A stretch of 64,000 nucleotides of DNA from Desulfosporosinus sp. Sb-LF (GTDB lineage: Bacteria; Bacillota; Desulfitobacteriia; Desulfitobacteriales; Desulfitobacteriaceae): positions 186,001-250,000 of the forward strand of contig NZ_SPQR01000004.1 of NCBI RefSeq assembly GCF_004766055.1, in the 5' to 3' direction. A model generated the notes under the pieces. That model was not told the DNA's origin. It saw nothing but the letters and a program-made list of their open reading frames with translations, and made no database searches. The position numbers were made by a program, and so were the translations under genes. Positions 1 through 64,000 of the stretch are shown here, in pieces. Every line of letters starts with the position of its first letter. Position 1 is the first letter of the stretch.

Positions 1-88
1 TCTCGAGAGTAACTGTGCCCTATACGAAATGACAATATATGAATGGCTCACAAGTTTCAAGCGTGTGGAATAAATAATTACGTCTCTC

Positions 89-2404
89 TTAGCCCTCTGA
101 ACCACAGAAGCAAATTTGTCCTTCTTCTGATAAATCATCCGTAATATATCCCTCATTGATCACTGCATGGCTAAAATCTGGTGTCCCACTTCCGAAGATT
201 GCTTCGACAGCATCATGGTTGTTTATCATGATATTGGTGATAGCCAAGGCCACTTCGGCCGCTAAGTTCAGTCTTACTATCCACTGAAAACAATAAAAAT
301 GGGTAACTGGATGACGTGATCCATCCTTAGTTGGTGTAGAGAACCAGACTGTATAACTGTACCCATCATAAGACTCTTCCTTACTTCGATTAAACGTAGC
401 ATTGTCAGGAATTGAAATCTTATTTCTCCCTAATTTTATTGAGGAATTCCGAGCAGCTTGGATTTTCTGAGCGTCAATATTCTTTTTCAGAAAATTTATG
501 ACCGCTACATCGGCAAGGGTGCTGGTATCCCCCATGGCCCGACCCTCCGCGATGTCCTTCAGAAGGCGCCTCATAATCTTTCCGCTTCGTGTCTTCGGTA
601 ATTCAGCTGTCAAGAAAATGTCATCTGGTCGTGCAAGTGAACCAATCTTCAGGACAACATGGGCTTTTAGTTCATCAATTAGCCCGTCGCGGATTACTAT
701 TCCTTCTTTTAAACTGACGAAGGCAAACACTGCTTGACCCTTTACTTCGTGAGTTCTACCCACGCAGGCTGCTTCAGCAACGGATGGATGATCAACCAAA
801 GCACCTTCTACTTCCGCCGTCCCAATCCGATGCCCCGAGACATTGATGACATCATCCACGCGTCCGATCACCCAGAAATAACCATCTTCATCCCATTTCG
901 CTTCGTCCCCAGTAAAATATACACCCGCAATCTCGCTCCAATAGGTGTCCTCATAACGTTTGTCATCACCATACACCGTTTTAAGCATTGCCGGCCAGGG
1001 CTCACGAACCACTAAATACCCACCCTCCCCCTTCGGTACTGGGTCGCCCATATGATTTACTATTTCTATATGGACACCTGGGAAGGGAATCGTACACGAT
1101 CCTGGCTTTAGAGGGGTAATCGCTGGGACCGGAGTCATCATAATCATACCCGTTTCCGTTTGCCACCAGGTATCTACTATGGGGCAGCGCTCTCCTCCAA
1201 TATGTTTATAGTACCACATCCAAGCCTCTGGATTAATCGGTTCCCCGACCGAACCCAAAAGCCGTAAACATGAAAGATCCCTGCCTAATGGAAAGCTTTC
1301 CCCCCATTTCATAAACGTGCGAATCGCAGTTGGCGCAGTATATAAGATTGTAACCTTATATTTCTCGATAATCTCCCAATAACGATCTTTTTCCGGATAA
1401 TCCGGCGCTCCTTCATACATAACCACCGTTGCACCATTCGATAATGGCCCATACACTAAATAACTATGTCCTGTTATCCAGCCAACATCGGCAGTACACC
1501 AATAGACATCTTCTTCTTTAAGGTCAAAGACCCATTCATGCGTTGTGGACACCCCAACCATATAACCACCGACAGTATGAACCACTCCTTTAGGTTTTCC
1601 AGTGGTTCCACTCGTATAAAGAATGAAAAGCATATCATCCGCTTCCATGGGTTCGGCTGGGCAAACGAGCGAGGCATTCTTGATGACCTCGTGATACCAC
1701 CTATCCCGTTCTTCTTGCATGGCCACAGGTTGACCCGTCCGTTGAACAACGATCACCTTTTCGACACAAGTGACCTCTTGAAGTGCTTGATCCACACTTT
1801 CTTTCAAAGGAATGATATTTCCACGACGATAACTCCCATCCGTTGTAACGACAATCTTTGACTGAGCATCTATGACTCTGTCCCTTAAAGCTTCCGCGCT
1901 AAACCCACCAAATACGACACTGTGCGGAGCTCCAATCCTAGCACAAGCGAGCATCGCGATGACTGCCTCTGGGATCATAGGCATATAAATTGTTACGCGG
2001 TCTCCCTTTTCCACCCCAAAAGATTTCAACACATTCGCAAACTGGGATACCTCACGATAAAGATCCTGATAGGTTAAGACTCTACGGTCTCCCAGCTCTC
2101 CTTCAAAAATAAGGGCTGCTTTATTTCGACGTGCACCCTTTAAATGTCGATCTAAGCAATTATAAGCAGCATTTAATTTTCCGCCCACATACCACCTCGC
2201 AAATGGAGGATTCCAATCTAAAACAGTGTCCCATGGCTTAAACCAGTCCAAACGTTTTCCCTGTTCGCCCCAAAATTTCATTCGGTCCTGCCCTAGTTCG
2301 TGAATTTTAGGGTTTCGAATTACGGCTTTTGAACTAAACCCTTCAGGAGGGAAAAAAATCCGTTCTTCTTCCTCAGGTAATCCATCACGGTTTTTCTCTT
2401 TCAT
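89..2404 (-). CDS. acs: AMP-forming acetyl-CoA synthetase with C-terminal extension
   Basis: The 771-residue protein should activate acetate with ATP and CoA to acetyl-CoA in the cytoplasm. The ANL-family motifs are visible: the phosphate-binding loop [11 protein letters not shown] (about 263-273), WWQTETG near 414-419, TGDEA near 498, and [11 protein letters not shown] (603-613), whose lysine is the catalytic and usually acetylated residue. The start is supported by AGGAGGAG just upstream of the ATG. Typical Acs proteins are about 650 residues. Here the recognisable family ends near residue 646 and about 125 further residues follow that I cannot assign. They include a hydrophobic stretch and a CFC near the end. 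The gene stands alone and the next upstream region is decayed DNA. The assignment of the core is secure; the role of the tail is unknown. Confidence 0.93.
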
Positions 2405-2701
2405 ATAGCACTCCTCCTATTCTGCACTGTTATAAAATACATTAATGATATAGTTTAAGAATGTTTGTAAAATAATGACCCGCCCAAAAACTTCTTAAAA
2501 AAGCTCAGTTTATCTAATTGTAAAGGAGTTCGTTTTAAATAGTAAAACTATGTTTCATTTTACTAAAAAATTATTTTTAGAATGCTTGCGATACGATTAT
2601 TCGAAATTCATTCTTGCAATCTGATAAAAACAATTTAATTTCTTGAGCCATCATTTATCTTGGTAATAATAAGCCTCTTCTTTTGGGGTAAACTTGATCC
2701 A

Positions 2702-2728
2702 TTACTTTTCACCACTACTAGGAACCAT
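2702..2728 (-). other. Tiny ORF (8 codons) with near-perfect RBS
   Basis: The RBS AAGGAGGTGATC (2743-2732) lies 5 nt before an ATG that opens MVPSSGEK and then a TAA. The same frame continues after the stop with a protein-like sequence (WIKFTPKEEAYYYQDK) before another stop. This could be a leader peptide or the start of a gene inactivated by a nonsense mutation. I favour a broken gene but cannot name it. Confidence 0.35.
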
Positions 2729-2909
2729 ATAGATCACCTCCTTAAAAAATAACCAATGTTACTGTTTCATATATCAAAACCGTGTTTCACATTACGCACG
2801 CCTCAATCCTTTGTACTTGGTGATCGCTTCTGGTTCTGCATAACCTAGTCCTTTTGCTTACTAGTACAAAAGTGTTATTGAGCTGCATTTTTAAACCATG
2901 TGTACTAGT

Positions 2910-2939
2910 ATAGTACCATATTTAATCTCCTGTATGCAA
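2910..2939 (-). promoter_or_regulatory. Sigma-A-like promoter upstream of the tiny ORF
   Basis: On the minus strand TTGCAT (2939-2934) and TACTAT (2915-2910) are separated by 18 nt. They lie about 180 nt upstream of the strong RBS at 2743. The matches are good, but in AT-rich DNA such pairs also arise by chance. Confidence 0.4.
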
Positions 2940-3538
2940 CAACTATTTATTAATTAACAAATTATTCTTCATACTTGGACCATTTTGACAATGTGGCGAT
3001 AGAAATTCTTCTAAAAGATTAGCTTGATATTTTGCCAGCATAATAATTCAGATAAAATCAAGATGTATTACTTTAATAAAATTAGGCCAATTGAGCATAG
3101 TTGTGCGTAGAATGGCATTAAGATATTCCGGACAAACGGGCAGCAAGGTACTGGTGAAGTGGCAAATACAATTGACCCCGTATTGGGGCTATTCTAAATT
3201 CTATAAACGAACCTTCACTTTATATTATCGGTGGTTCTATTTGGTGTAACGAAGTTAGATATCATTAGACAAATTTCGACCGCAAATAATATGGACAACA
3301 ATGATTTTGGTATAAGGGGCGATTTTCGTAAGGTTAGATATATAGTCTTTTGTCATAGTAAGATCTCCATAACTAAACTGCGCTGCCCCAGCAAAAAATA
3401 TCAGAAAAGAAGCAGTTCCCACACAAATATTCATACCTCAAAACGGAAAAGCTATCACGTTTCACGCAAACACATCCACAAACTAGACTACCCCGGCTAC
3501 TCCACCGTTCGTTTAAATCCATTCTTCTCCCTCAGTCT

Positions 3539-3581
3539 AAAAAAAGATTGTAGATCTAATCATGATCTTCAATCTTTTTTT
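3539..3581. terminator. Strong hairpin, probably bidirectional terminator
   Basis: An 18-nt arm (3539-3556) pairs with 3564-3581 with one mismatch around a 7-nt loop. The outer part is A-rich on one side and T-rich on the other, so it would work as an intrinsic terminator on either strand. On the minus strand it lies just after the pseudogene at 3617-3890. Confidence 0.7.
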
Positions 3582-3616
3582 ACAAACCGATAACTATGAA
3601 GTTCTCTGCTTAGTAC

Positions 3617-3890
3617 CTAAAACTTGGAGAAGGCTATGCTGTCCTCCCAAGTTAAATATCTCGCATTGTCTTGAGAACCGTGACACCAAGACTCAGGCCC
3701 TTGATTCTAGCTAGTGTCGTCTTCATGACCTGGTCAGTTCCCTATACAATGTCTCTGAACAGTTCTCCCTGAGCCTGTTTTATAAAAGGTAATACCGGCC
3801 ATCTTCTGCGGGTCCGATGACATTATCTTAGATTTCAAATAGTTCGATCGATTCGTGTAAGGTGCTAGCAGGAAGATTGAGTAACCCTAA
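3617..3890 (-). pseudogene. Decayed DUF2064/TIGR04282-type glycosyltransferase, C-terminal part
   Basis: Read on the minus strand across frames, the DNA gives LPASTLHESIELFEI, then VIGPAEDGRYYLL, ELFRDI, GTDQVMKTTLARIKG, LGVTVLKTMRDI and finally TWEDSIAFSKF before a stop at 3617-3619. This order (VIGPAxDGGYYLxGL, FxxIxWxTDxVxxxTL, LxxxxDIDTxxD) is the C-terminal half of the DUF2064 family of small glycosyltransferases. In-frame stops and at least two frameshifts interrupt it, and the N-terminal half is missing, so it cannot make a working enzyme. The family assignment rests on motif recognition by eye. Confidence 0.7.
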
Positions 3891-3922
3891 GAGCGACCTT
3901 TAGGTTACTATAATTTTATACC

Positions 3923-5587
3923 TTACATCGCCTCATTACCTAGGAGGTGTATTATTTTTAGGCCCATTTCGATTTCCAAGCGATGTTCATTGATCTCTAA
4001 ATCCATCCCAGTAATTTCTTTAATCCGCTCTAGCCGATAAAGGATCGTTTTATAATGAATAAATAGCTTTTTTGCTGCTTTGCTAGCATTCCCATTACAT
4101 TCCAAGAAGATTTCCAAGGTTTTTAGAAGATCTGTTTCATTGGCTTTATCATACTCAATTAATTTAAGCAGTGGTTTTGGTACAAAATTTTGTAATTCGT
4201 TTCGCTCAGCAAATTTGCAAAGAATGCGAAATACACCTAGTTCAGAAAAAGCCCCGATAACGTGTTGACCTTGAATCATCCGACCAAAGGTGATCGAATC
4301 TTGAGCTTCTTTAAAACTCCGTGGAATTTCGTCAACGGTTAAGGCGATATCTCCAATTCCTATGGCAACAGAGACTTTCTTGACTTTCTTTTTGATTTGT
4401 TCCTGAATCTCCTTACCTGTCTTCTTGATCAGTTCCAAGAGCCCGTATTTGTCATCTGACGAAGGCCACAGTAGGATGATCGAATCATTTTTAGTCCCGA
4501 GAATATAATTTTTAGTATGTTTTCTTACGGCATTCGTAATTATTGAAACGACATCAGATTTTAACGCTTGCAGATACATATTATCCGGACTATTCTTGCT
4601 TTTAGCTAAAATCCCATCGATGTTATCTATATTAAAAAGGACAATCGTGTATGACTTAGACAAGTCCCAACCAATTAACGCCGCTCGCTCTAGCGTATTA
4701 TTTAATGCAGTCTTTCCAGTTATTAAGTTCTCCAAAAGATCATTTTGAAATTTTTGTTCAATTTCCTGTACAGCTACTTTTTTAACTAAATCAAGAGTTA
4801 CTACGGTAGCCGCATGTTCTAAACAAATCAAATCCATTTCTTGAAGTCTCTTATTCACTTCTACCACCGTAAGGTATGCCTTTACTTGACTAAACGCTTG
4901 AATTGGTACGACAACTTGAGAAACTGGTTCTTCTCCTAACGCTGGGAATTTCACCATTTGACGATAAAACGAAAGCTTATCATTCAAACTTTCTCGTTGA
5001 AATAGGTCTGTTACCTCGATAAACCTTTCAAGCTGAGGGTTTGTTGTACTCATGCTTTTGAAATCGCGATCATAAACAGCGACCGGGTTCCCAATTAATT
5101 CTTCTAATGTTTTAATAATCCTCTCAAGACCTAGGCAATGTAACGCTAACGTTGTGAACCGCTCTTGAATAATTTTATAGTAATTTAATTTAACCACTTG
5201 ATTATTAAAAAGTTCGGCCATGATAGGATACATCACATCAACAAAGCGCACATTGGCATCAAGTTCTATAATAGGCAGTCCATATTGATTGGCCGCTTCG
5301 ATCATTTCCTCGGGCACACGTTCGACAAAACGGCCAACTTTGATCGCGATAGCTGCTACGCCTTTATCGGCAAGCTTTTTAACGAAATCTTCATAGTTTA
5401 AGGTTCCTGCGGGTGCGGAATACAAGCTGGTAAGAAGTAACTCGCCCCCAGCCAGCCAATTTACAATATCTGGTGCTTCCATAATGGTAACACCTTTAAC
5501 CACATTATCCAACTTTTGATGACCCGCCACAATTTCTGACGTACTTAAGGGGCCAATTCTCATGGCATCTTTTACTGTAATCTCCAG
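3923..5587 (-). CDS. pucR: PucR-family purine catabolism regulator
   Basis: The product is about 555 residues: an N-terminal PucR domain (EITVKDAMRIGPL onward, with WLAGGELLLTSLY), a central GGDEF-like/CdaR-type region, and a C-terminal helix-turn-helix (GNASKAAKKLFIHYKTILYRLERI). Such proteins sense purine degradation intermediates and control uptake and catabolism genes, which fits the adjacent allantoin genes. The longest frame opens at 5764 inside allE, but family homology begins at the CTG at 5587-5585. That CTG is preceded by GGGGGTGG with about 6 nt spacing, so I take CTG as the start; GTG at 5596 is the alternative. It is co-directional with and just downstream of allE, with a perfect palindrome in the gap. 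Confidence 0.85.
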   Translation of the reverse strand: MEITVKDAMRIGPLSTSEIVAGHQKLDNVVKGVTIMEAPDIVNWLAGGELLLTSLYSAPAGTLNYEDFVKKLADKGVAAIAIKVGRFVERVPEEMIEAANQYGLPIIELDANVRFVDVMYPIMAELFNNQVVKLNYYKIIQERFTTLALHCLGLERIIKTLEELIGNPVAVYDRDFKSMSTTNPQLERFIEVTDLFQRESLNDKLSFYRQMVKFPALGEEPVSQVVVPIQAFSQVKAYLTVVEVNKRLQEMDLICLEHAATVVTLDLVKKVAVQEIEQKFQNDLLENLITGKTALNNTLERAALIGWDLSKSYTIVLFNIDNIDGILAKSKNSPDNMYLQALKSDVVSIITNAVRKHTKNYILGTKNDSIILLWPSSDDKYGLLELIKKTGKEIQEQIKKKVKKVSVAIGIGDIALTVDEIPRSFKEAQDSITFGRMIQGQHVIGAFSELGVFRILCKFAERNELQNFVPKPLLKLIEYDKANETDLLKTLEIFLECNGNASKAAKKLFIHYKTILYRLERIKEITGMDLEINEHRLEIEMGLKIIHLLGNEAM

Positions 5588-5614
5588 TGTTACCACCCCC
5601 TGAGCGATCTTTGA

Positions 5615-5650
5615 GATACGAGGTTCGATTTTATTATCGAACCTCGTATC
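5615..5650. promoter_or_regulatory. Perfect 15-bp inverted repeat between allE and pucR
   Basis: GATACGAGGTTCGAT (5615-5629) and its exact complement (5636-5650) flank a 6-nt loop. It lies between the allE stop (5670) and the pucR RBS (about 5600). No U-tract follows on the minus strand, so it is not a classical terminator. It may be an operator, an attenuating or mRNA-processing hairpin, or a site that lowers pucR expression relative to allE. Confidence 0.6.
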
Positions 5651-5669
5651 TTGTTCAGCTAATTCTATT

Positions 5670-6431
5670 TTACAGCTCAATGTCGCGATTGCAATCTTTT
5701 GTGTAGATATAGGTTGAGGGTGTTCTTCCTGCACCGTAGTAAGCCTGGGGAACGTAAGGGCCAAACCAGATGAAGTCTTCTGTTTTTACAGGAAGCCATT
5801 TGTTATCAATTAGATACACACCTTCACCCTCTAGGAAATAGAGTCCATGTTCCTGAACGTGGGTTTCCACGAAAGGATGACAGCCGCCGGGATAAAAACT
5901 AAGGGTATGAAAATTAACATCAAAGCCTAATTCCGCAGGGAGTACGTTTTTGATACGAACATTTTCCATACCATCATAAGCTTCATCAGGTATATCATTT
6001 AAGTTCCCCACAACTATTGTAGCTTCATAACCAGCTAATGGACGATAACGTTGTTTATAAAGAAGAAGTTTCCATGGTTCAGCACTTACATTTTTTAACC
6101 CTACCCCTAAGGAAGCAGGTGCAAAAACAAAGCCTCCATTCGTGAGTTCGTAGGTTTTACCCTCTACGGTTACAATACCCGCTCCTCCCATACAATAAAC
6201 GAAAGTTTCAATTCCATCTTCTTTAAAATCATTTGTTGTTCCGCCACCTGGTAATACTTCAACTGTATACATGGCAAATTTCGGGCCTAACTCGGGAGAT
6301 GCAATAATACTTGTATTACAATTCTCTAAATTAGGAATGACGTTTTTAACACGTCCTTCCGGTGGAATCAATGCATATCTGCCATGTTCAATAATTGCTC
6401 TCGTAGCTAAAAGCTCATTTGGGTAACCCAT
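5670..6431 (-). CDS. allE: (S)-ureidoglycine aminohydrolase
   Basis: A 253-residue bicupin that resembles E. coli AllE (YlbA, 261 aa) along its whole length. Shared landmarks are LLATRAIIEHGRYAL, VKNVIPNLENC, GGGTTNDF, FVETHVQEHGLYFLEGEGVY and the ending YIYTKDCNRDIEL. The enzyme removes ammonia from (S)-ureidoglycine to give (S)-ureidoglycolate, using Mn held by the ETHVQEH cluster of the second cupin. The RBS AAAAGGAGAGG precedes the ATG. It is divergent from allA, which encodes the next step, and co-directional with pucR. Confidence 0.93.
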   Translation of the reverse strand: MGYPNELLATRAIIEHGRYALIPPEGRVKNVIPNLENCNTSIIASPELGPKFAMYTVEVLPGGGTTNDFKEDGIETFVYCMGGAGIVTVEGKTYELTNGGFVFAPASLGVGLKNVSAEPWKLLLYKQRYRPLAGYEATIVVGNLNDIPDEAYDGMENVRIKNVLPAELGFDVNFHTLSFYPGGCHPFVETHVQEHGLYFLEGEGVYLIDNKWLPVKTEDFIWFGPYVPQAYYGAGRTPSTYIYTKDCNRDIEL

Positions 6432-6784
6432 GAATAACCTCTCCTTTTAAATCTAATATGAGTTTGACATTTGTCATTATATTCGTTATTTAACCTAAAG
6501 CAACCTTTAGTACAAATGGTTAAAAAACCGCTATTGTATATATCATTCTTGGATAAGATTCTTATCATAGAATGTGTTATTAGTCCAATTATTATAGAAT
6601 AGTACCCTAATAATTCTATATACATTCTGCAAAATTCTTGGATGATTCAACTTAGAAAACTAGGATAAAGAAGTATCTTAACCATCATCAATAGTAGTAA
6701 AAGGATAAAACTATAGAAACGAGTAATTATACAACTAAACAAAGCTACCTGCGCAACCTAAAATTGAAAGGGGACATATTCGAA
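6432..6784. promoter_or_regulatory. Divergent allE/allA control region
   Basis: A 350-nt AT-rich gap between divergently transcribed allE and allA must hold promoters for both. ATGGTTAA near 6516-6523 resembles the TTGGTTAA core of the B. subtilis PucR box, but the flanking positions do not match well. I see no gene here. A small minus-strand frame at 6407-6625 overlaps allE and has no RBS. Confidence 0.45.
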
Positions 6785-7306
6785 ATGAATCGCATAATTA
6801 AAGTCGAACGTTTTACTAAAGAAGCCTTTGAACCTTACGGCCACGTACTTATGCGTGAGCCGGGAGTTCCCCCTATTAAGACTGCACCTCCAATTTTTAC
6901 TGACCGAATACCGTTTGAAGTGGATGAGGGTTCGGCTGAATTCGTTTATGCTTTACTTAAACGTAAGGAATTTAAGTTTTCAGCGTTAGAACGCCACTTA
7001 AAAGTTACACAAGGATTCTTTCCCCTGTTTGGTGGACCCGCTATTATTAGTGTCGCACCAGCAACTGACCCGAATGACCTTGAAGCTCTTCCTTCACCAA
7101 ACTCGGTACGATGTTTTTTACTCGAAAGTTACACCGCCTTTGTCATTCATCGTGGAGTATGGCACGGAACTATTCTTCCACTTGAAGAGTCTTTTGGTTA
7201 TATTCTTGCTACACGTAAAGAGACCACTGATGATTCCATCGACCCACTCTACGATGGTGATTGTCAAATTCGCGATCTTGGGGTAACGTTTGAGATTCAG
7301 CTGTAG
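6785..7306 (+). CDS. allA: Ureidoglycolate lyase
   Basis: The 173-residue protein splits (S)-ureidoglycolate into glyoxylate and urea, the last step of the pathway here. Family landmarks are FTKEAFEPYGHVL at the N-terminus, ERHLKVTQGFFPL, ESYTAFVIHRGVWHG (the metal- and substrate-binding cupin core) and LPLEESFGYILATR. The open frame extends upstream to a TTG at 6764, but that codon abuts the RBS GAAAGGGG (6766-6773). The ATG at 6785 (MNRIIKVERF) fits the family start. It is the only plus-strand gene of the locus and ends at a strong terminator. Confidence 0.92.
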   Translation: MNRIIKVERFTKEAFEPYGHVLMREPGVPPIKTAPPIFTDRIPFEVDEGSAEFVYALLKRKEFKFSALERHLKVTQGFFPLFGGPAIISVAPATDPNDLEALPSPNSVRCFLLESYTAFVIHRGVWHGTILPLEESFGYILATRKETTDDSIDPLYDGDCQIRDLGVTFEIQL

Positions 7307-7366
7307 AGTAATGCATTTTTACTAACAGTACTTATAGCTCCTCTTAAATAATTTTAATGAGATATG

Positions 7367-7412
7367 ACAAGAGCCGATTCCTTATACTTAGGAAAACGGC
7401 TCTTGTTTTTTT
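7367..7412 (+). terminator. allA terminator
   Basis: The 10-bp stem ACAAGAGCCG (7367-7376) with CGGCTCTTGT (7397-7406) is followed by TTTTTT. It lies 60 nt after the allA stop. The allantoin operon converges on it from the other strand and may also end here. Confidence 0.85.
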
Positions 7413-7516
7413 AGGGGTAGACCTTCTTGATGTTGTCTAAGTTAAATTTTTCAGACTCACCGATACTCTTTGATCTCTAAACTTAAAGATTTTTGATTAA
7501 CATCGACAGTTTACGA

Positions 7517-8914
7517 TTATCTCTCAAATATCGTACCCTTTTTAAATTTTGAATCTTTAAACGCAAACTTCGTCAGAAGGATATAGGCAATACCTCCCAC
7601 AACAACTCCAATAATCCATGCCAACTCCACTTTCATAAAGGCCGCACTAGCTCCGATAACCATTGCAAGAACCGCGGCTGGATTATATCCTGCAAAAGGA
7701 CCGTCTTCTTTGTACAAATCTTCAACATTTACTTTTTGCTTTCTTAAAATATAATACTCGATCAATAATATTGAAACAATCGGACCTAAAAATGCTGAAT
7801 ATATTAGTATGAACATACCTAGACCCTTCGCCGAAGAATCTTGTACAAGCACCCAAGGGAATGAGCCTAACGCAAGTAGTCCAGTTATGGTAACAGCAGC
7901 TTTATATTTTATTTTTGTAATCAAAGTAATAACATAGGTCGGCGGAATAATATTGGCAACCATGTTTACTGCAATCGCACCCATAACAATAAATGCGGAC
8001 ACAAAGACTGTAATATAAGGGTTATTTACTACGATAGCAAACGCCTTCACAGGATTAGAAATACCAGTTGCGGAAGCAAGCATTGCGCCAATTGCGAGTA
8101 CAAAACCGTACGCAATTAAAATAGGCAAAAAGTACAAAAATCCGCGTTTTCCGTCGCTAATACCAGATTTTAGCTCTCTTGAATAGTCCGCTGCGCTTAA
8201 AAAGATACCAGCATAATTTCCCATAAACATCATTATAAATCCAAAGAACGGCAAGCCCCATGAGCCTCTTGCATGAACCCATTTTTCTGCAATAACAACG
8301 CTATGGGATGTTAGAAGAAGGACAAATACATAGACAAGCGCTAGCATAATAACAACAGATGTAAGCGATTCCACCCATTTAATAGCATGGAAGCCGTACA
8401 ACGAAAGCCCAATTTGCACCAGCTGAAGCACTACAAAACAAATGACAACATTATCAAAGGCGCCGCCCGTAATGATCTTGGCAATTTCATTTAGGGCAGT
8501 ACCGCCAATCCAACTTTGAAAACCGTACCAAACGATGGCGGGGATACCGCGCAAAAGTGATGATATGATAGAGCCTTTCACCCCGAAGGACATTCTGAGC
8601 TGCACAACATAGGGTATTCCCGTTCTGTATCCTAGCCTGTCATTTAAAGCAAAAACAGTTGAAATGATACCAATTGCTATGATAGCTGCGAGAAACGTCT
8701 GAAAGATGTTTAGCGTTGCGATTCCCGCTACAACTAAACTAGCTCCAAGCGTCATATTGCCTAAATTAACACCGTCTCCAATCCACATAAACATATAGGG
8801 TATCGGGCCTACCGTTCTGCTCTCTTTAGTTTTTGGATATAGTGATTCATCCACACCCGTAGCATGTTGGATCTGCGTCTCTTCTGCAACGTGACTTTCT
8901 AAATTTGTTGCCAT
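7517..8914 (-). CDS. pucI: NCS1-family nucleobase/allantoin permease
   Basis: A 465-residue integral membrane protein with about 12 hydrophobic segments. The NCS1 signatures are near the N-terminus: PYMFMWIGDGVNLGNMTLGASL, then NDRLGYRTGIPYVVQLRMSFG and GIPAIVWYGFQSWIGG. NCS1 carriers take up allantoin, hydantoins, uracil, cytosine or thiamine by cation symport. As the last gene of the allC-allB-allB operon, allantoin is the likely substrate. Substrate specificity cannot be read from sequence alone. The upstream RBS (AAAAAGGAG) is good. Confidence 0.85.
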   Translation of the reverse strand: MATNLESHVAEETQIQHATGVDESLYPKTKESRTVGPIPYMFMWIGDGVNLGNMTLGASLVVAGIATLNIFQTFLAAIIAIGIISTVFALNDRLGYRTGIPYVVQLRMSFGVKGSIISSLLRGIPAIVWYGFQSWIGGTALNEIAKIITGGAFDNVVICFVVLQLVQIGLSLYGFHAIKWVESLTSVVIMLALVYVFVLLLTSHSVVIAEKWVHARGSWGLPFFGFIMMFMGNYAGIFLSAADYSRELKSGISDGKRGFLYFLPILIAYGFVLAIGAMLASATGISNPVKAFAIVVNNPYITVFVSAFIVMGAIAVNMVANIIPPTYVITLITKIKYKAAVTITGLLALGSFPWVLVQDSSAKGLGMFILIYSAFLGPIVSILLIEYYILRKQKVNVEDLYKEDGPFAGYNPAAVLAMVIGASAAFMKVELAWIIGVVVGGIAYILLTKFAFKDSKFKKGTIFER

Positions 8915-8970
8915 TTTATACCCAACTCCTTTTTCCCATTGTTTGTGGTACTTCTAAATAATGCAGCGGT

Positions 8971-10323
8971 TTACAAATTAGGTCTTAGATGTTTGCCAAT
9001 AGGCTTTGATACAATCTTTCCATCTTTGAAAACAGTGGTTCCCCTGAGAATTGTTTGTTTCACTATTCCACGGAAGCTATTACCAACATAAGGGCTCACT
9101 TTGTGCTTATAAAAAAGATCCTCCGCCTGTAAGGTAAATTTCTTATCCAAGTCTATCAGTGCAAAGTCTCCATCGTAGCCAACAGCAATTTTTCCCTTCC
9201 CCTGAATTCTAAATATCTCGTTAACAGTTTGCGAAGTCAATTTTGCAATATCTTCGAGTGCAATCTTTCTATCATGGTAGGCATGGGTAAGCATAGCCGG
9301 AAGCGTTGTTTGGCAGGCTGAGATTCCACCCCAAACTTTCAGGAATTCCCCGTCTTTCAGCTTCGGGTCGCAAGGCGAATGGTCGGAGGAAACGAAGGCT
9401 ATCTCGCCATTTAACAGTTTTGCCCACATCTTTGTTTGATTTTCAGCATTGCGAATGGGAGGCGAGCATTTAGCCACGGTTCCCATCCGTTCTACATCGT
9501 CATCGGTAAGAATTAAATAATGACCAATCGTTTCACAACTGACGTCAATGCCTCTGCTTCTTGCTTGTGTAACAAGCTCGACCGCTTTCGCTGTACTAAT
9601 ATGAGCAATGATTAATTTACAGCCTGTCTCCTCTGCAAATGAAATCATGCGCGAGACATTTTCTATTTCCGTAATTGGAGGGCGCGCTTCAAAATAATCC
9701 CGTACTGTTGTCTTGTTATTGGAAAGCGCAATCGCCGTCAAATCTTTTGTGATTTCAGCATTTTCACAATGCACCATAAGCGGCAATCCAAGCTTTGCTA
9801 ACTTTTCCATGCCCACTAAGGTTGTAAAATCGTCCGCTCTTTCAAATTCGTCAATACCGCTATTGCACGAAAACGCTTTAAACCCTATTACGCCGCACTC
9901 CGCAAGCTCTTCAAATTTATCTAAATTTTTGGGAGTAAACCCGCCCCAAAATCCATAATCAACCAAAGAGTCCTTCTGCGCCACAGCAAGCTTTGCATTA
10001 AAGTTTTTGGCGTCAAGCGTACATGGACTGCAATTAAGCGGCATATCAAAGTACGCAATGCCGCCACCTGCTGCCAGAGCACTGCTTCCGGTTGTGATTG
10101 TTTCCCACTCTGTTCTTCCCGGGTCATTGAAATGCACATGCCCATCCGTCGTGCCGGGAAATACATACTTTCCTGAGGCGTCAATTGTTTCTTTTGCATC
10201 GCCTGATATGTCTTCCGCTATTTCTACAATTTTTTCATCACAAACAGCAATATCTGCTTTTTTCACGCCCTCCGGACGAACAAGAATCCCGTTTCGAATG
10301 ATTAAATCATACCGCTTGCTCAT
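8971..10323 (-). CDS. allB: Allantoinase (paralogue 1)
   Basis: A 450-residue cyclic amidohydrolase that should open allantoin to allantoate. The dinuclear metal site residues are in the usual order: GHVHFNDPG near 60, GFKAF with the bridging lysine near 147, VHCENAE near 184, IAHIST near 240 and SSDHSPC near 312. RBS AAGGAGG precedes the ATG. It is clearly paralogous to the next gene upstream. The two could differ in substrate (allantoin versus another hydantoin or dihydropyrimidine) or be a dosage duplicate. Immediately before its start lies a remnant that matches its own C-terminus. Confidence 0.85.
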   Translation of the reverse strand: MSKRYDLIIRNGILVRPEGVKKADIAVCDEKIVEIAEDISGDAKETIDASGKYVFPGTTDGHVHFNDPGRTEWETITTGSSALAAGGGIAYFDMPLNCSPCTLDAKNFNAKLAVAQKDSLVDYGFWGGFTPKNLDKFEELAECGVIGFKAFSCNSGIDEFERADDFTTLVGMEKLAKLGLPLMVHCENAEITKDLTAIALSNNKTTVRDYFEARPPITEIENVSRMISFAEETGCKLIIAHISTAKAVELVTQARSRGIDVSCETIGHYLILTDDDVERMGTVAKCSPPIRNAENQTKMWAKLLNGEIAFVSSDHSPCDPKLKDGEFLKVWGGISACQTTLPAMLTHAYHDRKIALEDIAKLTSQTVNEIFRIQGKGKIAVGYDGDFALIDLDKKFTLQAEDLFYKHKVSPYVGNSFRGIVKQTILRGTTVFKDGKIVSKPIGKHLRPNL

Positions 10324-10335
10324 TAGTTAACCTCC

Positions 10336-10393
10336 TTATTTACCAGTGCATAGCATTTGGGCTGATATGCTTGCCAAACGGCTTAGATATTCA
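10336..10393 (-). pseudogene. 3' remnant of a third allantoinase gene
   Basis: Between the two allB genes the minus strand reads ISKPFGKHISPNAMHW and then a TAA, preceded in frame by a TGA. The downstream allB ends in VSKPIGKHLRPNL, so this is the last 15 or so codons of another allantoinase. It shows that a third copy once stood here and was lost by deletion or recombination, leaving its tail. The DNA is too short to be functional. Confidence 0.75.
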
Positions 10394-10421
10394 AGGAAAC
10401 ACGAGTTATAAATTGCGTCAT

Positions 10422-11786
10422 TTATTTAGATTTTTTTACAAGCTCTCCAAAGCCCTTTTGGCCTACTAATTGACCATCTTTCGCTACAACTTGACCCCTT
10501 ACTAAGGTGCATACGGGGAGACCTTTACCCTTTAGGCCCACAAAGGCTGAAATTTTATTCAAGTAATATAAAGAATCAGGGGTGATTTCCCATTCCTTTT
10601 CTGGATCGAGAATAACAAGGTCTGCATCAAATCCAACCTCGATAGCACCCTTTTTACCATAGATTCCAAAAGTTTTAGCTGGACCTTCGCTTAATGATCT
10701 TGCCAGTAATGTAGGATTATAGCCTCTCTTATCGACACCCTCACTGAATACAACCTGCATAACGTTTTGGATTCCACTAATACCACCCCAAGCACCAAAG
10801 ATACCATGCTTTTCTTCGCTCTTTTCACTTAATTCACACGGCGAGTGGTCTGAACCAACACAGCATAAGGTTCCATTGTTGACATACTCCCACAATTCTT
10901 CGACTGCAGTGGCTTCTCTTAAGGGAGGTGCGCATTTGAACAGACTTCCATTCTTGATTACATCTTTATCGGTAAAAGTAAGGTAGTGACCACATGTTTC
11001 AGCGGTTACATCGACACCTTCTAATTGGGCCTCTCTGATAATTTTGGCTACTTTGGGGTGGCTTACATGGCAGATATGAACTTTGGCATCCAGTTCCCTT
11101 GCTAGGTCAAGTATATTTTGTGTTGCAATTAATTCTGCAATAAGCGGTCTCGAATTCAGGAAATCCTGCCAATCATTCTTTTCTTTTCTCTTTGCTCTTG
11201 CTTCTTCCCATTTGATAATGGAATAATCTTCGCAGTGGAAACCTGCACGGGCACCAGATTCTTTTAAAATTTCCAAAGCTTCTTTAGCCTGTCCGATCGT
11301 TAAAGACACATAATCTGGAGAAACAGGTCCAATAAAGGATTTGAATGCAACGCATCCTTTTTGATCTAATTCATTCAATTTATCCAAATTGTAGTCTACC
11401 AGACCGCCCCAAAAACAATAGTCTACATAAGCGTTTGAAGAAACAACTTCCGCCTTCGTATCGAAAATCTTAGTGTCTGTCAATGCAGGTTCATTCTGAA
11501 GAGGCATATCAACGATTGTCGTAAAACCTCCAACCCCTGCGGCTGCAGTACCATGTGTATAGTCCTCTCTCCAGCAGTACCCAGGATCATTTAAATGGGC
11601 ATGGCTGTCAATTGCTCCTGGAAATACATAATTTCCTTTGGCATCAATGACTTCTTCTGCTTCTACCAGACTTCCAGCTTCAACAATTGCAGCGATTCTC
11701 CCATCATTCACACAAATGCTTGCTTCAAAAATCCTGTCTGAGGTTACAACCTTGCCATTTTTAATCACTAGATTAAACACATGCAT
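10422..11786 (-). CDS. allB: Allantoinase (paralogue 2)
   Basis: A 454-residue amidohydrolase with the same order of metal ligands: DSHAHLNDPG near 60, VAFKSFIGP near 149, FHCEDYS near 184, HICHVSH near 240 and GSDHSPC near 315. It is related to but clearly diverged from the next gene, so the duplication is old or the copies were acquired separately. It sits between allC and the other allB and should be co-transcribed with both. It is at least as good a candidate for the true allantoinase as the other copy. Confidence 0.88.
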   Translation of the reverse strand: MHVFNLVIKNGKVVTSDRIFEASICVNDGRIAAIVEAGSLVEAEEVIDAKGNYVFPGAIDSHAHLNDPGYCWREDYTHGTAAAGVGGFTTIVDMPLQNEPALTDTKIFDTKAEVVSSNAYVDYCFWGGLVDYNLDKLNELDQKGCVAFKSFIGPVSPDYVSLTIGQAKEALEILKESGARAGFHCEDYSIIKWEEARAKRKEKNDWQDFLNSRPLIAELIATQNILDLARELDAKVHICHVSHPKVAKIIREAQLEGVDVTAETCGHYLTFTDKDVIKNGSLFKCAPPLREATAVEELWEYVNNGTLCCVGSDHSPCELSEKSEEKHGIFGAWGGISGIQNVMQVVFSEGVDKRGYNPTLLARSLSEGPAKTFGIYGKKGAIEVGFDADLVILDPEKEWEITPDSLYYLNKISAFVGLKGKGLPVCTLVRGQVVAKDGQLVGQKGFGELVKKSK

Positions 11787-11866
11787 GCCCTCTCTCTTAT
11801 TATAAAATCGTAGCCGAATTGACTTATTCCGATTGCCTTATGAATAATTATAGGTTCCTTTACTCG

Positions 11867-13093
11867 TCAAAAGCCTGCTAAACTTAATAGCGTATGGTAG
11901 AGAACATTAGCTCCATCAGCACAATCCTGCGGCGAACTCCATTCAGCCGGATTATGACTGATTCCATCTTTCGATCTTATAAAGATCATACCGATCGGAC
12001 AGATATTGACGAGTTGCATCGCGTCATGCCCAGCCCCGCTAGGAAGATAAAACGGCTCAAGTCCTAATTTATTAAAAGCATCTTTTGCGGCTAATTGGAA
12101 CTCTTCAGAACAGGGTGCAGGCGGTATGCGCTGCAAGACTTCAGTTTGCATTTCCAAACTACGTTCACGGCAAATTCGTTTCGCTTCTTTAAAAATACGA
12201 TCCTCTACCTGATCACTGACTTCTTGGTCAAGGTCTCTTAGATCAAGTGTAAACTCTACCGTGCCCGGGATTATATTAATTCCGCCGGGTAAAACATCCA
12301 TTTTCCCCACGGTTGCAACGGTCGTACCAGTTTTTTTAGCTTCCCTTTCAACCGTTTGAATAAATTCGGCGGCTGCAACTAAAGCATCATGTCGCATCGT
12401 CATCGGTGTAGCACCCGCATGCCCTGCCTCACCTTTGAAGGTGCATTTAAGCCATAATTCGTTGACAATACCGGTGACAATACCTACTGAATGATTATTT
12501 TTCTCCAGCACTTTGCCTTGTTCGATATGCAGCTCAATAAAAGCTTTTATACTTCCCTTAGTGGGAGCAGCGCATCGAATAAGAGCCGGATCTAAACCTT
12601 GCGCTTTCATGGTATTTGCAATCGAGATACCCTCTTTATCCTTGAGTTCTAAATCTTCCGGTTTTAGACTTCCAATCATCCCCCTACTACCCATCATACT
12701 GTAACTAAAACGGGCACCTTCTTCATCATTAAATGCACAAACTTCAATAGGATGTTCGGTCTTAATACCCTGTTCCCGCATGGTTTGGAGAACCTCAATT
12801 CCCCCGATTATACCTAAAGCGCCATCGAAGATTCCCCCGTTATACACAGAATCAACATGTGAACCAGTGAGTATCACTGGGGCTTCTGGATTACGACCTT
12901 CCATGCGCCCAATAATATTGCCGACCGCGTCTTCCCGTACACTTAAACCTGCTTCTTTCATAAAGGAAGCGACGAGATTTTTTGCTGCGCGATCTTCTGG
13001 GGTGAAGGCTAACCGGGTGATACCTCCAGATTCCTGTTTACCTATTTCCCCTAACTCCATAAGGCGGTTAAATAGTCGTTTTTTGTTAATCAC
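11867..13093 (-). CDS. allC: Allantoate amidohydrolase (M20 family)
   Basis: A 408-residue Zn/Mn peptidase-like amidohydrolase. Metal ligands are visible in GSHVDSV and GGIFDGALG (about 78-95), NDEEGARF (about 126), HIEQG (about 189) and GAGHDAMQL (about 354). The family includes allantoate amidohydrolase, ureidoglycolate amidohydrolase and N-carbamoyl amino acid hydrolases. The neighbours AllB and AllE favour conversion of allantoate to ureidoglycine with release of CO2 and ammonia. The GTG start is preceded by AAGAGGTGG. It is the first gene of the operon. Confidence 0.87.
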
Positions 13094-13539
13094 GTTGCCA
13101 CCTCTTAAAACAATTTACTTTCCAAATCCCCTTCTCAGATTTTTTACTTTATACTGATATTTTCTACAATTTCCATCGTTTTGTCTTCTCATAATAAGGA
13201 TAAATATTTAATACTTAACTATCCTTGTTTGATAAGTCATAATAGTCAGAAGTTTACCTTGACTTAATCAATCAATAGTCAAAAGGAAGTATACGTCACG
13301 AAAGTTTTTTACTTCCCAAGAATCAACCTAAGCCACCTATTTTTAAAACTGCATAATCTAAGAGTGAGTACTACCCGAATGACCGTTAACGATTGCGATC
13401 TTACCTTTTCCTATAGATAATGCCCATGCTTGGCGTTCATTAAAAGACCGTATTAACCCTTCTGGGCAAATACGGTTTTTAATCAATAACCTTAGTACAT
13501 AACAGAAGTTCCCAAACAAGCTACCATCAAAGTCATGAT
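13094..13539. other. Intergenic region upstream of allC
   Basis: About 450 nt with no supportable gene. It should contain the allC operon promoter in the part nearest 13094. A hairpin (ACCGTATT at 13447-13454 with AATACGGT at 13469-13476, followed by TTTT) lies inside and could end transcription from the ppnP side. Confidence 0.45.
13447..13480. terminator. Hairpin terminator
   Basis: ACCGTATT/AATACGGT stem with additional inner ACCC/GGG pairing, followed on the plus strand by TTTTT and on the minus strand by CTTTT. It separates the IS relic and ppnP from the allantoin operon. Confidence 0.6.
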
Positions 13540-14030
13540 CTTACTTCGGTTACTCGACGATTACAATAGGTTTTATTAGTCTTTCTGTGACACTCCCTAA
13601 TCAATTTACAAATATCTTCAGTGGTCTGATTGGACAGAACTTTTCTGCTAATGATAATATCCACTTCGATGAACCCTAAAATTCCACAAAGTTCTGCGAT
13701 GGGATATCCTGCCTGAATCTGAAAATTACTTTGTATTTTTTTTGGCTACAACCCACTTTCTGTTGAGTAAGGAAAATTCCTGAGTACTTTGTTTTCAATT
13801 TCAAGTTTCTACCTTTGAGCTCTAATTCTCTTTGTGGGGTAATTAGTGTTGTTCTTGGACGACCTCGTTTTTCGCTTTCATTCGGTATTTGCTTTTGTCT
13901 ACGGTTATTTCATTTGGTAGCAATAATAACTCGCTAATCTCTTTTCTCGTTTTCCTCTGTTCCTTTGAGCCTTACTATCTCTGCATCCAATTCAGTAACT
14001 GAGGTATATATTCGTTTCTCCTTCAGCACG
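13540..14030 (-). pseudogene. Decayed IS3-family transposase
   Basis: Across broken frames the minus strand gives TSVTELDAEIVRLKG, then GRPRTTLITPQRELELKG, LEIENKVLRNFL, AGYPIAELCGILGF, SRSGYYH, and KLIRECHRKTNKTYCNRRVT. These are the orfA coiled-coil end, the orfA/orfB junction and the start of IS3 orfB (AGYPI..LC..LGVSRSGYY.W, then the IH....YGYRRVT block). Stops and frameshifts are frequent and the DDE catalytic part is missing, so it is an inactive relic. Confidence 0.55.
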
Positions 14031-14032
14031 AC

Positions 14033-14077
14033 AAAGCCTCCTATAGTAGTTTTTCAATTCTACAATAGGAGGCTTTT
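14033..14077. terminator. Hairpin terminator next to the IS relic
   Basis: AAAGCCTCCTATAGTAG (14033-14049) pairs with CTAC and ATAGGAGGCTTTT (14060-14077) with one bulge. T-tracts flank it. It lies about 100 nt after the ppnP stop and would terminate that gene, or be part of the IS end. Confidence 0.6.
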
Positions 14078-14172
14078 ATCATCACTATCCTATATGCTAG
14101 GGTTTAGTTCAGATGATTTATTCTACCAAGGGAAGGCTCTTAATTGTTGTGTCCAGGATATAGGGTCTCACT

Positions 14173-14514
14173 TCATTCAGCAGAGGAATATTTAATCTTT
14201 CGCTCAATATATGAACAGCAATAATCAGTAGTTTCGTTCACAATCAGATTAAATTTAGAATCTGCTGCTACCTCGAATGATTCTCCACCTGTGAAGGTGT
14301 GCCATTCATTTTCACCAGGTAATTTCACTTCAAGATTTCCTTGTGTAATTTCCATAATTTCTTTATTTGAGGTAGCAAATTCGTATTCCCCAGGTAGCAT
14401 AATACCTAATGTTTTCTTTTCACCATCTTCAAACAGAACAGTTCTGCTGGTCACTTTTCCATCATAATAGATATTGGCTTTCGTAACTATAGTTACCTTT
14501 TCAAATTGATCCAT
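14173..14514 (-). CDS. ppnP: Pyrimidine/purine nucleoside phosphorylase (PpnP/YaiE family)
   Basis: A 113-residue single-cupin protein. It shares the E. coli PpnP pattern: [64 protein letters not shown] and TDYCCSY near the end. PpnP phosphorolyses a wide range of nucleosides to base and ribose-1-phosphate, which fits a purine-salvage neighbourhood. Two in-frame ATGs are close. GGGGAGG abuts the first but is about 7 nt from the second, so the second (14514) is the better start. It is about 20 residues longer than the E. coli protein, mainly at the N-terminus and after the last strand. Confidence 0.85.
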
Positions 14515-14727
14515 AACCATACCTCCCCTTAATCATATCCTTACCATTATAATATTTTCTAACGGAATCACCAGTTTTTTATCATGTTATCATACATCCT
14601 ATTTTCTTATATGCACTACCACGGTCTCGACGTGCGTTGAAGTTTCTTCATTGTAAGCATTTTTCAATAACACGAACGAGCCTTGTCACGATGAAAAGAA
14701 TATATATTACTTTATTATGTGAGCACG

Positions 14728-15771
14728 CTATGAATAGATAACACTCTCCGGTTGCGGGAATCGGACTAAAAAGGTAGTTCCGTCTGAACCAGTCTCAACT
14801 TCTATTTGCGCACGATGTCTGTCAGCAATGCTGTAACACATTGACAAACCCAAACCCGTGCCACTTTCTTTAGTGGTAAAAAATGGAGTCCCAAGTTTGG
14901 ATATATGCTCTGGATTAATACCCATCCCTTCATCTTTAAAACTGACAACTCTGTTCTGACCTTCCATAAATGTTTTAATCGTAAGACACCCATCTTTGGA
15001 CATTGACTCTAGACCGTTACGGGCAAAGTTTAACACCAGTTGAGTAATTTCATTTGTGTCAATATCCACATCGGCTTGATCTCCTGGTTCAAAGATACAG
15101 TTCTTACCTTGGGTATAGGCATCTGCTAGAAGTAAGGGAAATAGGTTAGCTAACAAATTGTTCAAGCTTTGTCGTTTCAACTCAGTCTGTTTATTCTTGG
15201 CTAGTGATAAAAAATCGCTAATTATCGAATTGGTTCTATCAAGTTCCTCTATCATCAGGTCGAAATAACTCTTGTATGTAAGCAAATCGGTTTTATTCTG
15301 AAGCATTTGGAGAAAGCCTCTTATTGTAGTCATTGGATTTCGAACTTCGTGTCCAAGACCAGCTGCCAATTGTCCAATGACGTTAAGCCGTTCTAGTTTA
15401 GCTACTTCAAGCTCAATACGTTTCCTTTTCTCAACCTCGTGGTTCAGCTCCTTTGTTCTATCATCAATCATTCCTTGAAGGCTATGCCGTTCTGCCTTCA
15501 ACTCTTTTAATTCTATTTTCTCAGCCTCATGCTTCAGCTCTCTTTCTCTATCGTCAACTATTCTTTGGAGCCCAAGCCGTTGTTCCTCCAACTCTTTCAA
15601 TTCTCTCTTATCAACCTCTTGCTTTAGTTCGTTCGTTCTATCATTAACCATTCTTTGAAGGTTAAGCCGTTCTGCCTTCAACTCTTTTAATTCTATTTTC
15701 ATGTCTATAAAGCTTTTCCATTCCTCTATGCTTTCCCAGTCTTCAATTCTATAGTATCTTGTTGCTGGCAT
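14728..15771 (-). CDS. Soluble sensor histidine kinase with coiled-coil repeats
   Basis: A 347-residue kinase without any membrane segment. Residues 27-116 are three tandem 30-residue repeats (ELKELKAERLNLQRMVNDR type) that form a coiled coil. The HisKA H-box has His141 in GHEVRNPMTT. HATPase motifs follow: NFARNGLESM (N), DEGMGI (G1) and ESGTGLGL (G2). The HisKA and ATPase parts look like the Spo0A-feeding sporulation kinases of Firmicutes (KinA-E type). There is no adjacent response regulator, which fits an orphan phosphorelay kinase. The input is unknown. Confidence 0.8.
   Translation of the reverse strand: MPATRYYRIEDWESIEEWKSFIDMKIELKELKAERLNLQRMVNDRTNELKQEVDKRELKELEEQRLGLQRIVDDRERELKHEAEKIELKELKAERHSLQGMIDDRTKELNHEVEKRKRIELEVAKLERLNVIGQLAAGLGHEVRNPMTTIRGFLQMLQNKTDLLTYKSYFDLMIEELDRTNSIISDFLSLAKNKQTELKRQSLNNLLANLFPLLLADAYTQGKNCIFEPGDQADVDIDTNEITQLVLNFARNGLESMSKDGCLTIKTFMEGQNRVVSFKDEGMGINPEHISKLGTPFFTTKESGTGLGLSMCYSIADRHRAQIEVETGSDGTTFLVRFPQPESVIYS
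15424..15693 (-). repeat. Three tandem 90-bp repeats inside the kinase gene
   Basis: Each 90-bp unit encodes one 30-residue coiled-coil unit (residues 27-56, 57-86 and 87-116). Units 1 and 3 are the most alike. In-frame repeats of this type can expand or contract without breaking the gene. Confidence 0.8.
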
Positions 15772-16077
15772 GTAAAATTCTCCATTCCTTCACAACACAA
15801 TCCTCTTGTCATGTTTAAAGATTGGCAGTATTGACAGTACCACTTATTGTTCGCTTCTCTTCAAAAGGGCTCAACATTGGACTTTAACTATTTTCAGAAT
15901 TGATCAATACTTCCACATAATAATGGAAAATCCTTTAAATATTTCTTCTTACAGTTTTCTAAGCCTCACTATCTTTATATGAGCCTAATTTTACACGTAA
16001 AGAAACAGTATTTAAATGAAATGATGCCGAAACGATGAACTTACAGAGCTTACTATTACTCCTGCTGCTGGATAAAC
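15772..16077. other. Intergenic, no gene seen
   Basis: About 300 nt of AT-rich sequence upstream of the kinase gene. It must contain the kinase promoter. I see no other supportable feature. Confidence 0.5.
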
Positions 16078-16117
16078 AAAAAGAAGCCCTTCCAATTTCA
16101 GGAGGGGCATTCTTCTT
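16078..16117 (-). terminator. Terminator of the membrane protein gene
   Basis: AAGAAGCCCTTCC (16081-16093) pairs with GGAGGGGCATTCTT (16101-16114) around AATTTCA, followed on the minus strand by TTTTTGTTT. It lies about 55 nt after the stop at 16171. Confidence 0.7.
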
Positions 16118-16170
16118 CAAATTGATGTAGAACTCTTAGCTAGAAATATTGAAATTCTAACCAACATCAA

Positions 16171-16755
16171 TTACATTATTGTTGTTCCTTCTAGATTAGG
16201 ATTTATATCTGAGTATAGAATATCATCACTTTTCGGCCCTTTTAGTTGCTCAGTTGTTTGTTTCGTTGGTTTTAAGTAGTCATTTTGTGGTGGAGTATCA
16301 AACAATGTATCGTCACCTATTTTAGCAGCAGTGAATATTGTTGCTAAACCAAATGCAAAATGAGATACCATAAACGAAAGATTACTCCAAGCATCTTTTG
16401 GTTTCACCTTGTTACTACTTAACCCACTAAGCATAGCTGTGATAATTGAACCAAACGTAGCTCCAAAGAACAATCCTTTGGGAACTAGCTTATCTCGTCC
16501 AAACGTAGTTAGCATCTTTACCACAGCTACTCCACCAATCATGCTTAATCCAATATTCATCATTACTCCAAGTATTTGACCTGGCCATTTTTCAGCTTGT
16601 CTACGAGAAGCTACCCATACTCCTGCAGCTGTCGTTCGATAAGATCGTTGTGAAATCTTCATACTTGATGAGATAACATCAATTAGGGTTAAAGCAACGA
16701 AGCCGGCAGTACCCGATATCATGCCAAGATAAATTCGATCATTTATTTTCCTCAT
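16171..16755 (-). CDS. Unrecognised membrane protein
   Basis: I do not recognise this 194-residue protein. It has about four hydrophobic segments (roughly residues 9-27, 58-82, 95-112 and 127-146) and a polar C-terminal tail of about 45 residues. A GATFGSIITAMLSG segment looks like a small-residue membrane helix. RBS AAAAGGATGTG is present and it has its own terminator. It is the last host gene before the prophage integrase, with no operon partner. Confidence 0.65.
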   Translation of the reverse strand: MRKINDRIYLGMISGTAGFVALTLIDVISSSMKISQRSYRTTAAGVWVASRRQAEKWPGQILGVMMNIGLSMIGGVAVVKMLTTFGRDKLVPKGLFFGATFGSIITAMLSGLSSNKVKPKDAWSNLSFMVSHFAFGLATIFTAAKIGDDTLFDTPPQNDYLKPTKQTTEQLKGPKSDDILYSDINPNLEGTTIM

Positions 16756-16992
16756 TAAGACACATCCTTTTAACGCTTATAATTTCCATTTGAAAGAAAA
16801 TAACTCTGGAAGTATATTGAAATTAAGAGTATGAAATTTGAATTCATTGCTGAATATAAGAGCCCCTCGAATGAGGGAAAATGTTGAGAACTTTTTTCAG
16901 TTTAAATATGCATCTCAAAAATTAGAGGAATGTGAATTTTTACTCCACTATTTCCGCATTCACCCTAATCCCACTCATTAGCTATTTCAATC

Positions 16993-18552
16993 TCAGCCAA
17001 CGCATTGCTCACTTACCTCCATAAAAGGCGTATTCCACACTACCTCAATATCTAAGCCCTCGCCATTTCGCTCATATACTACAATCTTGTCAATTAGCAA
17101 AGCCAAATCCGCGTGGGTAAGCTCCTTTTTATCGAAAGTCTCCTTCAAGATATTTAGTGCACTTGCTACCTTTTCTTTCTCGTTATCCCTGAGTTCCTGT
17201 ACGCTTTCTGCTTCAACCAACTGACGTTCCAGTTTCTCAAGCTCGTCGCTAGATTCCCCAGTCATTTCAAGGAACAATTCTTCGTTGATTAATCCCTTCG
17301 CAAGCTGCCTCGAATAATTCTTTATCTCACCTTTTTTGGCGTGAATTGCAGTTTGTAACCTATCGATGACCTTTATATTATCCTTGTTAGATTGCTGTCT
17401 CTGCTCAAGGCTCTTGTCGAGATTATCTAGTTTAAGAAGTCCACTTTTGTAAAGAGCTTCAAGCTCCTTAAAAATAACAATTTCAATATCATCATGACTC
17501 AAGATATGCCTTGAACAGTATGCTTTGCCGTATTTATTATAGGTAGTACAAACATAAAACAGTTTTCTACCACTCTTGCTTACTGAGCCAATAGTAACAA
17601 GGTTTTTCCCGCACTCTCCACACTTTAAAAGACCAGTATACTTATAAATTGATTTGCTTTTAGCCCTTACCCCGTTGTCTACCCTTTTAATAAACATGGC
17701 GTTGACAGCTTCAAATTCAGCTTTTTCAATAATTGCTGGAATGAGCCCTTCGTGCACAATTTGCTCTTCAGGTGCAACCTTTATGATTTTCTTACCATTA
17801 ATTTTGTTTCTTTTAGTTACCCCCCTTCGGACTGTCCCTATATACACATCATCCTTCAGAATCCGCTTAACCGTGTCACTATACCAAAGATGTTTAAAAT
17901 CCCACTCCTTTATCCATCCATATCCATATAAACTTTCTTTCCTAATAGCTGGTGTTTCTAAATGATGCTCATTCATGTATTTGGCGATTTTGTTAAGTCC
18001 ATTTCCTTCGGCATATAGGCGAAAAAGAAGCCGCACTGTTTCGGCGGCTTCTTCATCAATGATACATTTAGTTTTATCAGCAGGATCTTTCATATATCCG
18101 AAATGCGTGACATTAACCTCTCCATTTTTCTGTTTAGTTCTCAGAGCAGCTTTCGTTTTCTTGCTGATATCCTTCACATAAAGCTCATTAAACCATGTCT
18201 GGATTCCTCGAAAGTTTTCATCCATGTTTCCGCTTGATAAATGAATCTTAACTCCTTTGTCCTCAAGCTCTTCCATAAAGAGAAGGGTTTTGGCATTATG
18301 CCTGCCAATTCTTGATAAATCTTTGACTACTAATATAGTAAGTTCACCGCTATCCACTAATTCGATAATAGTTTTAATCCCTGGTCTATTATAGGAGTAC
18401 CCGCTAATGTCGTTGTCTTCAATAACATCAATTAGTTCAATTCTCTGGTCTTTAGCGAAATCCTTAATTGTGTCCATTTGGCTTGTTATGCTTTCCTTGC
18501 TACCATCCTCATCCCTTGAGATTCGCACATAACCATAAGCGCCCATATTCAT
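16993..18552 (-). CDS. Large serine recombinase (prophage integrase)
   Basis: A 519-residue large serine integrase. The resolvase domain has the nucleophile Ser12 in YVRIS and the arginine-rich LSRIGR near 79-84. The recombinase domain follows (FGYMKDP...GTVRRGV), then a zinc ribbon with CGECGK near 315 and a later CSRH, and a C-terminal coiled coil. Such enzymes integrate and excise phage DNA between attP and attB without supercoiling, and need a small directionality factor for excision. GTGGGG lies 5 nt before the ATG. Its position at the left end of the prophage fits. Confidence 0.93.
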   Translation of the reverse strand: MNMGAYGYVRISRDEDGSKESITSQMDTIKDFAKDQRIELIDVIEDNDISGYSYNRPGIKTIIELVDSGELTILVVKDLSRIGRHNAKTLLFMEELEDKGVKIHLSSGNMDENFRGIQTWFNELYVKDISKKTKAALRTKQKNGEVNVTHFGYMKDPADKTKCIIDEEAAETVRLLFRLYAEGNGLNKIAKYMNEHHLETPAIRKESLYGYGWIKEWDFKHLWYSDTVKRILKDDVYIGTVRRGVTKRNKINGKKIIKVAPEEQIVHEGLIPAIIEKAEFEAVNAMFIKRVDNGVRAKSKSIYKYTGLLKCGECGKNLVTIGSVSKSGRKLFYVCTTYNKYGKAYCSRHILSHDDIEIVIFKELEALYKSGLLKLDNLDKSLEQRQQSNKDNIKVIDRLQTAIHAKKGEIKNYSRQLAKGLINEELFLEMTGESSDELEKLERQLVEAESVQELRDNEKEKVASALNILKETFDKKELTHADLALLIDKIVVYERNGEGLDIEVVWNTPFMEVSEQCVG

Positions 18553-18628
18553 TAATACCCCACTTTTTTATTCTCATTGACCTTGATGTTACTTCAATGG
18601 CACTGTGATGATAGCTCTGTAATGGCTT

Positions 18629-18778
18629 CTAATCAAGCAATTTAAGACGTTTCAGACGATTATTTATCACCTGTTCCAATGCCTTTTCCCATGAGATTTC
18701 TCCTTTGAATTTATGCGTAACCGAGTTAATGCGCGGATGATCTTTGTAGATTTCTTTCTTTGACTCTATGCCTGCCAT
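18629..18778 (-). CDS. Small phage protein upstream of the integrase
   Basis: A 49-residue ORF (MAGIESKKEIYKDHPRIN, ending in RLKRLKLLD) with the strong RBS GGAGG 9 nt before its ATG. It is charged and predicted helical. I do not recognise it. Its place next to the serine integrase makes a recombination directionality factor one possibility, but nothing in the sequence proves that. Confidence 0.6.
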   Translation of the reverse strand: MAGIESKKEIYKDHPRINSVTHKFKGEISWEKALEQVINNRLKRLKLLD

Positions 18779-18804
18779 TTATAAAACCTCCATTAAAATG
18801 TCGT

Positions 18805-18841
18805 GGCCTTGCTTCAAGTTCGCCCCAAAGCAAGGCCGTTT
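18805..18841. terminator. Hairpin between lysis genes and integrase
   Basis: GGCCTTGCTT (18805-18814) pairs exactly with AAGCAAGGCC (18828-18837), followed on the plus strand by GTTTTC. On the minus strand the tail is weaker (CGACATTTTAA). It probably ends or attenuates the late transcript before the integrase. Confidence 0.65.
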
Positions 18842-18911
18842 TCTGATTGGAGACTAAACTCGAACATTCACGCTTACCATTAACCACGGAGTCGCCGTAT
18901 AATGCTGGGGT

Positions 18912-19004
18912 TCAATCTGGGCATTTGTTATGCTCGATTAGCCACTCCTCACAGGGATACATACAATAATCCTTTCGCTTACACTCAACACATATTTCTT
19001 TCAT
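18912..19004 (-). CDS. Small cysteine-rich protein
   Basis: A 30-residue ORF (MKEICVECKRKDYCMYPCEE, ending HNKCPD) that starts at an ATG a few nt after the holin stop. Five cysteines in a CxxC / C...C / C pattern suggest a zinc-binding knuckle. The RBS is weak (GGGGC), so translation would rely on coupling to the holin gene. Function unknown. Confidence 0.5.
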   Translation of the reverse strand: MKEICVECKRKDYCMYPCEEWLIEHNKCPD

Positions 19005-19005
19005 T

Positions 19006-19404
19006 TTATTGCCCCAGTACCGTTTCAGAAGTTGGAGTTACAGGAGCGGGAGTAGTTTTGGGTTGAGCCACTGTTATTGGGCTTTGAATCTGAATTCCGC
19101 TAAATAACTGAGTAGCTTTTGTCACGATGTCTGCTAAAAATTTGGCTGTTACTGTTGTGGTAGTTGTGAAGAAGAGCGCCCCTAATGCGGTATTTGAATA
19201 TGAAAACAGGGCCAGCACCAACAAGCCGCCAATATAAGGGAGTAGGCTTGTCTCCACAAAGCGCGGCAGTTTGCTTAGATTGAAGTCTCCGTTTCGCAAA
19301 GAAACTAAAACCCCAAAGACCGAATCCGCAAGAATTAAGCTGAGAACCGCAAGAAGAGTAGTGAAGGCCATAGGCGACACAAACGACTTAATAAGGTTTA
19401 ACAT
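19006..19404 (-). CDS. Phage holin-like membrane protein
   Basis: A 132-residue protein with three or four hydrophobic segments in the first 95 residues, an FTTTTTVTAKF stretch, and a proline/threonine-rich C-terminal tail (APVTPTSE). Its place immediately after the endolysin gene and its topology fit a phage holin that lets the amidase reach the cell wall. RBS AAAGGAGGAAT. I cannot assign a holin subfamily. Confidence 0.7.
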   Translation of the reverse strand: MLNLIKSFVSPMAFTTLLAVLSLILADSVFGVLVSLRNGDFNLSKLPRFVETSLLPYIGGLLVLALFSYSNTALGALFFTTTTTVTAKFLADIVTKATQLFSGIQIQSPITVAQPKTTPAPVTPTSETVLGQ

Positions 19405-19427
19405 GATGATTCCTCCTTTAATTTGTT

Positions 19428-20198
19428 TTATCCCAGGTATTTGGCTACAGCTGCTGCGGTTCCATATTTGTCATTACCCGTCAACAACACTTCGTTTGGA
19501 TGTTTGGTCGTAGGCCCGCCGACAACAATTAACTGTTTGGCCTTCGCGGCATCGACTGGAACTGAATGATCTGCTAGTCTGACGAAAATGGCACAATTAC
19601 CATTTTTAGCAGCTACATCTGCCCCAGCCCAGTAATCATCCTTGGTAAACAATAATACTGCTACATTTAACACGCTGTCTTCCTCCTGCATCGCGTTATA
19701 TTGCCCGGTCACATCGGCCACTAGGTTGGCCCATGTTTTTCCGTGGCTCGCCAGATAGTCGATTGGGTCAGTATGGTTGCTTTCCTTCCACTTGGCTGAA
19801 ACCTGAGCATGGGACATAAGCGTTACCCCGTCCACAACTAAAAGCTTCCTATTATATAGCAACTTCGCCAGTAACCAAGTGTACATGGCGTAAGCCTTGA
19901 GGAATTTGGCAGCATCGGTTGTTTGGCACAATTCCACCTGCGCGTACCCCATATGGTTTGCGGTATGCCCAGCCCCATAACAGAGGTAGGCTGTGTCTGC
20001 TACTTGTTCTATTTTCTGATCATCAACGAAAAAGTGGACGAACGCGTTCTGCCATGTGGTAGACTCATAGTTTCGTTCTCCGTCGGCAGAGTCACCGTTG
20101 TTCGCGGTAGCGTGAGCGACTACACCAACATAGTGCCCTGTGTCGTATGCTTCCTTTGGTAGCCCAGGAATAAGATTCATAATAATTGGGTAGATCAA
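19428..20198 (-). CDS. Endolysin: N-acetylmuramoyl-L-alanine amidase with wall-binding tail
   Basis: About 256 residues. The N-terminal amidase_2 type domain shows VGVVAHATANNG, NAFVHFFVD and CYGAGH, followed by LMSHAQVSAKW with a zinc-ligand-type histidine. The last ~90 residues resemble a cell-wall-binding type 2 repeat (VVGGPTTKHPNEVLLTGNDKYGTA), common in clostridial surface proteins. It would cut peptidoglycan at lysis. The open frame begins at 20228, but AAAAGGGGG lies inside it 7 nt before a TTG at 20198, which I take as the start. Confidence 0.88.
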   Translation of the reverse strand: MIYPIIMNLIPGLPKEAYDTGHYVGVVAHATANNGDSADGERNYESTTWQNAFVHFFVDDQKIEQVADTAYLCYGAGHTANHMGYAQVELCQTTDAAKFLKAYAMYTWLLAKLLYNRKLLVVDGVTLMSHAQVSAKWKESNHTDPIDYLASHGKTWANLVADVTGQYNAMQEEDSVLNVAVLLFTKDDYWAGADVAAKNGNCAIFVRLADHSVPVDAAKAKQLIVVGGPTTKHPNEVLLTGNDKYGTAAAVAKYLG

Positions 20199-20359
20199 AT
20201 TTAAACCCCCTTTTAAATAAATGGACATACTAGATGCAGATAGGATGTGGAAGTCGATGGCGTTATTTCACTTCTTGCGATTTTTGGCGGGAATGTCGTT
20301 TGCTTTCCTTGTGTTTACACCCATTGCTGGTTGGTTATTTGTACGACATTTGAACAAAG

Positions 20360-21037
20360 TTAACCAATAGTGTCGGCCCAGTTTGCAAGCTCACCCCGAA
20401 AGTTTTTCGTCAAGGAAACGATCTTGCAGTAGGGCTGCTCTTTGAAGTGCTCCATATATGGCTCAAATCCACTTTTTGACACAGGAATGTCAATCTGCCC
20501 TGAGTGACCGACGCAAATAACCTTGCAGGAGTCGTGGACCCTTGTTAAGATTTTTCTGAGCTCCTGGACAGTAAAGTTCTGGCACTCGTCGATGATGATA
20601 GTCATGTCCTTGAGGTTTGTCCCTCGGAGGAACAGTGGACTTTTGGGATAGCACCAGGCTCCTTCGCTCGCGCGTTTAACACTTACCTTCCTACGGAGGG
20701 CTTCTTGTACCATAGCCTCCTCGTCATAGATAGCCTGGGCTGGGTTCTCATTGATTTCCAAGAGCGCGTCTATGAGTGGCTGATGATAGATGCTCTCTTT
20801 ATCGGCTTGCGTTCCAGGCCGGAACCCCATTGAGGACTCCTGGACTGGGTTAAAAATATAAGTTAAAGGTTTTTTAAGGAGCTTTGCACAGGCGACCGCG
20901 AGAGTGGTTTTTCCTGTTCCGGCTTTGGCGTTGACCATAACAAGTTGATATTCAAATATGGCGTTGACGTACTCGCGCTGCTCCACCGTTAGCTTCGGCT
21001 CAAACCCAAACAGTAGGTTGTTTTCAGGTAGTGGCAT
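20360..21037 (-). CDS. PhoH-like P-loop ATPase
   Basis: A 225-residue protein with a full PhoH-type ATPase core: Walker A NAKAGTGKTTLAVACAK (about 36-52), Walker B MTIIIDECQNF (about 145-155) and the later TKNFRG arginine motif. PhoH-like proteins are RNA/DNA-linked helicase-like ATPases found in many phages, with unclear roles. Here the gene sits inside the lysis cassette, between two wall hydrolases, instead of with the replication genes. It has a good RBS (GAAGGGTGAG). Confidence 0.85.
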   Translation of the reverse strand: MPLPENNLLFGFEPKLTVEQREYVNAIFEYQLVMVNAKAGTGKTTLAVACAKLLKKPLTYIFNPVQESSMGFRPGTQADKESIYHQPLIDALLEINENPAQAIYDEEAMVQEALRRKVSVKRASEGAWCYPKSPLFLRGTNLKDMTIIIDECQNFTVQELRKILTRVHDSCKVICVGHSGQIDIPVSKSGFEPYMEHFKEQPYCKIVSLTKNFRGELANWADTIG

Positions 21038-21104
21038 ACACTCACCCTTCCTTTTTACACCATTGGCGGCCCCTTCCTGGAAGCCGCCTGGTTGGTGTTC
21101 TTGG

Positions 21105-21344
21105 TTACGTCGTCACTATATAGATGATGAGTCCAGTGACGACTGTTAAAAGGCCCGAGATTACGAGTGCGACCATCCATGAAGGGCGACCGCGTGCAGC
21201 TTCTAAGAATTGATCTAATTTTAATTCTAAGCGGTCGAATTTTTTACCAACATCGACTTCGAGTGAATTCAGCCGACACTCCTGAGCTTCGTTCTTAGTC
21301 TCTAATACCGCGACTCTTGTTGTGAGATCCTCTTGCTCTCCCAA
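21105..21344 (-). CDS. XhlA-like holin-associated membrane protein
   Basis: About 79 residues: an N-terminal coiled coil (LTTRVAVLETKNEAQECRL, VGKKFDRLELKLDQFL) and one C-terminal membrane helix (WMVALVISGLLTVVTGLIIYIV). This is the layout of XhlA/hemolysin-XhlA proteins that assist the holin in PBSX-type phages. The open frame starts far upstream, inside the preceding gene. GGAGGTG lies 6 nt before a TTG (21344), and the GTG inside that RBS follows an ATG at 21359. I favour the TTG; the ATG would add five residues. Confidence 0.75.
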   Translation of the reverse strand: MGEQEDLTTRVAVLETKNEAQECRLNSLEVDVGKKFDRLELKLDQFLEAARGRPSWMVALVISGLLTVVTGLIIYIVTT

Positions 21345-21360
21345 ACCGTACACCTCCATT

Positions 21361-21996
21361 TTAGTAATCTCTTCTGGCCACAACGAACCGCGAAATCCAG
21401 TATTGATCAAGGGTGACGACCCTGACCCCGGCGTTTTCTGCCCCGATAAAAGTACCCCCGCCGATGTAGATTCCAACGTGGGAAACAACCCCGTTCTCAT
21501 TCATTGAGAAGAACATTAAATCTCCCGGCTGGAGGTCCTTGTATCTTATTGCAGTTCCGACTGTGGCCTGGTCTTTGGATACTCTTGGGAGGATGATCCC
21601 TTGGTCCTTGAACACATACTGAACAAAACCTGAGCAGTCGAACCCTGCCGGAGTTGTGCCGCCCCAGACGTATTTAACGCCCAGGTACGTTTTCGCGGTA
21701 GAAATTATTTCTTGAGTTTTAGTTCGACGATCTAATGCGGCCTGTGTTACTGGCCCGGCGATCCCGTCGGTAGTCAATCCCTGGTCCGTTTGAAACTTAA
21801 GCACTCCTGCTTTGGTTTTAGGTCCGAATATACCGTCAACAGGGCCAACCGTATAGCCCTCTTGGTTGAACTCCGTTTGAAGCGTTTTGACGTCAGTTCC
21901 GGTTGATCCCTCGCGGAGTATTGCGGCCTGGGCTATGGTTGGGAGTGCTAGTATAAAAAATATTGACAATATAATCGCTGGAAGTTTTACTCTCAT
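21361..21996 (-). CDS. Secreted NlpC/P60 peptidase with peptidoglycan-binding domain
   Basis: A 211-residue exported hydrolase. A signal peptide (MRVKLPAIILSIFFILALPT...AQAA) is followed by a PG_binding_1 domain (VKTLQTEFNQEGY, DGIFGPKTKAGVLKFQ). The NlpC/P60 domain carries the catalytic Cys in FDCSGFVQYVF, His in VSHVGIYIG, and a third polar residue further on. Such enzymes cleave gamma-D-Glu to diamino acid links. The RBS AAAGGAGGT fixes the ATG at 21996; the longer frame is spurious. A signal peptide on a second phage lysin is unusual and could allow holin-independent export. Confidence 0.88.
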   Translation of the reverse strand: MRVKLPAIILSIFFILALPTIAQAAILREGSTGTDVKTLQTEFNQEGYTVGPVDGIFGPKTKAGVLKFQTDQGLTTDGIAGPVTQAALDRRTKTQEIISTAKTYLGVKYVWGGTTPAGFDCSGFVQYVFKDQGIILPRVSKDQATVGTAIRYKDLQPGDLMFFSMNENGVVSHVGIYIGGGTFIGAENAGVRVVTLDQYWISRFVVARRDY

Positions 21997-22023
21997 CGAA
22001 TTAACCTCCTTTGGAAGTTGGCA

Positions 22024-22049
22024 TAAAAAATAACGCCCTTTGACGTTTA
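22024..22049 (-). terminator. Terminator after the short glycine-rich tip gene
   Basis: AACGTC and GGCGTT (22047-22042 and 22037-22032) form a 6-bp stem with an AAAG loop, followed by ATTTTTT on the minus strand. It overlaps the stop region of the upstream gene and separates the tail module from the lysis module. Confidence 0.6.
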
Positions 22050-22676
22050 AGAACTCCAATCTACAATTAAGAATCCGTTGGCTCCGGTTCCTCCTATTGC
22101 CCCTGCACCTCCAGCACCGCCCCCGGCCCCACCGCCGCCGCCACACCCTGGGTTGACCGCGTTAGTGCCAGGAGAACCCGCTCCGTTAGCCCCCGCGCCC
22201 CCGGTTCCTCCACCGAAGGTGTAAGAAGATGCAACACCAGCATAGGTCACACCTGAGAAGAACTGGGGAGCTCCTCCATGGCCTCCGCTCCCGCCTGTCC
22301 ATGAGCCCGTCGTTGTAGTCATTCCTACCCCGCCCGTGCCATTGCTTCCAGGAGTAACGCCGCCCGCGCCGCCCGGTAGTGTGTTCTGGGTTGTGTTTGC
22401 TCCGTTGGTTCCTTTTGTTAAGGTGAAAGTACCAAATGACGTAACCGTAGAACTTATGGTAACGATATAAGGAGTGTTCGGGGAGACAAAAAACGGAACT
22501 CTGCAAGCCTCTTGACCAGCGCCTCCTCCTCCAGCTCCTCCTGTTTGGTTGCCAGAGGTAGAGTTTCCCCCTGTGCCCCCGTTCCCGCCAGGACCAACTC
22601 CTGTTAGGAATACTACGTTAGTGGTAGGTGAGGTTGTAAAAGTACCACTAGAAGTGAATACCTGGTTTCCGGCCAT
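22047..22676 (-). CDS. Glycine-rich fibre tip / adhesin, second copy
   Basis: A 209-residue protein that repeats the last ~190 residues of the adjacent fibre: VFTSSGTFTT..TTNVVFLTGVGPGG, a Gly block, SFGTFTLTKG, a second Gly block, and PGCGGGGGAGGGAGGAG with the ending NGFLIVDW. Long glycine runs separated by short strands recall polyglycine sandwich adhesins at phage fibre tips. It has no shaft of its own, so it may cap the long fibre or be an alternative receptor-binding tip. RBS GAGAGGTG. Function is inferred from position and composition. Confidence 0.75.
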   Translation of the reverse strand: MAGNQVFTSSGTFTTSPTTNVVFLTGVGPGGNGGTGGNSTSGNQTGGAGGGGAGQEACRVPFFVSPNTPYIVTISSTVTSFGTFTLTKGTNGANTTQNTLPGGAGGVTPGSNGTGGVGMTTTTGSWTGGSGGHGGAPQFFSGVTYAGVASSYTFGGGTGGAGANGAGSPGTNAVNPGCGGGGGAGGGAGGAGAIGGTGANGFLIVDWSS

Positions 22677-22699
22677 GTTAACAGCACCTCTCGTTTAGT

Positions 22700-25006
22700 T
22701 TAAATCCACTCTACTATTAAGAATCCATTGGCTCCGAGTCCTGCGGCTCCTCCTGCACTTCCAGCGCCGCCTCCGGCCCCGCCGCCGCCACCGCATCCTG
22801 GTTGGGTCGCGTTAGTACCAGGAGAGCCCGCTCCATTATGACCAGCTCCTCCGGCTCCTGCACCAAAGGCGGTCAACCCGTTATAAGATGCAAATGTTCC
22901 TAGTTTCGGAACACCTCCATTACCCCCGTTCCCGCCTGTCCATGATCCGCTAGTGGTGTTCCCGCCTTGAATCCCATTTCCTCCGCTATATGGTTTGGAA
23001 CCACCAGCTCCCCCGGTCAAGACATTGTTTCCCGCTGCGACTCCTGTGCCACCCTTTGCCAGTGTTATGAGTGAGCCAAATGTCGTGGTTGAGGAGCTTA
23101 TTGTGACGGTGTAAGGAGTGTTAGGGGCTACTATTGTGGGATATCTAAAAACCTCCTGACCTGATCCTCCTCCTCCAGAACCTCCCGATTGGCTGCTGCT
23201 GCCCGCGAGTGATCCTGCGGCTCCATCCCCGCCTGGGCCTACTCCTGTGATATAGACTAAAGAGGTAGAAGGTCCAGAGGTATAGGTCCCACTTGATGAA
23301 AAAACGGTACTTTTCATGGTAGGTGCTGTCCCTGCAACACCTAGAATATTTATGCCAGCCGCGATGTTGGCAGCTACGATATCTGCGTCAATAGAGGCTG
23401 TTACGGCTGCCACCACGCCGCTCCCGTTATAGTACCCGGCAGGAATGGCTACTGTCGTAGTTGCTGGGGTTAGCCCTGCTGCACCTTTGTTGGGCATTGT
23501 TCCTGCTGTGCCCGCGATGGTCGTTCCAGTTAGGACATTCCCGGCTGGGACCGTTACCGCTGCTACTTTTCCGTCGCCTGTCCCGCCTGGGTAATAACCT
23601 TGTGGGATGGCCTGGTCGGAGTTACCGGGTGTGATGACCGTCGCTGATGCTGTTTTATTGGGCATGGTTCCTGGTGTTCCCGCGACCGTGTCACCCGTCA
23701 AGAGGTGGGCTGCCGTTACAGCGACTGCTGAAACAATCCCCGACCCATTGTGGTATCCTGCTGGGATCGCCACGCTTGTCGCTGCTGGGGTTAAAGTTAC
23801 AGCTCCCTGGTTGGGCATCGTTCCTGCCGTGCCCGCGATTGTCGTTCCTGTTAGAACATTCCCGGTTGTAAATGTTACCGCTGCGACCTTGCCATCCCCT
23901 GTTGTACCTGGGTAATAGCCTTGTGGAATAGCTTGGTCGGAACCACTCGGAGTAATGACCGTCGCTGAGGCTGTTTTATTGGGCATGGTTCCTGCCGTAC
24001 CCGCCACAGTATCTCCAGCGAGAAGGTGTCCTGCTGTTACAGCGACTCCGGCTACCGTCCCTCCCGATGTATGCCCGGCGGGGATGGTCTGTGGGCTGGA
24101 GCTCGGGATATAAGTTCCAAGAGCTCCGTTCTCGGGCATGGTTCCGGCTTGCCCGGCTATTGTTGTGCCTGTTAGGACATTTGCTACCGGAACAGTGACC
24201 GCTGAAACGCTGCCCGAGCCATTGTGGTATCCCACGGCTATCGTCTGGGATGCGTTACTCGGTGTTATCACCACAGCCCCGCGATTGACCATGGTTCCGG
24301 CCTGGCCAGCGATGGTCGTTCCTGTTAGGACGTTCGCAACAGGAACAGTGACCGCTGCGACGCTGCCCGATCCGTTGTGGTATCCCAGGGCTATCGTCTG
24401 AGATGCGCTACTTGGTGTTATTGCTACAGCTCCGTTGTTGGGCATCGTTCCGGTGATCGGCCCGGAGTCTACTGTTGCCGTGGCATTTAGAAGAATCTGC
24501 GCTGTGGTTGCGTTTCCTCCACCCCCTTTACCCTGTACAATAAAAGACCCGCTGACGGATTCGTATTTCAGCGAGTAGGTCGTGTTTGCTCTGAAGTTGG
24601 TTACTGCGTTTCCGAGGGAGTCATAAATTGCTTTAACTCCTAGGCTGTTGACGTTGATGTCTGTGGCTGCTGTCCCGGCGACCTTAACCTTTACCGCCAC
24701 TCCCATCCCATCAGCGTAGCTTGTCGGCGCTGGGCTTAGGGTTACTATAAGATGGTTTGCAGTTCCGGTGTCCACAGCGTAGCCTGGCTGCCGTACATAG
24801 TCCGCTGTAATTGCTGCGGTTTTTGTATCGGTGTAGGTCTGTGCCGCCGTTTGAGCCGCCGTTGCTTTGGTCTGTGCCCCGGTTGGGGTTTCCTTCCCGG
24901 CTACGGCTGTGTCGATGAGATCCATGTTTGTGTTAATGACGCCAATGTCTACGGTGTCTGTTCCCGCTGGCTTAGTAAGTCCTAGAGTCGCTGTTGTCGT
25001 CGCCAT
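22700..25006 (-). CDS. Long tail fibre with seven ~50-residue repeats and a glycine-rich tip
   Basis: A 768-residue fibre in three parts. Residues 1-165 are an attachment region (LGLTKPAGTDTVDIGVIN, then a beta-rich part). Residues 170-570 are seven repeats with the pattern GTMPN.GA..ITP....Q.IP.GYHNGSG.V.AV....LTG.TIAG.A. The last ~190 residues are a glycine-rich tip nearly repeated in the next gene. The start is supported by GAAGGGATGACGAC. It should bind the host surface. Repeat number and the tip are the parts most likely to vary between related phages. Confidence 0.85.
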   Translation of the reverse strand: MATTTATLGLTKPAGTDTVDIGVINTNMDLIDTAVAGKETPTGAQTKATAAQTAAQTYTDTKTAAITADYVRQPGYAVDTGTANHLIVTLSPAPTSYADGMGVAVKVKVAGTAATDINVNSLGVKAIYDSLGNAVTNFRANTTYSLKYESVSGSFIVQGKGGGGNATTAQILLNATATVDSGPITGTMPNNGAVAITPSSASQTIALGYHNGSGSVAAVTVPVANVLTGTTIAGQAGTMVNRGAVVITPSNASQTIAVGYHNGSGSVSAVTVPVANVLTGTTIAGQAGTMPENGALGTYIPSSSPQTIPAGHTSGGTVAGVAVTAGHLLAGDTVAGTAGTMPNKTASATVITPSGSDQAIPQGYYPGTTGDGKVAAVTFTTGNVLTGTTIAGTAGTMPNQGAVTLTPAATSVAIPAGYHNGSGIVSAVAVTAAHLLTGDTVAGTPGTMPNKTASATVITPGNSDQAIPQGYYPGGTGDGKVAAVTVPAGNVLTGTTIAGTAGTMPNKGAAGLTPATTTVAIPAGYYNGSGVVAAVTASIDADIVAANIAAGINILGVAGTAPTMKSTVFSSSGTYTSGPSTSLVYITGVGPGGDGAAGSLAGSSSQSGGSGGGGSGQEVFRYPTIVAPNTPYTVTISSSTTTFGSLITLAKGGTGVAAGNNVLTGGAGGSKPYSGGNGIQGGNTTSGSWTGGNGGNGGVPKLGTFASYNGLTAFGAGAGGAGHNGAGSPGTNATQPGCGGGGGAGGGAGSAGGAAGLGANGFLIVEWI
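23340..24480 (-). repeat. Seven tandem ~150-bp units encoding fibre shaft repeats
   Basis: Units of about 150-165 bp follow each other in frame. The segments encoding LTGTTIAGQAGTM and LTGDTVAG..GTM recur almost unchanged, and units 4 and 6 share GYYPG.TGDGKVAAVT. Two unit subtypes partly alternate, so the array probably grew by duplication of pairs. Confidence 0.8.
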
Positions 25007-25023
25007 GTCGTCATCCCTTCTTA

Positions 25024-25635
25024 CTAATAGACTTTTAAGGCATCCCAGGTCCCAGTGCTACATGAGCTCCAGGTCAACCCTGCGATCTTATCCCACCAGG
25101 AGTAGCTGTACTCAAAGGTGTAGCTCAGGTGGGCGGGCTTGATGTCGTCGAGTGTTTTGACGAGATTCGCCATATTTGGAGGTATCCCCATAATCCCTAC
25201 GAATTTCAGAGTGAATGTGTAAACTGCTGGGTTTTCAATGATCTGAACGTCCGCGTTCGTGTAAGAAAGAACAGTTGTTATAATCATCTGCTTGGTCACG
25301 GTTCCGCTGCCTCGACGCTTCGCCTTTACAGCCTGGCGTCGATCCTCGTAGGGTTTTGATAGATCAGTTTCGATTCCGAGCTCGCTCTCCCACAAAACCA
25401 GCGCCCAAGTTGCCGTGTCTATGAAGCATTGGTTCAAAAGGTCCGCTCTCCGGGCATTAATTAGACCTATCTCCCCTGCCTCGACCGCCTGTAGCTCTGT
25501 CATGGTTCGTGAGGCGTTTAAATATGCGGGAAGATAGGCCATTAAATCCGGTGTTAAGCTCTCGACCACGCTCCCGTCCGGTTCGGGCTCGGGCTGGGAG
25601 TATAGCAAAACGCCATAATAATCCTCACTGTACAT
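25024..25635 (-). CDS. DUF2313 (YmfQ/XkdU-like) tail protein
   Basis: A 203-residue baseplate-associated protein. Features are LTPDLMAYLPAYLNASRTM near the start, a DLLNQCFIDTATWALVLWESELGI helix, YEDRRQAVKAKRRG, and a C-terminal strand region with HLSYTFEYSYSWWDKI. This is the YmfQ family found next to baseplate J genes in Mu- and PBSX-like phages. RBS GGGGGTCTGATC. It precedes the fibre gene, as usual for the family. Confidence 0.8.
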   Translation of the reverse strand: MYSEDYYGVLLYSQPEPEPDGSVVESLTPDLMAYLPAYLNASRTMTELQAVEAGEIGLINARRADLLNQCFIDTATWALVLWESELGIETDLSKPYEDRRQAVKAKRRGSGTVTKQMIITTVLSYTNADVQIIENPAVYTFTLKFVGIMGIPPNMANLVKTLDDIKPAHLSYTFEYSYSWWDKIAGLTWSSCSTGTWDALKVY

Positions 25636-25638
25636 TGA

Positions 25639-25896
25639 TCAGACCCCCTTTAGCTGGTTCCAGGTTACGGGTCCAGTTACTGTTGTCGCTGTATCAACGA
25701 TCCCGTCATTGTTCGTATCATAAATTGATTTGAGCATATCACCGACCGACGCTGCTGCAACAAGGAGAGCGTTCCCGGCTGCCGTTCCGATGAACAGTTT
25801 TTCGGTGTCGGTTGTGAATCCGAGCTCGCCCACCGCTAGAGTCGGGAGCGCTGATTCCAGCCCCCGTCTTATGGTGATTAATACTTTTCTCGCCAC
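25639..25896 (-). CDS. Small fibre-associated protein with Mtd-N-like domain
   Basis: An 85-residue protein: VLITIRRGLESALPTLAVGELGFTTDTEKLFIGT is the short N-terminal motif found on many tail fibres (Mtd_N/hyaluronidase-like), followed by a Ca-binding-like DTNNDGIVD. GTG start with AAGGAGGAGGGG upstream. The same motif opens the next gene upstream, so this may be a truncated fibre or a separate adaptor. No reverse transcriptase is nearby, so it is not a diversity-generating target. Confidence 0.65.
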   Translation of the reverse strand: MARKVLITIRRGLESALPTLAVGELGFTTDTEKLFIGTAAGNALLVAAASVGDMLKSIYDTNNDGIVDTATTVTGPVTWNQLKGV

Positions 25897-25908
25897 AGCC
25901 CCTCCTCC

Positions 25909-26922
25909 TTAAAAGGTCCCGCCATCGACGGTGGACACCATCAACCTATTACCATTGGCTGCGTCATACACGATTGAGCTTGCGTCGATGTTTGCGGCTA
26001 TGCCGCTGGCACTAACAGTTATGCCGTTGTATGCCGTTGCGGATACTGTGTCGGCTGCTACTGTGATTCCGTTCCCGGCTCCAACATTAAGGGTCACGGT
26101 GTCTGCTTGTCCTCCACCCGTGAGTCCCGATCCGGCTGTGATAGTTTGAAGGGCTCCACCTGTTCTAACCCAGGCGGTTCCACTCCATCCATACATTTTA
26201 AGCTCGTCATCGACGAACAGGTTCCAGCCAACAGACGGAACGTAAAATACCCAGGCTGATCCACTCCACTCAGCGATGTTGTTCGTTTGTCCTACCCAGG
26301 CCCCCGTTGGCGATGCTGGGATGATATATCTGTCAGCCAGAGCTGGAGAGCCTGGTGGGGTCGCTAGATTCTGGTCCTTTACAGAAGCCTGGGGCTCGAT
26401 GTTGTGCTTCGCCAGCTCGATGGCGTTGTTGATCTGTTGGGCTGACCATAAATCGGTCGCGGCGGTTCCTGCATCGTTGATTAATCTGTGCTTCGTGGCA
26501 TCGTTGATATGGGTCAATGCTGCGGCTGCTGTTACTACATTTGTACCGTCGTTGATCCTGTTCACTTGACCGATGGTGAGCTCTGTATTTTTAACCTTGC
26601 CATAGGTCGTTCCATCTGCGACGTTATCCAAGTTCCCGGTGAGATCCGCTAGACTGATGACGTTGACCCGCTGCCAGGCTGATCCGTCGTCAAGGTAGAT
26701 ATAGCCGAGGTTCGTTCCGCTATTGACGTAGTAAAGCCTCCCGGCTGACGCTGCGCTGGGCCTGGAAGCGTAGGTTCCCATCATGGCCCTTCCCACGAAG
26801 TTGTTTGTGGCTCCGTCACCGATAAAAACTTCTTTTGTGTCTGTGCAGAATCCCATTTCCCCAGCAGCCAATGTTGGGAGGTTGACCTTTAGACCCCGTT
26901 TAATTTTGACTACTTGTGGCAT
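25909..26922 (-). CDS. Tail fibre protein with Mtd-N-like and DUF2793-like parts
   Basis: About 337 residues. The N-terminal VKIKRGLKVNLPTLAAGEMGFCTDTKEVFIGDG is the fibre-attachment motif. Around 180-250, LADRYIIPASPTGAWVGQ and ELKMYGWSGTAWV match the DUF2793 type of phage fibre region. The C-terminus (LTGGGQADTVTLNVGAGNGI) is beta-helical in character. The ATG at 26922 has AAAGGGG upstream. Likely a side fibre or baseplate spike. Confidence 0.75.
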   Translation of the reverse strand: MPQVVKIKRGLKVNLPTLAAGEMGFCTDTKEVFIGDGATNNFVGRAMMGTYASRPSAASAGRLYYVNSGTNLGYIYLDDGSAWQRVNVISLADLTGNLDNVADGTTYGKVKNTELTIGQVNRINDGTNVVTAAAALTHINDATKHRLINDAGTAATDLWSAQQINNAIELAKHNIEPQASVKDQNLATPPGSPALADRYIIPASPTGAWVGQTNNIAEWSGSAWVFYVPSVGWNLFVDDELKMYGWSGTAWVRTGGALQTITAGSGLTGGGQADTVTLNVGAGNGITVAADTVSATAYNGITVSASGIAANIDASSIVYDAANGNRLMVSTVDGGTF

Positions 26923-26937
26923 CAACTCGGCCCCTTT

Positions 26938-27333
26938 CTATACAAAGCTACCGCCATCGATGTCTGCGGTTTTAACTCTTTCTAGTTCCGTTTGAGTGTT
27001 TTTGACGGAGGTTTGCAAGTCGTTCACGTCATCGGCCTCGACAATATCGCCTGGGGTTTCATAGGTGACATAAACGGACGCCTGGTCTGAGTAGACCGTG
27101 ATGATTCTCCTCCAGGGCGCATCTGCCGGGTTGCTGAGTGTATAGGTCATAACCCTTTCACCTGTCAGCTTGCTCCCGGTGTAAACCAGGAGGCTGGCGT
27201 TGTTGATGTTGTCGTGAGCGAGCTCCCCCTCAAACACACCAGCCGTAATCGTTAAATTTTCCTCGACGGAATAGACACCCGTTTGTTTCTTGTTCAGTTT
27301 TTCGGTGAAGCTATCGACCTCCTCCGGGTACAT
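26938..27333 (-). CDS. Baseplate-region protein of unknown function
   Basis: A 131-residue protein with N-terminal YPEEVDSFTEKLNKK, a beta-rich middle and a C-terminal coiled coil (VEADDVNDLQTSVKNTQTELERVKT). It ends in DIDGGSF, like the ending VDGGTF of the next fibre. GGGGGTG precedes its ATG. I do not recognise a family; the position between baseplate J and the fibres suggests an adaptor. Confidence 0.65.
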   Translation of the reverse strand: MYPEEVDSFTEKLNKKQTGVYSVEENLTITAGVFEGELAHDNINNASLLVYTGSKLTGERVMTYTLSNPADAPWRRIITVYSDQASVYVTYETPGDIVEADDVNDLQTSVKNTQTELERVKTADIDGGSFV

Positions 27334-27336
27334 GGC

Positions 27337-28395
27337 TTACACCCCCAATGTTACGACGCCTAACACCGCGACCTGTTCATCTCCTACGACAACATCCACG
27401 GCGGCCCCGTTAATGAGCAAACTCGAATAGTCAGAAACTCCAAGAACGTCCAGGAGAACACTCCCGATCTTGGCATAACTTACATAAGTTGTTGAAAACG
27501 CTATCGAGGCCAGATAGCTTGTAATCGCTGCGCTGAGTGAGGTTTTAACCTGGTCCAGCGTCAGCCCGTAGGAAAGTACAATGGTCGCCGATATATCAAT
27601 CGCTAGTTCTGTGGCGCTCTCTACGGTCACGGTTGCTCCGATTGGCCTGTTGTCCTCGATGTAGGCCGCGACGGTTGAAACCATGCCGCTGCTAACGGCC
27701 CGTTTATTGGAGTCGATTACAACCACCTTCACCGTTCCGGCTCCGGCCCATAAGGGATAAACATGGGCGGCTCCTATTCCGTTAACTTCTGAGGCCCACT
27801 GTGCGTAGTGCGCTGCGTTTCCGCTGGTTGACGGGGTTTGTGCCCTGGCGAGAAACCTAACCAGCAAGTCACTGTCCGTTTCATCATTCGTTCCCCCAGT
27901 GATGGCACTTGAATTCGTGACACTTGTGATGCCACTGATCGCTGCGGGTATCTGGGTTATGGTGTTCGCTGGTACGTTGTAAGCCGAGCCGATGGCCAGG
28001 GCTTGAATTGAAACGGTCGCTACCCCGCCCACAATGACCGCCGGAGCGATGGTTGTGAATCGGGTAGCGCCCGGTGTTTGAATAATAGTTGAGGTTGGTA
28101 TTGGTGTTGTTTCGGCTCCGACGAAGGTTGCTGATCCCGTTGCTATGGTCCCGCCTTTAGGGAACACCCCATACTCCGCACACCGCTGTCTGAATTGGGT
28201 TGAGTACCCGTTTTCCTCAGCCGATTGAGCAAAAACCATATTCAGCATTTCGTCGAGCTGTTCTTCGCTTTTGGCGATCTCCTGGCTTGCGGGTGAAAGT
28301 GCGTCATAAATAAAAGAACCCTCTGATTTATCAAGATCAGAAGGAACCGTTTCGAGCATCCTGTTTAGAATTGTGCTGCTGGGCTCGCTAAACAC
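27337..28395 (-). CDS. Baseplate J-like protein (XkdT family)
   Basis: A 352-residue baseplate wedge protein. Typical features are SEPSSTILNRMLETVPSDLDKSEGSFIYDALSPAS at the N-terminus, the EENGYSTQFRQRCAEYGV segment, GGTNDETDSDLLVRFLARAQTPSTSGNAAHYAQWASEV in the middle, and GAAHVYPLWAGAGTVKVVVID. GTG start with GAGGTGG upstream; it overlaps the previous gene by 8 nt. It forms the inner baseplate with the DUF2634 protein. Confidence 0.92.
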   Translation of the reverse strand: MFSEPSSTILNRMLETVPSDLDKSEGSFIYDALSPASQEIAKSEEQLDEMLNMVFAQSAEENGYSTQFRQRCAEYGVFPKGGTIATGSATFVGAETTPIPTSTIIQTPGATRFTTIAPAVIVGGVATVSIQALAIGSAYNVPANTITQIPAAISGITSVTNSSAITGGTNDETDSDLLVRFLARAQTPSTSGNAAHYAQWASEVNGIGAAHVYPLWAGAGTVKVVVIDSNKRAVSSGMVSTVAAYIEDNRPIGATVTVESATELAIDISATIVLSYGLTLDQVKTSLSAAITSYLASIAFSTTYVSYAKIGSVLLDVLGVSDYSSLLINGAAVDVVVGDEQVAVLGVVTLGV

Positions 28396-28819
28396 TTATA
28401 ACCACCTCCCCATAAATGGTTTGCGCTGTGAAAGTAATCTGTGCCTGGCTGCCCTCGATGGTGCTACTTACATCGGCTATTCCTGTTATATATGGGCTGA
28501 TTTGTAGCGACTCCTTGATATACCGCTCCAGTTCGGAGCCCAGAGCCGCTTTCGATAAGCCCTGGCTGATTAAGGTTTCCAGGTCGTTGCCGAAGCTGCT
28601 AGTATAGGCCCGGTATCGGTTCTTTGCGGTTTGCAGGGCTTTCCATATCCAGATTTTCACCGCGTCTTTTCCTGTTACCGTGATGTTCTTCCCATCGACA
28701 AAGATGAAATCATTGGCGACAAAATCCCAAGCAAATTCTTTTGCCGGGGCCGGCGCTGCGGAATCCACAACAGTCGTCTGGATCAAGTCACTTAGTACCT
28801 CTGTTGGAAATATACTCAT
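28388..28819 (-). CDS. DUF2634 (XkdS-like) baseplate protein
   Basis: A 143-residue protein of the gp25-like/XkdS type: EFAWDFVANDFIFVDGKNITVTGKDAVKIWIWKALQTAKNRY, YSSSFG-like SSFGNDLETLI, and YITGIADVSSTIEGSQAQITFTAQTIYGEV. It starts at an ATG overlapping the previous stop (ATGA), which implies translational coupling, and overlaps the next gene. Confidence 0.85.
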   Translation of the reverse strand: MSIFPTEVLSDLIQTTVVDSAAPAPAKEFAWDFVANDFIFVDGKNITVTGKDAVKIWIWKALQTAKNRYRAYTSSFGNDLETLISQGLSKAALGSELERYIKESLQISPYITGIADVSSTIEGSQAQITFTAQTIYGEVVISV

Positions 28820-29244
28820 ACGCTCACAACCCTTGCTAAAATGATATAGGTCTGCTCATCCAAGGTCGGGATTAAGGCGACAATATCGTCCTTCGCGAGC
28901 CCGTCGGAGAATGTGAAATCCCCGCTCTGAGTGTTGTCTGCATCAACGCTGAGTGTCGCTATGTCATGGGTGTGCGATCCGTAGGAGCCCACCGTCGTCC
29001 CGGTCGTGGTTCCTAAGCTGCCGCTCTCATCAAACTTGATGTTCCCGCTCTCGGTGTATTTCCTAGAGTAGTCTGGGAGCAAATAATCTGCGACCAGGAG
29101 GTTGTCCTTCCCGATCTGCAAGTCGCCCAGCTTCACCGTTAAAGGGTCAGAAGCAATCACCACCCCCACTTGGACATAAGGCGTGTTATTCTTCCCGCCC
29201 TGAGTCCTCATGTGCCCGATCAACTCGCTGTATGGGTTCTTAAT
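28816..29244 (-). CDS. DUF2577 (XkdR-like) baseplate protein, probable ATT start
   Basis: About 142 residues; KNPYSELIGHMRTQG is the family N-terminus and VGVVIASDPLTVKLGDLQIGKDNLLVADYLLP follows. The visible TTG at 29223 has no RBS and would drop the NPYSEL segment. AGGGGTG lies 5 nt before an ATT at 29244-29242 that opens the full family start and couples to the upstream stop at 29249. ATT initiation is rare but fits best. The C-terminus has the expected KDDIVALIPTLDEQTYIILARV. Confidence 0.75.
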   Translation of the reverse strand: MKNPYSELIGHMRTQGGKNNTPYVQVGVVIASDPLTVKLGDLQIGKDNLLVADYLLPDYSRKYTESGNIKFDESGSLGTTTGTTVGSYGSHTHDIATLSVDADNTQSGDFTFSDGLAKDDIVALIPTLDEQTYIILARVVSV

Positions 29245-29248
29245 AAGA

Positions 29249-30235
29249 TCACCCCTTGCTATCCATGAGGTTTTTGTAGCTTAAATTGAGGCTCATCGTG
29301 TACAGCCCGGTGCCTGGTTCCCAGGTGTGGGTATCTCCGTCGATGAACATCACCGATTTTTGAAGATTACTGACGTAGAAAATCTCGGTATTCACTGCGT
29401 AACCCGTCCGACAGGCCCAATTTCCAAGAGCCGGTATAGTTACATCCTGGGTTATCCCGGTAAGCATACCGTTTGCTACTGTTTGGCTGTCCTTGTCTTT
29501 TTCCTTGGTGTAGTTGTCCTGGATCAATCCGTAGTCGTTAACCTGGGAGCTATTGCTGACCTCACTCACATAGTTGTTTTTATCGTCATAAATTTTGACC
29601 TTATTGACCATGCTGTCCATCGTATCGCGGTAGCTGGTGCTTAGGACGTTGCTTGTCGTGTCGCCAGATTGGGATCTCAAGGTGTAGCCAGCGACCGTCG
29701 CTCCCTTTTCTATCACACTTAGCTTCGTCCCATCCATGATCGGGATGTACTGTTTCCCGTTTGTCTTGCTCGCTTGGGTGTACATCTCCATGATCGCTTC
29801 GTACCCGGTCTTTTGAGCAATGAGTCGGTTCACTTTGATTCCCGTACTCGCGATGGCCCCGGCTGTGATCCCGAGCTCCGCGCACACCTTCTGGGTTGCG
29901 TCCTCCGGGGTCACATTCACAAAGTTATAAGTGACCTTCGATTTTATAAGATAAATCAAATAATCGTAGGCCGTAAACGACAGGATCTGGTTCGCTGAAT
30001 CGAGCACCCGGTCCCAGGCCACGCCCCTGAATATCTCTTTCCCATCGAGTACCATCCACACCCTGGTCCCTGGCGATACCTGGGCCCTTGGTTGGTTCCT
30101 GTCCCAGATCGGGTATGCTAGTTTGATGTCTATTTTCCGGGCAGCCTGTGCCTTATCTCCAATATTGTTAATGCTCTCGATCACGTTGGTTAGGTCCATT
30201 GTCACCCCATTGTAGAAAGCGTATAGCTTAATCAT
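29249..30235 (-). CDS. XkdQ-like baseplate hub protein
   Basis: About 328 residues, starting MIKLYAFYNGVTMDLTN at an ATG just after the previous stop, with AGGGGG upstream. The longer frame to 30454 only overlaps the neighbour. Family features: KIDIKLAYPIWDRN, RVWMVLDGKEIFRGVAWDR, LSFTAYDYLIYLIKS, and YEAIMEMYTQASKTNGKQYIPIMDGTKL. XkdQ proteins (gpD/gp27-like) form the hub on which the tail tube assembles. Confidence 0.85.
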   Translation of the reverse strand: MIKLYAFYNGVTMDLTNVIESINNIGDKAQAARKIDIKLAYPIWDRNQPRAQVSPGTRVWMVLDGKEIFRGVAWDRVLDSANQILSFTAYDYLIYLIKSKVTYNFVNVTPEDATQKVCAELGITAGAIASTGIKVNRLIAQKTGYEAIMEMYTQASKTNGKQYIPIMDGTKLSVIEKGATVAGYTLRSQSGDTTSNVLSTSYRDTMDSMVNKVKIYDDKNNYVSEVSNSSQVNDYGLIQDNYTKEKDKDSQTVANGMLTGITQDVTIPALGNWACRTGYAVNTEIFYVSNLQKSVMFIDGDTHTWEPGTGLYTMSLNLSYKNLMDSKG

Positions 30236-30237
30236 GG

Positions 30238-30648
30238 TTAGCCCCCTAGGGTGATGGTTTTGTATTCTTTTAGGGTGAGGGTGAAGTAAACATCCCCGGT
30301 CCCGTCTTGCTCCCCATGCTCGAAGTCCTCGATGGTACACGTCAGGTTTATGCTCGTTCCGGTTATGAAGAACCGGATTGGCTTTCCTGTAGCCATCCAT
30401 TTCTCGATGAGGTCTGTGCAGCTCTTGGGTGTTGGGAATGATCTGTATTGACAAAAGTTGTAATACCTGACCGGAAAGAAGGAAGTTATCGGTGGGATCT
30501 CCGCGAGCTTTGGTTTGCCTATAAAAGACACCTCTCCGATACTCTCCACGACCACCGAGCTATTGTTTAAAGCTCTTTTAATGGCATAGCTGTCGGGCGG
30601 GACGGGGAGGTGTAGACTATCTGTGCCTTGCGTTAGCCAAAATTCCAT
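30238..30648 (-). CDS. XkdP-like tail protein, short form without LysM
   Basis: A 136-residue protein with the N-terminal part of XkdP (EFWLTQGTDSLHLPVPPDSYAIKRALNNSSVVVESIGEVSFIGKPKLAEI). It ends at TLTLKEYKTITLGG with no LysM peptidoglycan-binding module, which homologues in B. subtilis PBSX carry. It therefore probably acts only as a tail-tip or tape-measure-associated piece. Positioned between tape measure and hub, as in PBSX. Confidence 0.75.
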   Translation of the reverse strand: MEFWLTQGTDSLHLPVPPDSYAIKRALNNSSVVVESIGEVSFIGKPKLAEIPPITSFFPVRYYNFCQYRSFPTPKSCTDLIEKWMATGKPIRFFITGTSINLTCTIEDFEHGEQDGTGDVYFTLTLKEYKTITLGG

Positions 30649-30662
30649 CAGTGTACCCTCCC

Positions 30663-32864
30663 CTATGCCATGTTTGTAGCTGTTGCGTTGATTTTCAGGA
30701 CTAATGCGTTTGCGATCTTGTCGATGTCGGCTTCTTCACGGACGATGATGGTGTCAGCTAACTTCGGGATTGATATGCTGTTGCCGCTGGAGTTGAGTGT
30801 TGATCGAGCGTCTTTGATCCGGGTCCCTTTGGGCAGATCAACCTCCTCGGCCCCATGCTCCCCAACCAGGGTTCTTCCCCCGCCCCAGTAGCTTGTACCG
30901 AGCGCGTTTCGCCCGGCTTTCATGCCATCAGATGTGGTGTTGGTTGTTACGTTTACGGTCTTGTCCTCGGCCTTGGTGCCATTCCATTTGGTGAGCCAAT
31001 CCCAAGCCTTTGATACCCACTCACAGATGTCTTGCCAATGCTTTACGACCTCATAAATAGCCAACCCCAAAGCTGCCAGCGCAAGAATAACCACTCCGAT
31101 TGGGTTGGCGTCCATCGCTGCGTTGAATAACCATTGAGCTGCTGTGATAATGCCCGTCGCTTCGGCTGCACTAATCATCCCGAGCCTCTGTGCGATGAAC
31201 AGACCTATTTGGATTGTGAGTACCGCGACCGTTTTCCAAGCCTGGAGTGCAAATGATATTAATGAAACAATCATTTGTCCGGTGAAAACTGCCGCGCTTA
31301 TTCCAGCCTCGACTCCTGCGGATATGACGGAAGCAATTAATCCACCGACTATTTGGGCTCCGGTGATTACGGCCTGTGCTCCTATGGCGATTAAAGCTGG
31401 CCCGAAAACAACACCAATCGCGATGGCCACATTTCGTATGGCTGTCTCGTTGTCTTTCAGGGCTTGCCTGAAGTCGTTAAATTTCTTTTTGATAAGATCC
31501 CAGTGAGTTGTCACCAGGATCGCGGCTGCTGCCAAAGCCAAAAGAACCACAATAGCAATCCCGCCTGGAGTCGCGAGGTACTTCATAAGGCCACCCGCGT
31601 CTGCTATAGTTCTGGACATTTTCGTGAACGTGCCAATGGTGTCGCCGATGCTGTGGACCACTTTACCAAGCGTTAAAATAACAGGACCCGCTGCTGCCGC
31701 CATCAGCGCGTATTTCAGTATCGCTGCTTGCGTGGCTGGCGGCATCTCAGCAATCTTTTTAGCAAATCCCGCGACCGCATCGGACGCCGTTTTGAGGTAT
31801 GGCGTTAGGTTTTCGAGGGAATTTAGAAGTTTCTCGGACACTGGGGCAAAGGCTACCTCCATAACGTGCCGCATCTTAGCCAATTTTCCGGAGAATGTTG
31901 CTGTATCGGCTGCCGCTTTATTGATCGTTTCTGGGCTGTCCTTGAGGGTTTGCATTAATTCGGATAAATCCATCCGTCCTTCCCGGATCGCCGCTGCCAT
32001 GTCTGGTCCGGCTTTAGCACCGAACATACTGAGCGCCAGGGCATTGGCTTGGCCCGCCGTTCCTGCGGACTTGATTTTATCAATCATCCCTTGCAGCTCT
32101 TTTGCTGGTTCCTTGATGCCTTCTTTGGCCATCTTACCGAGCGCAATCCGCAGCGATCCTACGACCAGCTCGGTGTTGACGCCTTCCTTCTCAAACTTAC
32201 CCAGCATTGCTCCACTTGTTTGCCAATCGAAGCCCATTTGTCTTAGTGGACCGCCGAATTGGGTCATAAGCTCTTGCAAACGCCCCACTCCGATCCCTGT
32301 GGTCTGACTAACCTTAAATGTGTAATCCAGGGCTTTGCTATAGTCGGCTTGCTTGATCCCCGCGTCCTGGAACATTCGCGTTGTTGCTGGTATTAAGGTG
32401 TTTAAATCTTCCCCGCTGATCTTGGCTAGTTTCAACATCTGAACAGATAAGTCTTGCAGGGGCTTCCCTGCCAGCCCGGTCCTAGTGTTCAGATCGGCGA
32501 TGACCTTACTTGTGTCGTCCATGCTCGACGATACCTGGGTGTAGGTCGCCTTGAAATCATCGCTAAGATTCTGGAGATCCTTTCCGGTGGCCCCGGTTCC
32601 GACTCTTATGGTGTTCTGGGCTTTTTGAAAGTTCTCACCAAGCTTTAGTAGCCCGGCTCCGACCGCCAGAATAGGAACAGTAATTGTCTTGCTCAAGGTT
32701 TTGCCGACCTTCTCCATGTCCTTTCCGACCGCCACCATGTTGCGGCCCGCGTACGTCGCCTGGCGTTGGAATTGGGAAAGGTTCCCGTTGACATTCTTGA
32801 GCGTTCCGCTGAGTTGGTCCCTTAGTGTGATTACCGCGTCGATAACGTGTGCTATATTGTTCAC
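30663..32864 (-). CDS. Phage tail tape measure protein
   Basis: A 733-residue protein. The N-terminal coiled part (NNIAHVIDAVITLRDQLSGTLKNVNG) leads into the TIGR01760-type core with the repeated MSKLT-like pattern MGFDWQTSGAMLGKFEKEGVNTELVVGSLR and ALALSMFGAKAG. Long hydrophobic helices follow between 380 and 640. GTG start with AGGA upstream; the GTGA overlaps the stop of the frameshift ORF. Its length sets tail length: about 730 residues implies a short-to-medium contractile tail. Confidence 0.9.
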   Translation of the reverse strand: MNNIAHVIDAVITLRDQLSGTLKNVNGNLSQFQRQATYAGRNMVAVGKDMEKVGKTLSKTITVPILAVGAGLLKLGENFQKAQNTIRVGTGATGKDLQNLSDDFKATYTQVSSSMDDTSKVIADLNTRTGLAGKPLQDLSVQMLKLAKISGEDLNTLIPATTRMFQDAGIKQADYSKALDYTFKVSQTTGIGVGRLQELMTQFGGPLRQMGFDWQTSGAMLGKFEKEGVNTELVVGSLRIALGKMAKEGIKEPAKELQGMIDKIKSAGTAGQANALALSMFGAKAGPDMAAAIREGRMDLSELMQTLKDSPETINKAAADTATFSGKLAKMRHVMEVAFAPVSEKLLNSLENLTPYLKTASDAVAGFAKKIAEMPPATQAAILKYALMAAAAGPVILTLGKVVHSIGDTIGTFTKMSRTIADAGGLMKYLATPGGIAIVVLLALAAAAILVTTHWDLIKKKFNDFRQALKDNETAIRNVAIAIGVVFGPALIAIGAQAVITGAQIVGGLIASVISAGVEAGISAAVFTGQMIVSLISFALQAWKTVAVLTIQIGLFIAQRLGMISAAEATGIITAAQWLFNAAMDANPIGVVILALAALGLAIYEVVKHWQDICEWVSKAWDWLTKWNGTKAEDKTVNVTTNTTSDGMKAGRNALGTSYWGGGRTLVGEHGAEEVDLPKGTRIKDARSTLNSSGNSISIPKLADTIIVREEADIDKIANALVLKINATATNMA

Positions 32865-33025
32865 CCCCCATCCTGAGAGTTTGCACGACGCCTTTCATCG
32901 ATTTCAAAGGCTATAAAAGCCCGAAGTATCTTCTTTTCTCCGGACTTTTTGCTGTAATATTCTTGGGGAGTCATGTTCTTAAAACGAAAAAGAAGATAGG
33001 CTGTCTGAACATCCCTATCTTCCAT
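32861..33025 (-). CDS. Tail assembly chaperone frameshift extension (gpT-like)
   Basis: 54 codons (MEDRDVQTAYLLFRFKNMTP, ending RRANSQDGG) in the -1 frame relative to the gene before it. It joins that gene through an A-AAA-AAC slippery site, giving a fusion of about 189 residues. A charged, helical, short second ORF between a chaperone and the tape measure is the normal place for the gpT half of the gpG/gpGT pair. Its own ATG has no RBS, so expression probably depends on frameshifting. It ends at a TGA overlapping the tape measure GTG. Confidence 0.75.
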   Translation of the reverse strand: MEDRDVQTAYLLFRFKNMTPQEYYSKKSGEKKILRAFIAFEIDERRRANSQDGG

Positions 33026-33027
33026 GA

Positions 33028-33429
33028 TTAGTTTTTTATGGTTTCTTCGTCCTCTTCATCTTTTTCATAACCCGACAGCTCGTTGATCGCGTTATAAAGA
33101 TCATCAATTTCGCCGCTCAGGAGTAATTTCTTAATCAGTTCCTTCGGTGATGGCACTCCGAAGTGCTCCATGACCTCCTTGCTCTTGAACACTTCCGGGC
33201 AGCCTTCGATGATGATGAGGGTTTTCATGCTATACATATTGATCTTCTTAACATCGCCTTTGCGGATCTCCAGAGCACCCTCTTGGATCTCTGCGTACTT
33301 CTCCGCATCGACCGCCTTACAGGGGAATTCGATGGATTGCTTCAGTTTTTTGGACTGTATTGTGATAACCTTTGCCGGGACTTCAATTTTGCCCGCATCA
33401 AGTTTTAATAATTTCTCCACTAAGTTCAT
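33028..33429 (-). CDS. XkdN-like tail assembly chaperone
   Basis: A 133-residue protein (MNLVEKLLKLDAGKIEVPAK...) of the XkdN/Phage_TAC type: it ends in an acidic SGYEKDEEDEETIKN. These proteins bind the tape measure during tail assembly. ATG 33429 with GGGGGAAAA upstream, between the tail tube and tape measure genes. The last codons ATA-AAA-AAC-TAA carry a slippery heptamer, so a fraction of ribosomes should make the longer fusion with the next ORF. Confidence 0.82.
   Translation of the reverse strand: MNLVEKLLKLDAGKIEVPAKVITIQSKKLKQSIEFPCKAVDAEKYAEIQEGALEIRKGDVKKINMYSMKTLIIIEGCPEVFKSKEVMEHFGVPSPKELIKKLLLSGEIDDLYNAINELSGYEKDEEDEETIKN
33031..33037 (-). promoter_or_regulatory. -1 frameshift slippery site A-AAA-AAC
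   Basis: The minus strand reads AAAAAAC with the reading frame placed as A AAA AAC, the classical X XXY YYZ form. The zero-frame stop TAA follows directly. A -1 slip puts ribosomes on CTA-ATC-ATG and into the downstream 54-codon ORF. Confidence 0.85.
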
Positions 33430-33474
33430 CAATGTTTTCCCCCTAAATTAAGTTGAAAAAGAGGCCGGGACCCA

Positions 33475-33903
33475 CTAGATTAAATCCAGTAAATCCCAAT
33501 CCATGAAGGTGAAAGGAATACTTTCTTCGCCGTTCTTCTTGGCTTCCCAATCGACCAGCGTCAGTTCGTCAAACATAACGTTTTTCAGAACGATTCGTTC
33601 TGCTCCAGCACTTTGTGGGTCGTCTAGGTTGGAGATGATGGTGAACTCTGGTGTTCTACCTAATTTGATGTTTGCACTGTTGGCCTTAATCATGGCAGAG
33701 CTCACTTTGTTCATCTTCAAGGTTCCTTTGAGCTCCATGCCTGTGACCTTCTGTCCAGCCACAAGGGTTCCGCACACATTTACTGCGGTCTTGGTCAGTG
33801 TTACTTTAGCCTGGAGTGCGGTTGTCTCTGCCATAAGATCCCCATTCAACCACATCTCGCCCCAGGTTCCATTGAGAACTTGATTTGCTGTATAGTTATC
33901 CAT
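33475..33903 (-). CDS. Phage tail tube protein (XkdM family)
   Basis: A 142-residue protein with the family pattern NQVLNGTWGEMWLNGDLMAETTALQAKVTLTKTAVNVCGTL and TGMELKGTLKMNKVSSAMI. It forms the inner tube of the contractile tail, directly after the sheath gene and with a good RBS (GGAGGTAAACC). Confidence 0.9.
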   Translation of the reverse strand: MDNYTANQVLNGTWGEMWLNGDLMAETTALQAKVTLTKTAVNVCGTLVAGQKVTGMELKGTLKMNKVSSAMIKANSANIKLGRTPEFTIISNLDDPQSAGAERIVLKNVMFDELTLVDWEAKKNGEESIPFTFMDWDLLDLI

Positions 33904-33914
33904 GGTTTACCTCC

Positions 33915-34982
33915 TTAGTTCAAATACAGATTGAGGTTCAAATCCTCCATTGCGTCGAGAGGGCGATTTGTTCCATTCAAGAAAACAGAGGACCCGGTGT
34001 TGGCCTTTTTAATGTCCAGTTCGCTCATTCCTGTGGTGTCGATGCCTTTACCTTGGAGGTATAACGTCTGGGCCTCTACGTCTAATCCGACGCTGTTCTT
34101 CCCCTTGTCGAGAAGAAGTTGGACCTCTAAACCTTCCAGGTACGCGTTGATTGCGGTAATGAGTAGGCACTTGTGATTGTAGTCGTTGGGCACTTTTCCG
34201 ACGTAGTTATCGTTGTAGGTCTTTTTGATGTCGTTGTGCTCAAGGTCCATGATGTCTACGATCTTGCACTTCTGGAAGTCTGCGGTCTTATTTGTGGTTA
34301 AGGTGACGAGGCTGTTTACCGCTCTTGCGATCTTGACCTTCTCACCGTCGTTCATTAGCACAAATTGGCCAGCATCTACGGCTGTGTCGAATTGAGCCTT
34401 AGATAAATGCGGAACGTCTTTGACCTCTGGCAGCACTTGAAAGGTTGCGCTCATCGTCAAGGGGTTCCCTGCTAAGATCCCAGCAATCCGGCTACAGTAA
34501 TCTTTTGCTGTGACCGTTCCTGACGCTACAACAATCCCGTCTGTAGCAAAGTTGATAATCCCTTCGTGGTCACTTGAAATGTTAGGGAGAACCATCTTTG
34601 ATTTGATGTCCTTATTGTCTCTTAAAGCCTTTAGCCAGGTAGCGACAAGAGCTGCATCCGTAGGTCCAATGCCGGGAATAGCGCCGTAGTCAAACTTGAC
34701 AGTTTCTAAATAGGCCATGGCTGCGGTATAATCTGACGCATCGGTCGGCTCGACGTACACGATTACACTGGTTGGTGCTTGCACTCCGCCCGTGTAGGCT
34801 AGGTTAATCTGATTTTGGTTGTAGGCTGTGAAATCGTCAGGGATTAGGGCTGGGTCTGTATATATATTGGCCCCGGCGTGAACATCGTCTTTAAGGACGA
34901 GGGCCACTACACCGCTTGAACCCCTTGTGATTGCGCTGACCGCTAAGGATTTAAAAATAACCTCTATATCCGGTAAACCCAT
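33915..34982 (-). CDS. Phage tail sheath protein (XkdK family)
   Basis: A 355-residue sheath protein: GLPDIEVIFKSLAVSAITRGSSGVVALVLKDD at the N-terminus, YDYGAIPGIGPTDAALVATWLKALRDNK in the middle, and a C-terminal domain with EVQLLLDKGKNSVGLD and LNLNLYL. It shows that the phage is a myovirus. It is shorter than many sheaths (PBSX XkdK about 466), which suggests loss of a surface domain. RBS GGAGGTCAAT. Confidence 0.9.
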   Translation of the reverse strand: MGLPDIEVIFKSLAVSAITRGSSGVVALVLKDDVHAGANIYTDPALIPDDFTAYNQNQINLAYTGGVQAPTSVIVYVEPTDASDYTAAMAYLETVKFDYGAIPGIGPTDAALVATWLKALRDNKDIKSKMVLPNISSDHEGIINFATDGIVVASGTVTAKDYCSRIAGILAGNPLTMSATFQVLPEVKDVPHLSKAQFDTAVDAGQFVLMNDGEKVKIARAVNSLVTLTTNKTADFQKCKIVDIMDLEHNDIKKTYNDNYVGKVPNDYNHKCLLITAINAYLEGLEVQLLLDKGKNSVGLDVEAQTLYLQGKGIDTTGMSELDIKKANTGSSVFLNGTNRPLDAMEDLNLNLYLN

Positions 34983-34983
34983 G

Positions 34984-35418
34984 TTATTGACCTCCTAATT
35001 TTAAGATTAAGGTTTGCATTTCATCGGGTGCCGGGGTTGTATCTATGATCTCGTCATAGAAATTCAGGTCGATCTTCACCGAGTAGATCAGGTCGGTATC
35101 GTCCACCGCTTCTGCTCTTAAATTGCTGACCATCTTCTTCTGGTTTCCGATGGTTAGCGTCGGAGTTAGAAGCCCTTTCAAGGTGTCGTACATCTTGAGA
35201 TTTTCTAAGTCCGTTTTGTTCTCCGAGAAGTACACGATCTCAACCATTACCGTATTTTCGCTGGTATCTCTTTTGAAGGTTTCGCTCGCTACCGGAGTAA
35301 CCTCAACAAAAAAACAAGGCCGGGAGAATCCCTCCTTGACCTCGTTTCCATAAGTCTTTAACCCCACTGGGGCCAGCACATTGTTGATCGCCGTTTTGAT
35401 GTCTACAAGTGTAATCAT
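34984..35418 (-). CDS. Tail terminator-type protein
   Basis: A 144-residue protein (MITLVDIKTAINNVLAPVG, RPCFFVEVTPVASETFKRD, VEIVYFS) of the tail terminator family that sits between the gp10-like protein and the sheath in PBSX-like phages. It overlaps the previous stop. It should cap the tube/sheath end before head joining. Confidence 0.75.
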   Translation of the reverse strand: MITLVDIKTAINNVLAPVGLKTYGNEVKEGFSRPCFFVEVTPVASETFKRDTSENTVMVEIVYFSENKTDLENLKMYDTLKGLLTPTLTIGNQKKMVSNLRAEAVDDTDLIYSVKIDLNFYDEIIDTTPAPDEMQTLILKLGGQ

Positions 35419-35834
35419 GATGCACCACCCAGAACACCATCAAGCCAATCCTCCACCGTCGCTGGTAAGGTTTGCTCAAGCTCCAGCATGGCTATCTCGA
35501 CCATGTGTTTGCCCGGTACGAATCCGAGTGCTTGACCGTTTTTCTCGTTTCTAATAACGTGCCCTTTTTCAAGTAGATGGAAGAGTGGGCTTGTGTTAGT
35601 CATCGTGATATTCGTTCCATCTTTTAAATAATTTACCTTGGATAGTTTGTACTGGTTTTTAACGTGCTTTTTACTGACTCCGGTTGGGGTTTTGCTCTTG
35701 GCGCTGGCCTTCAGGGTCTTACCCAATTTGAGAAGGATTTCCTCCTCCTTGTATGGGTATTGGGCTCTGACCGCCTCCAGCTTTGCTTGGAATTCGCTGA
35801 TCCCATCAAATGCTATTGTGAAATCATCAGCCAT
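35415..35834 (-). CDS. HK97 gp10-like head-tail protein
   Basis: A 139-residue protein of the gp10 family: FAIAFDG-like FTIAFDGISEFQAKL, KLGKTLKASAKSKTPTGVSKKHVKNQYK, and MTNTSPLFHLLEKGHVIRN. Overlaps both neighbours by a few nucleotides, as in a coupled head-tail operon. Confidence 0.82.
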   Translation of the reverse strand: MADDFTIAFDGISEFQAKLEAVRAQYPYKEEEILLKLGKTLKASAKSKTPTGVSKKHVKNQYKLSKVNYLKDGTNITMTNTSPLFHLLEKGHVIRNEKNGQALGFVPGKHMVEIAMLELEQTLPATVEDWLDGVLGGAS

Positions 35835-36156
35835 TTTTAACCACCCTCTCGATTGACATAATCTCCAGCGATTCGTTATGCTCGAAAGGATTGATGATGT
35901 CCTGAATGAGAAATATCCGGGTTTTAAACTGGATAGTCATATCAGGGGTGACACCCGCTAGGTATCGGATCGTTATTTTGTATGTCAGTTCGGCCTGGTA
36001 CTTCTTAGCCTCGACATAATCTCTTCCGCTTACGGGTTCTATGCTTGCCCAGACCGTTTTGAAAACTGTTGGCGTGAGAATGGTATCCCCGACCGTGTTC
36101 TTGCTCTCCGTCGTGGTTAATATATTGATCCGCTTATTCAGGCACCCGATGTTCAT
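35827..36156 (-). CDS. Phage head closure protein
   Basis: A 109-residue head closure/head-tail adaptor (SPP1 gp16-like): NIGCLNKRINILTTTES at the start, KTVWASIEPVSGRDYVEAKKYQAELTYKITIRY in the middle, and IDIINPFEHNESLEIMS-like ILQDIINPFEHNESL near the end. GAGGTGATG lies upstream of the ATG. Confidence 0.85.
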   Translation of the reverse strand: MNIGCLNKRINILTTTESKNTVGDTILTPTVFKTVWASIEPVSGRDYVEAKKYQAELTYKITIRYLAGVTPDMTIQFKTRIFLIQDIINPFEHNESLEIMSIERVVKNG

Positions 36157-36171
36157 CTCTCATCACCTCGC

Positions 36172-36786
36172 CTAAACCAAGGCTATCCGGTTCTGGGATA
36201 GCAACGATGAAACCGTGAAGGTCAACTCGACCGGGTTCACACCTCTGAGGTCGTTAACAACTACCCGGTTTTCGTACCAATGTGCAATAAGCAGCATCAT
36301 GGCCTGTTTCACGCGGGCTGGTACATCCTCTGGGCCGTCACCGTACCCGCAAGTAAAACGAATCACCACAGGGTCAAGTGGATAGAGGATGTCAAGAGGG
36401 AAAACCTTGCCGAATGGTGGACTGATCCTGCCCAGAATTCCTCTGTTACTTACTGCGTACTCCAGCTCGGGTACCAGCGTATTTTCAACTCCTGCGGTGT
36501 CTTTGTAGGTGATGCTTTCGATGGTCTGGAGTTTGCCTTTGGGGATCTCTATAGCCATCGCTTCTGCTGAGAAGGGAAACCTTGGCAGCGCCATCTCCCA
36601 GGTTTGGGTGATATACGCTCGGTTCTGGAAGTTCTCGCAGTATTCCCGCGCCGAGACAATCAGTGAAGTTACATAGGCATCCTCCAGGGTGTCGTTTGTG
36701 GTATCAATCCTCAGATAGTTCTGTACGTCCGCTAGGCTCAAGGGCTCTACTGCGGGAGGTGTAATTAAAGTTAAGTTGTAATGCAA
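36172..36786 (-). CDS. Head-tail connector protein (gp6-like)
   Basis: A 204-residue connector: LTLITPPAVEPLSLADVQNYLRIDTTNDTLEDAYVTSLIVSAREYCENFQNRAYITQTWEM, then DPVVIRFTCGYGDGPEDVPARVKQAMMLLIAHWYENRV. TTG start with GGTGGTGATGG. It docks on the portal. Confidence 0.85.
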   Translation of the reverse strand: MHYNLTLITPPAVEPLSLADVQNYLRIDTTNDTLEDAYVTSLIVSAREYCENFQNRAYITQTWEMALPRFPFSAEAMAIEIPKGKLQTIESITYKDTAGVENTLVPELEYAVSNRGILGRISPPFGKVFPLDILYPLDPVVIRFTCGYGDGPEDVPARVKQAMMLLIAHWYENRVVVNDLRGVNPVELTFTVSSLLSQNRIALV

Positions 36787-36842
36787 ACCATCACCACCCT
36801 AAAAACAAGGGACAGGGTTTAAGCCCTGCCCCTTGCGTGATA

Positions 36843-37307
36843 TTAAACTAAGACTGTGTCGGGAATCTCGCTCTCGAATCGTCCGTCAGTCAACACAGCA
36901 ACAACCCCGCCCGCGATTGGGTCGTTTACGACCTCCACAGATGTCAGTCGAACGTAGTTATAGCCGGATAGTGCGAGTGATTCGTCGGTTACGAAAATCT
37001 TATAAACTTTATTGGCGGCGGCAGCCGTTGTGAATCCAGCAGCAGTTGCCTGGGTGATTGCTCCGTAGGTGTCACCGCTTACGCACGCCTGGTAGAAGAA
37101 AGGAATTGCCGTAGTAAGGGTTGGGGTTACGTCGCTGCAAGCCTCGATTGAGATTGTCGCCGTGCCAACCGCACCAGCACCGAATTGGACTACGAAGCAA
37201 GCGCTTCCGTAGTTTTTCATGTTAATGACATCCGTGGATACTGTCCCGGAGAACGCATCAGCAGCCGGGGGCAGGGCATTTACTACATGGTTAAGGTTAT
37301 CTAACAT
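36843..37307 (-). CDS. Capsid-adjacent protein, possibly head decoration
   Basis: A 154-residue protein with no family I recognise. It is beta-rich and alanine/threonine-rich, with PPAADAFSGTVSTDVINMKNYGSACFVVQFG near the start. Position directly after the major capsid gene and a strong RBS (GAGGAGGAAATAC) fit a highly made decoration or minor head protein. Confidence 0.6.
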   Translation of the reverse strand: MLDNLNHVVNALPPAADAFSGTVSTDVINMKNYGSACFVVQFGAGAVGTATISIEACSDVTPTLTTAIPFFYQACVSGDTYGAITQATAAGFTTAAAANKVYKIFVTDESLALSGYNYVRLTSVEVVNDPIAGGVVAVLTDGRFESEIPDTVLV

Positions 37308-37333
37308 TGTATTTCCTCCTCGTATTTTAATTA

Positions 37334-38623
37334 TTAGCGTGCTGCAAGAGTAACGAATGGGCTGAGGGTGTTCGATCCTTTGAATGGTGTGAGTGCGCTT
37401 TTCCAGATCGGTTGTCCATCTACACGATAGATGAATCTGAAAACACTCTCGTCATAAAGGAAGCGAACGTGAATAGAAGATGCAGCGTTCACGCCGCCTT
37501 TGTCGATGAGAAGGTACTGGCTCAAGTCAACGAGGGAAATATCACCGAGCGATCCGATGGTGTTGGCCTGCTCCACTGGAATTACTGGTCTGCCGAACAG
37601 TGTACCGTAAGGTTGGTCAGAAACTCCGTTCGCTGGCATATACACAGGAACGCCGCCCGTGCCTACTGCGATGGTCATTTGTGCGAGCTGTGGCTCGATG
37701 TCTTGGTTAACCAACCATACAGCGTCTTGACGGGAACGGCCCCAACAACGCGAGTACATTTTTAAGACGTTCTGGGTTACGATGGTCCCTGCTGATTGGC
37801 TACCTTCTTTGTCCACTGTGACAAGCGCACCAGATTTCATAAAGCCGAGAGGTTGTCCGGCTCCAAGTCCGTTCATAATCGCGTCATCCATCTTGAAGCC
37901 GAATTCTTCCGCGAAGGCTTGACCGATGATAGCTTCTAGGGCCGTTGCATCCTGGAGAAGCTCGTCGGTAGCATAGCAGAGGCCCGTCAACTTTTTGAGT
38001 TTCAGCTCGACTTTGTTAAACTTAGGCTTTTTGCCTGTTAAAACATCAGCTTCGTTCTCCCAGAAAGACTGAATTCCACCCCAGCGACTACCGTTTGCAC
38101 GGCTTGTCTCGTCGATCCCGTTAGCTTCGAGTGCGTTGCTGGTTGGGCTGATGGGGATCTTGCGGCATTTGGAAGCTAGGATTCCAGTTTCATAGGTCTT
38201 TTGGAGTAATTCTTTGGCGAAATCCTCACCTACGAGGAAACCACCGTCAGAAGGTACGGACTCGCCCATGCCGCTGGCTGCGTTTTGCATTAACAGTCTT
38301 TGGTCCGGGGTTGCACCTTGCTTGGAAGCTGCATAAACAGCCGTGAGGAATTCAGCGTTGTTTTTCCACAATACTTTTTTATTGTCTTTCGGCTGTGCCC
38401 AGAGTGGCTCGTTTACAGGCTTTTGAGCCTCAGCTTTAGCCTTTAACTCTTCGGCTTCCATAGCGTCTACTTGCTTTTGGACCTCAATCTTGGCGTTGAT
38501 GGTTTGTATCTCAGTAAGCACTGCCTCGATTTCTTCTTTTGTAGCGCCTTCCTTTGCGGTAATTCCTTGAGCTTTTGCCTTCAGGCTTGCTTTTGCAGCT
38601 AACAATTTTTCCATTTCAGTCAT
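37334..38623 (-). CDS. Major capsid protein (HK97 fold)
   Basis: About 429 residues. The N-terminal ~100 residues are a helical, charged delta/scaffold region (MTEMEKLLAAKASLKAKAQG...), presumably removed by the protease encoded just before. The HK97 core shows VPSDGGFLVGEDFAKELLQKTYETGIL, FWENEADVLTGKKPKFNKVELKLKKLTGLCYATDELLQD and DDAIMNGLGAGQPLGFM. The ATG at 38623 follows GCGAGG; the longer frame adds an unlikely basic lead. Confidence 0.93.
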   Translation of the reverse strand: MTEMEKLLAAKASLKAKAQGITAKEGATKEEIEAVLTEIQTINAKIEVQKQVDAMEAEELKAKAEAQKPVNEPLWAQPKDNKKVLWKNNAEFLTAVYAASKQGATPDQRLLMQNAASGMGESVPSDGGFLVGEDFAKELLQKTYETGILASKCRKIPISPTSNALEANGIDETSRANGSRWGGIQSFWENEADVLTGKKPKFNKVELKLKKLTGLCYATDELLQDATALEAIIGQAFAEEFGFKMDDAIMNGLGAGQPLGFMKSGALVTVDKEGSQSAGTIVTQNVLKMYSRCWGRSRQDAVWLVNQDIEPQLAQMTIAVGTGGVPVYMPANGVSDQPYGTLFGRPVIPVEQANTIGSLGDISLVDLSQYLLIDKGGVNAASSIHVRFLYDESVFRFIYRVDGQPIWKSALTPFKGSNTLSPFVTLAAR

Positions 38624-38666
38624 TATTTCGTGCCTCGCTTTCTTTTCATGGGAATAAAAATAGCCT

Positions 38667-39461
38667 TTAGAGCTCACACTCCAAGGCTAAAATTGCTTTT
38701 GCTTTTGCTATTTCGTCGTCTGTGGGTCCTTCTGGGGCCGGGTTTTCGGTCGGTTCTTCCGGAATAACGGGGTCCGTTGGGGCCTCAGTGGGCTCTGCTT
38801 CTGCTGTAATCTTGATAAATCCAGGTGTGTTTCGGTACTTAGCGAGGATTTCAAAGTCCCTAACACTTGCCGCCAGCGACATTTCCTCTTCCATAACGTC
38901 ACACAGCCCGAGATCCATACATTCCTGGGCGGTCAGCCAGGTTTCGGCATCAAGCAAGGCCACCAGGTCCTCCTGGCTCATGTCGGTCGCTTTTGCCAAG
39001 TAGGTTTCTTGGATGCTCTCGCTGACTTTGTCTAAGGTGTCAGCCATAGTCCGCATTTCGTTGGCGTTGCCGTAGACCCCGCTCATCGGATGGTGGATCA
39101 TCATCATTGCGTTGGCTGGCATATGGATCGTGTCACCCGCCATGGCGATCACCGAGGCGATACTGGCTGCCAGACCATCAACGTGCATATTCACGGTTGC
39201 CGGGTGTCGTTTTAATTGCGAGTAGATAGTCTGACCCGCGAAAACATCACCGCCCGGTGAGTTGACATACACATTCAGGGCCGATATATCGCCAAGGGCA
39301 TCAAGTTCAGCCTTGAACGACGTTGGTGTTACCTCGTTACCATCACTAAACCAGCCGCCTTGTGAATCCGCGATCTCACCATAGATCGTCAGCTCGCCTT
39401 CGTTATTGGCCAGCGCCTTGAAAGCCCAGAATTTCTTTTTTGCTGCCGTTTTCTTTGCCAC
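38667..39461 (-). CDS. ClpP-like prohead (capsid maturation) protease
   Basis: A 264-residue S14-type serine protease: NVYVNSPGGDVFAGQTIYSQLKRH, catalytic Ser in LAASIASVIAMAGD, catalytic His in MMMIHHPMSGVYG, and the Asp-containing LLDAETWLTAQECMDLGLCDV. A proline/glutamate-rich tail follows from about residue 215. GTG start with GGAGGTGA upstream. It cleaves the capsid delta region during maturation. It is a cis-encoded phage enzyme, not the cellular ClpP. Confidence 0.92.
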   Translation of the reverse strand: MAKKTAAKKKFWAFKALANNEGELTIYGEIADSQGGWFSDGNEVTPTSFKAELDALGDISALNVYVNSPGGDVFAGQTIYSQLKRHPATVNMHVDGLAASIASVIAMAGDTIHMPANAMMMIHHPMSGVYGNANEMRTMADTLDKVSESIQETYLAKATDMSQEDLVALLDAETWLTAQECMDLGLCDVMEEEMSLAASVRDFEILAKYRNTPGFIKITAEAEPTEAPTDPVIPEEPTENPAPEGPTDDEIAKAKAILALECEL

Positions 39462-39523
39462 TTTTTTATCTCACCTCCTTCGTCGGGGCATAATAAAATA
39501 GCATTGATTAAATGCTTTAAGGC

Positions 39524-40783
39524 TTACTTGTCTGTGATTATTTTGTGGATCGCATCCACCATGGCCTTCGCTTGGTCGGCCTGTTGGATCTTGCCCGCTT
39601 CGCCCATATTCAAAGGCTGCATATAAATGTCGCCGTTCGGTATGGGTGGCATATTTTCGAGCTTGTGGATGTCGTTGACACTGAGCCAGCCCCACTGTCG
39701 CCCTTGGGCATAGGCCGTGGCCCGGCTTACTGCGTCACCCCGGAGAAGCGAGTCCATCTTAAACTCAATATAGTAACCAGCCATTCTCTCCTTGTCGGTG
39801 AGGAGCTGCATATTGATGTTTTCTTCCCACCGTTTGAAGATCGGGAGCATGGTGTACATCACAAATTCGAGGCTTTGTTGCTCGATATTGTTGTTGGTAC
39901 TGTGTCCTAAGAGCTGGATCAAGTGCTGCGGCACTCGGTAAATGCGGCAGATGTCCTCTGCCTGGAAGCTCTTGCTCTCCAGGAGTTGTGCGTCCACCGG
40001 GTTGACCGTATGTGGAGTGAACTTCATCCCGCCTTCTAGCAGCATCGGTGTACCCGACCGTTTAAGCCCTGCGTAGTTATGCTTCAGCTCTTTCTTTAAT
40101 CGGTTAAATGATTCTTCTCCGAGCTCGCCCGGTACGTCGAAGGTCCCGGATGGATTGGCCCCGTTCTTGTAGAAGTTGACTCCAAACTGTTCATACGACA
40201 TTCCCAGCTTAATGGCTGAGGCCGCGTAGCTGATCGGCGAAAGGCCGACGATTCCGTCGAGGCTTAGGTTTGGAACGTGAAACACCTGGTCTCTGGTCAG
40301 GGTCTTGGTTGAGAGCCCATCCCGTATGGTGTAGACGAGTTTCTTAGTGTCCCGGTCCCTGGCGATCTCCACTTTGGTATGCTCGTATGGGTACAGTCCG
40401 ACTAATTTACCCCGCCCATTGACCAGTCGCTCGCAGACCGTGTTGCCTCCCAGGTTCAGGCTGCTCATGCACGCTTCTTTGAAGTTGAAAGGAGACATCT
40501 CCTCGTTTGGCTTATTGTGGAGAATGTCATAAATGGCAAGATCTTTGACCGCTTCCCGTTCACCGTCTTTGTCCTTCCGGTATAGTACAGCAGGCATACA
40601 AGCGAAGGTTTCAGCCAGCACTTTGTTACAAGCAAACACAGCCGTATATTTCATAGCAGTTGCTGCATCTACCTCTGTGTTGAGTGAACCTTCATCCAAA
40701 TCAGCCCCGTTCATAAAATCTCTTATATACTCGTTCATGCTTTGGTCGCTGAACGCCAGCCTCACTCTATCTGTAAATTTCAA
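39524..40783 (-). CDS. Phage portal protein (HK97 type)
   Basis: A 419-residue portal: FNFKEACMSSLNLGGNTVCERLVNGRGKLVGLYPYEHTKVEI, DQVFHVPNLSLDGIVGLSPISYAASAIKLGMSYEQFGVNFYKNGANPSG and the C-terminal helix WLSVNDIHKLENMPPIPNGDIYMQPLNM. TTG start with AAGGAGGTGG. It forms the dodecameric ring through which DNA is packaged. Confidence 0.93.
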   Translation of the reverse strand: MKFTDRVRLAFSDQSMNEYIRDFMNGADLDEGSLNTEVDAATAMKYTAVFACNKVLAETFACMPAVLYRKDKDGEREAVKDLAIYDILHNKPNEEMSPFNFKEACMSSLNLGGNTVCERLVNGRGKLVGLYPYEHTKVEIARDRDTKKLVYTIRDGLSTKTLTRDQVFHVPNLSLDGIVGLSPISYAASAIKLGMSYEQFGVNFYKNGANPSGTFDVPGELGEESFNRLKKELKHNYAGLKRSGTPMLLEGGMKFTPHTVNPVDAQLLESKSFQAEDICRIYRVPQHLIQLLGHSTNNNIEQQSLEFVMYTMLPIFKRWEENINMQLLTDKERMAGYYIEFKMDSLLRGDAVSRATAYAQGRQWGWLSVNDIHKLENMPPIPNGDIYMQPLNMGEAGKIQQADQAKAMVDAIHKIITDK

Positions 40784-40800
40784 ATCTTTACCACCTCCTT

Positions 40801-42501
40801 CTATAACAAACTCCTCATGCCGCGCTTTTCGTAAACGAATTTAATGTCTGTTACCAGTGCTCGGACAAAGGCGTTTAGCAAGGCTGCTATAGGGTCGATT
40901 CGTTCTTTACTCTTGGACTTGTCCAATTGTATATTGCCATTATGATCTTCCCGTATGATCGCGTTGCTAACGGCCCAGGTCAGGACCGGGTTGTTATTGT
41001 GAATTATTTTTCCGTCATAAACTCTGGCCCTAAAGTCTTTGGTCGGTTCACTAAGAGTTAGTTTTCCTTGAGGAATGTCCACCGGGCAATAGCCCTTTGT
41101 CTCCAGTTGGTATCGCAGCCAGGTAGCAAGTGCCCTATCGAAGCAGACCTCACTCTTGAACCATTTGTTCTCCATGTAGATGTCGTCCATATACTTTAGG
41201 ACGTAGTTGTAATCCACGGAGGCCCCTGGGGTAGCTGTGATCCACTTCTGCTCCACCCATAAAGCGTAAGGAACATTATCCGAGGAGGTCTTGGCAGCTA
41301 GGGTGTCCTCTGGAATAAATGAGTGAGATAGAACTGCTGTCCTCCCATCCGGTAGAGGTACCTCGAAGCTGACGCTCGTCAAGTCAAGCGTTGAGGATAA
41401 GTCAACCCCCGCTATGACGGGGAGCCCTGCCACATCGGGCCACGGGTTTGATTCGCTCACGCCACACTTTCCCCACTTGGTCATCGCCATATAGCCGTTC
41501 TCCTTCTGGTCTACCCAGACGTTCATGTTTTTTGTGAGGAAGTTTCGCATCTTTTCGGGCGCGTCCAGCGCCTCCCGCATATCCTCTCGAACACCTTCGA
41601 TTCCCTCTGGGTATGAACACAGAATCGGGTTGGCCTTTGGCCAGTTCGACTCGTCCTTGATGTCGTCGCCTTCGTCCAGCTCGCAGATCATAATGTAATA
41701 CTGGTCGTTCTCGACCGGGGAGTTCGGGTCAAGGATCTTAGAAACGTAGTCGTATTCGACTCGGTAGCATGGGTTGTTCAGGTCGAACCCTGCCGTGGTA
41801 ATAATCATAACCAACGGTTGCCGCCTGGCGTTCTTACCAGAGGTCAACATGTCGAGCATCTCTGAGGTCGCGTGGAGGTGATACTCGTCTACGATCCCAC
41901 ACTGGACATGCGTTCCATCGCCAGTCTTACCATCCTCTTTGCTCAAGGCTTCCATGAAGGAGCCGGACTTCTTGTGGTTTATTCGTCCGTAGGCGATGGT
42001 GTATTTGCCCTTTAGCTCGGCGCAGCGAAGCAACATCATTTTTGCTTCGTTCCAGACGATCTTCGCCTGTTTGGTTTTGGTGGCTGCACAGTATACCTCC
42101 GACGCAGATTCTCCGTCAGCGAAAACTTCAAACAGCCCGACAAGTGCTTCTTCCTGGCTCTTGGCGTTTTTCCGACCTACTTGTTTGTAAGTCTTTCTGA
42201 ATCTCCGCAGCCGGGTGTCCTTGTGGACCCACCCAAAAATGTTACCGTAGTCGAACCGCTGGTTCGGCTGGAGGACTATGGGTTGTCCTTCAAGCACGCC
42301 CTTGGTGTGTTTGAACAGGCTGCACCAATCATAGAACCGTTCCGCTTTCTCTCTATCAAAAACAAAAGGGAACCCTTCGGTTCCTTGCCTGTCTACATCT
42401 CTGAGAAATCTTTGGCACGCCCATTGGTGTTTCTGGCCAGCTATGATCGTACCCGCTATGATGTCCTGCGAATACTGCACAAGCTCGTCGAGAAGATCCA
42501 T
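40801..42501 (-). CDS. Terminase large subunit
   Basis: About 566 residues. Walker A-like region FRKTYKQVGRKNAKSQEEALVGLFEVF (about 92-118), Walker B GIVDEYHLHATSE (about 205-217), and the nuclease domain with its first Asp in VIAGVDLSSTLDLTSVSF and later acidic residues. ATG at 42501 overlaps the small subunit stop (TGATG), implying coupling. The family is the Terminase_1 type found with P27 small subunits and HK97-like portals. Confidence 0.92.
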   Translation of the reverse strand: MDLLDELVQYSQDIIAGTIIAGQKHQWACQRFLRDVDRQGTEGFPFVFDREKAERFYDWCSLFKHTKGVLEGQPIVLQPNQRFDYGNIFGWVHKDTRLRRFRKTYKQVGRKNAKSQEEALVGLFEVFADGESASEVYCAATKTKQAKIVWNEAKMMLLRCAELKGKYTIAYGRINHKKSGSFMEALSKEDGKTGDGTHVQCGIVDEYHLHATSEMLDMLTSGKNARRQPLVMIITTAGFDLNNPCYRVEYDYVSKILDPNSPVENDQYYIMICELDEGDDIKDESNWPKANPILCSYPEGIEGVREDMREALDAPEKMRNFLTKNMNVWVDQKENGYMAMTKWGKCGVSESNPWPDVAGLPVIAGVDLSSTLDLTSVSFEVPLPDGRTAVLSHSFIPEDTLAAKTSSDNVPYALWVEQKWITATPGASVDYNYVLKYMDDIYMENKWFKSEVCFDRALATWLRYQLETKGYCPVDIPQGKLTLSEPTKDFRARVYDGKIIHNNNPVLTWAVSNAIIREDHNGNIQLDKSKSKERIDPIAALLNAFVRALVTDIKFVYEKRGMRSLL

Positions 42502-42998
42502 CACACATCACCAAATTTCCTCTCGAAGTCCGTCTGAGGCTTTGGCGCTTCTTTCGGGGTTGCGAGTCTAAGTCTTGCCGTTGGAGTAAGACCAAACTCG
42601 GAACAGTATCTCTTGTAGATGTCGCTATACTTATTCGCAATGGCGACATAAGGATTCGGGACGACGTTCTTGTTGCCGCCCTTGTTCGTGTACGTCACCA
42701 GCATCCCGTGTTTCTCGATTTCCTGGTTTGATTTAATAACTTTTGAGTAAGCATCGCAGCAAATCGCCAGGGCCCCGATGTCTATATTCGTTAAAAGCTC
42801 AAGATCGAGCAAGTCTTTACTCAACACAGCCCAATGCTCTTTTGCGGCTTCGTCGAGCCAATCCGGGCATTGGATGTTATCTGCGTTCGGGCTGTACTTC
42901 GCTTCGAGGGCCCGTCTTTCTTCAATTTCTGCTTTGGATAAATGCTTTTTACCGTCGAGAACGACGATGTCAATTGGCTTTATTGGCCTTCCTGCCAT
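42501..42998 (-). CDS. Terminase small subunit, P27 family
   Basis: About 165 residues: MAGRPIKPIDIVVLDGKKHLSKAEIEERRALEAKY, CPDWLDEAAKEHWAVLSKDLLDLELLTNIDIGALAICCDAYSKV and YSDIYKRYCSEFGLTPTARLRL are the P27 pattern. AAAGGAG fixes the ATG at 42998. It recognises the packaging site near it. Confidence 0.9.
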   Translation of the reverse strand: MAGRPIKPIDIVVLDGKKHLSKAEIEERRALEAKYSPNADNIQCPDWLDEAAKEHWAVLSKDLLDLELLTNIDIGALAICCDAYSKVIKSNQEIEKHGMLVTYTNKGGNKNVVPNPYVAIANKYSDIYKRYCSEFGLTPTARLRLATPKEAPKPQTDFERKFGDV

Positions 42999-43007
42999 GT
43001 TTTCCAC

Positions 43008-43119
43008 TCCTTTCCACCCCCTCGGGCTTTTATAAAGGGCAGTTTTTACGAGCTTGCCGGGGCATCGGTCCGGCTGTAAAATTTTCAGAGTAAATGACCC
43101 CCATATACCCCCTCGGCGT
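43008..43119. promoter_or_regulatory. Gap between HNH and terminase genes, candidate cos region
   Basis: A 112-nt gap, unusually GC-skewed (CCCCC and GGGG runs) for the local sequence. It includes GCCGGGGCATCGGTCCGGC near 43058-43076, which is partly palindromic. In phages with an HNH-P27-TerL order the cohesive-end site commonly lies here. The exact cut is not visible. Confidence 0.35.
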
Positions 43120-43467
43120 TCACTCTCCCCGACCTGTCCTGACGCTGTGACACGCCTTGCACAAACACATCAAATTACTCTTGACCAAACGCAGTGCTGG
43201 GTACTCTCTAACTTTCTTGATGTGGTGGACCTCCTTTGCTGAGGTCAACCTTCCAACAAGCAAACAGTCATGGCACAAAGGATTCTCCCTGAGAACTATT
43301 TTCCGTAGCCTCTCCCAGTTGCGATCATACCCACGCTGCCTCGCCGAGCCTCGATACCTTTCGTACTCATTGACAACCTGCTGATGCTTGACGCAGTACC
43401 CACCCGCTTCCCTAGTTAGTTGTTTGCATCCTATCTGCTTGCAAGGCCTTAATGCTCTCGCTGGCAT
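43120..43467 (-). CDS. HNH endonuclease (terminase-associated)
   Basis: A 115-residue HNH protein. The metal-finger pair is present (NPLCHDC and LCKACH) and the HNH core is VHHIKKV with NLMCLC. The N-terminal part (RPCKQIGCKQ, GYCVKHQ) carries further cysteines. In cos phages such HNH proteins work with terminase to cut packaged DNA. It stands immediately upstream of the small terminase. Confidence 0.88.
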   Translation of the reverse strand: MPARALRPCKQIGCKQLTREAGGYCVKHQQVVNEYERYRGSARQRGYDRNWERLRKIVLRENPLCHDCLLVGRLTSAKEVHHIKKVREYPALRLVKSNLMCLCKACHSVRTGRGE

Positions 43468-43469
43468 AC

Positions 43470-44213
43470 CTACTTAGTCACATCTTGGTGGGCTACTGTT
43501 TCGCCTCCGCGCAATAAAAAAGACACCCGCTCAGGTGTTTTTTCACCAAGGCTATTCAAACGAGCAAACTCTCCAAAATATCGCAAAGCCGCTTGGTCAT
43601 ATGCTTGGCTGGCTTTGATAACTGTGGGATGGTATCCGAGATGAATTTTTCTCCCATCAACACCTATATAAGCTTCATATTTATTGTGTTTGGAGGAATA
43701 CCAGACACCTTTGGCTCCGCTTCTATTGTTTTTCTGAAGTCCTTTATTTCTTTTATTTTCGGTATCTGTAGCAAATCGCAAATTTAATTTCCTATTATCG
43801 GATCTAACCATATTCTTGTGATCAATTTGAACATCCTTTGGTGCAGTCATAATGAGCCGATGCTGTAAAATATATATGCCATCTACATAAGCTGACGCAC
43901 TGCCTGTTCCAGTTTGATACCAAGTGTATGCTTTAACCTTCTCATAATCATCAATGTCAAATAGAAACTCTGCCCCGTTTGGGAATGTCCCTATCATATA
44001 ACTCCCATCGTCTGATAGACTATAACTGTTAAAATTGCAATGCTGACACTTTTTAGTACGGCCAGATATTAGTGCATATCCCGTTGTAATTCGTTCCCCA
44101 CCACAGTCGCATTTACAATACCAAAGCACATGCTTGTTTTTATCACGTCCAGTTTCCTCTATTACAGTGAGACTTCCGAACTTCTTTCCTGTTAAATCCC
44201 TTTTGTGGGACAT
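43470..44213 (-). CDS. HNH-AP2 homing endonuclease-like gene carrying a methylase tail
   Basis: About 247 residues: a zinc-knuckle N-terminus (DLTGKKFGSLTVIEETGRDK, WYCKCDCGG, KKCQHC), an HNH core (YILQHRLIMTAPKDVQIDHKNMVRSDNRKLNLRFAT) and an AP2 DNA-binding domain (GAKGVWYSSKHNKYEAYIGVDGRKIHLGYHPTVIKASQAYDQAALRYFGEFA). These are free-standing selfish endonucleases. The last ~20 residues (RVSFLLRGGETVAHQDV) are homologous to the end of the adjacent methylase instead of to AP2 proteins. Start is uncertain; MSHKRDL at 44213 fits the family best. Confidence 0.85.
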   Translation of the reverse strand: MSHKRDLTGKKFGSLTVIEETGRDKNKHVLWYCKCDCGGERITTGYALISGRTKKCQHCNFNSYSLSDDGSYMIGTFPNGAEFLFDIDDYEKVKAYTWYQTGTGSASAYVDGIYILQHRLIMTAPKDVQIDHKNMVRSDNRKLNLRFATDTENKRNKGLQKNNRSGAKGVWYSSKHNKYEAYIGVDGRKIHLGYHPTVIKASQAYDQAALRYFGEFARLNSLGEKTPERVSFLLRGGETVAHQDVTK

Positions 44214-44241
44214 AGGCATCCAGCCTTTCTTTTTTGGCATC

Positions 44242-44267
44242 AAAAAAAGAGCTTAAAACCAGCTCTT
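44242..44267 (-). terminator. Terminator after the methylase gene
   Basis: AAGAGCT (44247-44253) pairs with AGCTCTT (44261-44267), followed on the minus strand by TTTTTTT. It lies 16 nt after the methylase stop and just before the HNH-AP2 gene, isolating that gene from upstream transcription. Confidence 0.75.
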
Positions 44268-44282
44268 GTTCAAAATTCTGAC

Positions 44283-45536
44283 TTAATCTTGTTTAATATT
44301 TTCCCACGCTATTTTTTCTCCCCTGCACAATAAAAAGACACCGGCGCTATTGCCAGTGCTTTCGATATATCGTTTCACAATTACGTCTGCATACTTAGGA
44401 TCGAGTTCCATCATGTGACATATTCTTTCCGTCTGATCCGATGCTAGGAGTGTTGTACCTGAGCCACCAAACAAATCGAGAACCAAATCACCTTTATGAC
44501 TTGAGTTCTGTATGGCCTTTGCTACAAGAGCTATTGGTTTCATCGTTGGATGCTCTTCCGACCGTTTCGGTCTTGGTATATCCCAGACATCGCTTTGCTT
44601 TCTATCTTCTAGAGGAACAAGCCTCGGACTACCTTCCAGCCATCCGTACCAAATCGGCTCGTACTGAGTGTGGTAGTCTTTTCGGGATAGGACCAATGAG
44701 TCCTTTCTCCAAATGACTGTGCTCGACCAGTGATAACCCGCCTCAGTTAAAACCTTCATAAGATTTCCCCACTCCTGAGCACTCATCACGATGTAGGTCA
44801 TACAGCCGGGCTCGCAAACGGCTTTCATAGCGCTGAAGGTCTTTTCCATAAACTCCTTAAATTGATCGGTTGGCATACTGTCGTTCATAATGGAGCGCGA
44901 CTTCCAGCTTGGGTGGTTGGTACTCGAACCATAGTCTACATTCCATGGGGGGTCTGTGAATACGTGCCGCGCCTTTTTGCCGTTCATAAGAACTCCGACA
45001 TCGTCAGGAGAAGTGCTGTCCCCGCACATCAATCGATGCTTACCCAAAAGCCAAACGTCGCCGCGCTTACTCATTGGGGTTTTAATTTCTTCAAGTGCCT
45101 TGGTCGCGTCGAAATCGTCCTCTTTTACATCCTCGTCAGTGGCAACTAAGTCACGAAGATCGGCGGCCTCAAAACCTGTAAGAGAAACGTCAAATCCACT
45201 TTCGCTTAGGTCTTTCAGTAAGTCCTCTAATAGTGGGGCATCCCACTCGCCGGATATCTTGTTAAGAGCGATATTCAGTGCCTTTTCCTTTTGCTCATCC
45301 ATATCAACCACAACACAGTCTATTTCCTTAGCGCCTTGTTCAGCCAATATCTTGAATCGCTGGTGGCCGCCCACAATGTTTCCGGTTTTCTTGTTCCAGA
45401 TAACTGGCTCGACATACCCAAACTCTTCAAGGCTCCTTCGGAGCTTCTCATATTCTTCATCACCAGGCTTTAGGTCTTTGCGAGGATTATATTTTGCTGC
45501 CTTTAATTGTTCTGCTGGAACTTTTCGTATATCCAT
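44283..45536 (-). CDS. ParB-domain DNA adenine methylase
   Basis: A 417-residue fusion. The N-terminal ParB-like nuclease domain is clear (VPAEQLKAAKYNPRK, GNIVGGHQRFKILAEQGAKEIDCVVVDMDEQKEKALNIALNKISGEW). The C-terminal N4/N6 methylase has DPPWNVDYG (catalytic motif IV) and DLFGGSGTTLLAS (SAM-binding motif I). Such phage methylases protect or regulate phage DNA. RBS AGAAGGAGG. It ends FLLCRGEKIAWENI, a tail shared with the next gene. Confidence 0.9.
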   Translation of the reverse strand: MDIRKVPAEQLKAAKYNPRKDLKPGDEEYEKLRRSLEEFGYVEPVIWNKKTGNIVGGHQRFKILAEQGAKEIDCVVVDMDEQKEKALNIALNKISGEWDAPLLEDLLKDLSESGFDVSLTGFEAADLRDLVATDEDVKEDDFDATKALEEIKTPMSKRGDVWLLGKHRLMCGDSTSPDDVGVLMNGKKARHVFTDPPWNVDYGSSTNHPSWKSRSIMNDSMPTDQFKEFMEKTFSAMKAVCEPGCMTYIVMSAQEWGNLMKVLTEAGYHWSSTVIWRKDSLVLSRKDYHTQYEPIWYGWLEGSPRLVPLEDRKQSDVWDIPRPKRSEEHPTMKPIALVAKAIQNSSHKGDLVLDLFGGSGTTLLASDQTERICHMMELDPKYADVIVKRYIESTGNSAGVFLLCRGEKIAWENIKQD

Positions 45537-45551
45537 ATTTCCTCCTTCTGT

Positions 45552-45581
45552 AAATAAAAAAGGAGCCTCTTTCGAAGCACC
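45552..45581 (-). terminator. Terminator after the Mrr-type gene
   Basis: GGTGCTTC and GAGGCTCC (45581-45574 and 45569-45562) form a stem with one mismatch around a GAAA tetraloop, followed on the minus strand by TTTTTTATTT. It separates the nuclease gene from the methylase. Confidence 0.65.
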
Positions 45582-45780
45582 TAGTTTTTGTGTGTAAAGT
45601 TACTGGAAAGAAAGGCAAGACTAATTTCGTTTCTTGGATCTTTATCGAAGTCAATTAGTTATATTCTCATCTTTAAAACTTTATCGCTGAAGGAATCCTC
45701 ATTTATGGATTGAGTCTTCTTGGGCTGAAAAAGAAACCTACAAAACAGTCTTGAAGAATACAATTTGTTAACTAAATGAT

Positions 45781-46398
45781 TTAAGTTTTTATCCATATTA
45801 CCGTGGGTAAATATTTTCGAAGAGAATAAGGAAATCGTTTTTGACGTGCTGAATATAGGAATTCAACTAAGTTATGTCTTTCCCAAAGTTCAACACCATG
45901 TTCGGCAGCTAATCGTTTAGCAGATGGCCCAAAGTGTTGGTTGGTTATTGCAGCAGCAGCGTTTGCTTTGTAATGTATCTTCGCATTTAAGACTTCCTTG
46001 ATAGCCTTCTTGTCAACCACTCCACTAGCCTTTTTCTTAGCCTGGATAACGGTCTTCCCCTTTTGTGTTTCTAGTATCAAATCCGCACCCTTATCTCCAG
46101 TTAATGGCGTTCGAGTGGTTTTATGACCAAGGTCTTTAAACAAAATCTCTAACCAGATTTCAAATGAGCCACCATCCATGCTATCAGTATGCTGTATCCC
46201 CTGCCTGCGGATTCTGTGCAGTCTGTATGCTTTCCTTGCGTAAATTCCACCTGGAATGAATGCCTCAGTTAATACACCCCATAAGGTATGGGTTTTAGTA
46301 CCATAAATGAAAAAGGGAAGTCCGAGCCCCAAAAGCCATATTTCACTAGAAGTAAGTTTAATAGAGTAGGGCTTTAATTTGATCGTCTTATCTGACAC
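45781..46398 (-). CDS. Membrane-anchored Mrr-type restriction nuclease
   Basis: A 205-residue protein. One or two hydrophobic segments lie at about residues 20-50. The C-terminal Mrr_cat (PD-(D/E)XK) domain runs from about 75: FEIWLEILFKDLGHKTTRTPLTGDKGADLILETQKGKTVIQAKKK, with Asp in GADLIL and the QAK catalytic pair, then a helix and NQHFGPSAKRLAAEHGVELW. Mrr nucleases cut foreign or modified DNA. It stands in its own unit between terminators, next to the methylase, in a more AT-rich stretch than the neighbours, so it may be a moron that excludes other phages. Confidence 0.75.
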   Translation of the reverse strand: MSDKTIKLKPYSIKLTSSEIWLLGLGLPFFIYGTKTHTLWGVLTEAFIPGGIYARKAYRLHRIRRQGIQHTDSMDGGSFEIWLEILFKDLGHKTTRTPLTGDKGADLILETQKGKTVIQAKKKASGVVDKKAIKEVLNAKIHYKANAAAAITNQHFGPSAKRLAAEHGVELWERHNLVEFLYSARQKRFPYSLRKYLPTVIWIKT

Positions 46399-46520
46399 GC
46401 TAATACCTCACAAAATTTTGATTATCTTTTATTTATTATTAAGCAAGTTAGACAGACATGTCTGGAAGGTAGTACCAGAAGTAATTTGATTTTTATGCAG
46501 CTATACGGTTGTTACTCCTT

Positions 46521-46709
46521 TTATAAAGGTCCTCGAACCCCTTTATTCTTCCGCATCATTCGTTCGTATTCCTTAAACTCATCACTGTCGTCAATATCAG
46601 TGGTCATACTGATTTCGTCTTTGCACCGAGTTCCGTTCCACAGCTTGCAGTTGACGCAGTTGACTATCAAACCCGGTTCATTTGCTTCAAACCGTCTGCA
46701 TTTACTCAT
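46521..46709 (-). CDS. Small cysteine-containing phage protein
   Basis: A 62-residue protein (MSKCRRFEANEPGLIVNCVN, KLWNGTRCKDE, then an acidic-basic tail). The RBS TAGGAG 8 nt upstream supports the ATG at 46709. The cysteine pattern (C.19CVNC.8C) could bind zinc. Function unknown. It lies upstream of the Mrr-type gene and could be co-transcribed. Confidence 0.65.
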   Translation of the reverse strand: MSKCRRFEANEPGLIVNCVNCKLWNGTRCKDEISMTTDIDDSDEFKEYERMMRKNKGVRGPL

Positions 46710-46746
46710 TGTTGTCACTCCTAATATGAAAGGTCCAAAAAGATAA

Positions 46747-46764
46747 CGCGGCCCGAAGGCCGCG
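46747..46764. terminator. GC-rich hairpin terminator
   Basis: CGCGGCC (46747-46753) and GGCCGCG (46758-46764) with a CGAA/TTCG tetraloop, then on the minus strand GTTATCTTTTT. It is one of the strongest hairpins in the window. Confidence 0.8.
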
Positions 46765-46802
46765 CTTTATAGTAAAAATTGAGAGGAGAATGGAAGAATT
46801 AG

Positions 46803-46836
46803 AAAAGGCCCTCGGACAAGTTGTCCAAGAGCCTTT
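46803..46836. terminator. Terminator after the late-regulator candidate
   Basis: AAGGCCCTCGGACAA (46805-46819) pairs with TTGTCCAAGAGCCTT (two mismatched or wobble positions), followed on the minus strand by TTTTCT. With the hairpin at 46747 it forms a double terminator between early and late regions. Confidence 0.7.
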
Positions 46837-46921
46837 ATTAATCTTTTCCACATCATAATTATAGCACGTATTTTGTCTCACGTGTGTTCCGACTTTGTGT
46901 CATACATGTTCCAACTTTGTG

Positions 46922-47395
46922 TCATCCTACCATAAGAATCTCCTGGTACATTTTAGTGATTTCTGCAATAGCTTTTAACCGATACCTGTTTATTGATGAT
47001 CGTGAAAGATTATATTTAGCGCCAATTTGCGCAGAATCCATCCCGTTGATGAACAGGTCGGTGGCGACATCGGATAGTTCCTTTTCCAATAAACTGATAC
47101 AAAGCTCTAAAAAATCAATATCACTCTTCAGTGCGTTGTGTCTCCCAATCAATTCTTGTAATATTTCCTTCCCTTGATTATATGAAACGTTTTGGTACTC
47201 AAGTGCGATCCTCAATGTTTTATCCGATACCCCGCTTGTCGTAACCCTCTCACCTTGAGGACTTGTAAAGGTCAGCTCTTCGATAATATGATCCCCGCTT
47301 AGGCCGGAAAAATATTTAATTCTAAATGCTAGAAGATCAAGTGTGCGTTTCAGTTCTTTATAATTCGTGAGCAGCGCCTCTACATTCGTCATCAT
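46922..47395 (-). CDS. Phage regulator with sigma-like C-terminal HTH (late regulator candidate)
   Basis: A 157-residue protein: helical N-terminal half (MTNVEALLTNYKELKRTLDLLAFRIKYF), and a C-terminal HTH of sigma-region-4 type (SDVATDLFINGMDSAQIGAKYNLSRSSINRYRLKAIAEI). Proteins of this ArpU/DUF1492-like kind often sit at the end of the early region and activate late genes. It is the last early gene here, followed by a double terminator. ATG overlaps the previous stop. Confidence 0.7.
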   Translation of the reverse strand: MMTNVEALLTNYKELKRTLDLLAFRIKYFSGLSGDHIIEELTFTSPQGERVTTSGVSDKTLRIALEYQNVSYNQGKEILQELIGRHNALKSDIDFLELCISLLEKELSDVATDLFINGMDSAQIGAKYNLSRSSINRYRLKAIAEITKMYQEILMVG

Positions 47396-48039
47396 ATTAC
47401 TCCTTGCTTTGCAACAATTAATTCGCTGTAAGGGAGTGATTCGAGAATCTTACAAAATTCTCTAAACTCTCTTTGTTTATGATGCTCTCTGGCATGGTAT
47501 ACATTTCTTAGATTTTCAAAGCTACCTGTCCACGTCGAGAGAAAATTATAATTTTGAGGTAAATCTAAGATAATGTCTCTCCATAGCTTTCTAGCATCTT
47601 TAACATCCGTTTTCTTTAGTTGCTGATACTCTTTGATCCGTCTATTTATATCTTCAAGAACGTACTTCCTTAATGGAGTAATATTGATCTCTCCATCTTC
47701 GTCATCGACACTAAAATCTCTGAAATCTAATGTTCTAGTTCCTAGTTTGTGCATCCTGCTTGTGCTGTTTTTGGTTGTGGCAACTTTATAGGTATCAAAA
47801 TCCCACCACCAGGACATAGGTGCTGTTATATCCATAGAGACAAATATCTGCCTCATAAATTTGGAGTGATCTGAACCAGCCTTAACAAGTTTCAGGGCTA
47901 CTTCTAAGTCTTTTTCTCCTAAAACGAATTCACCAGATATATATTTGCTGTCTGATTGACCCCAACTTTCAAGGGGATTTCTCATGCCCCTTAAAGCGCC
48001 CTCAAAATTCATGACTTCAATTTCTTCTACTTTAATCAT
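47392..48039 (-). CDS. Phage protein, possibly a divergent ThyX-like fold
   Basis: About 215 residues starting MIKVEEIEVMNFEGALRGMRNP; AAGGAGG supports the ATG at 48039. The segment HSKFMRQIFVSMDITAPMSWWWDFDTYKVATTKNSTSRMHKL and the later LRNVYHAREHHKQREFREFCKILESLPYS resemble the arrangement of FAD-dependent thymidylate synthases, but the ThyX signature is not conserved. I therefore treat a role in nucleotide metabolism as possible only. It sits with MazG-like and DUF1599 genes. Confidence 0.6.
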   Translation of the reverse strand: MIKVEEIEVMNFEGALRGMRNPLESWGQSDSKYISGEFVLGEKDLEVALKLVKAGSDHSKFMRQIFVSMDITAPMSWWWDFDTYKVATTKNSTSRMHKLGTRTLDFRDFSVDDEDGEINITPLRKYVLEDINRRIKEYQQLKKTDVKDARKLWRDIILDLPQNYNFLSTWTGSFENLRNVYHAREHHKQREFREFCKILESLPYSELIVAKQGVI

Positions 48040-48286
48040 CTCTCGCTTCCTCCTTGCAGCATGACTTAATAAACTTAATCGCCATAGCCCCAACTTGGAT
48101 CGCCTCTTCGAGCATCCGGGTCTTGTCCTGCTGCCTCTTTTTAATCTCATCCCACAGTTCGTTCATTTCTTCTAGCAGCACAGCATACCCTTCGTGCGGA
48201 GAATGGAATTGTGGGTACATTTTATTCGCGCGGGTGAGTTCAACCAGCATTAAAAAGACGGTATCATACTCCTTAATATCGTCCAA
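48032..48286 (-). CDS. MazG-like nucleotide pyrophosphohydrolase
   Basis: About 84 residues: LTRANKMYPQFHSPHEGYAVLLEEMNELWDEIKKRQQDK and MLEEAIQVGAMAIKFI are the EExxE-like and following helices of all-alpha NTP pyrophosphatases. AAAGGAG precedes a TTG at 48286, which gives a sensible start. It would hydrolyse non-canonical or excess (d)NTPs. Confidence 0.75.
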   Translation of the reverse strand: MDDIKEYDTVFLMLVELTRANKMYPQFHSPHEGYAVLLEEMNELWDEIKKRQQDKTRMLEEAIQVGAMAIKFIKSCCKEEARDD

Positions 48287-48557
48287 CTTGCGCGGCTCCT
48301 TTCCTGTAACATAACTCAAGAGTGCAATACCCGATGATGTCCTTGATTGTATCCTCCACAGCCTCGGTCGTGATTTGGGCCGGATGCTCGACCAAGGTGT
48401 TCAGCCTGTTGATCTTATCTCCGAGCCTTATAAGGAAGGAAATCTCGCCGAATTCCTCTCGTAGCTTGTCATATGACCGCCCATAGTCATGGTTCTTTTG
48501 CTCAAGCAACTCCGCAATTGGAGTCAGAACCTCTGTAAACTCATTGATTCTTTGCAT
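48273..48557 (-). CDS. DUF1599 / nucleotide modification-associated domain protein
   Basis: A 94-residue all-alpha protein: EQKNHDYGRSYDKLREEFGEISFLIRLGDKINRLNTLV and VEDTIKDIIGYCTLEL match the DUF1599 pattern, in which His/Asp and E..D residues bind metal. It is associated with modified-nucleotide pathways in phages. RBS AAGGGGGAAG. Confidence 0.75.
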   Translation of the reverse strand: MQRINEFTEVLTPIAELLEQKNHDYGRSYDKLREEFGEISFLIRLGDKINRLNTLVEHPAQITTEAVEDTIKDIIGYCTLELCYRKGAAQVGRY

Positions 48558-48572
48558 TTTTAGCTTCCCCCT

Positions 48573-49907
48573 TCAAAGTCTCGCTCGCACAGCCCTCAGA
48601 AGCGTAGCCTGTCCAGCTTCTTTGCGGTCCAGCGCCGATATAACATCCTCATCAACAGTTCCGTCAGTGACGATATGGTTCACGATTACTGTCTCGTTCT
48701 GCCCCTGTCGGTGCAACCGCCCATTGGCTTGTTGGTATAACTCCAAACTCCAAGGGATTCCATACCAAATGATAATGTGGCCTCCGGCTTGAAGGTTTAA
48801 ACCGTGCCCGGCTGAAGCAGGATGAGCGAGTGCCACGTCGATGTCGCCATCGTTCCATTCGGTTATATCCTGTGAAGTCTTTAACTCCCTAGAGTTCTTG
48901 AACAGTTCTTTGATCCTGTCCCGGTCGTGTTTAAATGCGTAGAATATAAGGATGGGCTTCCCATTCGCGCTCTCCCAGAGATCCTCAAGAGCGTTCAGCT
49001 TGCGTCGATGGATCTTCCGAACAGCACCAAACTCATCATAGACAGCACCGTTAGCCATCTGTAGCAGCTTGTTTGAGAGAACCGCAGCGTTAGTCGCATC
49101 GATGTCGCCGCCTTTGAAGGGTAACAGCATGTCCTTTTCCAGTTGTTTGTAGAGGGCCTTTTCCTTCTGGGACATTGTGACACGCACATAGTTGTTGATC
49201 CGGTCAGGCATATCAAGGAAGTCTTGGGCTTTCATACTCACACAGATGTCTGCAATCTTTTTATAGATTGCTGCCTCAGCATTTGGCTTTGGCTTCCAAG
49301 AGTAAATCACTTCCTGGTTCCGCTGGTCTGGCGTAAAGTACCTATCACGATACCCCCCGAGTGTTTTTCCGAGGCGCTCGCCCCGGTCGAGCAGATACAT
49401 CTGTGGCCACAAGTCCAAAAGTCCATTCGGCGCTGGTGTTCCGGTAAGTCCTACGATCCATTTGATGAGAGGTCTTACTTTCCGCAGCGCCTTGAAGCGG
49501 ATTGACTTGGAGGACTTAAAACTCGACAACTCATCTATCACAACCATATCGAAGGGCCACTTTGCTCCATAGTGCATGACCAGCCATGCTACGTTCTCGC
49601 GGTTGATGATATAAATGTCAGCTTTGGTTTTGAGGGCTTCCAGACGCTTTTTCTCAGGTCCTAAAACCTTAGAAACCCTCAAGTGTTTGAGATGATCCCA
49701 CTTCTCACACTCTTTACTCCAAGTGTCCTCGGCCACCCGGAGAGGTGCTATCACTAGCACCCTGCGGGTTTGATGAATAAGCTCATTGATTGCGGTTAAT
49801 GTGATGACCGTTTTCCCCATCCCGAGGTCTAAAAACAACGCACACGCTGGCTTGTCTAGGATCTGTTTTGTTGCAAACTCCTGATAATTATGAGGGGTAT
49901 ATTTCAT
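48573..49907 (-). CDS. SNF2-type DEAD/DEAH helicase
   Basis: About 444 residues. Helicase motifs: I in FLDLGMGKTVITL (about 28), II in MVVIDELSSFKS (DELS instead of DEAH, about 124), III GLTGTPAPNG, and V/VI HGLNLQAG and ANGRLHRQGQ. This is the short phage SNF2 family that usually partners a VRR-NUC nuclease. Its ATG overlaps the VRR-NUC stop (ATGA), so the two are made in step. Confidence 0.9.
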   Translation of the reverse strand: MKYTPHNYQEFATKQILDKPACALFLDLGMGKTVITLTAINELIHQTRRVLVIAPLRVAEDTWSKECEKWDHLKHLRVSKVLGPEKKRLEALKTKADIYIINRENVAWLVMHYGAKWPFDMVVIDELSSFKSSKSIRFKALRKVRPLIKWIVGLTGTPAPNGLLDLWPQMYLLDRGERLGKTLGGYRDRYFTPDQRNQEVIYSWKPKPNAEAAIYKKIADICVSMKAQDFLDMPDRINNYVRVTMSQKEKALYKQLEKDMLLPFKGGDIDATNAAVLSNKLLQMANGAVYDEFGAVRKIHRRKLNALEDLWESANGKPILIFYAFKHDRDRIKELFKNSRELKTSQDITEWNDGDIDVALAHPASAGHGLNLQAGGHIIIWYGIPWSLELYQQANGRLHRQGQNETVIVNHIVTDGTVDEDVISALDRKEAGQATLLRAVRARL

Positions 49908-50176
49908 AGAAGTCCGACCAACTCTTGTATCTGCTCCTGGTTGTTTATCACCCAAACAACGTGCCCCAATCCAAATAGGGTGTGGGCCATTTTTACTTGT
50001 TTAGGTGAGAGGATACCTCCTGGAGCCTTAAGCTCTACAAAGAACACCCGACCATCGGGGGCAAGCACTATCCTGTCAGGTACTCCAGCAGTACCGGGCG
50101 AGACAAATTTTAGAGCGAGGCCGCCTTTTGCTTTGACCGCTAACCTTAGTTTTTGTTCAATCTGACGTTCTAACAA
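49904..50176 (-). CDS. VRR-NUC domain nuclease
   Basis: About 90 residues: LERQIEQKLRLAVKAKGGLALKFVSPGTAGVPDRIVLAPDGRVFFVELKAPGG has the VRR-NUC catalytic order (E, PDR, E.K). AGAGGTG lies 5 nt before a TTG at 50176, which matches the family start better than the longer frame. Often a structure-specific nuclease paired with the SNF2 helicase. Confidence 0.88.
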   Translation of the reverse strand: MLERQIEQKLRLAVKAKGGLALKFVSPGTAGVPDRIVLAPDGRVFFVELKAPGGILSPKQVKMAHTLFGLGHVVWVINNQEQIQELVGLL

Positions 50177-50198
50177 TGAAGCACCTCTATTCGATTTT

Positions 50199-50431
50199 GT
50201 TGCCAATGTTGCCGTGTTGCCCCTGTTTTCCTAAAGTTTAAAAAGCGTGTATTCAGGATATATAGTGTTGGTTTATTGTCCCTATCCTGTTTTTAATCTT
50301 TTATAATATATATAGGCAACAATGACAACAAACACCCTCAAACCAGCTCCCTCCTAAGGCTTAGGGGTGTTGCCGTTTTATGTTGCCGATAGGTCTTTTA
50401 AGGCAACACGGCAACATAAAAGGGTGTTGCC
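50199..50431. repeat. Cluster of nine GTTGCC/GGCAAC motifs, candidate replication origin
   Basis: GTTGCC occurs at 50199, 50208, 50216, 50369, 50382 and 50426, and its complement GGCAAC at 50315, 50402 and 50410. The first three are spaced 8-9 nt apart. TTTTATGTTGCCG (50376-50388) and its exact complement (50409-50421) form an inverted repeat. The region is AT-rich between the clusters and lies beside the primase-helicase gene. It looks like an iteron-type origin or a multi-site operator. Confidence 0.65.
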
Positions 50432-50435
50432 GATC

Positions 50436-52787
50436 TTAATCCCTCATATATCCTCTTTGGACACCATAATACTTAAATCTGAGCTTTCCTGGGTTCCGAC
50501 TCCAACCCTTGGCATGATCCAAAATACCCCTGATTTCTCTGGACTGGGAATTGGTGAGTTGCTTCGGATCTCCCCCAAAACACTCGCACCATACTTCTAC
50601 GGCACACACCTTAGTTCGCTTAACTTTCCCTTCGCCTCTTGTGAAGTCCCCGGTAAGGAACAGTCGTCTTTCGCTTAAGTCCATGTCGTCCCAATCTTCA
50701 GGAAGAAGCGTTTCCAGATAATCATAGATCATACCCGCCTTGTCACTTTCCACGGTGTGCTCGGCTTGAACAAGGTTAGCGTAATCCTCAAGTTCCTGCG
50801 GGAGAAATAATTTTTCCCCGGCATGAAACGCTTGGACTGCTTCAGCCCACACTTGGTCAACGTTTAAGTCCTGCCACATATCGTTTTTACCCTTACCCAC
50901 GTTAATCGGCCAAAAGCGTCTGCCCCCTGTTGTATCTCTTAGGCACTCATAATCATTGGTGGTTCCTAAAAAGACACACTGGCGTGGATGCGCCTCCGTT
51001 CGCCTGCCGTATGCCGAGCGAAAGATGTCCTCTTGCTTCGTGATAAAGTGTTTCAGCGCATCAACGTCCGCCTTTTTGGCTGCTGATAGCTCGCCCATCT
51101 CGATGAGCCACACTCCTTGCAATTGCTCGTAGGCTTCTTTTCCGGTTACGCTCGCCAGGCTGTCTGAATACCATTTGCCGCCCAGCATTTTAATGAAATA
51201 GCTCTTTCCAAGGCTTTGTTTACCAATCATTAGAAGCATATAGTCAAACTTGCACCCTGGGTTAAAGATCCTCGCGACCGCTGCGCACATCATCTTTCGT
51301 GTTGCAGCCCGCGTGTACTCGTGGTCTTCAGTTCCGAAGTAATCAATGAACAGGGTGTCGAGGCGCTTGATTCCGTCCCAAGTGAGGCTGTTCAAATACT
51401 CTTTAACGGGGTTAAACTTGTTCTGCTCAACAATTACAGACAATGCATCCATAGTTTTTCCGGTGTGACTAATGCCATAGTACCTTTCTAAATAGTGTCG
51501 CAGGGCTGCGTCGTCCGAATCCAGCCAGTAAGTGTTCTCATCCATCACGCGCCAAGGTAAATCTCTTAATAGCTCAATACGACTGGCGAACTGGTTGTAC
51601 CCGATGGTTTTCCTTAGGTTTGGGTCGTTCTCCATGATCAAACGAATGTTATCGATGGTTGCTTTCAGCGTTCCATCCGTTTTATATTCTAGATTCTTGG
51701 CCCAGTCTTCAGTGTCCTTAAATTCTTCCTGCGCCGCTGCCATACTCTCAGCCATAAGCTGCTGCTTAACAGCCCCATCGTTGACCGCTAACTCCTGCAT
51801 CGCTTTATAGGATGGCAGTTTGCTTGGTGGTGTGCTCTCATCTACTCCATCATCCAGAGCACCAAACAGGTGTATTCGTGTTAAATCGAAAGCGTTAACA
51901 AGCTTTCCACTTATAGGGTCTGTAGCATGGTGTGAAAAAGCGAAAGTGTCGTCGTCATATATAACCAAGCCCCCAGAAGTTGATCCACCAACATAGCTGT
52001 ATCGATCCTCCACATCACATGGGGCATAAACTTCTGGAAGAAATGTTTCGATGGCTGCGCTTATTGGATATGCCCTGTTAAAAGCCCCAAGAGTGCCCCT
52101 CTTCGCTAGTGGGTCGCCCTGTTTAGCAGCTAACTTCTTGTGCTGCTGGCCCACTCGCGAGGACACCGGCCAGCTCGAAGCATCCTTCCAGTCGTCATAC
52201 TTAGCAAGGATTTCATCCGGGTTTAACCAAGGCCCATCTTGTATTTCAAAAACGTGTTTACCGTCGCTCGATGTGCTCCCCCAGTACATTAGCCGCGCAG
52301 GTTCGTAGCTAGTGTCATCAAACTGCTCGATGCCAATTTGACTTGCAAACATATGCCCCAAAGCTGCGTACTCATCGGGGGATACCACTCTTGCAAATGG
52401 TGCAACGAGCCTGAGTCTTGGGTTCTCTGGTGTGTGCTTGTGCGTGCTATAAATGCATAAGGCACTTCCATTGAACATTTTTATGGTTTCCCAAACATCC
52501 GGTTGAGCATAATCCAAGTCGAGGGTGAGAACGCTGCGGAACACAACGCTCGTGTTCTTACGCACCCCACCTTCGAGTTTGCCACCAACCATGCCCCCAG
52601 TGTCTTTAATATTGTCCTGTTTGTCTTTGGGCATCTTCAGATATTCTGCAACAGTTTCCCCAGTGTAGGTCGGCTGAGAGAGCTTTTCTGCCAGCTCCGA
52701 CCACTTCATATCCCTTTGTGCCCATACCTTCTCCGTTCGTGAGCTACCCACTGAGATGGTTATATTGCCATCATGGTTTAAATTCAT
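50436..52787 (-). CDS. VapE-type phage primase-helicase
   Basis: About 783 residues. The N-terminal part carries a primase-polymerase-like region with VLTLDLDYAQPD (DxD-like), IYSTHKHTPENPRLRLVAPF and later a CT-type helical domain. The C-terminal VirE/VapE ATPase has YMLLMIGKQSLGKSYFIKMLGG (Walker A), LIEMGELSAAKKADVDALKHFITKQEDIFR (Walker B and sensor region), and TNDYECLRDTTGGRRFWPI. AAGGGGGAGAAC supports the ATG at 52787. It should prime and unwind phage DNA. Confidence 0.9.
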   Translation of the reverse strand: MNLNHDGNITISVGSSRTEKVWAQRDMKWSELAEKLSQPTYTGETVAEYLKMPKDKQDNIKDTGGMVGGKLEGGVRKNTSVVFRSVLTLDLDYAQPDVWETIKMFNGSALCIYSTHKHTPENPRLRLVAPFARVVSPDEYAALGHMFASQIGIEQFDDTSYEPARLMYWGSTSSDGKHVFEIQDGPWLNPDEILAKYDDWKDASSWPVSSRVGQQHKKLAAKQGDPLAKRGTLGAFNRAYPISAAIETFLPEVYAPCDVEDRYSYVGGSTSGGLVIYDDDTFAFSHHATDPISGKLVNAFDLTRIHLFGALDDGVDESTPPSKLPSYKAMQELAVNDGAVKQQLMAESMAAAQEEFKDTEDWAKNLEYKTDGTLKATIDNIRLIMENDPNLRKTIGYNQFASRIELLRDLPWRVMDENTYWLDSDDAALRHYLERYYGISHTGKTMDALSVIVEQNKFNPVKEYLNSLTWDGIKRLDTLFIDYFGTEDHEYTRAATRKMMCAAVARIFNPGCKFDYMLLMIGKQSLGKSYFIKMLGGKWYSDSLASVTGKEAYEQLQGVWLIEMGELSAAKKADVDALKHFITKQEDIFRSAYGRRTEAHPRQCVFLGTTNDYECLRDTTGGRRFWPINVGKGKNDMWQDLNVDQVWAEAVQAFHAGEKLFLPQELEDYANLVQAEHTVESDKAGMIYDYLETLLPEDWDDMDLSERRLFLTGDFTRGEGKVKRTKVCAVEVWCECFGGDPKQLTNSQSREIRGILDHAKGWSRNPGKLRFKYYGVQRGYMRD

Positions 52788-52798
52788 TGTTCTCCCCC

Positions 52799-52930
52799 TT
52801 AACGATTTAGCCAGATTAACACTTGTAAACAAGCTATCGAGACAAGCGAGAAGTAGATCGCAGCCAAGGTGTTACCGTAGGCCATATCCCCAAAACCTGT
52901 AAGCATAAATACTAATGCTAATAAATCCAT
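52799..52930 (-). CDS. Small phage membrane protein
   Basis: A 43-residue ORF (MDLLALVFMLTGFGDMAYG, then AIYFSLVSIACLQVLIWLNR) with GAGGGGAAG before its ATG. Two hydrophobic helices. It fills the gap between the polymerase and primase-helicase genes. Unknown function; a small membrane anchor is one possibility. Confidence 0.65.
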   Translation of the reverse strand: MDLLALVFMLTGFGDMAYGNTLAAIYFSLVSIACLQVLIWLNR

Positions 52931-52943
52931 TCGACTTCCCCTC

Positions 52944-54887
52944 TTACTTCTTATAAAACTCTGCTTCAAATCCGTCTGCTTTTAATGGCAACCCTGCGGC
53001 CCAGCTTATTGGCTGGCCCATTATGCTGCACACATCCTCCAGCGACCCTTCTCCGATTGGTGCGGTGATTACAGCTTCATCGTGGACATGAAATGCTATC
53101 TTGTATCCAGCTTTGTCGATTCGTAGCATAGCTTCTGCGAGGCAATCGCGTGCGACCGCCTGAGTGATATTCTCCACCAATTTGGGTCCATAGGTGTCGA
53201 TCAGGCCCCATTGTTTGTTCTCGCCGATTCCCTCGTATACAAGGCCCTCGCGGTCAAACTTGTTAAGTTTCAGCTTCGGTTTGATATAGGAGAGATTCCG
53301 GCCCGAAGGAAGCGTGATAAACAATATCCCGCTCTTGAATATGAACTTAATATCGCCGACCGATTGTGGGATTCGATTCTTCACCGCGTTAATCGCAGCC
53401 TTGTCCACATCCCACCAAAACTTTGTAATGTTAGGATTCGCCGCACGCCATGCTACAACAAGTGGTTTCAGCTCATCTTCTTTGACCCCCATGGTCAGTG
53501 CTCCCATCGCTGTTAAAGCACCGACGCTGCCGCCATACCCAAGAGCAAGCTCTGCGATCTTCCCTTTTTGCCTCAACTCATACTCCGGGTTCCCTTTAAC
53601 GATGCGCTCAATTGGGACCTTAAACATCTGTGAAGCTGAAGCTTCGTAAATCTTCCCATGAGTCTTGAACACTTCCATGCGCCACGCTTCACCTGCGAGC
53701 CAAGCGATGACCCTCGCCTCAATTGCCGAGAAATCGGCGACGATAAACCTGTGGCCCTTATCAGGGATAAAGGCTGTGCGAATGAGCTCCGAGAGCACGC
53801 CTGGAACACTTTCGTAAAGCATTTCAAGGAAGTCGAACTCCCCGGACTTCACTATATCCCGCGCGTCTTTTAGGTCAGGCAAGTGGTTTTGTGGGAGGTT
53901 CTGAACCTGAACGAGCCGCCCCGCCCATCTGCCAGTCCGGTTGGCCCCATAAAATTGGAGCAAACCTCTTACCTTATTGTCCGGGCAAACCGCCCGCTGC
54001 ATTGCGTTGTATTTTTTGACAGATGTTTTTGCCATCTCCTGCCGTAACCGGAGTAGCTTTTGAATCTCACCCTGAGATGTTCCAGCCATCTCAGCCACAA
54101 CCTTTTTAGAAAGACTTACCACCTCTATCCCGTTATACAAGAGCCAATCTTTGAGTTGAGCCACCGAGTTTGGGTTGTCCAATCCGGTGAGTTCTTTTGC
54201 CTCGTCGGTAACGCCAGCCTTGTAAAGTTTGTCGCACTCGATTGCGTTTTCAACGAGCTTGGTATCGATCAAAACTCCCCGGTCGTTGATCCTTTGGTCG
54301 AGTGTCCATAGCTCTTGTTCCTTATTGGAAATGGGGAACTTTGAGAGCTTTACCCGAATGGCCCTTTCAACCTCAACGTCTTGTTTGCAATACTCGCTGA
54401 AAGTGGCCCACTTTTCTGAGGCATGGATTTGGCTGTTCCTCGTTCTACCGCCATTGACTTTTGTTGGTTTGCAAGGGCTGCAGAAGTATCGAATAAGTGC
54501 CTTACCTGCAGTCATTTTCTGCTGCTCTAAGTCCAGAACTTTCGCTACCCCCGCTAAATGAAGGGGAAGCCCCAACATCGCCGACTGAACCGCTGTGCAG
54601 CGCCAAGAGTCTGATGCTAGGAGCTTCCTCAAGTAGACCGATAAACAGGTTCGTTCAAATGCGGCATTAAAAGCGGTTTTGATGATACTATCGTCGGTCA
54701 AAGCCGCTAATACATCCGTCGGTATTGTTTTACCAGCCGCTAAGTCCACCAGTTGTACCGGATCATCGTTCCAAGCATAGGCGAAGAGGAGTATCTCGAA
54801 GGCAGGGGCCGAGGTGTACGAGTACACCCCGACCTTCTTTAAATCAACCGTTGAGAAGGTTTCGATATCGATTCCTAGAACGTCCAT
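52944..54887 (-). CDS. Family A DNA polymerase
   Basis: A 647-residue phage polymerase I. The 3'-5' exonuclease motif is at the N-terminus (GIDIETFST), with the middle region carrying ALIRYFCSPCKPTK and WATFSEYCKQDVEVERAI. Polymerase motifs: A DFSAIEARVIAWLAGE, B RQKGKIAELALGYGGSVGAL, C FHVHDEAVI. It should replicate phage DNA. Its ATG lies in the tail of the preceding small gene. Confidence 0.93.
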   Translation of the reverse strand: MDVLGIDIETFSTVDLKKVGVYSYTSAPAFEILLFAYAWNDDPVQLVDLAAGKTIPTDVLAALTDDSIIKTAFNAAFERTCLSVYLRKLLASDSWRCTAVQSAMLGLPLHLAGVAKVLDLEQQKMTAGKALIRYFCSPCKPTKVNGGRTRNSQIHASEKWATFSEYCKQDVEVERAIRVKLSKFPISNKEQELWTLDQRINDRGVLIDTKLVENAIECDKLYKAGVTDEAKELTGLDNPNSVAQLKDWLLYNGIEVVSLSKKVVAEMAGTSQGEIQKLLRLRQEMAKTSVKKYNAMQRAVCPDNKVRGLLQFYGANRTGRWAGRLVQVQNLPQNHLPDLKDARDIVKSGEFDFLEMLYESVPGVLSELIRTAFIPDKGHRFIVADFSAIEARVIAWLAGEAWRMEVFKTHGKIYEASASQMFKVPIERIVKGNPEYELRQKGKIAELALGYGGSVGALTAMGALTMGVKEDELKPLVVAWRAANPNITKFWWDVDKAAINAVKNRIPQSVGDIKFIFKSGILFITLPSGRNLSYIKPKLKLNKFDREGLVYEGIGENKQWGLIDTYGPKLVENITQAVARDCLAEAMLRIDKAGYKIAFHVHDEAVITAPIGEGSLEDVCSIMGQPISWAAGLPLKADGFEAEFYKK

Positions 54888-55165
54888 GAGAAGGCTTCCC
54901 GAAGAATATCAAGGCGAAACTCGTTACCATCCACCGCAACATCATGTTTTCTACTTAGATGGAACGCAACGCTTTTTAACATCTTTAACTCTAAAGGTTT
55001 TATTGGTTGGCTTGACATGGCAGCATACTCTTCGACAGTGTAATACTCGTCGTCTAAAATTATATTTCCGAGGGTTAAAATGGACTCTTGATGCTCATTC
55101 TGTATTTTTATAATCTCTTCCAAGACTCTCGCATGGTTTCTAAGAGCCTCTCTGATCTCATCCAT
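54875..55165 (-). CDS. Small phage protein of unknown function
   Basis: A 96-residue helical protein (MDEIREALRNHARVLEEIIKIQNEHQ, then a conserved-looking DEYYTVEEYAAMSSQPIKPLE). No family I recognise. It overlaps the polymerase start by 13 nt and has GGCGGGGAA before its ATG. Confidence 0.6.
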   Translation of the reverse strand: MDEIREALRNHARVLEEIIKIQNEHQESILTLGNIILDDEYYTVEEYAAMSSQPIKPLELKMLKSVAFHLSRKHDVAVDGNEFRLDILREAFSWTF

Positions 55166-55184
55166 TGTTAATTCCCCGCCTTTC

Positions 55185-55718
55185 TTAGCTTAAAAAGTCG
55201 TCATCTTCCGGGATGATACAAAAGTCGTCCTCAGCTTTGTGCCTAACCCCGCCAAGTGACTCACCATCGGCGACCTTTTGGATTCCGTTAAGCGTGGAAG
55301 TTACCCCTTTATTCAGCCCTGCGTTGTAAGGGTAAATGTCTAAACTAACTCTGGCATAACACCCGGAATAAACCTCTGTCGTGTCTAAGATCGGTTGTAC
55401 CTTATGATCCACGATATACGGTCTGTTCTTATTACTTGTGTTGATAAAGTAGTGACCGTGGCAGGATTCATCCTCTTCCAAATCCCCATCTTTCAGCATC
55501 TTGGTGTTCTTCTTACCCGCGAAACCCGCACCAAACTTTGCGATCCCGGCCTTTTCTGCCTCGGCCTCTGCCTCCATGAGCTTGGCGACTGTTTCTTTAT
55601 CTGTCTTAGGAATTAATACCCGACAAGTGTGTTTCGGATCGCTGCCATTTACCGATACTGGTTCCGATACTCTCACATAAGAGAGTCTTGCTTTTCCTGT
55701 TACAACTTTAATAGCCAT
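55185..55718 (-). CDS. DUF2815 protein (ssDNA-binding-like)
   Basis: 177 residues starting MAIKVVTGKARLSYVRVSEPVSVNGSDPKHTCRVLIPKTDK. DUF2815 proteins sit next to phage DNA polymerase and Cas4-like genes and are thought to bind single-stranded DNA. Typical features: PYIVDHKVQPILDTTEVYSGCYARVSLDIYPYN. AAGGGG upstream of the ATG at 55718 removes 37 spurious residues. Confidence 0.85.
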   Translation of the reverse strand: MAIKVVTGKARLSYVRVSEPVSVNGSDPKHTCRVLIPKTDKETVAKLMEAEAEAEKAGIAKFGAGFAGKKNTKMLKDGDLEEDESCHGHYFINTSNKNRPYIVDHKVQPILDTTEVYSGCYARVSLDIYPYNAGLNKGVTSTLNGIQKVADGESLGGVRHKAEDDFCIIPEDDDFLS

Positions 55719-55740
55719 TTTCAAATTACCCCTTTTTTCT

Positions 55741-56865
55741 TTATTCTCCAAACGCTTCCATCGCTGCGTTGTATTCCTTGCGCTTATCCGTACCAACCAC
55801 AAAAGTTGGCTTGCCCTCTGGCTTTGCAATCAGATCACCGAGAGTCTCATTAAACAGTTTTTTACCCATAAGCGCTTCCATTGCGGTTATTCCAAGGAGA
55901 CTTACAGAATAAATATCCTCTTCCTTAAATCCTGCTGCGATAGCTGCTTCGGCAATCGCAGCTTCATCGGTGTACTTCCGGGAGGATCGGCCTTGAACTA
56001 CTTTATACCCATCCCAGCACTTACGTCCGGCGATGGCCTCTTCCTCGGCATAGGCCCAGACATCGGAGGCCCACCGTTTCAGCTCATCCACGCGGCTCAA
56101 CACCTCTATAAGCTCTTCATCCGTCAATAAAGCAGGCTTTTGGAAATCAAGTTTTATAAGCTCGAAGTTCCGGTCTGCTCTGGCCCGGCACGTTGCTCTG
56201 ACCTTGCAGAACCGACAATGTTCCCCGGTGCAAAATTCTCCCTCACCCTTTATGGCTAATTGGGCCTTGGGCTTAAGCTCATTTTCGGCCCAGTGAAGTA
56301 GCTCGCTCACGGACATTTCACAAGATGAGTAATTATCCAAACGAGGCTGACAGATTGTCATGCGTACCGACTCGATGTCATACAGATAGTCGTACATCGC
56401 TAAGGCCCCAAGAGCATATAATCGGAGTTGGGGGTTATCGTCAGCCGATACCTGAACACCTTTTCCGTACTTTAAATCGAGAATTTCCATTTTCTTATCC
56501 GACACTGCCATGAGATCGGCTGTCCCAAAGCCTTCCGGTACGAAATGCGAAAAGTCCACCCGCTGCTCGACGAGGATTACTGGGTCACTTGACCGCGCGT
56601 ATGCTTCGCTTATCAGCTCACAGGCAAAGCCAACATAAGCATCGGTATAATACTCAAGCTCTGAAGAGTCATATTTGGAAACAGGCCGTATTGTTTTAAT
56701 CTTTAGAAATTCTCTGAGTTTGTGCTCCGACAGCTCATGTGCCGCCGTTCCCTCGGCAGCGGCATTACTGGACTTGTCCTCCCTGGAACGTTCCAACACC
56801 GCCGATGGTGTGCAAAGCAGCCATCGGTGAGAGCTAGAGGCCGATAGTAGTGCGTGTTCCCCCAC
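55741..56865 (-). CDS. DUF2800, Cas4/RecB-like exonuclease
   Basis: A 374-residue PD-(D/E)XK protein: GFGTADLMAVSDKKMEILDLKYGKGVQVSADDNPQLRLYALGAL holds the catalytic D...E..K and QxxxY pieces. A cysteine cluster (CTGEHCRFCKVRATC) could carry an Fe-S cluster as in Cas4. GTG start overlapping the previous stop (TAGTG). It probably works with DUF2815 in recombination-dependent replication. Confidence 0.88.
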   Translation of the reverse strand: MGEHALLSASSSHRWLLCTPSAVLERSREDKSSNAAAEGTAAHELSEHKLREFLKIKTIRPVSKYDSSELEYYTDAYVGFACELISEAYARSSDPVILVEQRVDFSHFVPEGFGTADLMAVSDKKMEILDLKYGKGVQVSADDNPQLRLYALGALAMYDYLYDIESVRMTICQPRLDNYSSCEMSVSELLHWAENELKPKAQLAIKGEGEFCTGEHCRFCKVRATCRARADRNFELIKLDFQKPALLTDEELIEVLSRVDELKRWASDVWAYAEEEAIAGRKCWDGYKVVQGRSSRKYTDEAAIAEAAIAAGFKEEDIYSVSLLGITAMEALMGKKLFNETLGDLIAKPEGKPTFVVGTDKRKEYNAAMEAFGE

Positions 56866-57098
56866 TACATCACCTCGGCTTCTCTAAGAAATTCCGGGTA
56901 ATCCGAAGGACTCAAATCAGAAAGCTTTCTAACGCCATATTTCTTCAAAAGATCTTTAGCTTTTTCTCTTTTTACATTTAATACTGCTCTAATCTCCACA
57001 AGAGTTACTTTTTGGGGTATACTAGAAGTGTTAATTTTCTCATCGAGTGGGGTTGCTTGCAGGCAATTCCCGCTCATTTTCTTTTCTATCCTAGTCAT
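56865..57098 (-). CDS. Small phage protein with HTH-like C-terminus
   Basis: About 77 residues from MTRIEKKMSGN; the longer frame overlaps the ribonucleotide reductase end. The C-terminal VTLVEIRAVLNVKREKAKDLLKKYGVRKLSDLSP is a helical, HTH-like pattern. The start is uncertain because no strong RBS is visible. It may bind DNA. Confidence 0.55.
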   Translation of the reverse strand: MTRIEKKMSGNCLQATPLDEKINTSSIPQKVTLVEIRAVLNVKREKAKDLLKKYGVRKLSDLSPSDYPEFLREAEVM

Positions 57099-57123
57099 GA
57101 CTGATATCAGCTGATCTAACTTC

Positions 57124-59328
57124 TCACATACATTTTGAGTATCCGCAATGGACACAGGCCACACACCCGCTTTCGTGATTAATTGGCATCCCACATTCCG
57201 GGCACTTCTTGGCCTCGGATACCTCGACGACCCCAATCGCTGGTTTTACATCTTCCCCACCTCCTTTTCCGATCTGCTTTTTAATGATCCGTGCAATGGC
57301 ATCCGGGCATGATGTCACTTTTACACCCTCACGTCGTACACATGCCGGGCACCGGATACCTTGGATTTGCTCGATAATATCTTCCTCAGATACGCCCGAC
57401 CGAAGCGCCACTGATATGAGCCGCGCTGTCGCCTCTGATTGGGAAGAACATCCCCCGGCCCGTCCAGTGTTTGTAAACACTTCACAGATACCTTTTTCAT
57501 CAGAATTGACGCTTACATAAAGGTTTCCGCAACCGATTTTAATCTTTTCGGTTGTTCCTGTTGTGACATCCGGCCTCGGTCGTGGTTTTATGACTTGGAC
57601 TTCTTCTGTGTTAATCTTCGGCAGGCTTGTCCCAGTCGTGAGGACTTGTCCCTCTCGGCTACCGTCTCGGTAGACGGTCAAACCTTTGCAGTTAAGGTCA
57701 TACGCGAGTTGGTATGCTTTTGCGACATCTTCGCGTGTCGCTTTACTTGGGAAGTTAATGGTTTTCGACACCGCATTGTCTGTGAACTTTTGGAATGAGG
57801 CTTGCATCTTAACGTGCCATTCAGGTTCGATTTCTTGGGCAGTTGTAAAAACTTCCTGCACCCATCTTGGAACTTCTGGCAGTCCAAGAGCTGTTCCGCG
57901 CTCGGCGATTTTTTGCATCAATTCTTCCGAGTGAAACCCATATTGCTTAGCGCATTTCTCAAACAATGGGTTGACTTCGATAAAAGGAATGCCATCCATA
58001 ACAGTTTTCGTGTACGCCACAGCGAAAATCGGCTCCACTCCACCGGAGACACCACATATCATGGAGATAGTTCCTGTTGGGGCAATGGTTGTAAGCGTCG
58101 CATTACGAAGTTCCGGGCACTTCGAACCCTCATAGTTAGGAAACGCGCCTCGTTCCTGTGCTAAACGTTGAGATTCTTCTCTGGCCTCAGCTCGGATAAA
58201 GTCCATAATTTCTTCGGCGCATTCCACCGCTTCCTCGGACGCATAGGACATTTGAAGCATTATGAGAACATCTGCAAACCCCATCACACCTAGTCCGATC
58301 TTTCGATTTCCCTTCACCATCGCGTCAATTGCTGGTAGTGGGTATTGATTCACGTCGATAACATTATCCAGAAAATGCACAGCTAATCTAGTTACATCAC
58401 TAAGACGCTTCCAGTCAATAACCGTTTTGCCATCTTTCTCACAAACCATGGACTTTAGGTTTATGGAGCCTAGGTTACATGCCTCATTGGGCAAAAGTGG
58501 TTGCTCTGAACAAGGGTTACTGGCCTCAATCTCACCGATGTGTGGGGTGGGGTTGTCGGCGTTCATTTTGTCCAGGAAGATTACTCCGGGTTCCCCGTTA
58601 CGCCATGAATGGTCAACAATATTATTAAAAACTTCGACTGCCGATAGCGTCCCGGTCACAGTGCCAGTGCAAGGATCGATAAGATTGTAGTTCGCCTCTC
58701 TTTTCACCAAGTCCATAAAAGCGTCAGTTATTCCGACCGAAATATTAAAGTTTGTTATCTCCGAGTTATCCTCTTTGCAAGAGATAAACTCCAATATGTC
58801 TGGGTGGTCGACCCGCAGAATTCCCATGTTAGCCCCGCGCCGGGTTCCCCCCTGCTTGACAGCCTCCGTTGCAGCATTGAACACCTTCATAAAAGAGACA
58901 GGCCCAGAAGCAACACCACCAGTTGAACGCACCATACTATTTTTAGGACGTAGCCTTGAAAAGCTGAACCCTGTACCACCGCCTGATTTGTGGATGATGG
59001 CGGCATTTTTTATCGAGTCGAATATTTCCTCCATCGAGTCATAGACTGGCAAAACGAAACATGCACTTAGCTGGCCTAATTCGCGTCCGGCGTTCATAAG
59101 TGTCGGTGAGTTTGGCATGAACTCCAGATTGACCATCATGTTGTAAAACTCCCGAGTCACGACCTGAACGTCTTTACCAAACTTTTGTTCTTCAACTCCA
59201 GCGACCACTTTTGCTACTCGATAAAACATATCTTCCGGGGTTTCTCCTATTTTCAAGTAACGTTTTTCGAGTATTATCCGAGCGTTTTGTGATAGATTGG
59301 CTTTGGGCCAAGATTTAGGCACGTTCAT
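57124..59328 (-). CDS. nrdJ: Adenosylcobalamin-dependent ribonucleotide reductase (class II)
   Basis: About 734 residues. The catalytic core has GGTGFSFSRLRP, SGPVSFMKVFNAATEAVKQGGTRRGANMGIL, NPCSEQPLLPNEACNLGSINL and TIAPTGTISMICGVSGGVEPIFA. The C-terminal region has the swinging cysteine motif CPECGMP, plus CVHCGY. It makes deoxyribonucleotides from ribonucleotides using B12 and a radical. AAAGGAG fixes the start at 59328. It is the first strong gene of the early operon after Cro. Confidence 0.95.
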   Translation of the reverse strand: MNVPKSWPKANLSQNARIILEKRYLKIGETPEDMFYRVAKVVAGVEEQKFGKDVQVVTREFYNMMVNLEFMPNSPTLMNAGRELGQLSACFVLPVYDSMEEIFDSIKNAAIIHKSGGGTGFSFSRLRPKNSMVRSTGGVASGPVSFMKVFNAATEAVKQGGTRRGANMGILRVDHPDILEFISCKEDNSEITNFNISVGITDAFMDLVKREANYNLIDPCTGTVTGTLSAVEVFNNIVDHSWRNGEPGVIFLDKMNADNPTPHIGEIEASNPCSEQPLLPNEACNLGSINLKSMVCEKDGKTVIDWKRLSDVTRLAVHFLDNVIDVNQYPLPAIDAMVKGNRKIGLGVMGFADVLIMLQMSYASEEAVECAEEIMDFIRAEAREESQRLAQERGAFPNYEGSKCPELRNATLTTIAPTGTISMICGVSGGVEPIFAVAYTKTVMDGIPFIEVNPLFEKCAKQYGFHSEELMQKIAERGTALGLPEVPRWVQEVFTTAQEIEPEWHVKMQASFQKFTDNAVSKTINFPSKATREDVAKAYQLAYDLNCKGLTVYRDGSREGQVLTTGTSLPKINTEEVQVIKPRPRPDVTTGTTEKIKIGCGNLYVSVNSDEKGICEVFTNTGRAGGCSSQSEATARLISVALRSGVSEEDIIEQIQGIRCPACVRREGVKVTSCPDAIARIIKKQIGKGGGEDVKPAIGVVEVSEAKKCPECGMPINHESGCVACVHCGYSKCM

Positions 59329-59350
59329 TTTTTCTCCTTTCGTTGCATTT

Positions 59351-59554
59351 TTAGGACTGCGATGCAAAAAAAATATTACTTGGGTTTTCTATATTTAGTA
59401 TTTTAGACATATCCTCTGCATCTTGAATTGTAATACGTGATCGTTTACTGAGTTTCAAATTTAAAGTTTTTACTGTAATTCCAAGCCCCAGTGCTAATTC
59501 CTCATAAGTTATCCCTTTCTCTAAGATTTTCTCTTTCAATTTGTTCATGTCCAT
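59351..59554 (-). CDS. Cro-like HTH regulator
   Basis: A 67-residue helix-turn-helix protein: MDMNKLKEKILEKGITYEELALGLGITVKTLNLKLSKRSRITIQDAEDMSKILNIEN. GAGGTGA precedes its ATG. It is the first gene of the leftward early operon, opposite the C1-type repressor, and should bind the intervening operators. Confidence 0.85.
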   Translation of the reverse strand: MDMNKLKEKILEKGITYEELALGLGITVKTLNLKLSKRSRITIQDAEDMSKILNIENPSNIFFASQS

Positions 59555-59598
59555 TTCAAAGTCACCTCTTTCATTCGTTGCAGCAGTGGGATGTGATT

Positions 59599-59627
59599 AT
59601 CTTAGTCTTTTTTGCAAAAGAGCACAA
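59599..59627 (-). promoter_or_regulatory. Early (leftward) promoter of the prophage
   Basis: On the minus strand TTGTGC (59627-59622) and TAAGAT (59604-59599) are 17 nt apart, just upstream of the cro-like gene. It faces the repressor promoter in the 170-nt switch region. Confidence 0.55.
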
Positions 59628-59665
59628 CCCATTTATGCGACATTTTTCTTGCCAATATATTCTTG

Positions 59666-59694
59666 TTGCATATATGAATAAATGGTTATATTAT
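59666..59694 (+). promoter_or_regulatory. Repressor (rightward) promoter
   Basis: TTGCAT (59666-59671) and TATTAT (59689-59694) are separated by 17 nt, 31 nt before the repressor ATG. Good consensus match. Confidence 0.65.
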
Positions 59695-59724
59695 CTTTAT
59701 AAGTGTTGAAAGGTTGTTACCAAA

Positions 59725-60240
59725 ATGAAGAAATCAGAAATGGAAAAGATCATTGAACGAATCAAAGATAGACGACTTAGTCTCGGATTGTCGTACCAGG
59801 ATCTCGCTGATAAAACAGGAATGAGCAAGTCAACTTTGCAACGCTATGAAACAGGCTTTATCAAAAACCTAGGCATTGATAAGCTTGAAATGTTAGCTCA
59901 AGCATTGGAAACGACACCGGGTTATTTAATGGGTTGGGACAAGCCGACCCCTGCTAAATTGCTTGACCTCGCTGATGCCACAGAGATGGAATATCGTGAT
60001 TTAATGAAATTAGCCGGATATGTTGAGGAAGTTCATGACAAAGATAAATTCTTTGAGCTGGTATTTAAAGATTCAAAAGGTAAAGTTGTTGACGTCAGAC
60101 GCGGCGTGAAAGAGATGTTCAGTACTGATGAGGATTGGGCTAACGTTGCATATCGGGTATCAAAAGAACTTACTGAGAATGATCGGGAAATATTAAAGAG
60201 TATGGCTGAGAAATTCTTGGAGCTTAAGAAGAAACGATAA
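59725..60240 (+). CDS. C1-type phage repressor (XRE family)
   Basis: A 171-residue repressor. N-terminal HTH: MEKIIERIKDRRLSLGLSYQDLADKTGMSKSTLQRYETGFIKNLGIDKLEMLAQALETTPGYLMGW. The rest is charged and helical with no LexA-type serine peptidase dyad, so it should be inactivated through the ImmA-type protease downstream. AAAGG lies upstream of the ATG. Confidence 0.9.
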   Translation: MKKSEMEKIIERIKDRRLSLGLSYQDLADKTGMSKSTLQRYETGFIKNLGIDKLEMLAQALETTPGYLMGWDKPTPAKLLDLADATEMEYRDLMKLAGYVEEVHDKDKFFELVFKDSKGKVVDVRRGVKEMFSTDEDWANVAYRVSKELTENDREILKSMAEKFLELKKKR

Positions 60241-60263
60241 TTCTTTTATTAAGAGGTTAAAAC

Positions 60264-61139
60264 ATGAAATATTTTAACTCGAAGTATTTAACCATTGATA
60301 AGTTATCTCAAAACAGCCATGATATGATCAGCCTTAGGCTGAAAGAGTTTGTAAAACGTTATAAGATTACAGAATACCCTATCAACTGCTTCAAACTCCT
60401 GGAAAGAATTATCTCCAGCAACACGATTAAACTAAAATATAAGGAAAGCGACCAGTTTTCCGAGAATCTTGATGCCGCTGCCGGATATCACGGTAAAGAA
60501 GCTGGTTATTGTATAATGTTCAACTCCCGAAAGATTGGTTCATTTGATTTTTCTCCGCATAGGCGCTGTAATTTTACATTGGCACATGAACTGGGGCATA
60601 TCTTTCTCGGACACCTTTTAATACCATCTCGCATGAAATCCGAAGCGGATCTGATTTGCGAAGAAAGGGAAGCCGATGAATTTGCATCCCGCTTACTCAT
60701 GCCAAAAATTCTTATTTTAAATTGTAACTTCATTACCAACGTTACCGCTGAGTTTTTGGTATCAAGTCCGGCACTTTTTACAAGGGTAAACAACCTCAAG
60801 CGGCTTGATCTCTATAAAAGCAAACCCGTTCCTACCTGCAAGACGTGCGGTAACACCCATTTTTCACTTTGTACGAAGTACTGTAAAATTTGTGGTACGG
60901 AGGTCAACAAATCTACTACCAGAGGGATCATGCGCATTGTTTATTCTAAATTCATTATTGGCAGTAATAAATGTCACGAATACGGCCATGAAAACGATTG
61001 GAATGCTCGCTACTGTGAACTATGCGGACAGCCCACGTTATATAATGACATTTTGCCCGCTTGGCAGATAGAAAGAAAGAAGTACATTAAATCGTTGGTA
61101 CGGATAGAGTACCGAGAAAAAAGTCAAAAGATAAGTTAA
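60264..61139 (+). CDS. ImmA/IrrE metallopeptidase with C-terminal zinc ribbons
   Basis: A 291-residue protein. The zinc peptidase motif is TLAHELGHIFLGHLL (HEXXH) with a downstream EEREADEFASRLLMP. ImmA-type enzymes cleave the cognate repressor to induce the phage. From about residue 190 it has a second part with CKTCGN, CKICG and CELCGQ, i.e. two zinc-ribbon-like clusters that most ImmA proteins lack. It follows the repressor by 23 nt in the same operon. Confidence 0.85.
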   Translation: MKYFNSKYLTIDKLSQNSHDMISLRLKEFVKRYKITEYPINCFKLLERIISSNTIKLKYKESDQFSENLDAAAGYHGKEAGYCIMFNSRKIGSFDFSPHRRCNFTLAHELGHIFLGHLLIPSRMKSEADLICEEREADEFASRLLMPKILILNCNFITNVTAEFLVSSPALFTRVNNLKRLDLYKSKPVPTCKTCGNTHFSLCTKYCKICGTEVNKSTTRGIMRIVYSKFIIGSNKCHEYGHENDWNARYCELCGQPTLYNDILPAWQIERKKYIKSLVRIEYREKSQKIS

Positions 61140-61145
61140 TATGGA

Positions 61146-61180
61146 AAGGCCCCGGAGTGCTTACACTTACCGAGGCCTTC
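61146..61180 (+). terminator. Terminator of the repressor-ImmA operon
   Basis: AAGGCCCCGG (61146-61155) pairs with CCGAGGCCTT (61170-61179) with one mismatch. It marks the last clearly phage-derived element on the right. The ~220 nt that follow before the res gene hold no gene. Confidence 0.75.
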
Positions 61181-61407
61181 TAAAAATATTATTGAATTGT
61201 GCGGGGGGCGTATACTTTCAGTTTGTATCAGTCCTTATTGCATGACACCCAATCCGTCATCATACTTTGAAACCTCTAGGTATTCTGAGGATCTGAAAGT
61301 AGTATTATCGCACCGCAAGCTCGCGCACAACCTAACAAGTAGCAAAGGAACGCTCTCCAAACGTTTAAAATACGTGGGAGGGTTAAGTTCATTAATTGTT
61401 TTCGAGG
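61181..61407. other. Right prophage boundary region
   Basis: About 230 nt between the ImmA terminator and the res stop codon, presumably containing attR. The only exact match to the left boundary region longer than 8 nt that I found is TTTCAGTTT (61216-61224 and 16895-16903), which is too short to trust. Confidence 0.4.
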
Positions 61408-64000
61408 CTATTTTTGAATCCCTATGTTTATAGTTGCCAACAATTGTTGATGAACGTTACGACCCTGATCGTCCTGTTTCCAAGCCATGAGAAAAACGCC
61501 CTTACCTTGACTTTCTCTGGCCCATAGTTGTCCAAGGTTGTCCTTTTCGCCGACATCTTGGGGGTTGTAGAGATCCCCTTTGTATTCCACAACAAGTACG
61601 CGTCCATCCTCTAGGAGGGCCACAAAATCAGGGTAAAAATAATCCGTCGAAGTTTGGAGGCGGAAAGAACGTGAATCTCGTTCAATATTCCGCACCCAAT
61701 ATTTGAGGCGATCCCCCAACATTTCGATAGCCCAAGCACACTCTGCTTCTTCACCATTCATCTCAAATATATTAGGATAAAAATGTTTTTTAAAATCATA
61801 TATTCCTTTATACTGGCGCTGAGGAAAATACGCATTAGGTTCGTAAGAAAAACTGTATTCGTAGGAAACTTGGACTCTCGGCGACGGCCCAAATAAGAGG
61901 ATCTGGTACCCGCGCTGTTTGGCCTGTTTGCGCAATTGGCTAATTTTGCTAATCAAAACCTTTTGTAGTAAAAAACGTCCGCGTGAAAGTGCCGTGAGTG
62001 GGATTTTCCGCTCATCTTCAAGCAAAACAACGGTACGCCGGATGAATTCTATCATTTGGGGCTGCGGAACATCAGGCATGCGTAGACGCTTATCTAACCA
62101 ATAGGACAACTGATTTACTGTCCAACCTGTATCCACAAAGTCAAGGTTTAGTTGTTCAGCGGGGGCTACAATAGATTGGCGGACATGCCCATCCAAAATA
62201 TCAATCGCAAAAGTCATACCGTCTGGTTGTAAAGAAAATTCTGTCTCGGTTAGTTGGGCAGGACCAATTAGTTTCCAATCCGCGGCATAAAGAAAAATCT
62301 CATCGTCTGGTAATTCTAGTTCACCATCAATGAATAGGCACAATTGTGGAATAATAAATTTCTCGCCACGATTGACGGGAGCGATTGCTCGTTGTGTGGC
62401 GGATTGATGTAAATGCAGTTTAAGTCTGGTTTCAGCTTGACTTCCTTGGGCGACATGGGAAACAAGTTTTTCCAAAGCAACGGAACTAATAGCACTCACA
62501 ACTGTGGCTATCATCTCACCCGTGTCGGATTTTGCCATAACTATGGCTTGTTTATCTGCGTCAGAGAGATCGCCTAAATCTACTTCTTGGAAAAGTGTTA
62601 CAACAACCGGATCGGGCTGTCGGAACGGTTCATAAGGTTGATCGTCTGCGAAGTCAAAGCTAGGTTGACGGGGCTCCAAGCTCTCGTCAATTTCTTCTTT
62701 TTCAAAACCCATCTTTTCCACAAGACGGTCGTGAAGTTGCGTGACAGCATTGGGCCAAGATATCGATGATACGTAGGCGTAAGCGCGATTCAATACTTCA
62801 TTTTTGCGTCGCTTTGCGTAGGGCATCCGTAAAACACGACCTAAAATCTGTTCAACGTCTTTTGCGGAATGGATATTTGCAACGGAGCAAAATACATATG
62901 CAAAAGAACAGTCCCAGCCTTCTTTTAATGCCTGCACCGTGATGATGAACTCAATCGGACATTTCGGATCGAATAGATTTATTCCGTCGAGTTCTCGCTG
63001 GTCACCTGTTACTATTGCGATTTTTTCTTCTGGGATATTTTCATTTGTTAACAAGTGATCCTTCAAGACCTGCCAAGTGGTTTCTTGACCCTGGTTTTCG
63101 GCCTGAAACAGAACAATTGGTCGAATATATTGTGTCTCTTTTTGGCATAAAACTTCAAGCCGTTTGCGTTGCAAAATACTGTCCCTAACCGCTTCAGGCC
63201 ATGTTTTATGTTCAGTCAGCACAATAGGGAGTTTAATCATTTCTTCGGCTTTAAGCTCCATCGCAGAAACACTATGCAACACATTGCTATTTGAGGCGGG
63301 AGTCGCCGTGAATTCGACAACACAAGCAGCGTTTACACGTTCAAACACCTCAAAGCCTAGACGGGTTGCGTTGTTGTGCGCTTCGTCCACTAAAACAAGA
63401 GGGCGGTGCATCCGCAGAAAATTTACAAAAGAAAATCGGATTTTCCCTTTGTCTTCACCGTTATTGATTGTGTCAAATCCGGTAAATCCTGCAGGAATTT
63501 TACTGAAAAGCGGTTCAAGATTTTCATTATGCGCATATACTTTACGCGAATCCGTATTAGCTTCTTCGGTTTTGATTGTTTGCATGGTGCCGAGGACAAT
63601 CACAGCTTTACTCGTTAAATCACGTGGACGGATTTGCGTGAAATCTGTTATGTCCAAAACTATAAAATTGCCATTGAACGCTTCTCGTAGAGTTTCGTAA
63701 TTATAATTACCTGGGGTCTTGAGGGTTTCCAGTGTCTGCGAGCGAATAGTGTTACTCGGGACCAACCATAGAACCAACGGAAATTCTCTTTCTAGATAGC
63801 TTTCCGATGCTATCCGAACTGTTTGCGCGGAAAGAAGGGTTTTTCCACCCCCGGTCGGTAAACGAAGGCAGATATAAGGAACACTATCGAGAGAGGCGGG
63901 CAATGAGTTAAACGCGCGAATGTTCACGACTCCAGGCTTTTTATGGGCATCATAAGCGGTTTTCGCGCCGAGAAAACGAGCCTGTTCCAGATAGGTTTTC
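61408..64000 (-). CDS. Type III restriction-type helicase-nuclease (Res), partial
   Basis: At least 863 residues; the frame continues past the right edge of the window (the ATG/GTG at 63927 is internal). Helicase motifs: I LPTGGGKTLLSAQT, II LVLVDEAHNNATR, VI QILGRVLRMPYAKRRKNE. The C-terminal nuclease is PD-(D/E)XK like: DYFYPDFVALLEDGRVLVVEYKGDLY. This matches the Res subunit of type III restriction systems. The partner Mod gene would lie beyond 64000. It is host DNA just outside the prophage. Confidence 0.88.
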   Translation of the reverse strand, partial: KTYLEQARFLGAKTAYDAHKKPGVVNIRAFNSLPASLDSVPYICLRLPTGGGKTLLSAQTVRIASESYLEREFPLVLWLVPSNTIRSQTLETLKTPGNYNYETLREAFNGNFIVLDITDFTQIRPRDLTSKAVIVLGTMQTIKTEEANTDSRKVYAHNENLEPLFSKIPAGFTGFDTINNGEDKGKIRFSFVNFLRMHRPLVLVDEAHNNATRLGFEVFERVNAACVVEFTATPASNSNVLHSVSAMELKAEEMIKLPIVLTEHKTWPEAVRDSILQRKRLEVLCQKETQYIRPIVLFQAENQGQETTWQVLKDHLLTNENIPEEKIAIVTGDQRELDGINLFDPKCPIEFIITVQALKEGWDCSFAYVFCSVANIHSAKDVEQILGRVLRMPYAKRRKNEVLNRAYAYVSSISWPNAVTQLHDRLVEKMGFEKEEIDESLEPRQPSFDFADDQPYEPFRQPDPVVVTLFQEVDLGDLSDADKQAIVMAKSDTGEMIATVVSAISSVALEKLVSHVAQGSQAETRLKLHLHQSATQRAIAPVNRGEKFIIPQLCLFIDGELELPDDEIFLYAADWKLIGPAQLTETEFSLQPDGMTFAIDILDGHVRQSIVAPAEQLNLDFVDTGWTVNQLSYWLDKRLRMPDVPQPQMIEFIRRTVVLLEDERKIPLTALSRGRFLLQKVLISKISQLRKQAKQRGYQILLFGPSPRVQVSYEYSFSYEPNAYFPQRQYKGIYDFKKHFYPNIFEMNGEEAECAWAIEMLGDRLKYWVRNIERDSRSFRLQTSTDYFYPDFVALLEDGRVLVVEYKGDLYNPQDVGEKDNLGQLWARESQGKGVFLMAWKQDDQGRNVHQQLLATINIGIQK

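Follow-up and report, generated by a model that had tools for sequence, protein, structure and literature searches.

To leave its host gene intact, a selfish endonuclease gene usually depends on an intron, an intein or a safe intergenic spot. In fungal mitochondria, a foreign C-terminus has been reported to arrive by way of a mobile ORF in atp6 of Allomyces macrogynus and in atp6, atp9, cox2 and nad3 of Glomus; the native tails are displaced and are closer to those of relatives than the inserted tails are (PMC3630166). As to phages, nuclease genes at exchange boundaries and ICP1-like IPA-HNH genes beside essential genes are described in the consulted passages of one report (PMC10448857), and in those of another the HNN-AP2 genes of Xanthomonas phages are regarded as random insertions with no preference (PMC2248197).

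In this study, a locus was analyzed in the window, the whole stretch of 64,000 nucleotides of Desulfosporosinus DNA under examination. It lies in a prophage with the gene order, on the minus strand, Mrr-like nuclease, ParB-methylase, HNH-AP2, small phage HNH and then the terminase subunits. Its sequence is very probably that of a free-standing homing endonuclease unit that brings along a new 3′ end for its target gene. As with the fungal mobile ORFs, the endonuclease gene arrives with foreign C-terminal codons in frame and the native tail is displaced downstream. The fungal nucleases are of the LAGLIDADG or GIY-YIG type and mitochondrial, whereas that of the window is HNH-AP2 and belongs to a prophage; moreover, the window unit includes a terminator, and its displaced tail is translated in frame to form the endonuclease C-terminus. 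The window unit appears to work like a fungal C-terminus-replacing mobile ORF without being a member of that group.

The seg and mob genes of T4-like phages, as described in the passages searched of a review (PMC2988022), resemble the window gene in being intronless, of HNH type (mob), present or absent at one site and transferred together with their flanks; unlike the window gene, those landing inside a gene split it (mobE/nrdA, mobA/gene 60), others lie in the gaps between genes, and no substitute tail is mentioned for them in these passages. With phage HNH-AP2 and HNN-AP2 genes the window gene shares, apparently, the domain order, the free-standing state and a position often near essential genes, and the searched passages on those genes contain no carried host-gene tail (PMC2248197; PMC10448857).

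Methylase and endonuclease genes of the window

The ParB-N6/N4 DNA methylase gene (44283..45536, minus strand; Pfam ParB_N and N6_N4_Mtase) encodes 417 aa ending in GVFLLCRGEKIAWENIKQD, and an Mrr-type restriction endonuclease gene was observed immediately upstream, at 45781-46398. The HNH-AP2 ORF that follows is open from a TTG at 44243 (44243..43470, minus strand), with the likely start at ATG 44219 or 44213 (gene as 43470..44219), and its product ends in RVSFLLRGGETVAHQDVTK. A terminator had been proposed between the methylase stop and the endonuclease, and a hairpin search did locate a terminator-like hairpin there (44247..44267, minus strand), which is taken as part of the unit; hairpins with a T run were also found in the equivalent position in the three related loci described below. 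Next comes a small phage HNH gene (43120..43467, minus strand), the original downstream neighbour of the methylase, whose stop it adjoins in relatives free of HNH-AP2.

The HNH-AP2 ORF matched Pfam HNH_3 (E 3e-6, above the Pfam cutoff), a PHROG HNH endonuclease and, weakly, Pfam AP2 (E 3.8e-6; 27.5 bits, under the Pfam cutoff of 33.3). A profile built from four HNH-AP2 sequences matched WRI1, an AP2 protein in the PDB, and the catalytic residues H117, D130-H131 and N139/N143/N152 were invariant in the four homologues. The C-terminal tail lies outside the HNH-AP2 family because, in the 257-aa ORF, the Pfam AP2 match extended no further than residue 224 and, in the 246-residue form, the PHROG HNH profiles no further than residues 224-229, short of the last 17-22 residues, because distant HNH-AP2 proteins terminated soon after the AP2 domain or helix, without a methylase-type tail, and because AlphaFold predicted residues 222-246, the tail, to be disordered (pLDDT <50). 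This agrees with the earlier note, made from the letters of the window, which had the AP2 domain ending before the tail.

Empty sites and the two tails

Relatives without HNH-AP2 were found in Desulfosporosinus lacus (L001 and L169), in the viral contigs L088, L089 and L122, and at a second prophage-type locus of the window's own genome (L181; contig C16:28303-29547), which holds an empty methylase allele. Their methylases were the closest to that of the window (84–86% identical) and finished GVFLLR(D/G)G..., followed by the stop and then directly by the same small HNH gene; otherwise similar loci thus differed by presence or absence at one site, the window being filled and L001, L088, L089, L122, L169 and L181 empty. 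In aligned DNA, the HNH-AP2 tail of the window, its stop and the next gene were colinear with the empty loci (L001, L089 and L181). The window methylase body was 88–90% identical in amino acids to those of L001 and L181, and its last 16-17 residues only 31–41% (90% and, over the last 17 residues, 41% in the case of L181). Compared with the L181 methylase tail, the HNH-AP2 tail gave a protein score of 62, matched by 0 of 500 shuffles (best shuffle, 44), and its DNA score was likewise highest with L181. By these alignments, the HNH-AP2 tail (43470..43527, minus strand; VSFLLRGGETVAHQDVTK and stop) reads as the old methylase 3′ end, displaced and now forming the endonuclease C-terminus. The earlier note had proposed that the HNH-AP2 ORF ends with a second methylase C-terminus, left there when a selfish gene invaded the methylase 3′ end, and that uninterrupted relatives should end with the endonuclease's tail; the methylases of the empty loci do so, and the proposal is supported. 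The coexistence of the empty allele L181 in the same genome means that homing was not driven to completion there.

The relation between the two tails of the window, which had been suggested for both protein and DNA, was recovered: the methylase tail and the HNH-AP2 tail gave a BLOSUM62 score of 30, reached by a fraction of 0.0004 of 5,000 shuffles, and the methylase stretch GGTGTCTTTTTATTG (44342..44328) recurred in HNH-AP2, from 43527, as GGTGTCTTTTTTATTG, one T longer. Two homologous tails with GGTGTCTTTTTATTG in common would also result if the methylase 3′ end had been duplicated locally and the endonuclease had come to lie between the copies, without any foreign tail. Such a duplication is very unlikely, since the two copies are less alike (score of 30) than the displaced tail is to the methylases of other phages (62), and since the tail type of the window methylase is also seen in three distant methylases having only the endonuclease in common.

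Because of the one extra T, the reading frame of HNH-AP2 is shifted on arrival at the tail, and from there it follows the old methylase frame to its stop. The extra base, at GGTGTC relative to the methylases, was common to the window, L173 and L176 (GGTGTTTTTTTA); this common +1 offset suggests that the fusion was founded once and that different resident tails were joined to it later. A 1-nt frame offset in the fusion, together with a variable left end of the transferred block (see below), would refine the earlier reading of the locus. In the same T run, the methylase tail was frameshifted at L002:4001-5257 and also at L115 and L170 (Desulfosporosinus sp. I2), the tail reading GDFFNSKRSKCALPRY; the homopolymer hence slips in more than one lineage.

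GGTGT lies within two terminator-like hairpins, one near the methylase 3′ end (44359-44338) and one at the right end of the endonuclease body (ACACC-TGAGCG-GGTGT plus T run; 43538-43523, minus strand), so that part of the shared DNA doubles as terminator; the arrangement GAC(A/C)CC-N6-GGTGTC in L173 and L176 resembles the latter. At both sites, GGTGT and the T run form the right arm of the hairpin, and it could be supposed that the two genes merely converged on a GGTGTC-T-run terminator, the protein likeness being a by-product. The chance of this is close to negligible: homology to the methylase ends free of HNH-AP2 extends beyond the T run, via the stop, into the next gene, and none of the 500 shuffles rose above 44 against the protein score of 62, so that the empty-site alignments refute convergence.

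Splicing was considered as well, in the form of a group I or II intron or an intein containing HNH-AP2, after removal of which the methylase would regain its original tail. HNH endonucleases are often intron-borne, and the exon-endonuclease-exon layout is superficially alike, but no Rfam intron match was obtained at E<=1, only about 63 nt separate the methylase stop from the endonuclease start, the upstream part has its own homologous, predicted-folded tail and stop, and the +1 offset would be left unexplained; a spliced insert is highly improbable. An intein in particular was rejected, as the methylase stop at 44283 precedes the endonuclease ORF and no in-frame insert lies between both flanks.

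Loci sharing the substitute tail

A genus-wide search yielded three more methylases followed by the same type of HNH-AP2, at L173 (genome G002), L176 (G001; also present as the viral contig L198/L227/L345) and L187 (G005). Their HNH-AP2 proteins were 51–52% identical in the alignment, and their methylases ended in AWKDIKQV, VWKDIKQA and AWENVKQA, respectively, compared with AWENIKQD in the window, where the substitute tail is short, about 16 residues (44283..44342, minus strand). The four filled loci represent four Desulfosporosinus genomes, and the methylase bodies were only 38–69% identical in amino acids. Among 225 distinct methylase ends having enough downstream sequence, the tail type W[KE][DN][IV]KQ was present in four, all of them with HNH-AP2, and absent in the other 221; two further ends, from Streptococcus, had a distant HNH-AP2 and a different tail. 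Under random placement, the four tails would all coincide with the six HNH-AP2-bearing ends with a probability of about 1.4e-7, although the loci are not entirely independent of one another. When 74 whole genomes were scanned with a DNA pattern for the tail, there were four matches, all at the four filled loci, and no control matches. Three viral contigs also matching the pattern were rejected because they contained chance ORFs of 15 codons and not methylases.

DNA identity between filled loci was about 50% ahead of the tail and rose abruptly to about 90% where the tail starts. In L187 versus L176, nucleotide identity was 57% in the body, 52% in the 60 codons before the tail and 92% in the first 12 tail codons, the values for L173 versus L187 being 51%, 48% and 89%; L173 and L176 became abruptly near-identical from RYIE through the tail, hairpin, HNH-AP2, displaced tail and a short flank. 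The confinement of the tail to HNH-AP2 loci and the jump in identity at the tail indicate that the tail is transferred jointly with the terminator and the endonuclease, in a single block. The left junction was variable, with raised identity starting from RYIE in L173, L176 and L187 and later in the window, near VFLL, in or near GGTGTCTTTTTATTG. Such variable tract length is what co-conversion gives (PMC2988022), and the pattern would fit it.

As judged from these alignments, the native tail of the window has been displaced, the new tail is foreign, and tail and endonuclease have moved jointly across four methylases. The suggestion that the substitute tail was brought by the invader gains support from the three further loci, which share tail and endonuclease and not the methylase body. 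The displaced type of tail on an HNH-AP2 protein without a methylase neighbour was sought and not found, as 4 of 4 close homologues follow a methylase and distant homologues lacking that neighbour do not have the tail; matches in Vibrio phages up to residue 256, an apparent tail without a methylase, were rejected because the alignment crosses a stop codon.

Displacement of the native C-terminus, evident in the window, was weak elsewhere: scores as good were given by 5 of 500 shuffles for L176 and by 71 of 500 for L173, these two forming one related pair, and no displaced tail was recognisable in L187 by the shuffle-scored tail comparison. A search for better empty relatives of L173 and L176, which might prove their displaced tail, found none.

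It is unlikely that the block moved by ordinary recombination of phages at the methylase 3′ end and that HNH-AP2 was an inert passenger. Phages recombine often, the empty allele persists in the same genome, and HNH-AP2 activity is predicted only; the catalytic residues, however, are intact and conserved, the tail block moves only with HNH-AP2, and free-standing phage homing genes carry flanking sequence by co-conversion, according to the passages searched of the review cited above (PMC2988022).

Proposed homing and related insertions

The homing unit proposed here would consist of the methylase C-terminal codons, the stop, the terminator and the HNH-AP2 gene. HNH-AP2 is predicted to cut a methylase gene free of it at the conserved VFLLR(D/N)GEK codons near the 3′ end, and repair would copy the unit from a filled relative and, along with it, adjacent sequence of variable length. 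In this way the recipient methylase would gain a foreign but working tail, and the endonuclease ORF would end in the codons and stop of the native tail, pushed about 0.75 kb downstream. As the substitute tail differs in DNA from the target, it could protect the filled gene from re-cutting. In the AlphaFold model of the methylase (44-methylase input), the tail (residues 400-416) formed a confident beta-hairpin and helix, with pLDDT of 92-93 up to residue 410 and 75 for the last block. Judging by this model, an insertion removing the last 17 residues would probably harm the enzyme, and the substitute keeps the element.

No precedent for a substitute tail in phages or bacteria was found in the literature searched, which is mostly without subscription papers, and priority is not proven. 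The chances are about even that the locus stands for a type of phage homing gene equipped with a spare C-terminus for the target and re-using the displaced tail, the first outside fungal mitochondria. If so, such genes can invade the coding sequence of useful genes, needing neither intron nor intein, and the host gene remains complete. Payment for the invasion of coding DNA with a replacement tail, as in fungal mitochondria, suggests that this strategy has had more than one origin. As alleles of both kinds, empty and filled, are known, even within one bacterium, direct tests of the cut site, the methylase cost and the protection from re-cutting are feasible. For sequence analysis, there is a warning that gene tails may differ in history from gene bodies.

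HNH-AP2 genes were also seen at the 3′ end of the ParB-methylase in the Streptococcus phages Javan122, phi-SsuHCJ3 and Javan639, with many relatives empty, as in the window. In contrast to the window, these HNH-AP2 proteins, only about 31% identical, are encoded by genes inserted at the stop codon with no real tail swap, reusing only few codons and the RBS of the next gene. The position is exactly at the methylase stop in 12 phage records (L085:2747-3337, L086, L339:1148-1738), and the last bases of the old gene, GGAGGAGACGGTATG, survive as the RBS and start of its downstream neighbour. These insertions are independent of that in the window.

Two-piece methylases of Streptococcus phages, examined as candidates, have an intein-like insert and not HNH-AP2: in YS162 and Javan575 (L083:2501-4594 and L084:2483-4594), the ParB-methylase contains the in-frame insert CQPAGTIVQTINGPVPIEDLKDGDRVIS...VTHNC between HEP and CLFGW. 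In another genome, a short HNH-AP2 gene (L225:1488-1986) was located directly upstream of a ParB-methylase, so that nucleases of HNH-AP2 type occur at both ends of this methylase gene family. Downstream of the methylase stop in many Firmicutes prophages, e.g., L090, L096 and L187, the motif CTTGACTT-N-AGAGTGATGAATGTACCTACCAAAA..AAAGGTAGG was observed, which is promoter-like and has an inverted repeat.
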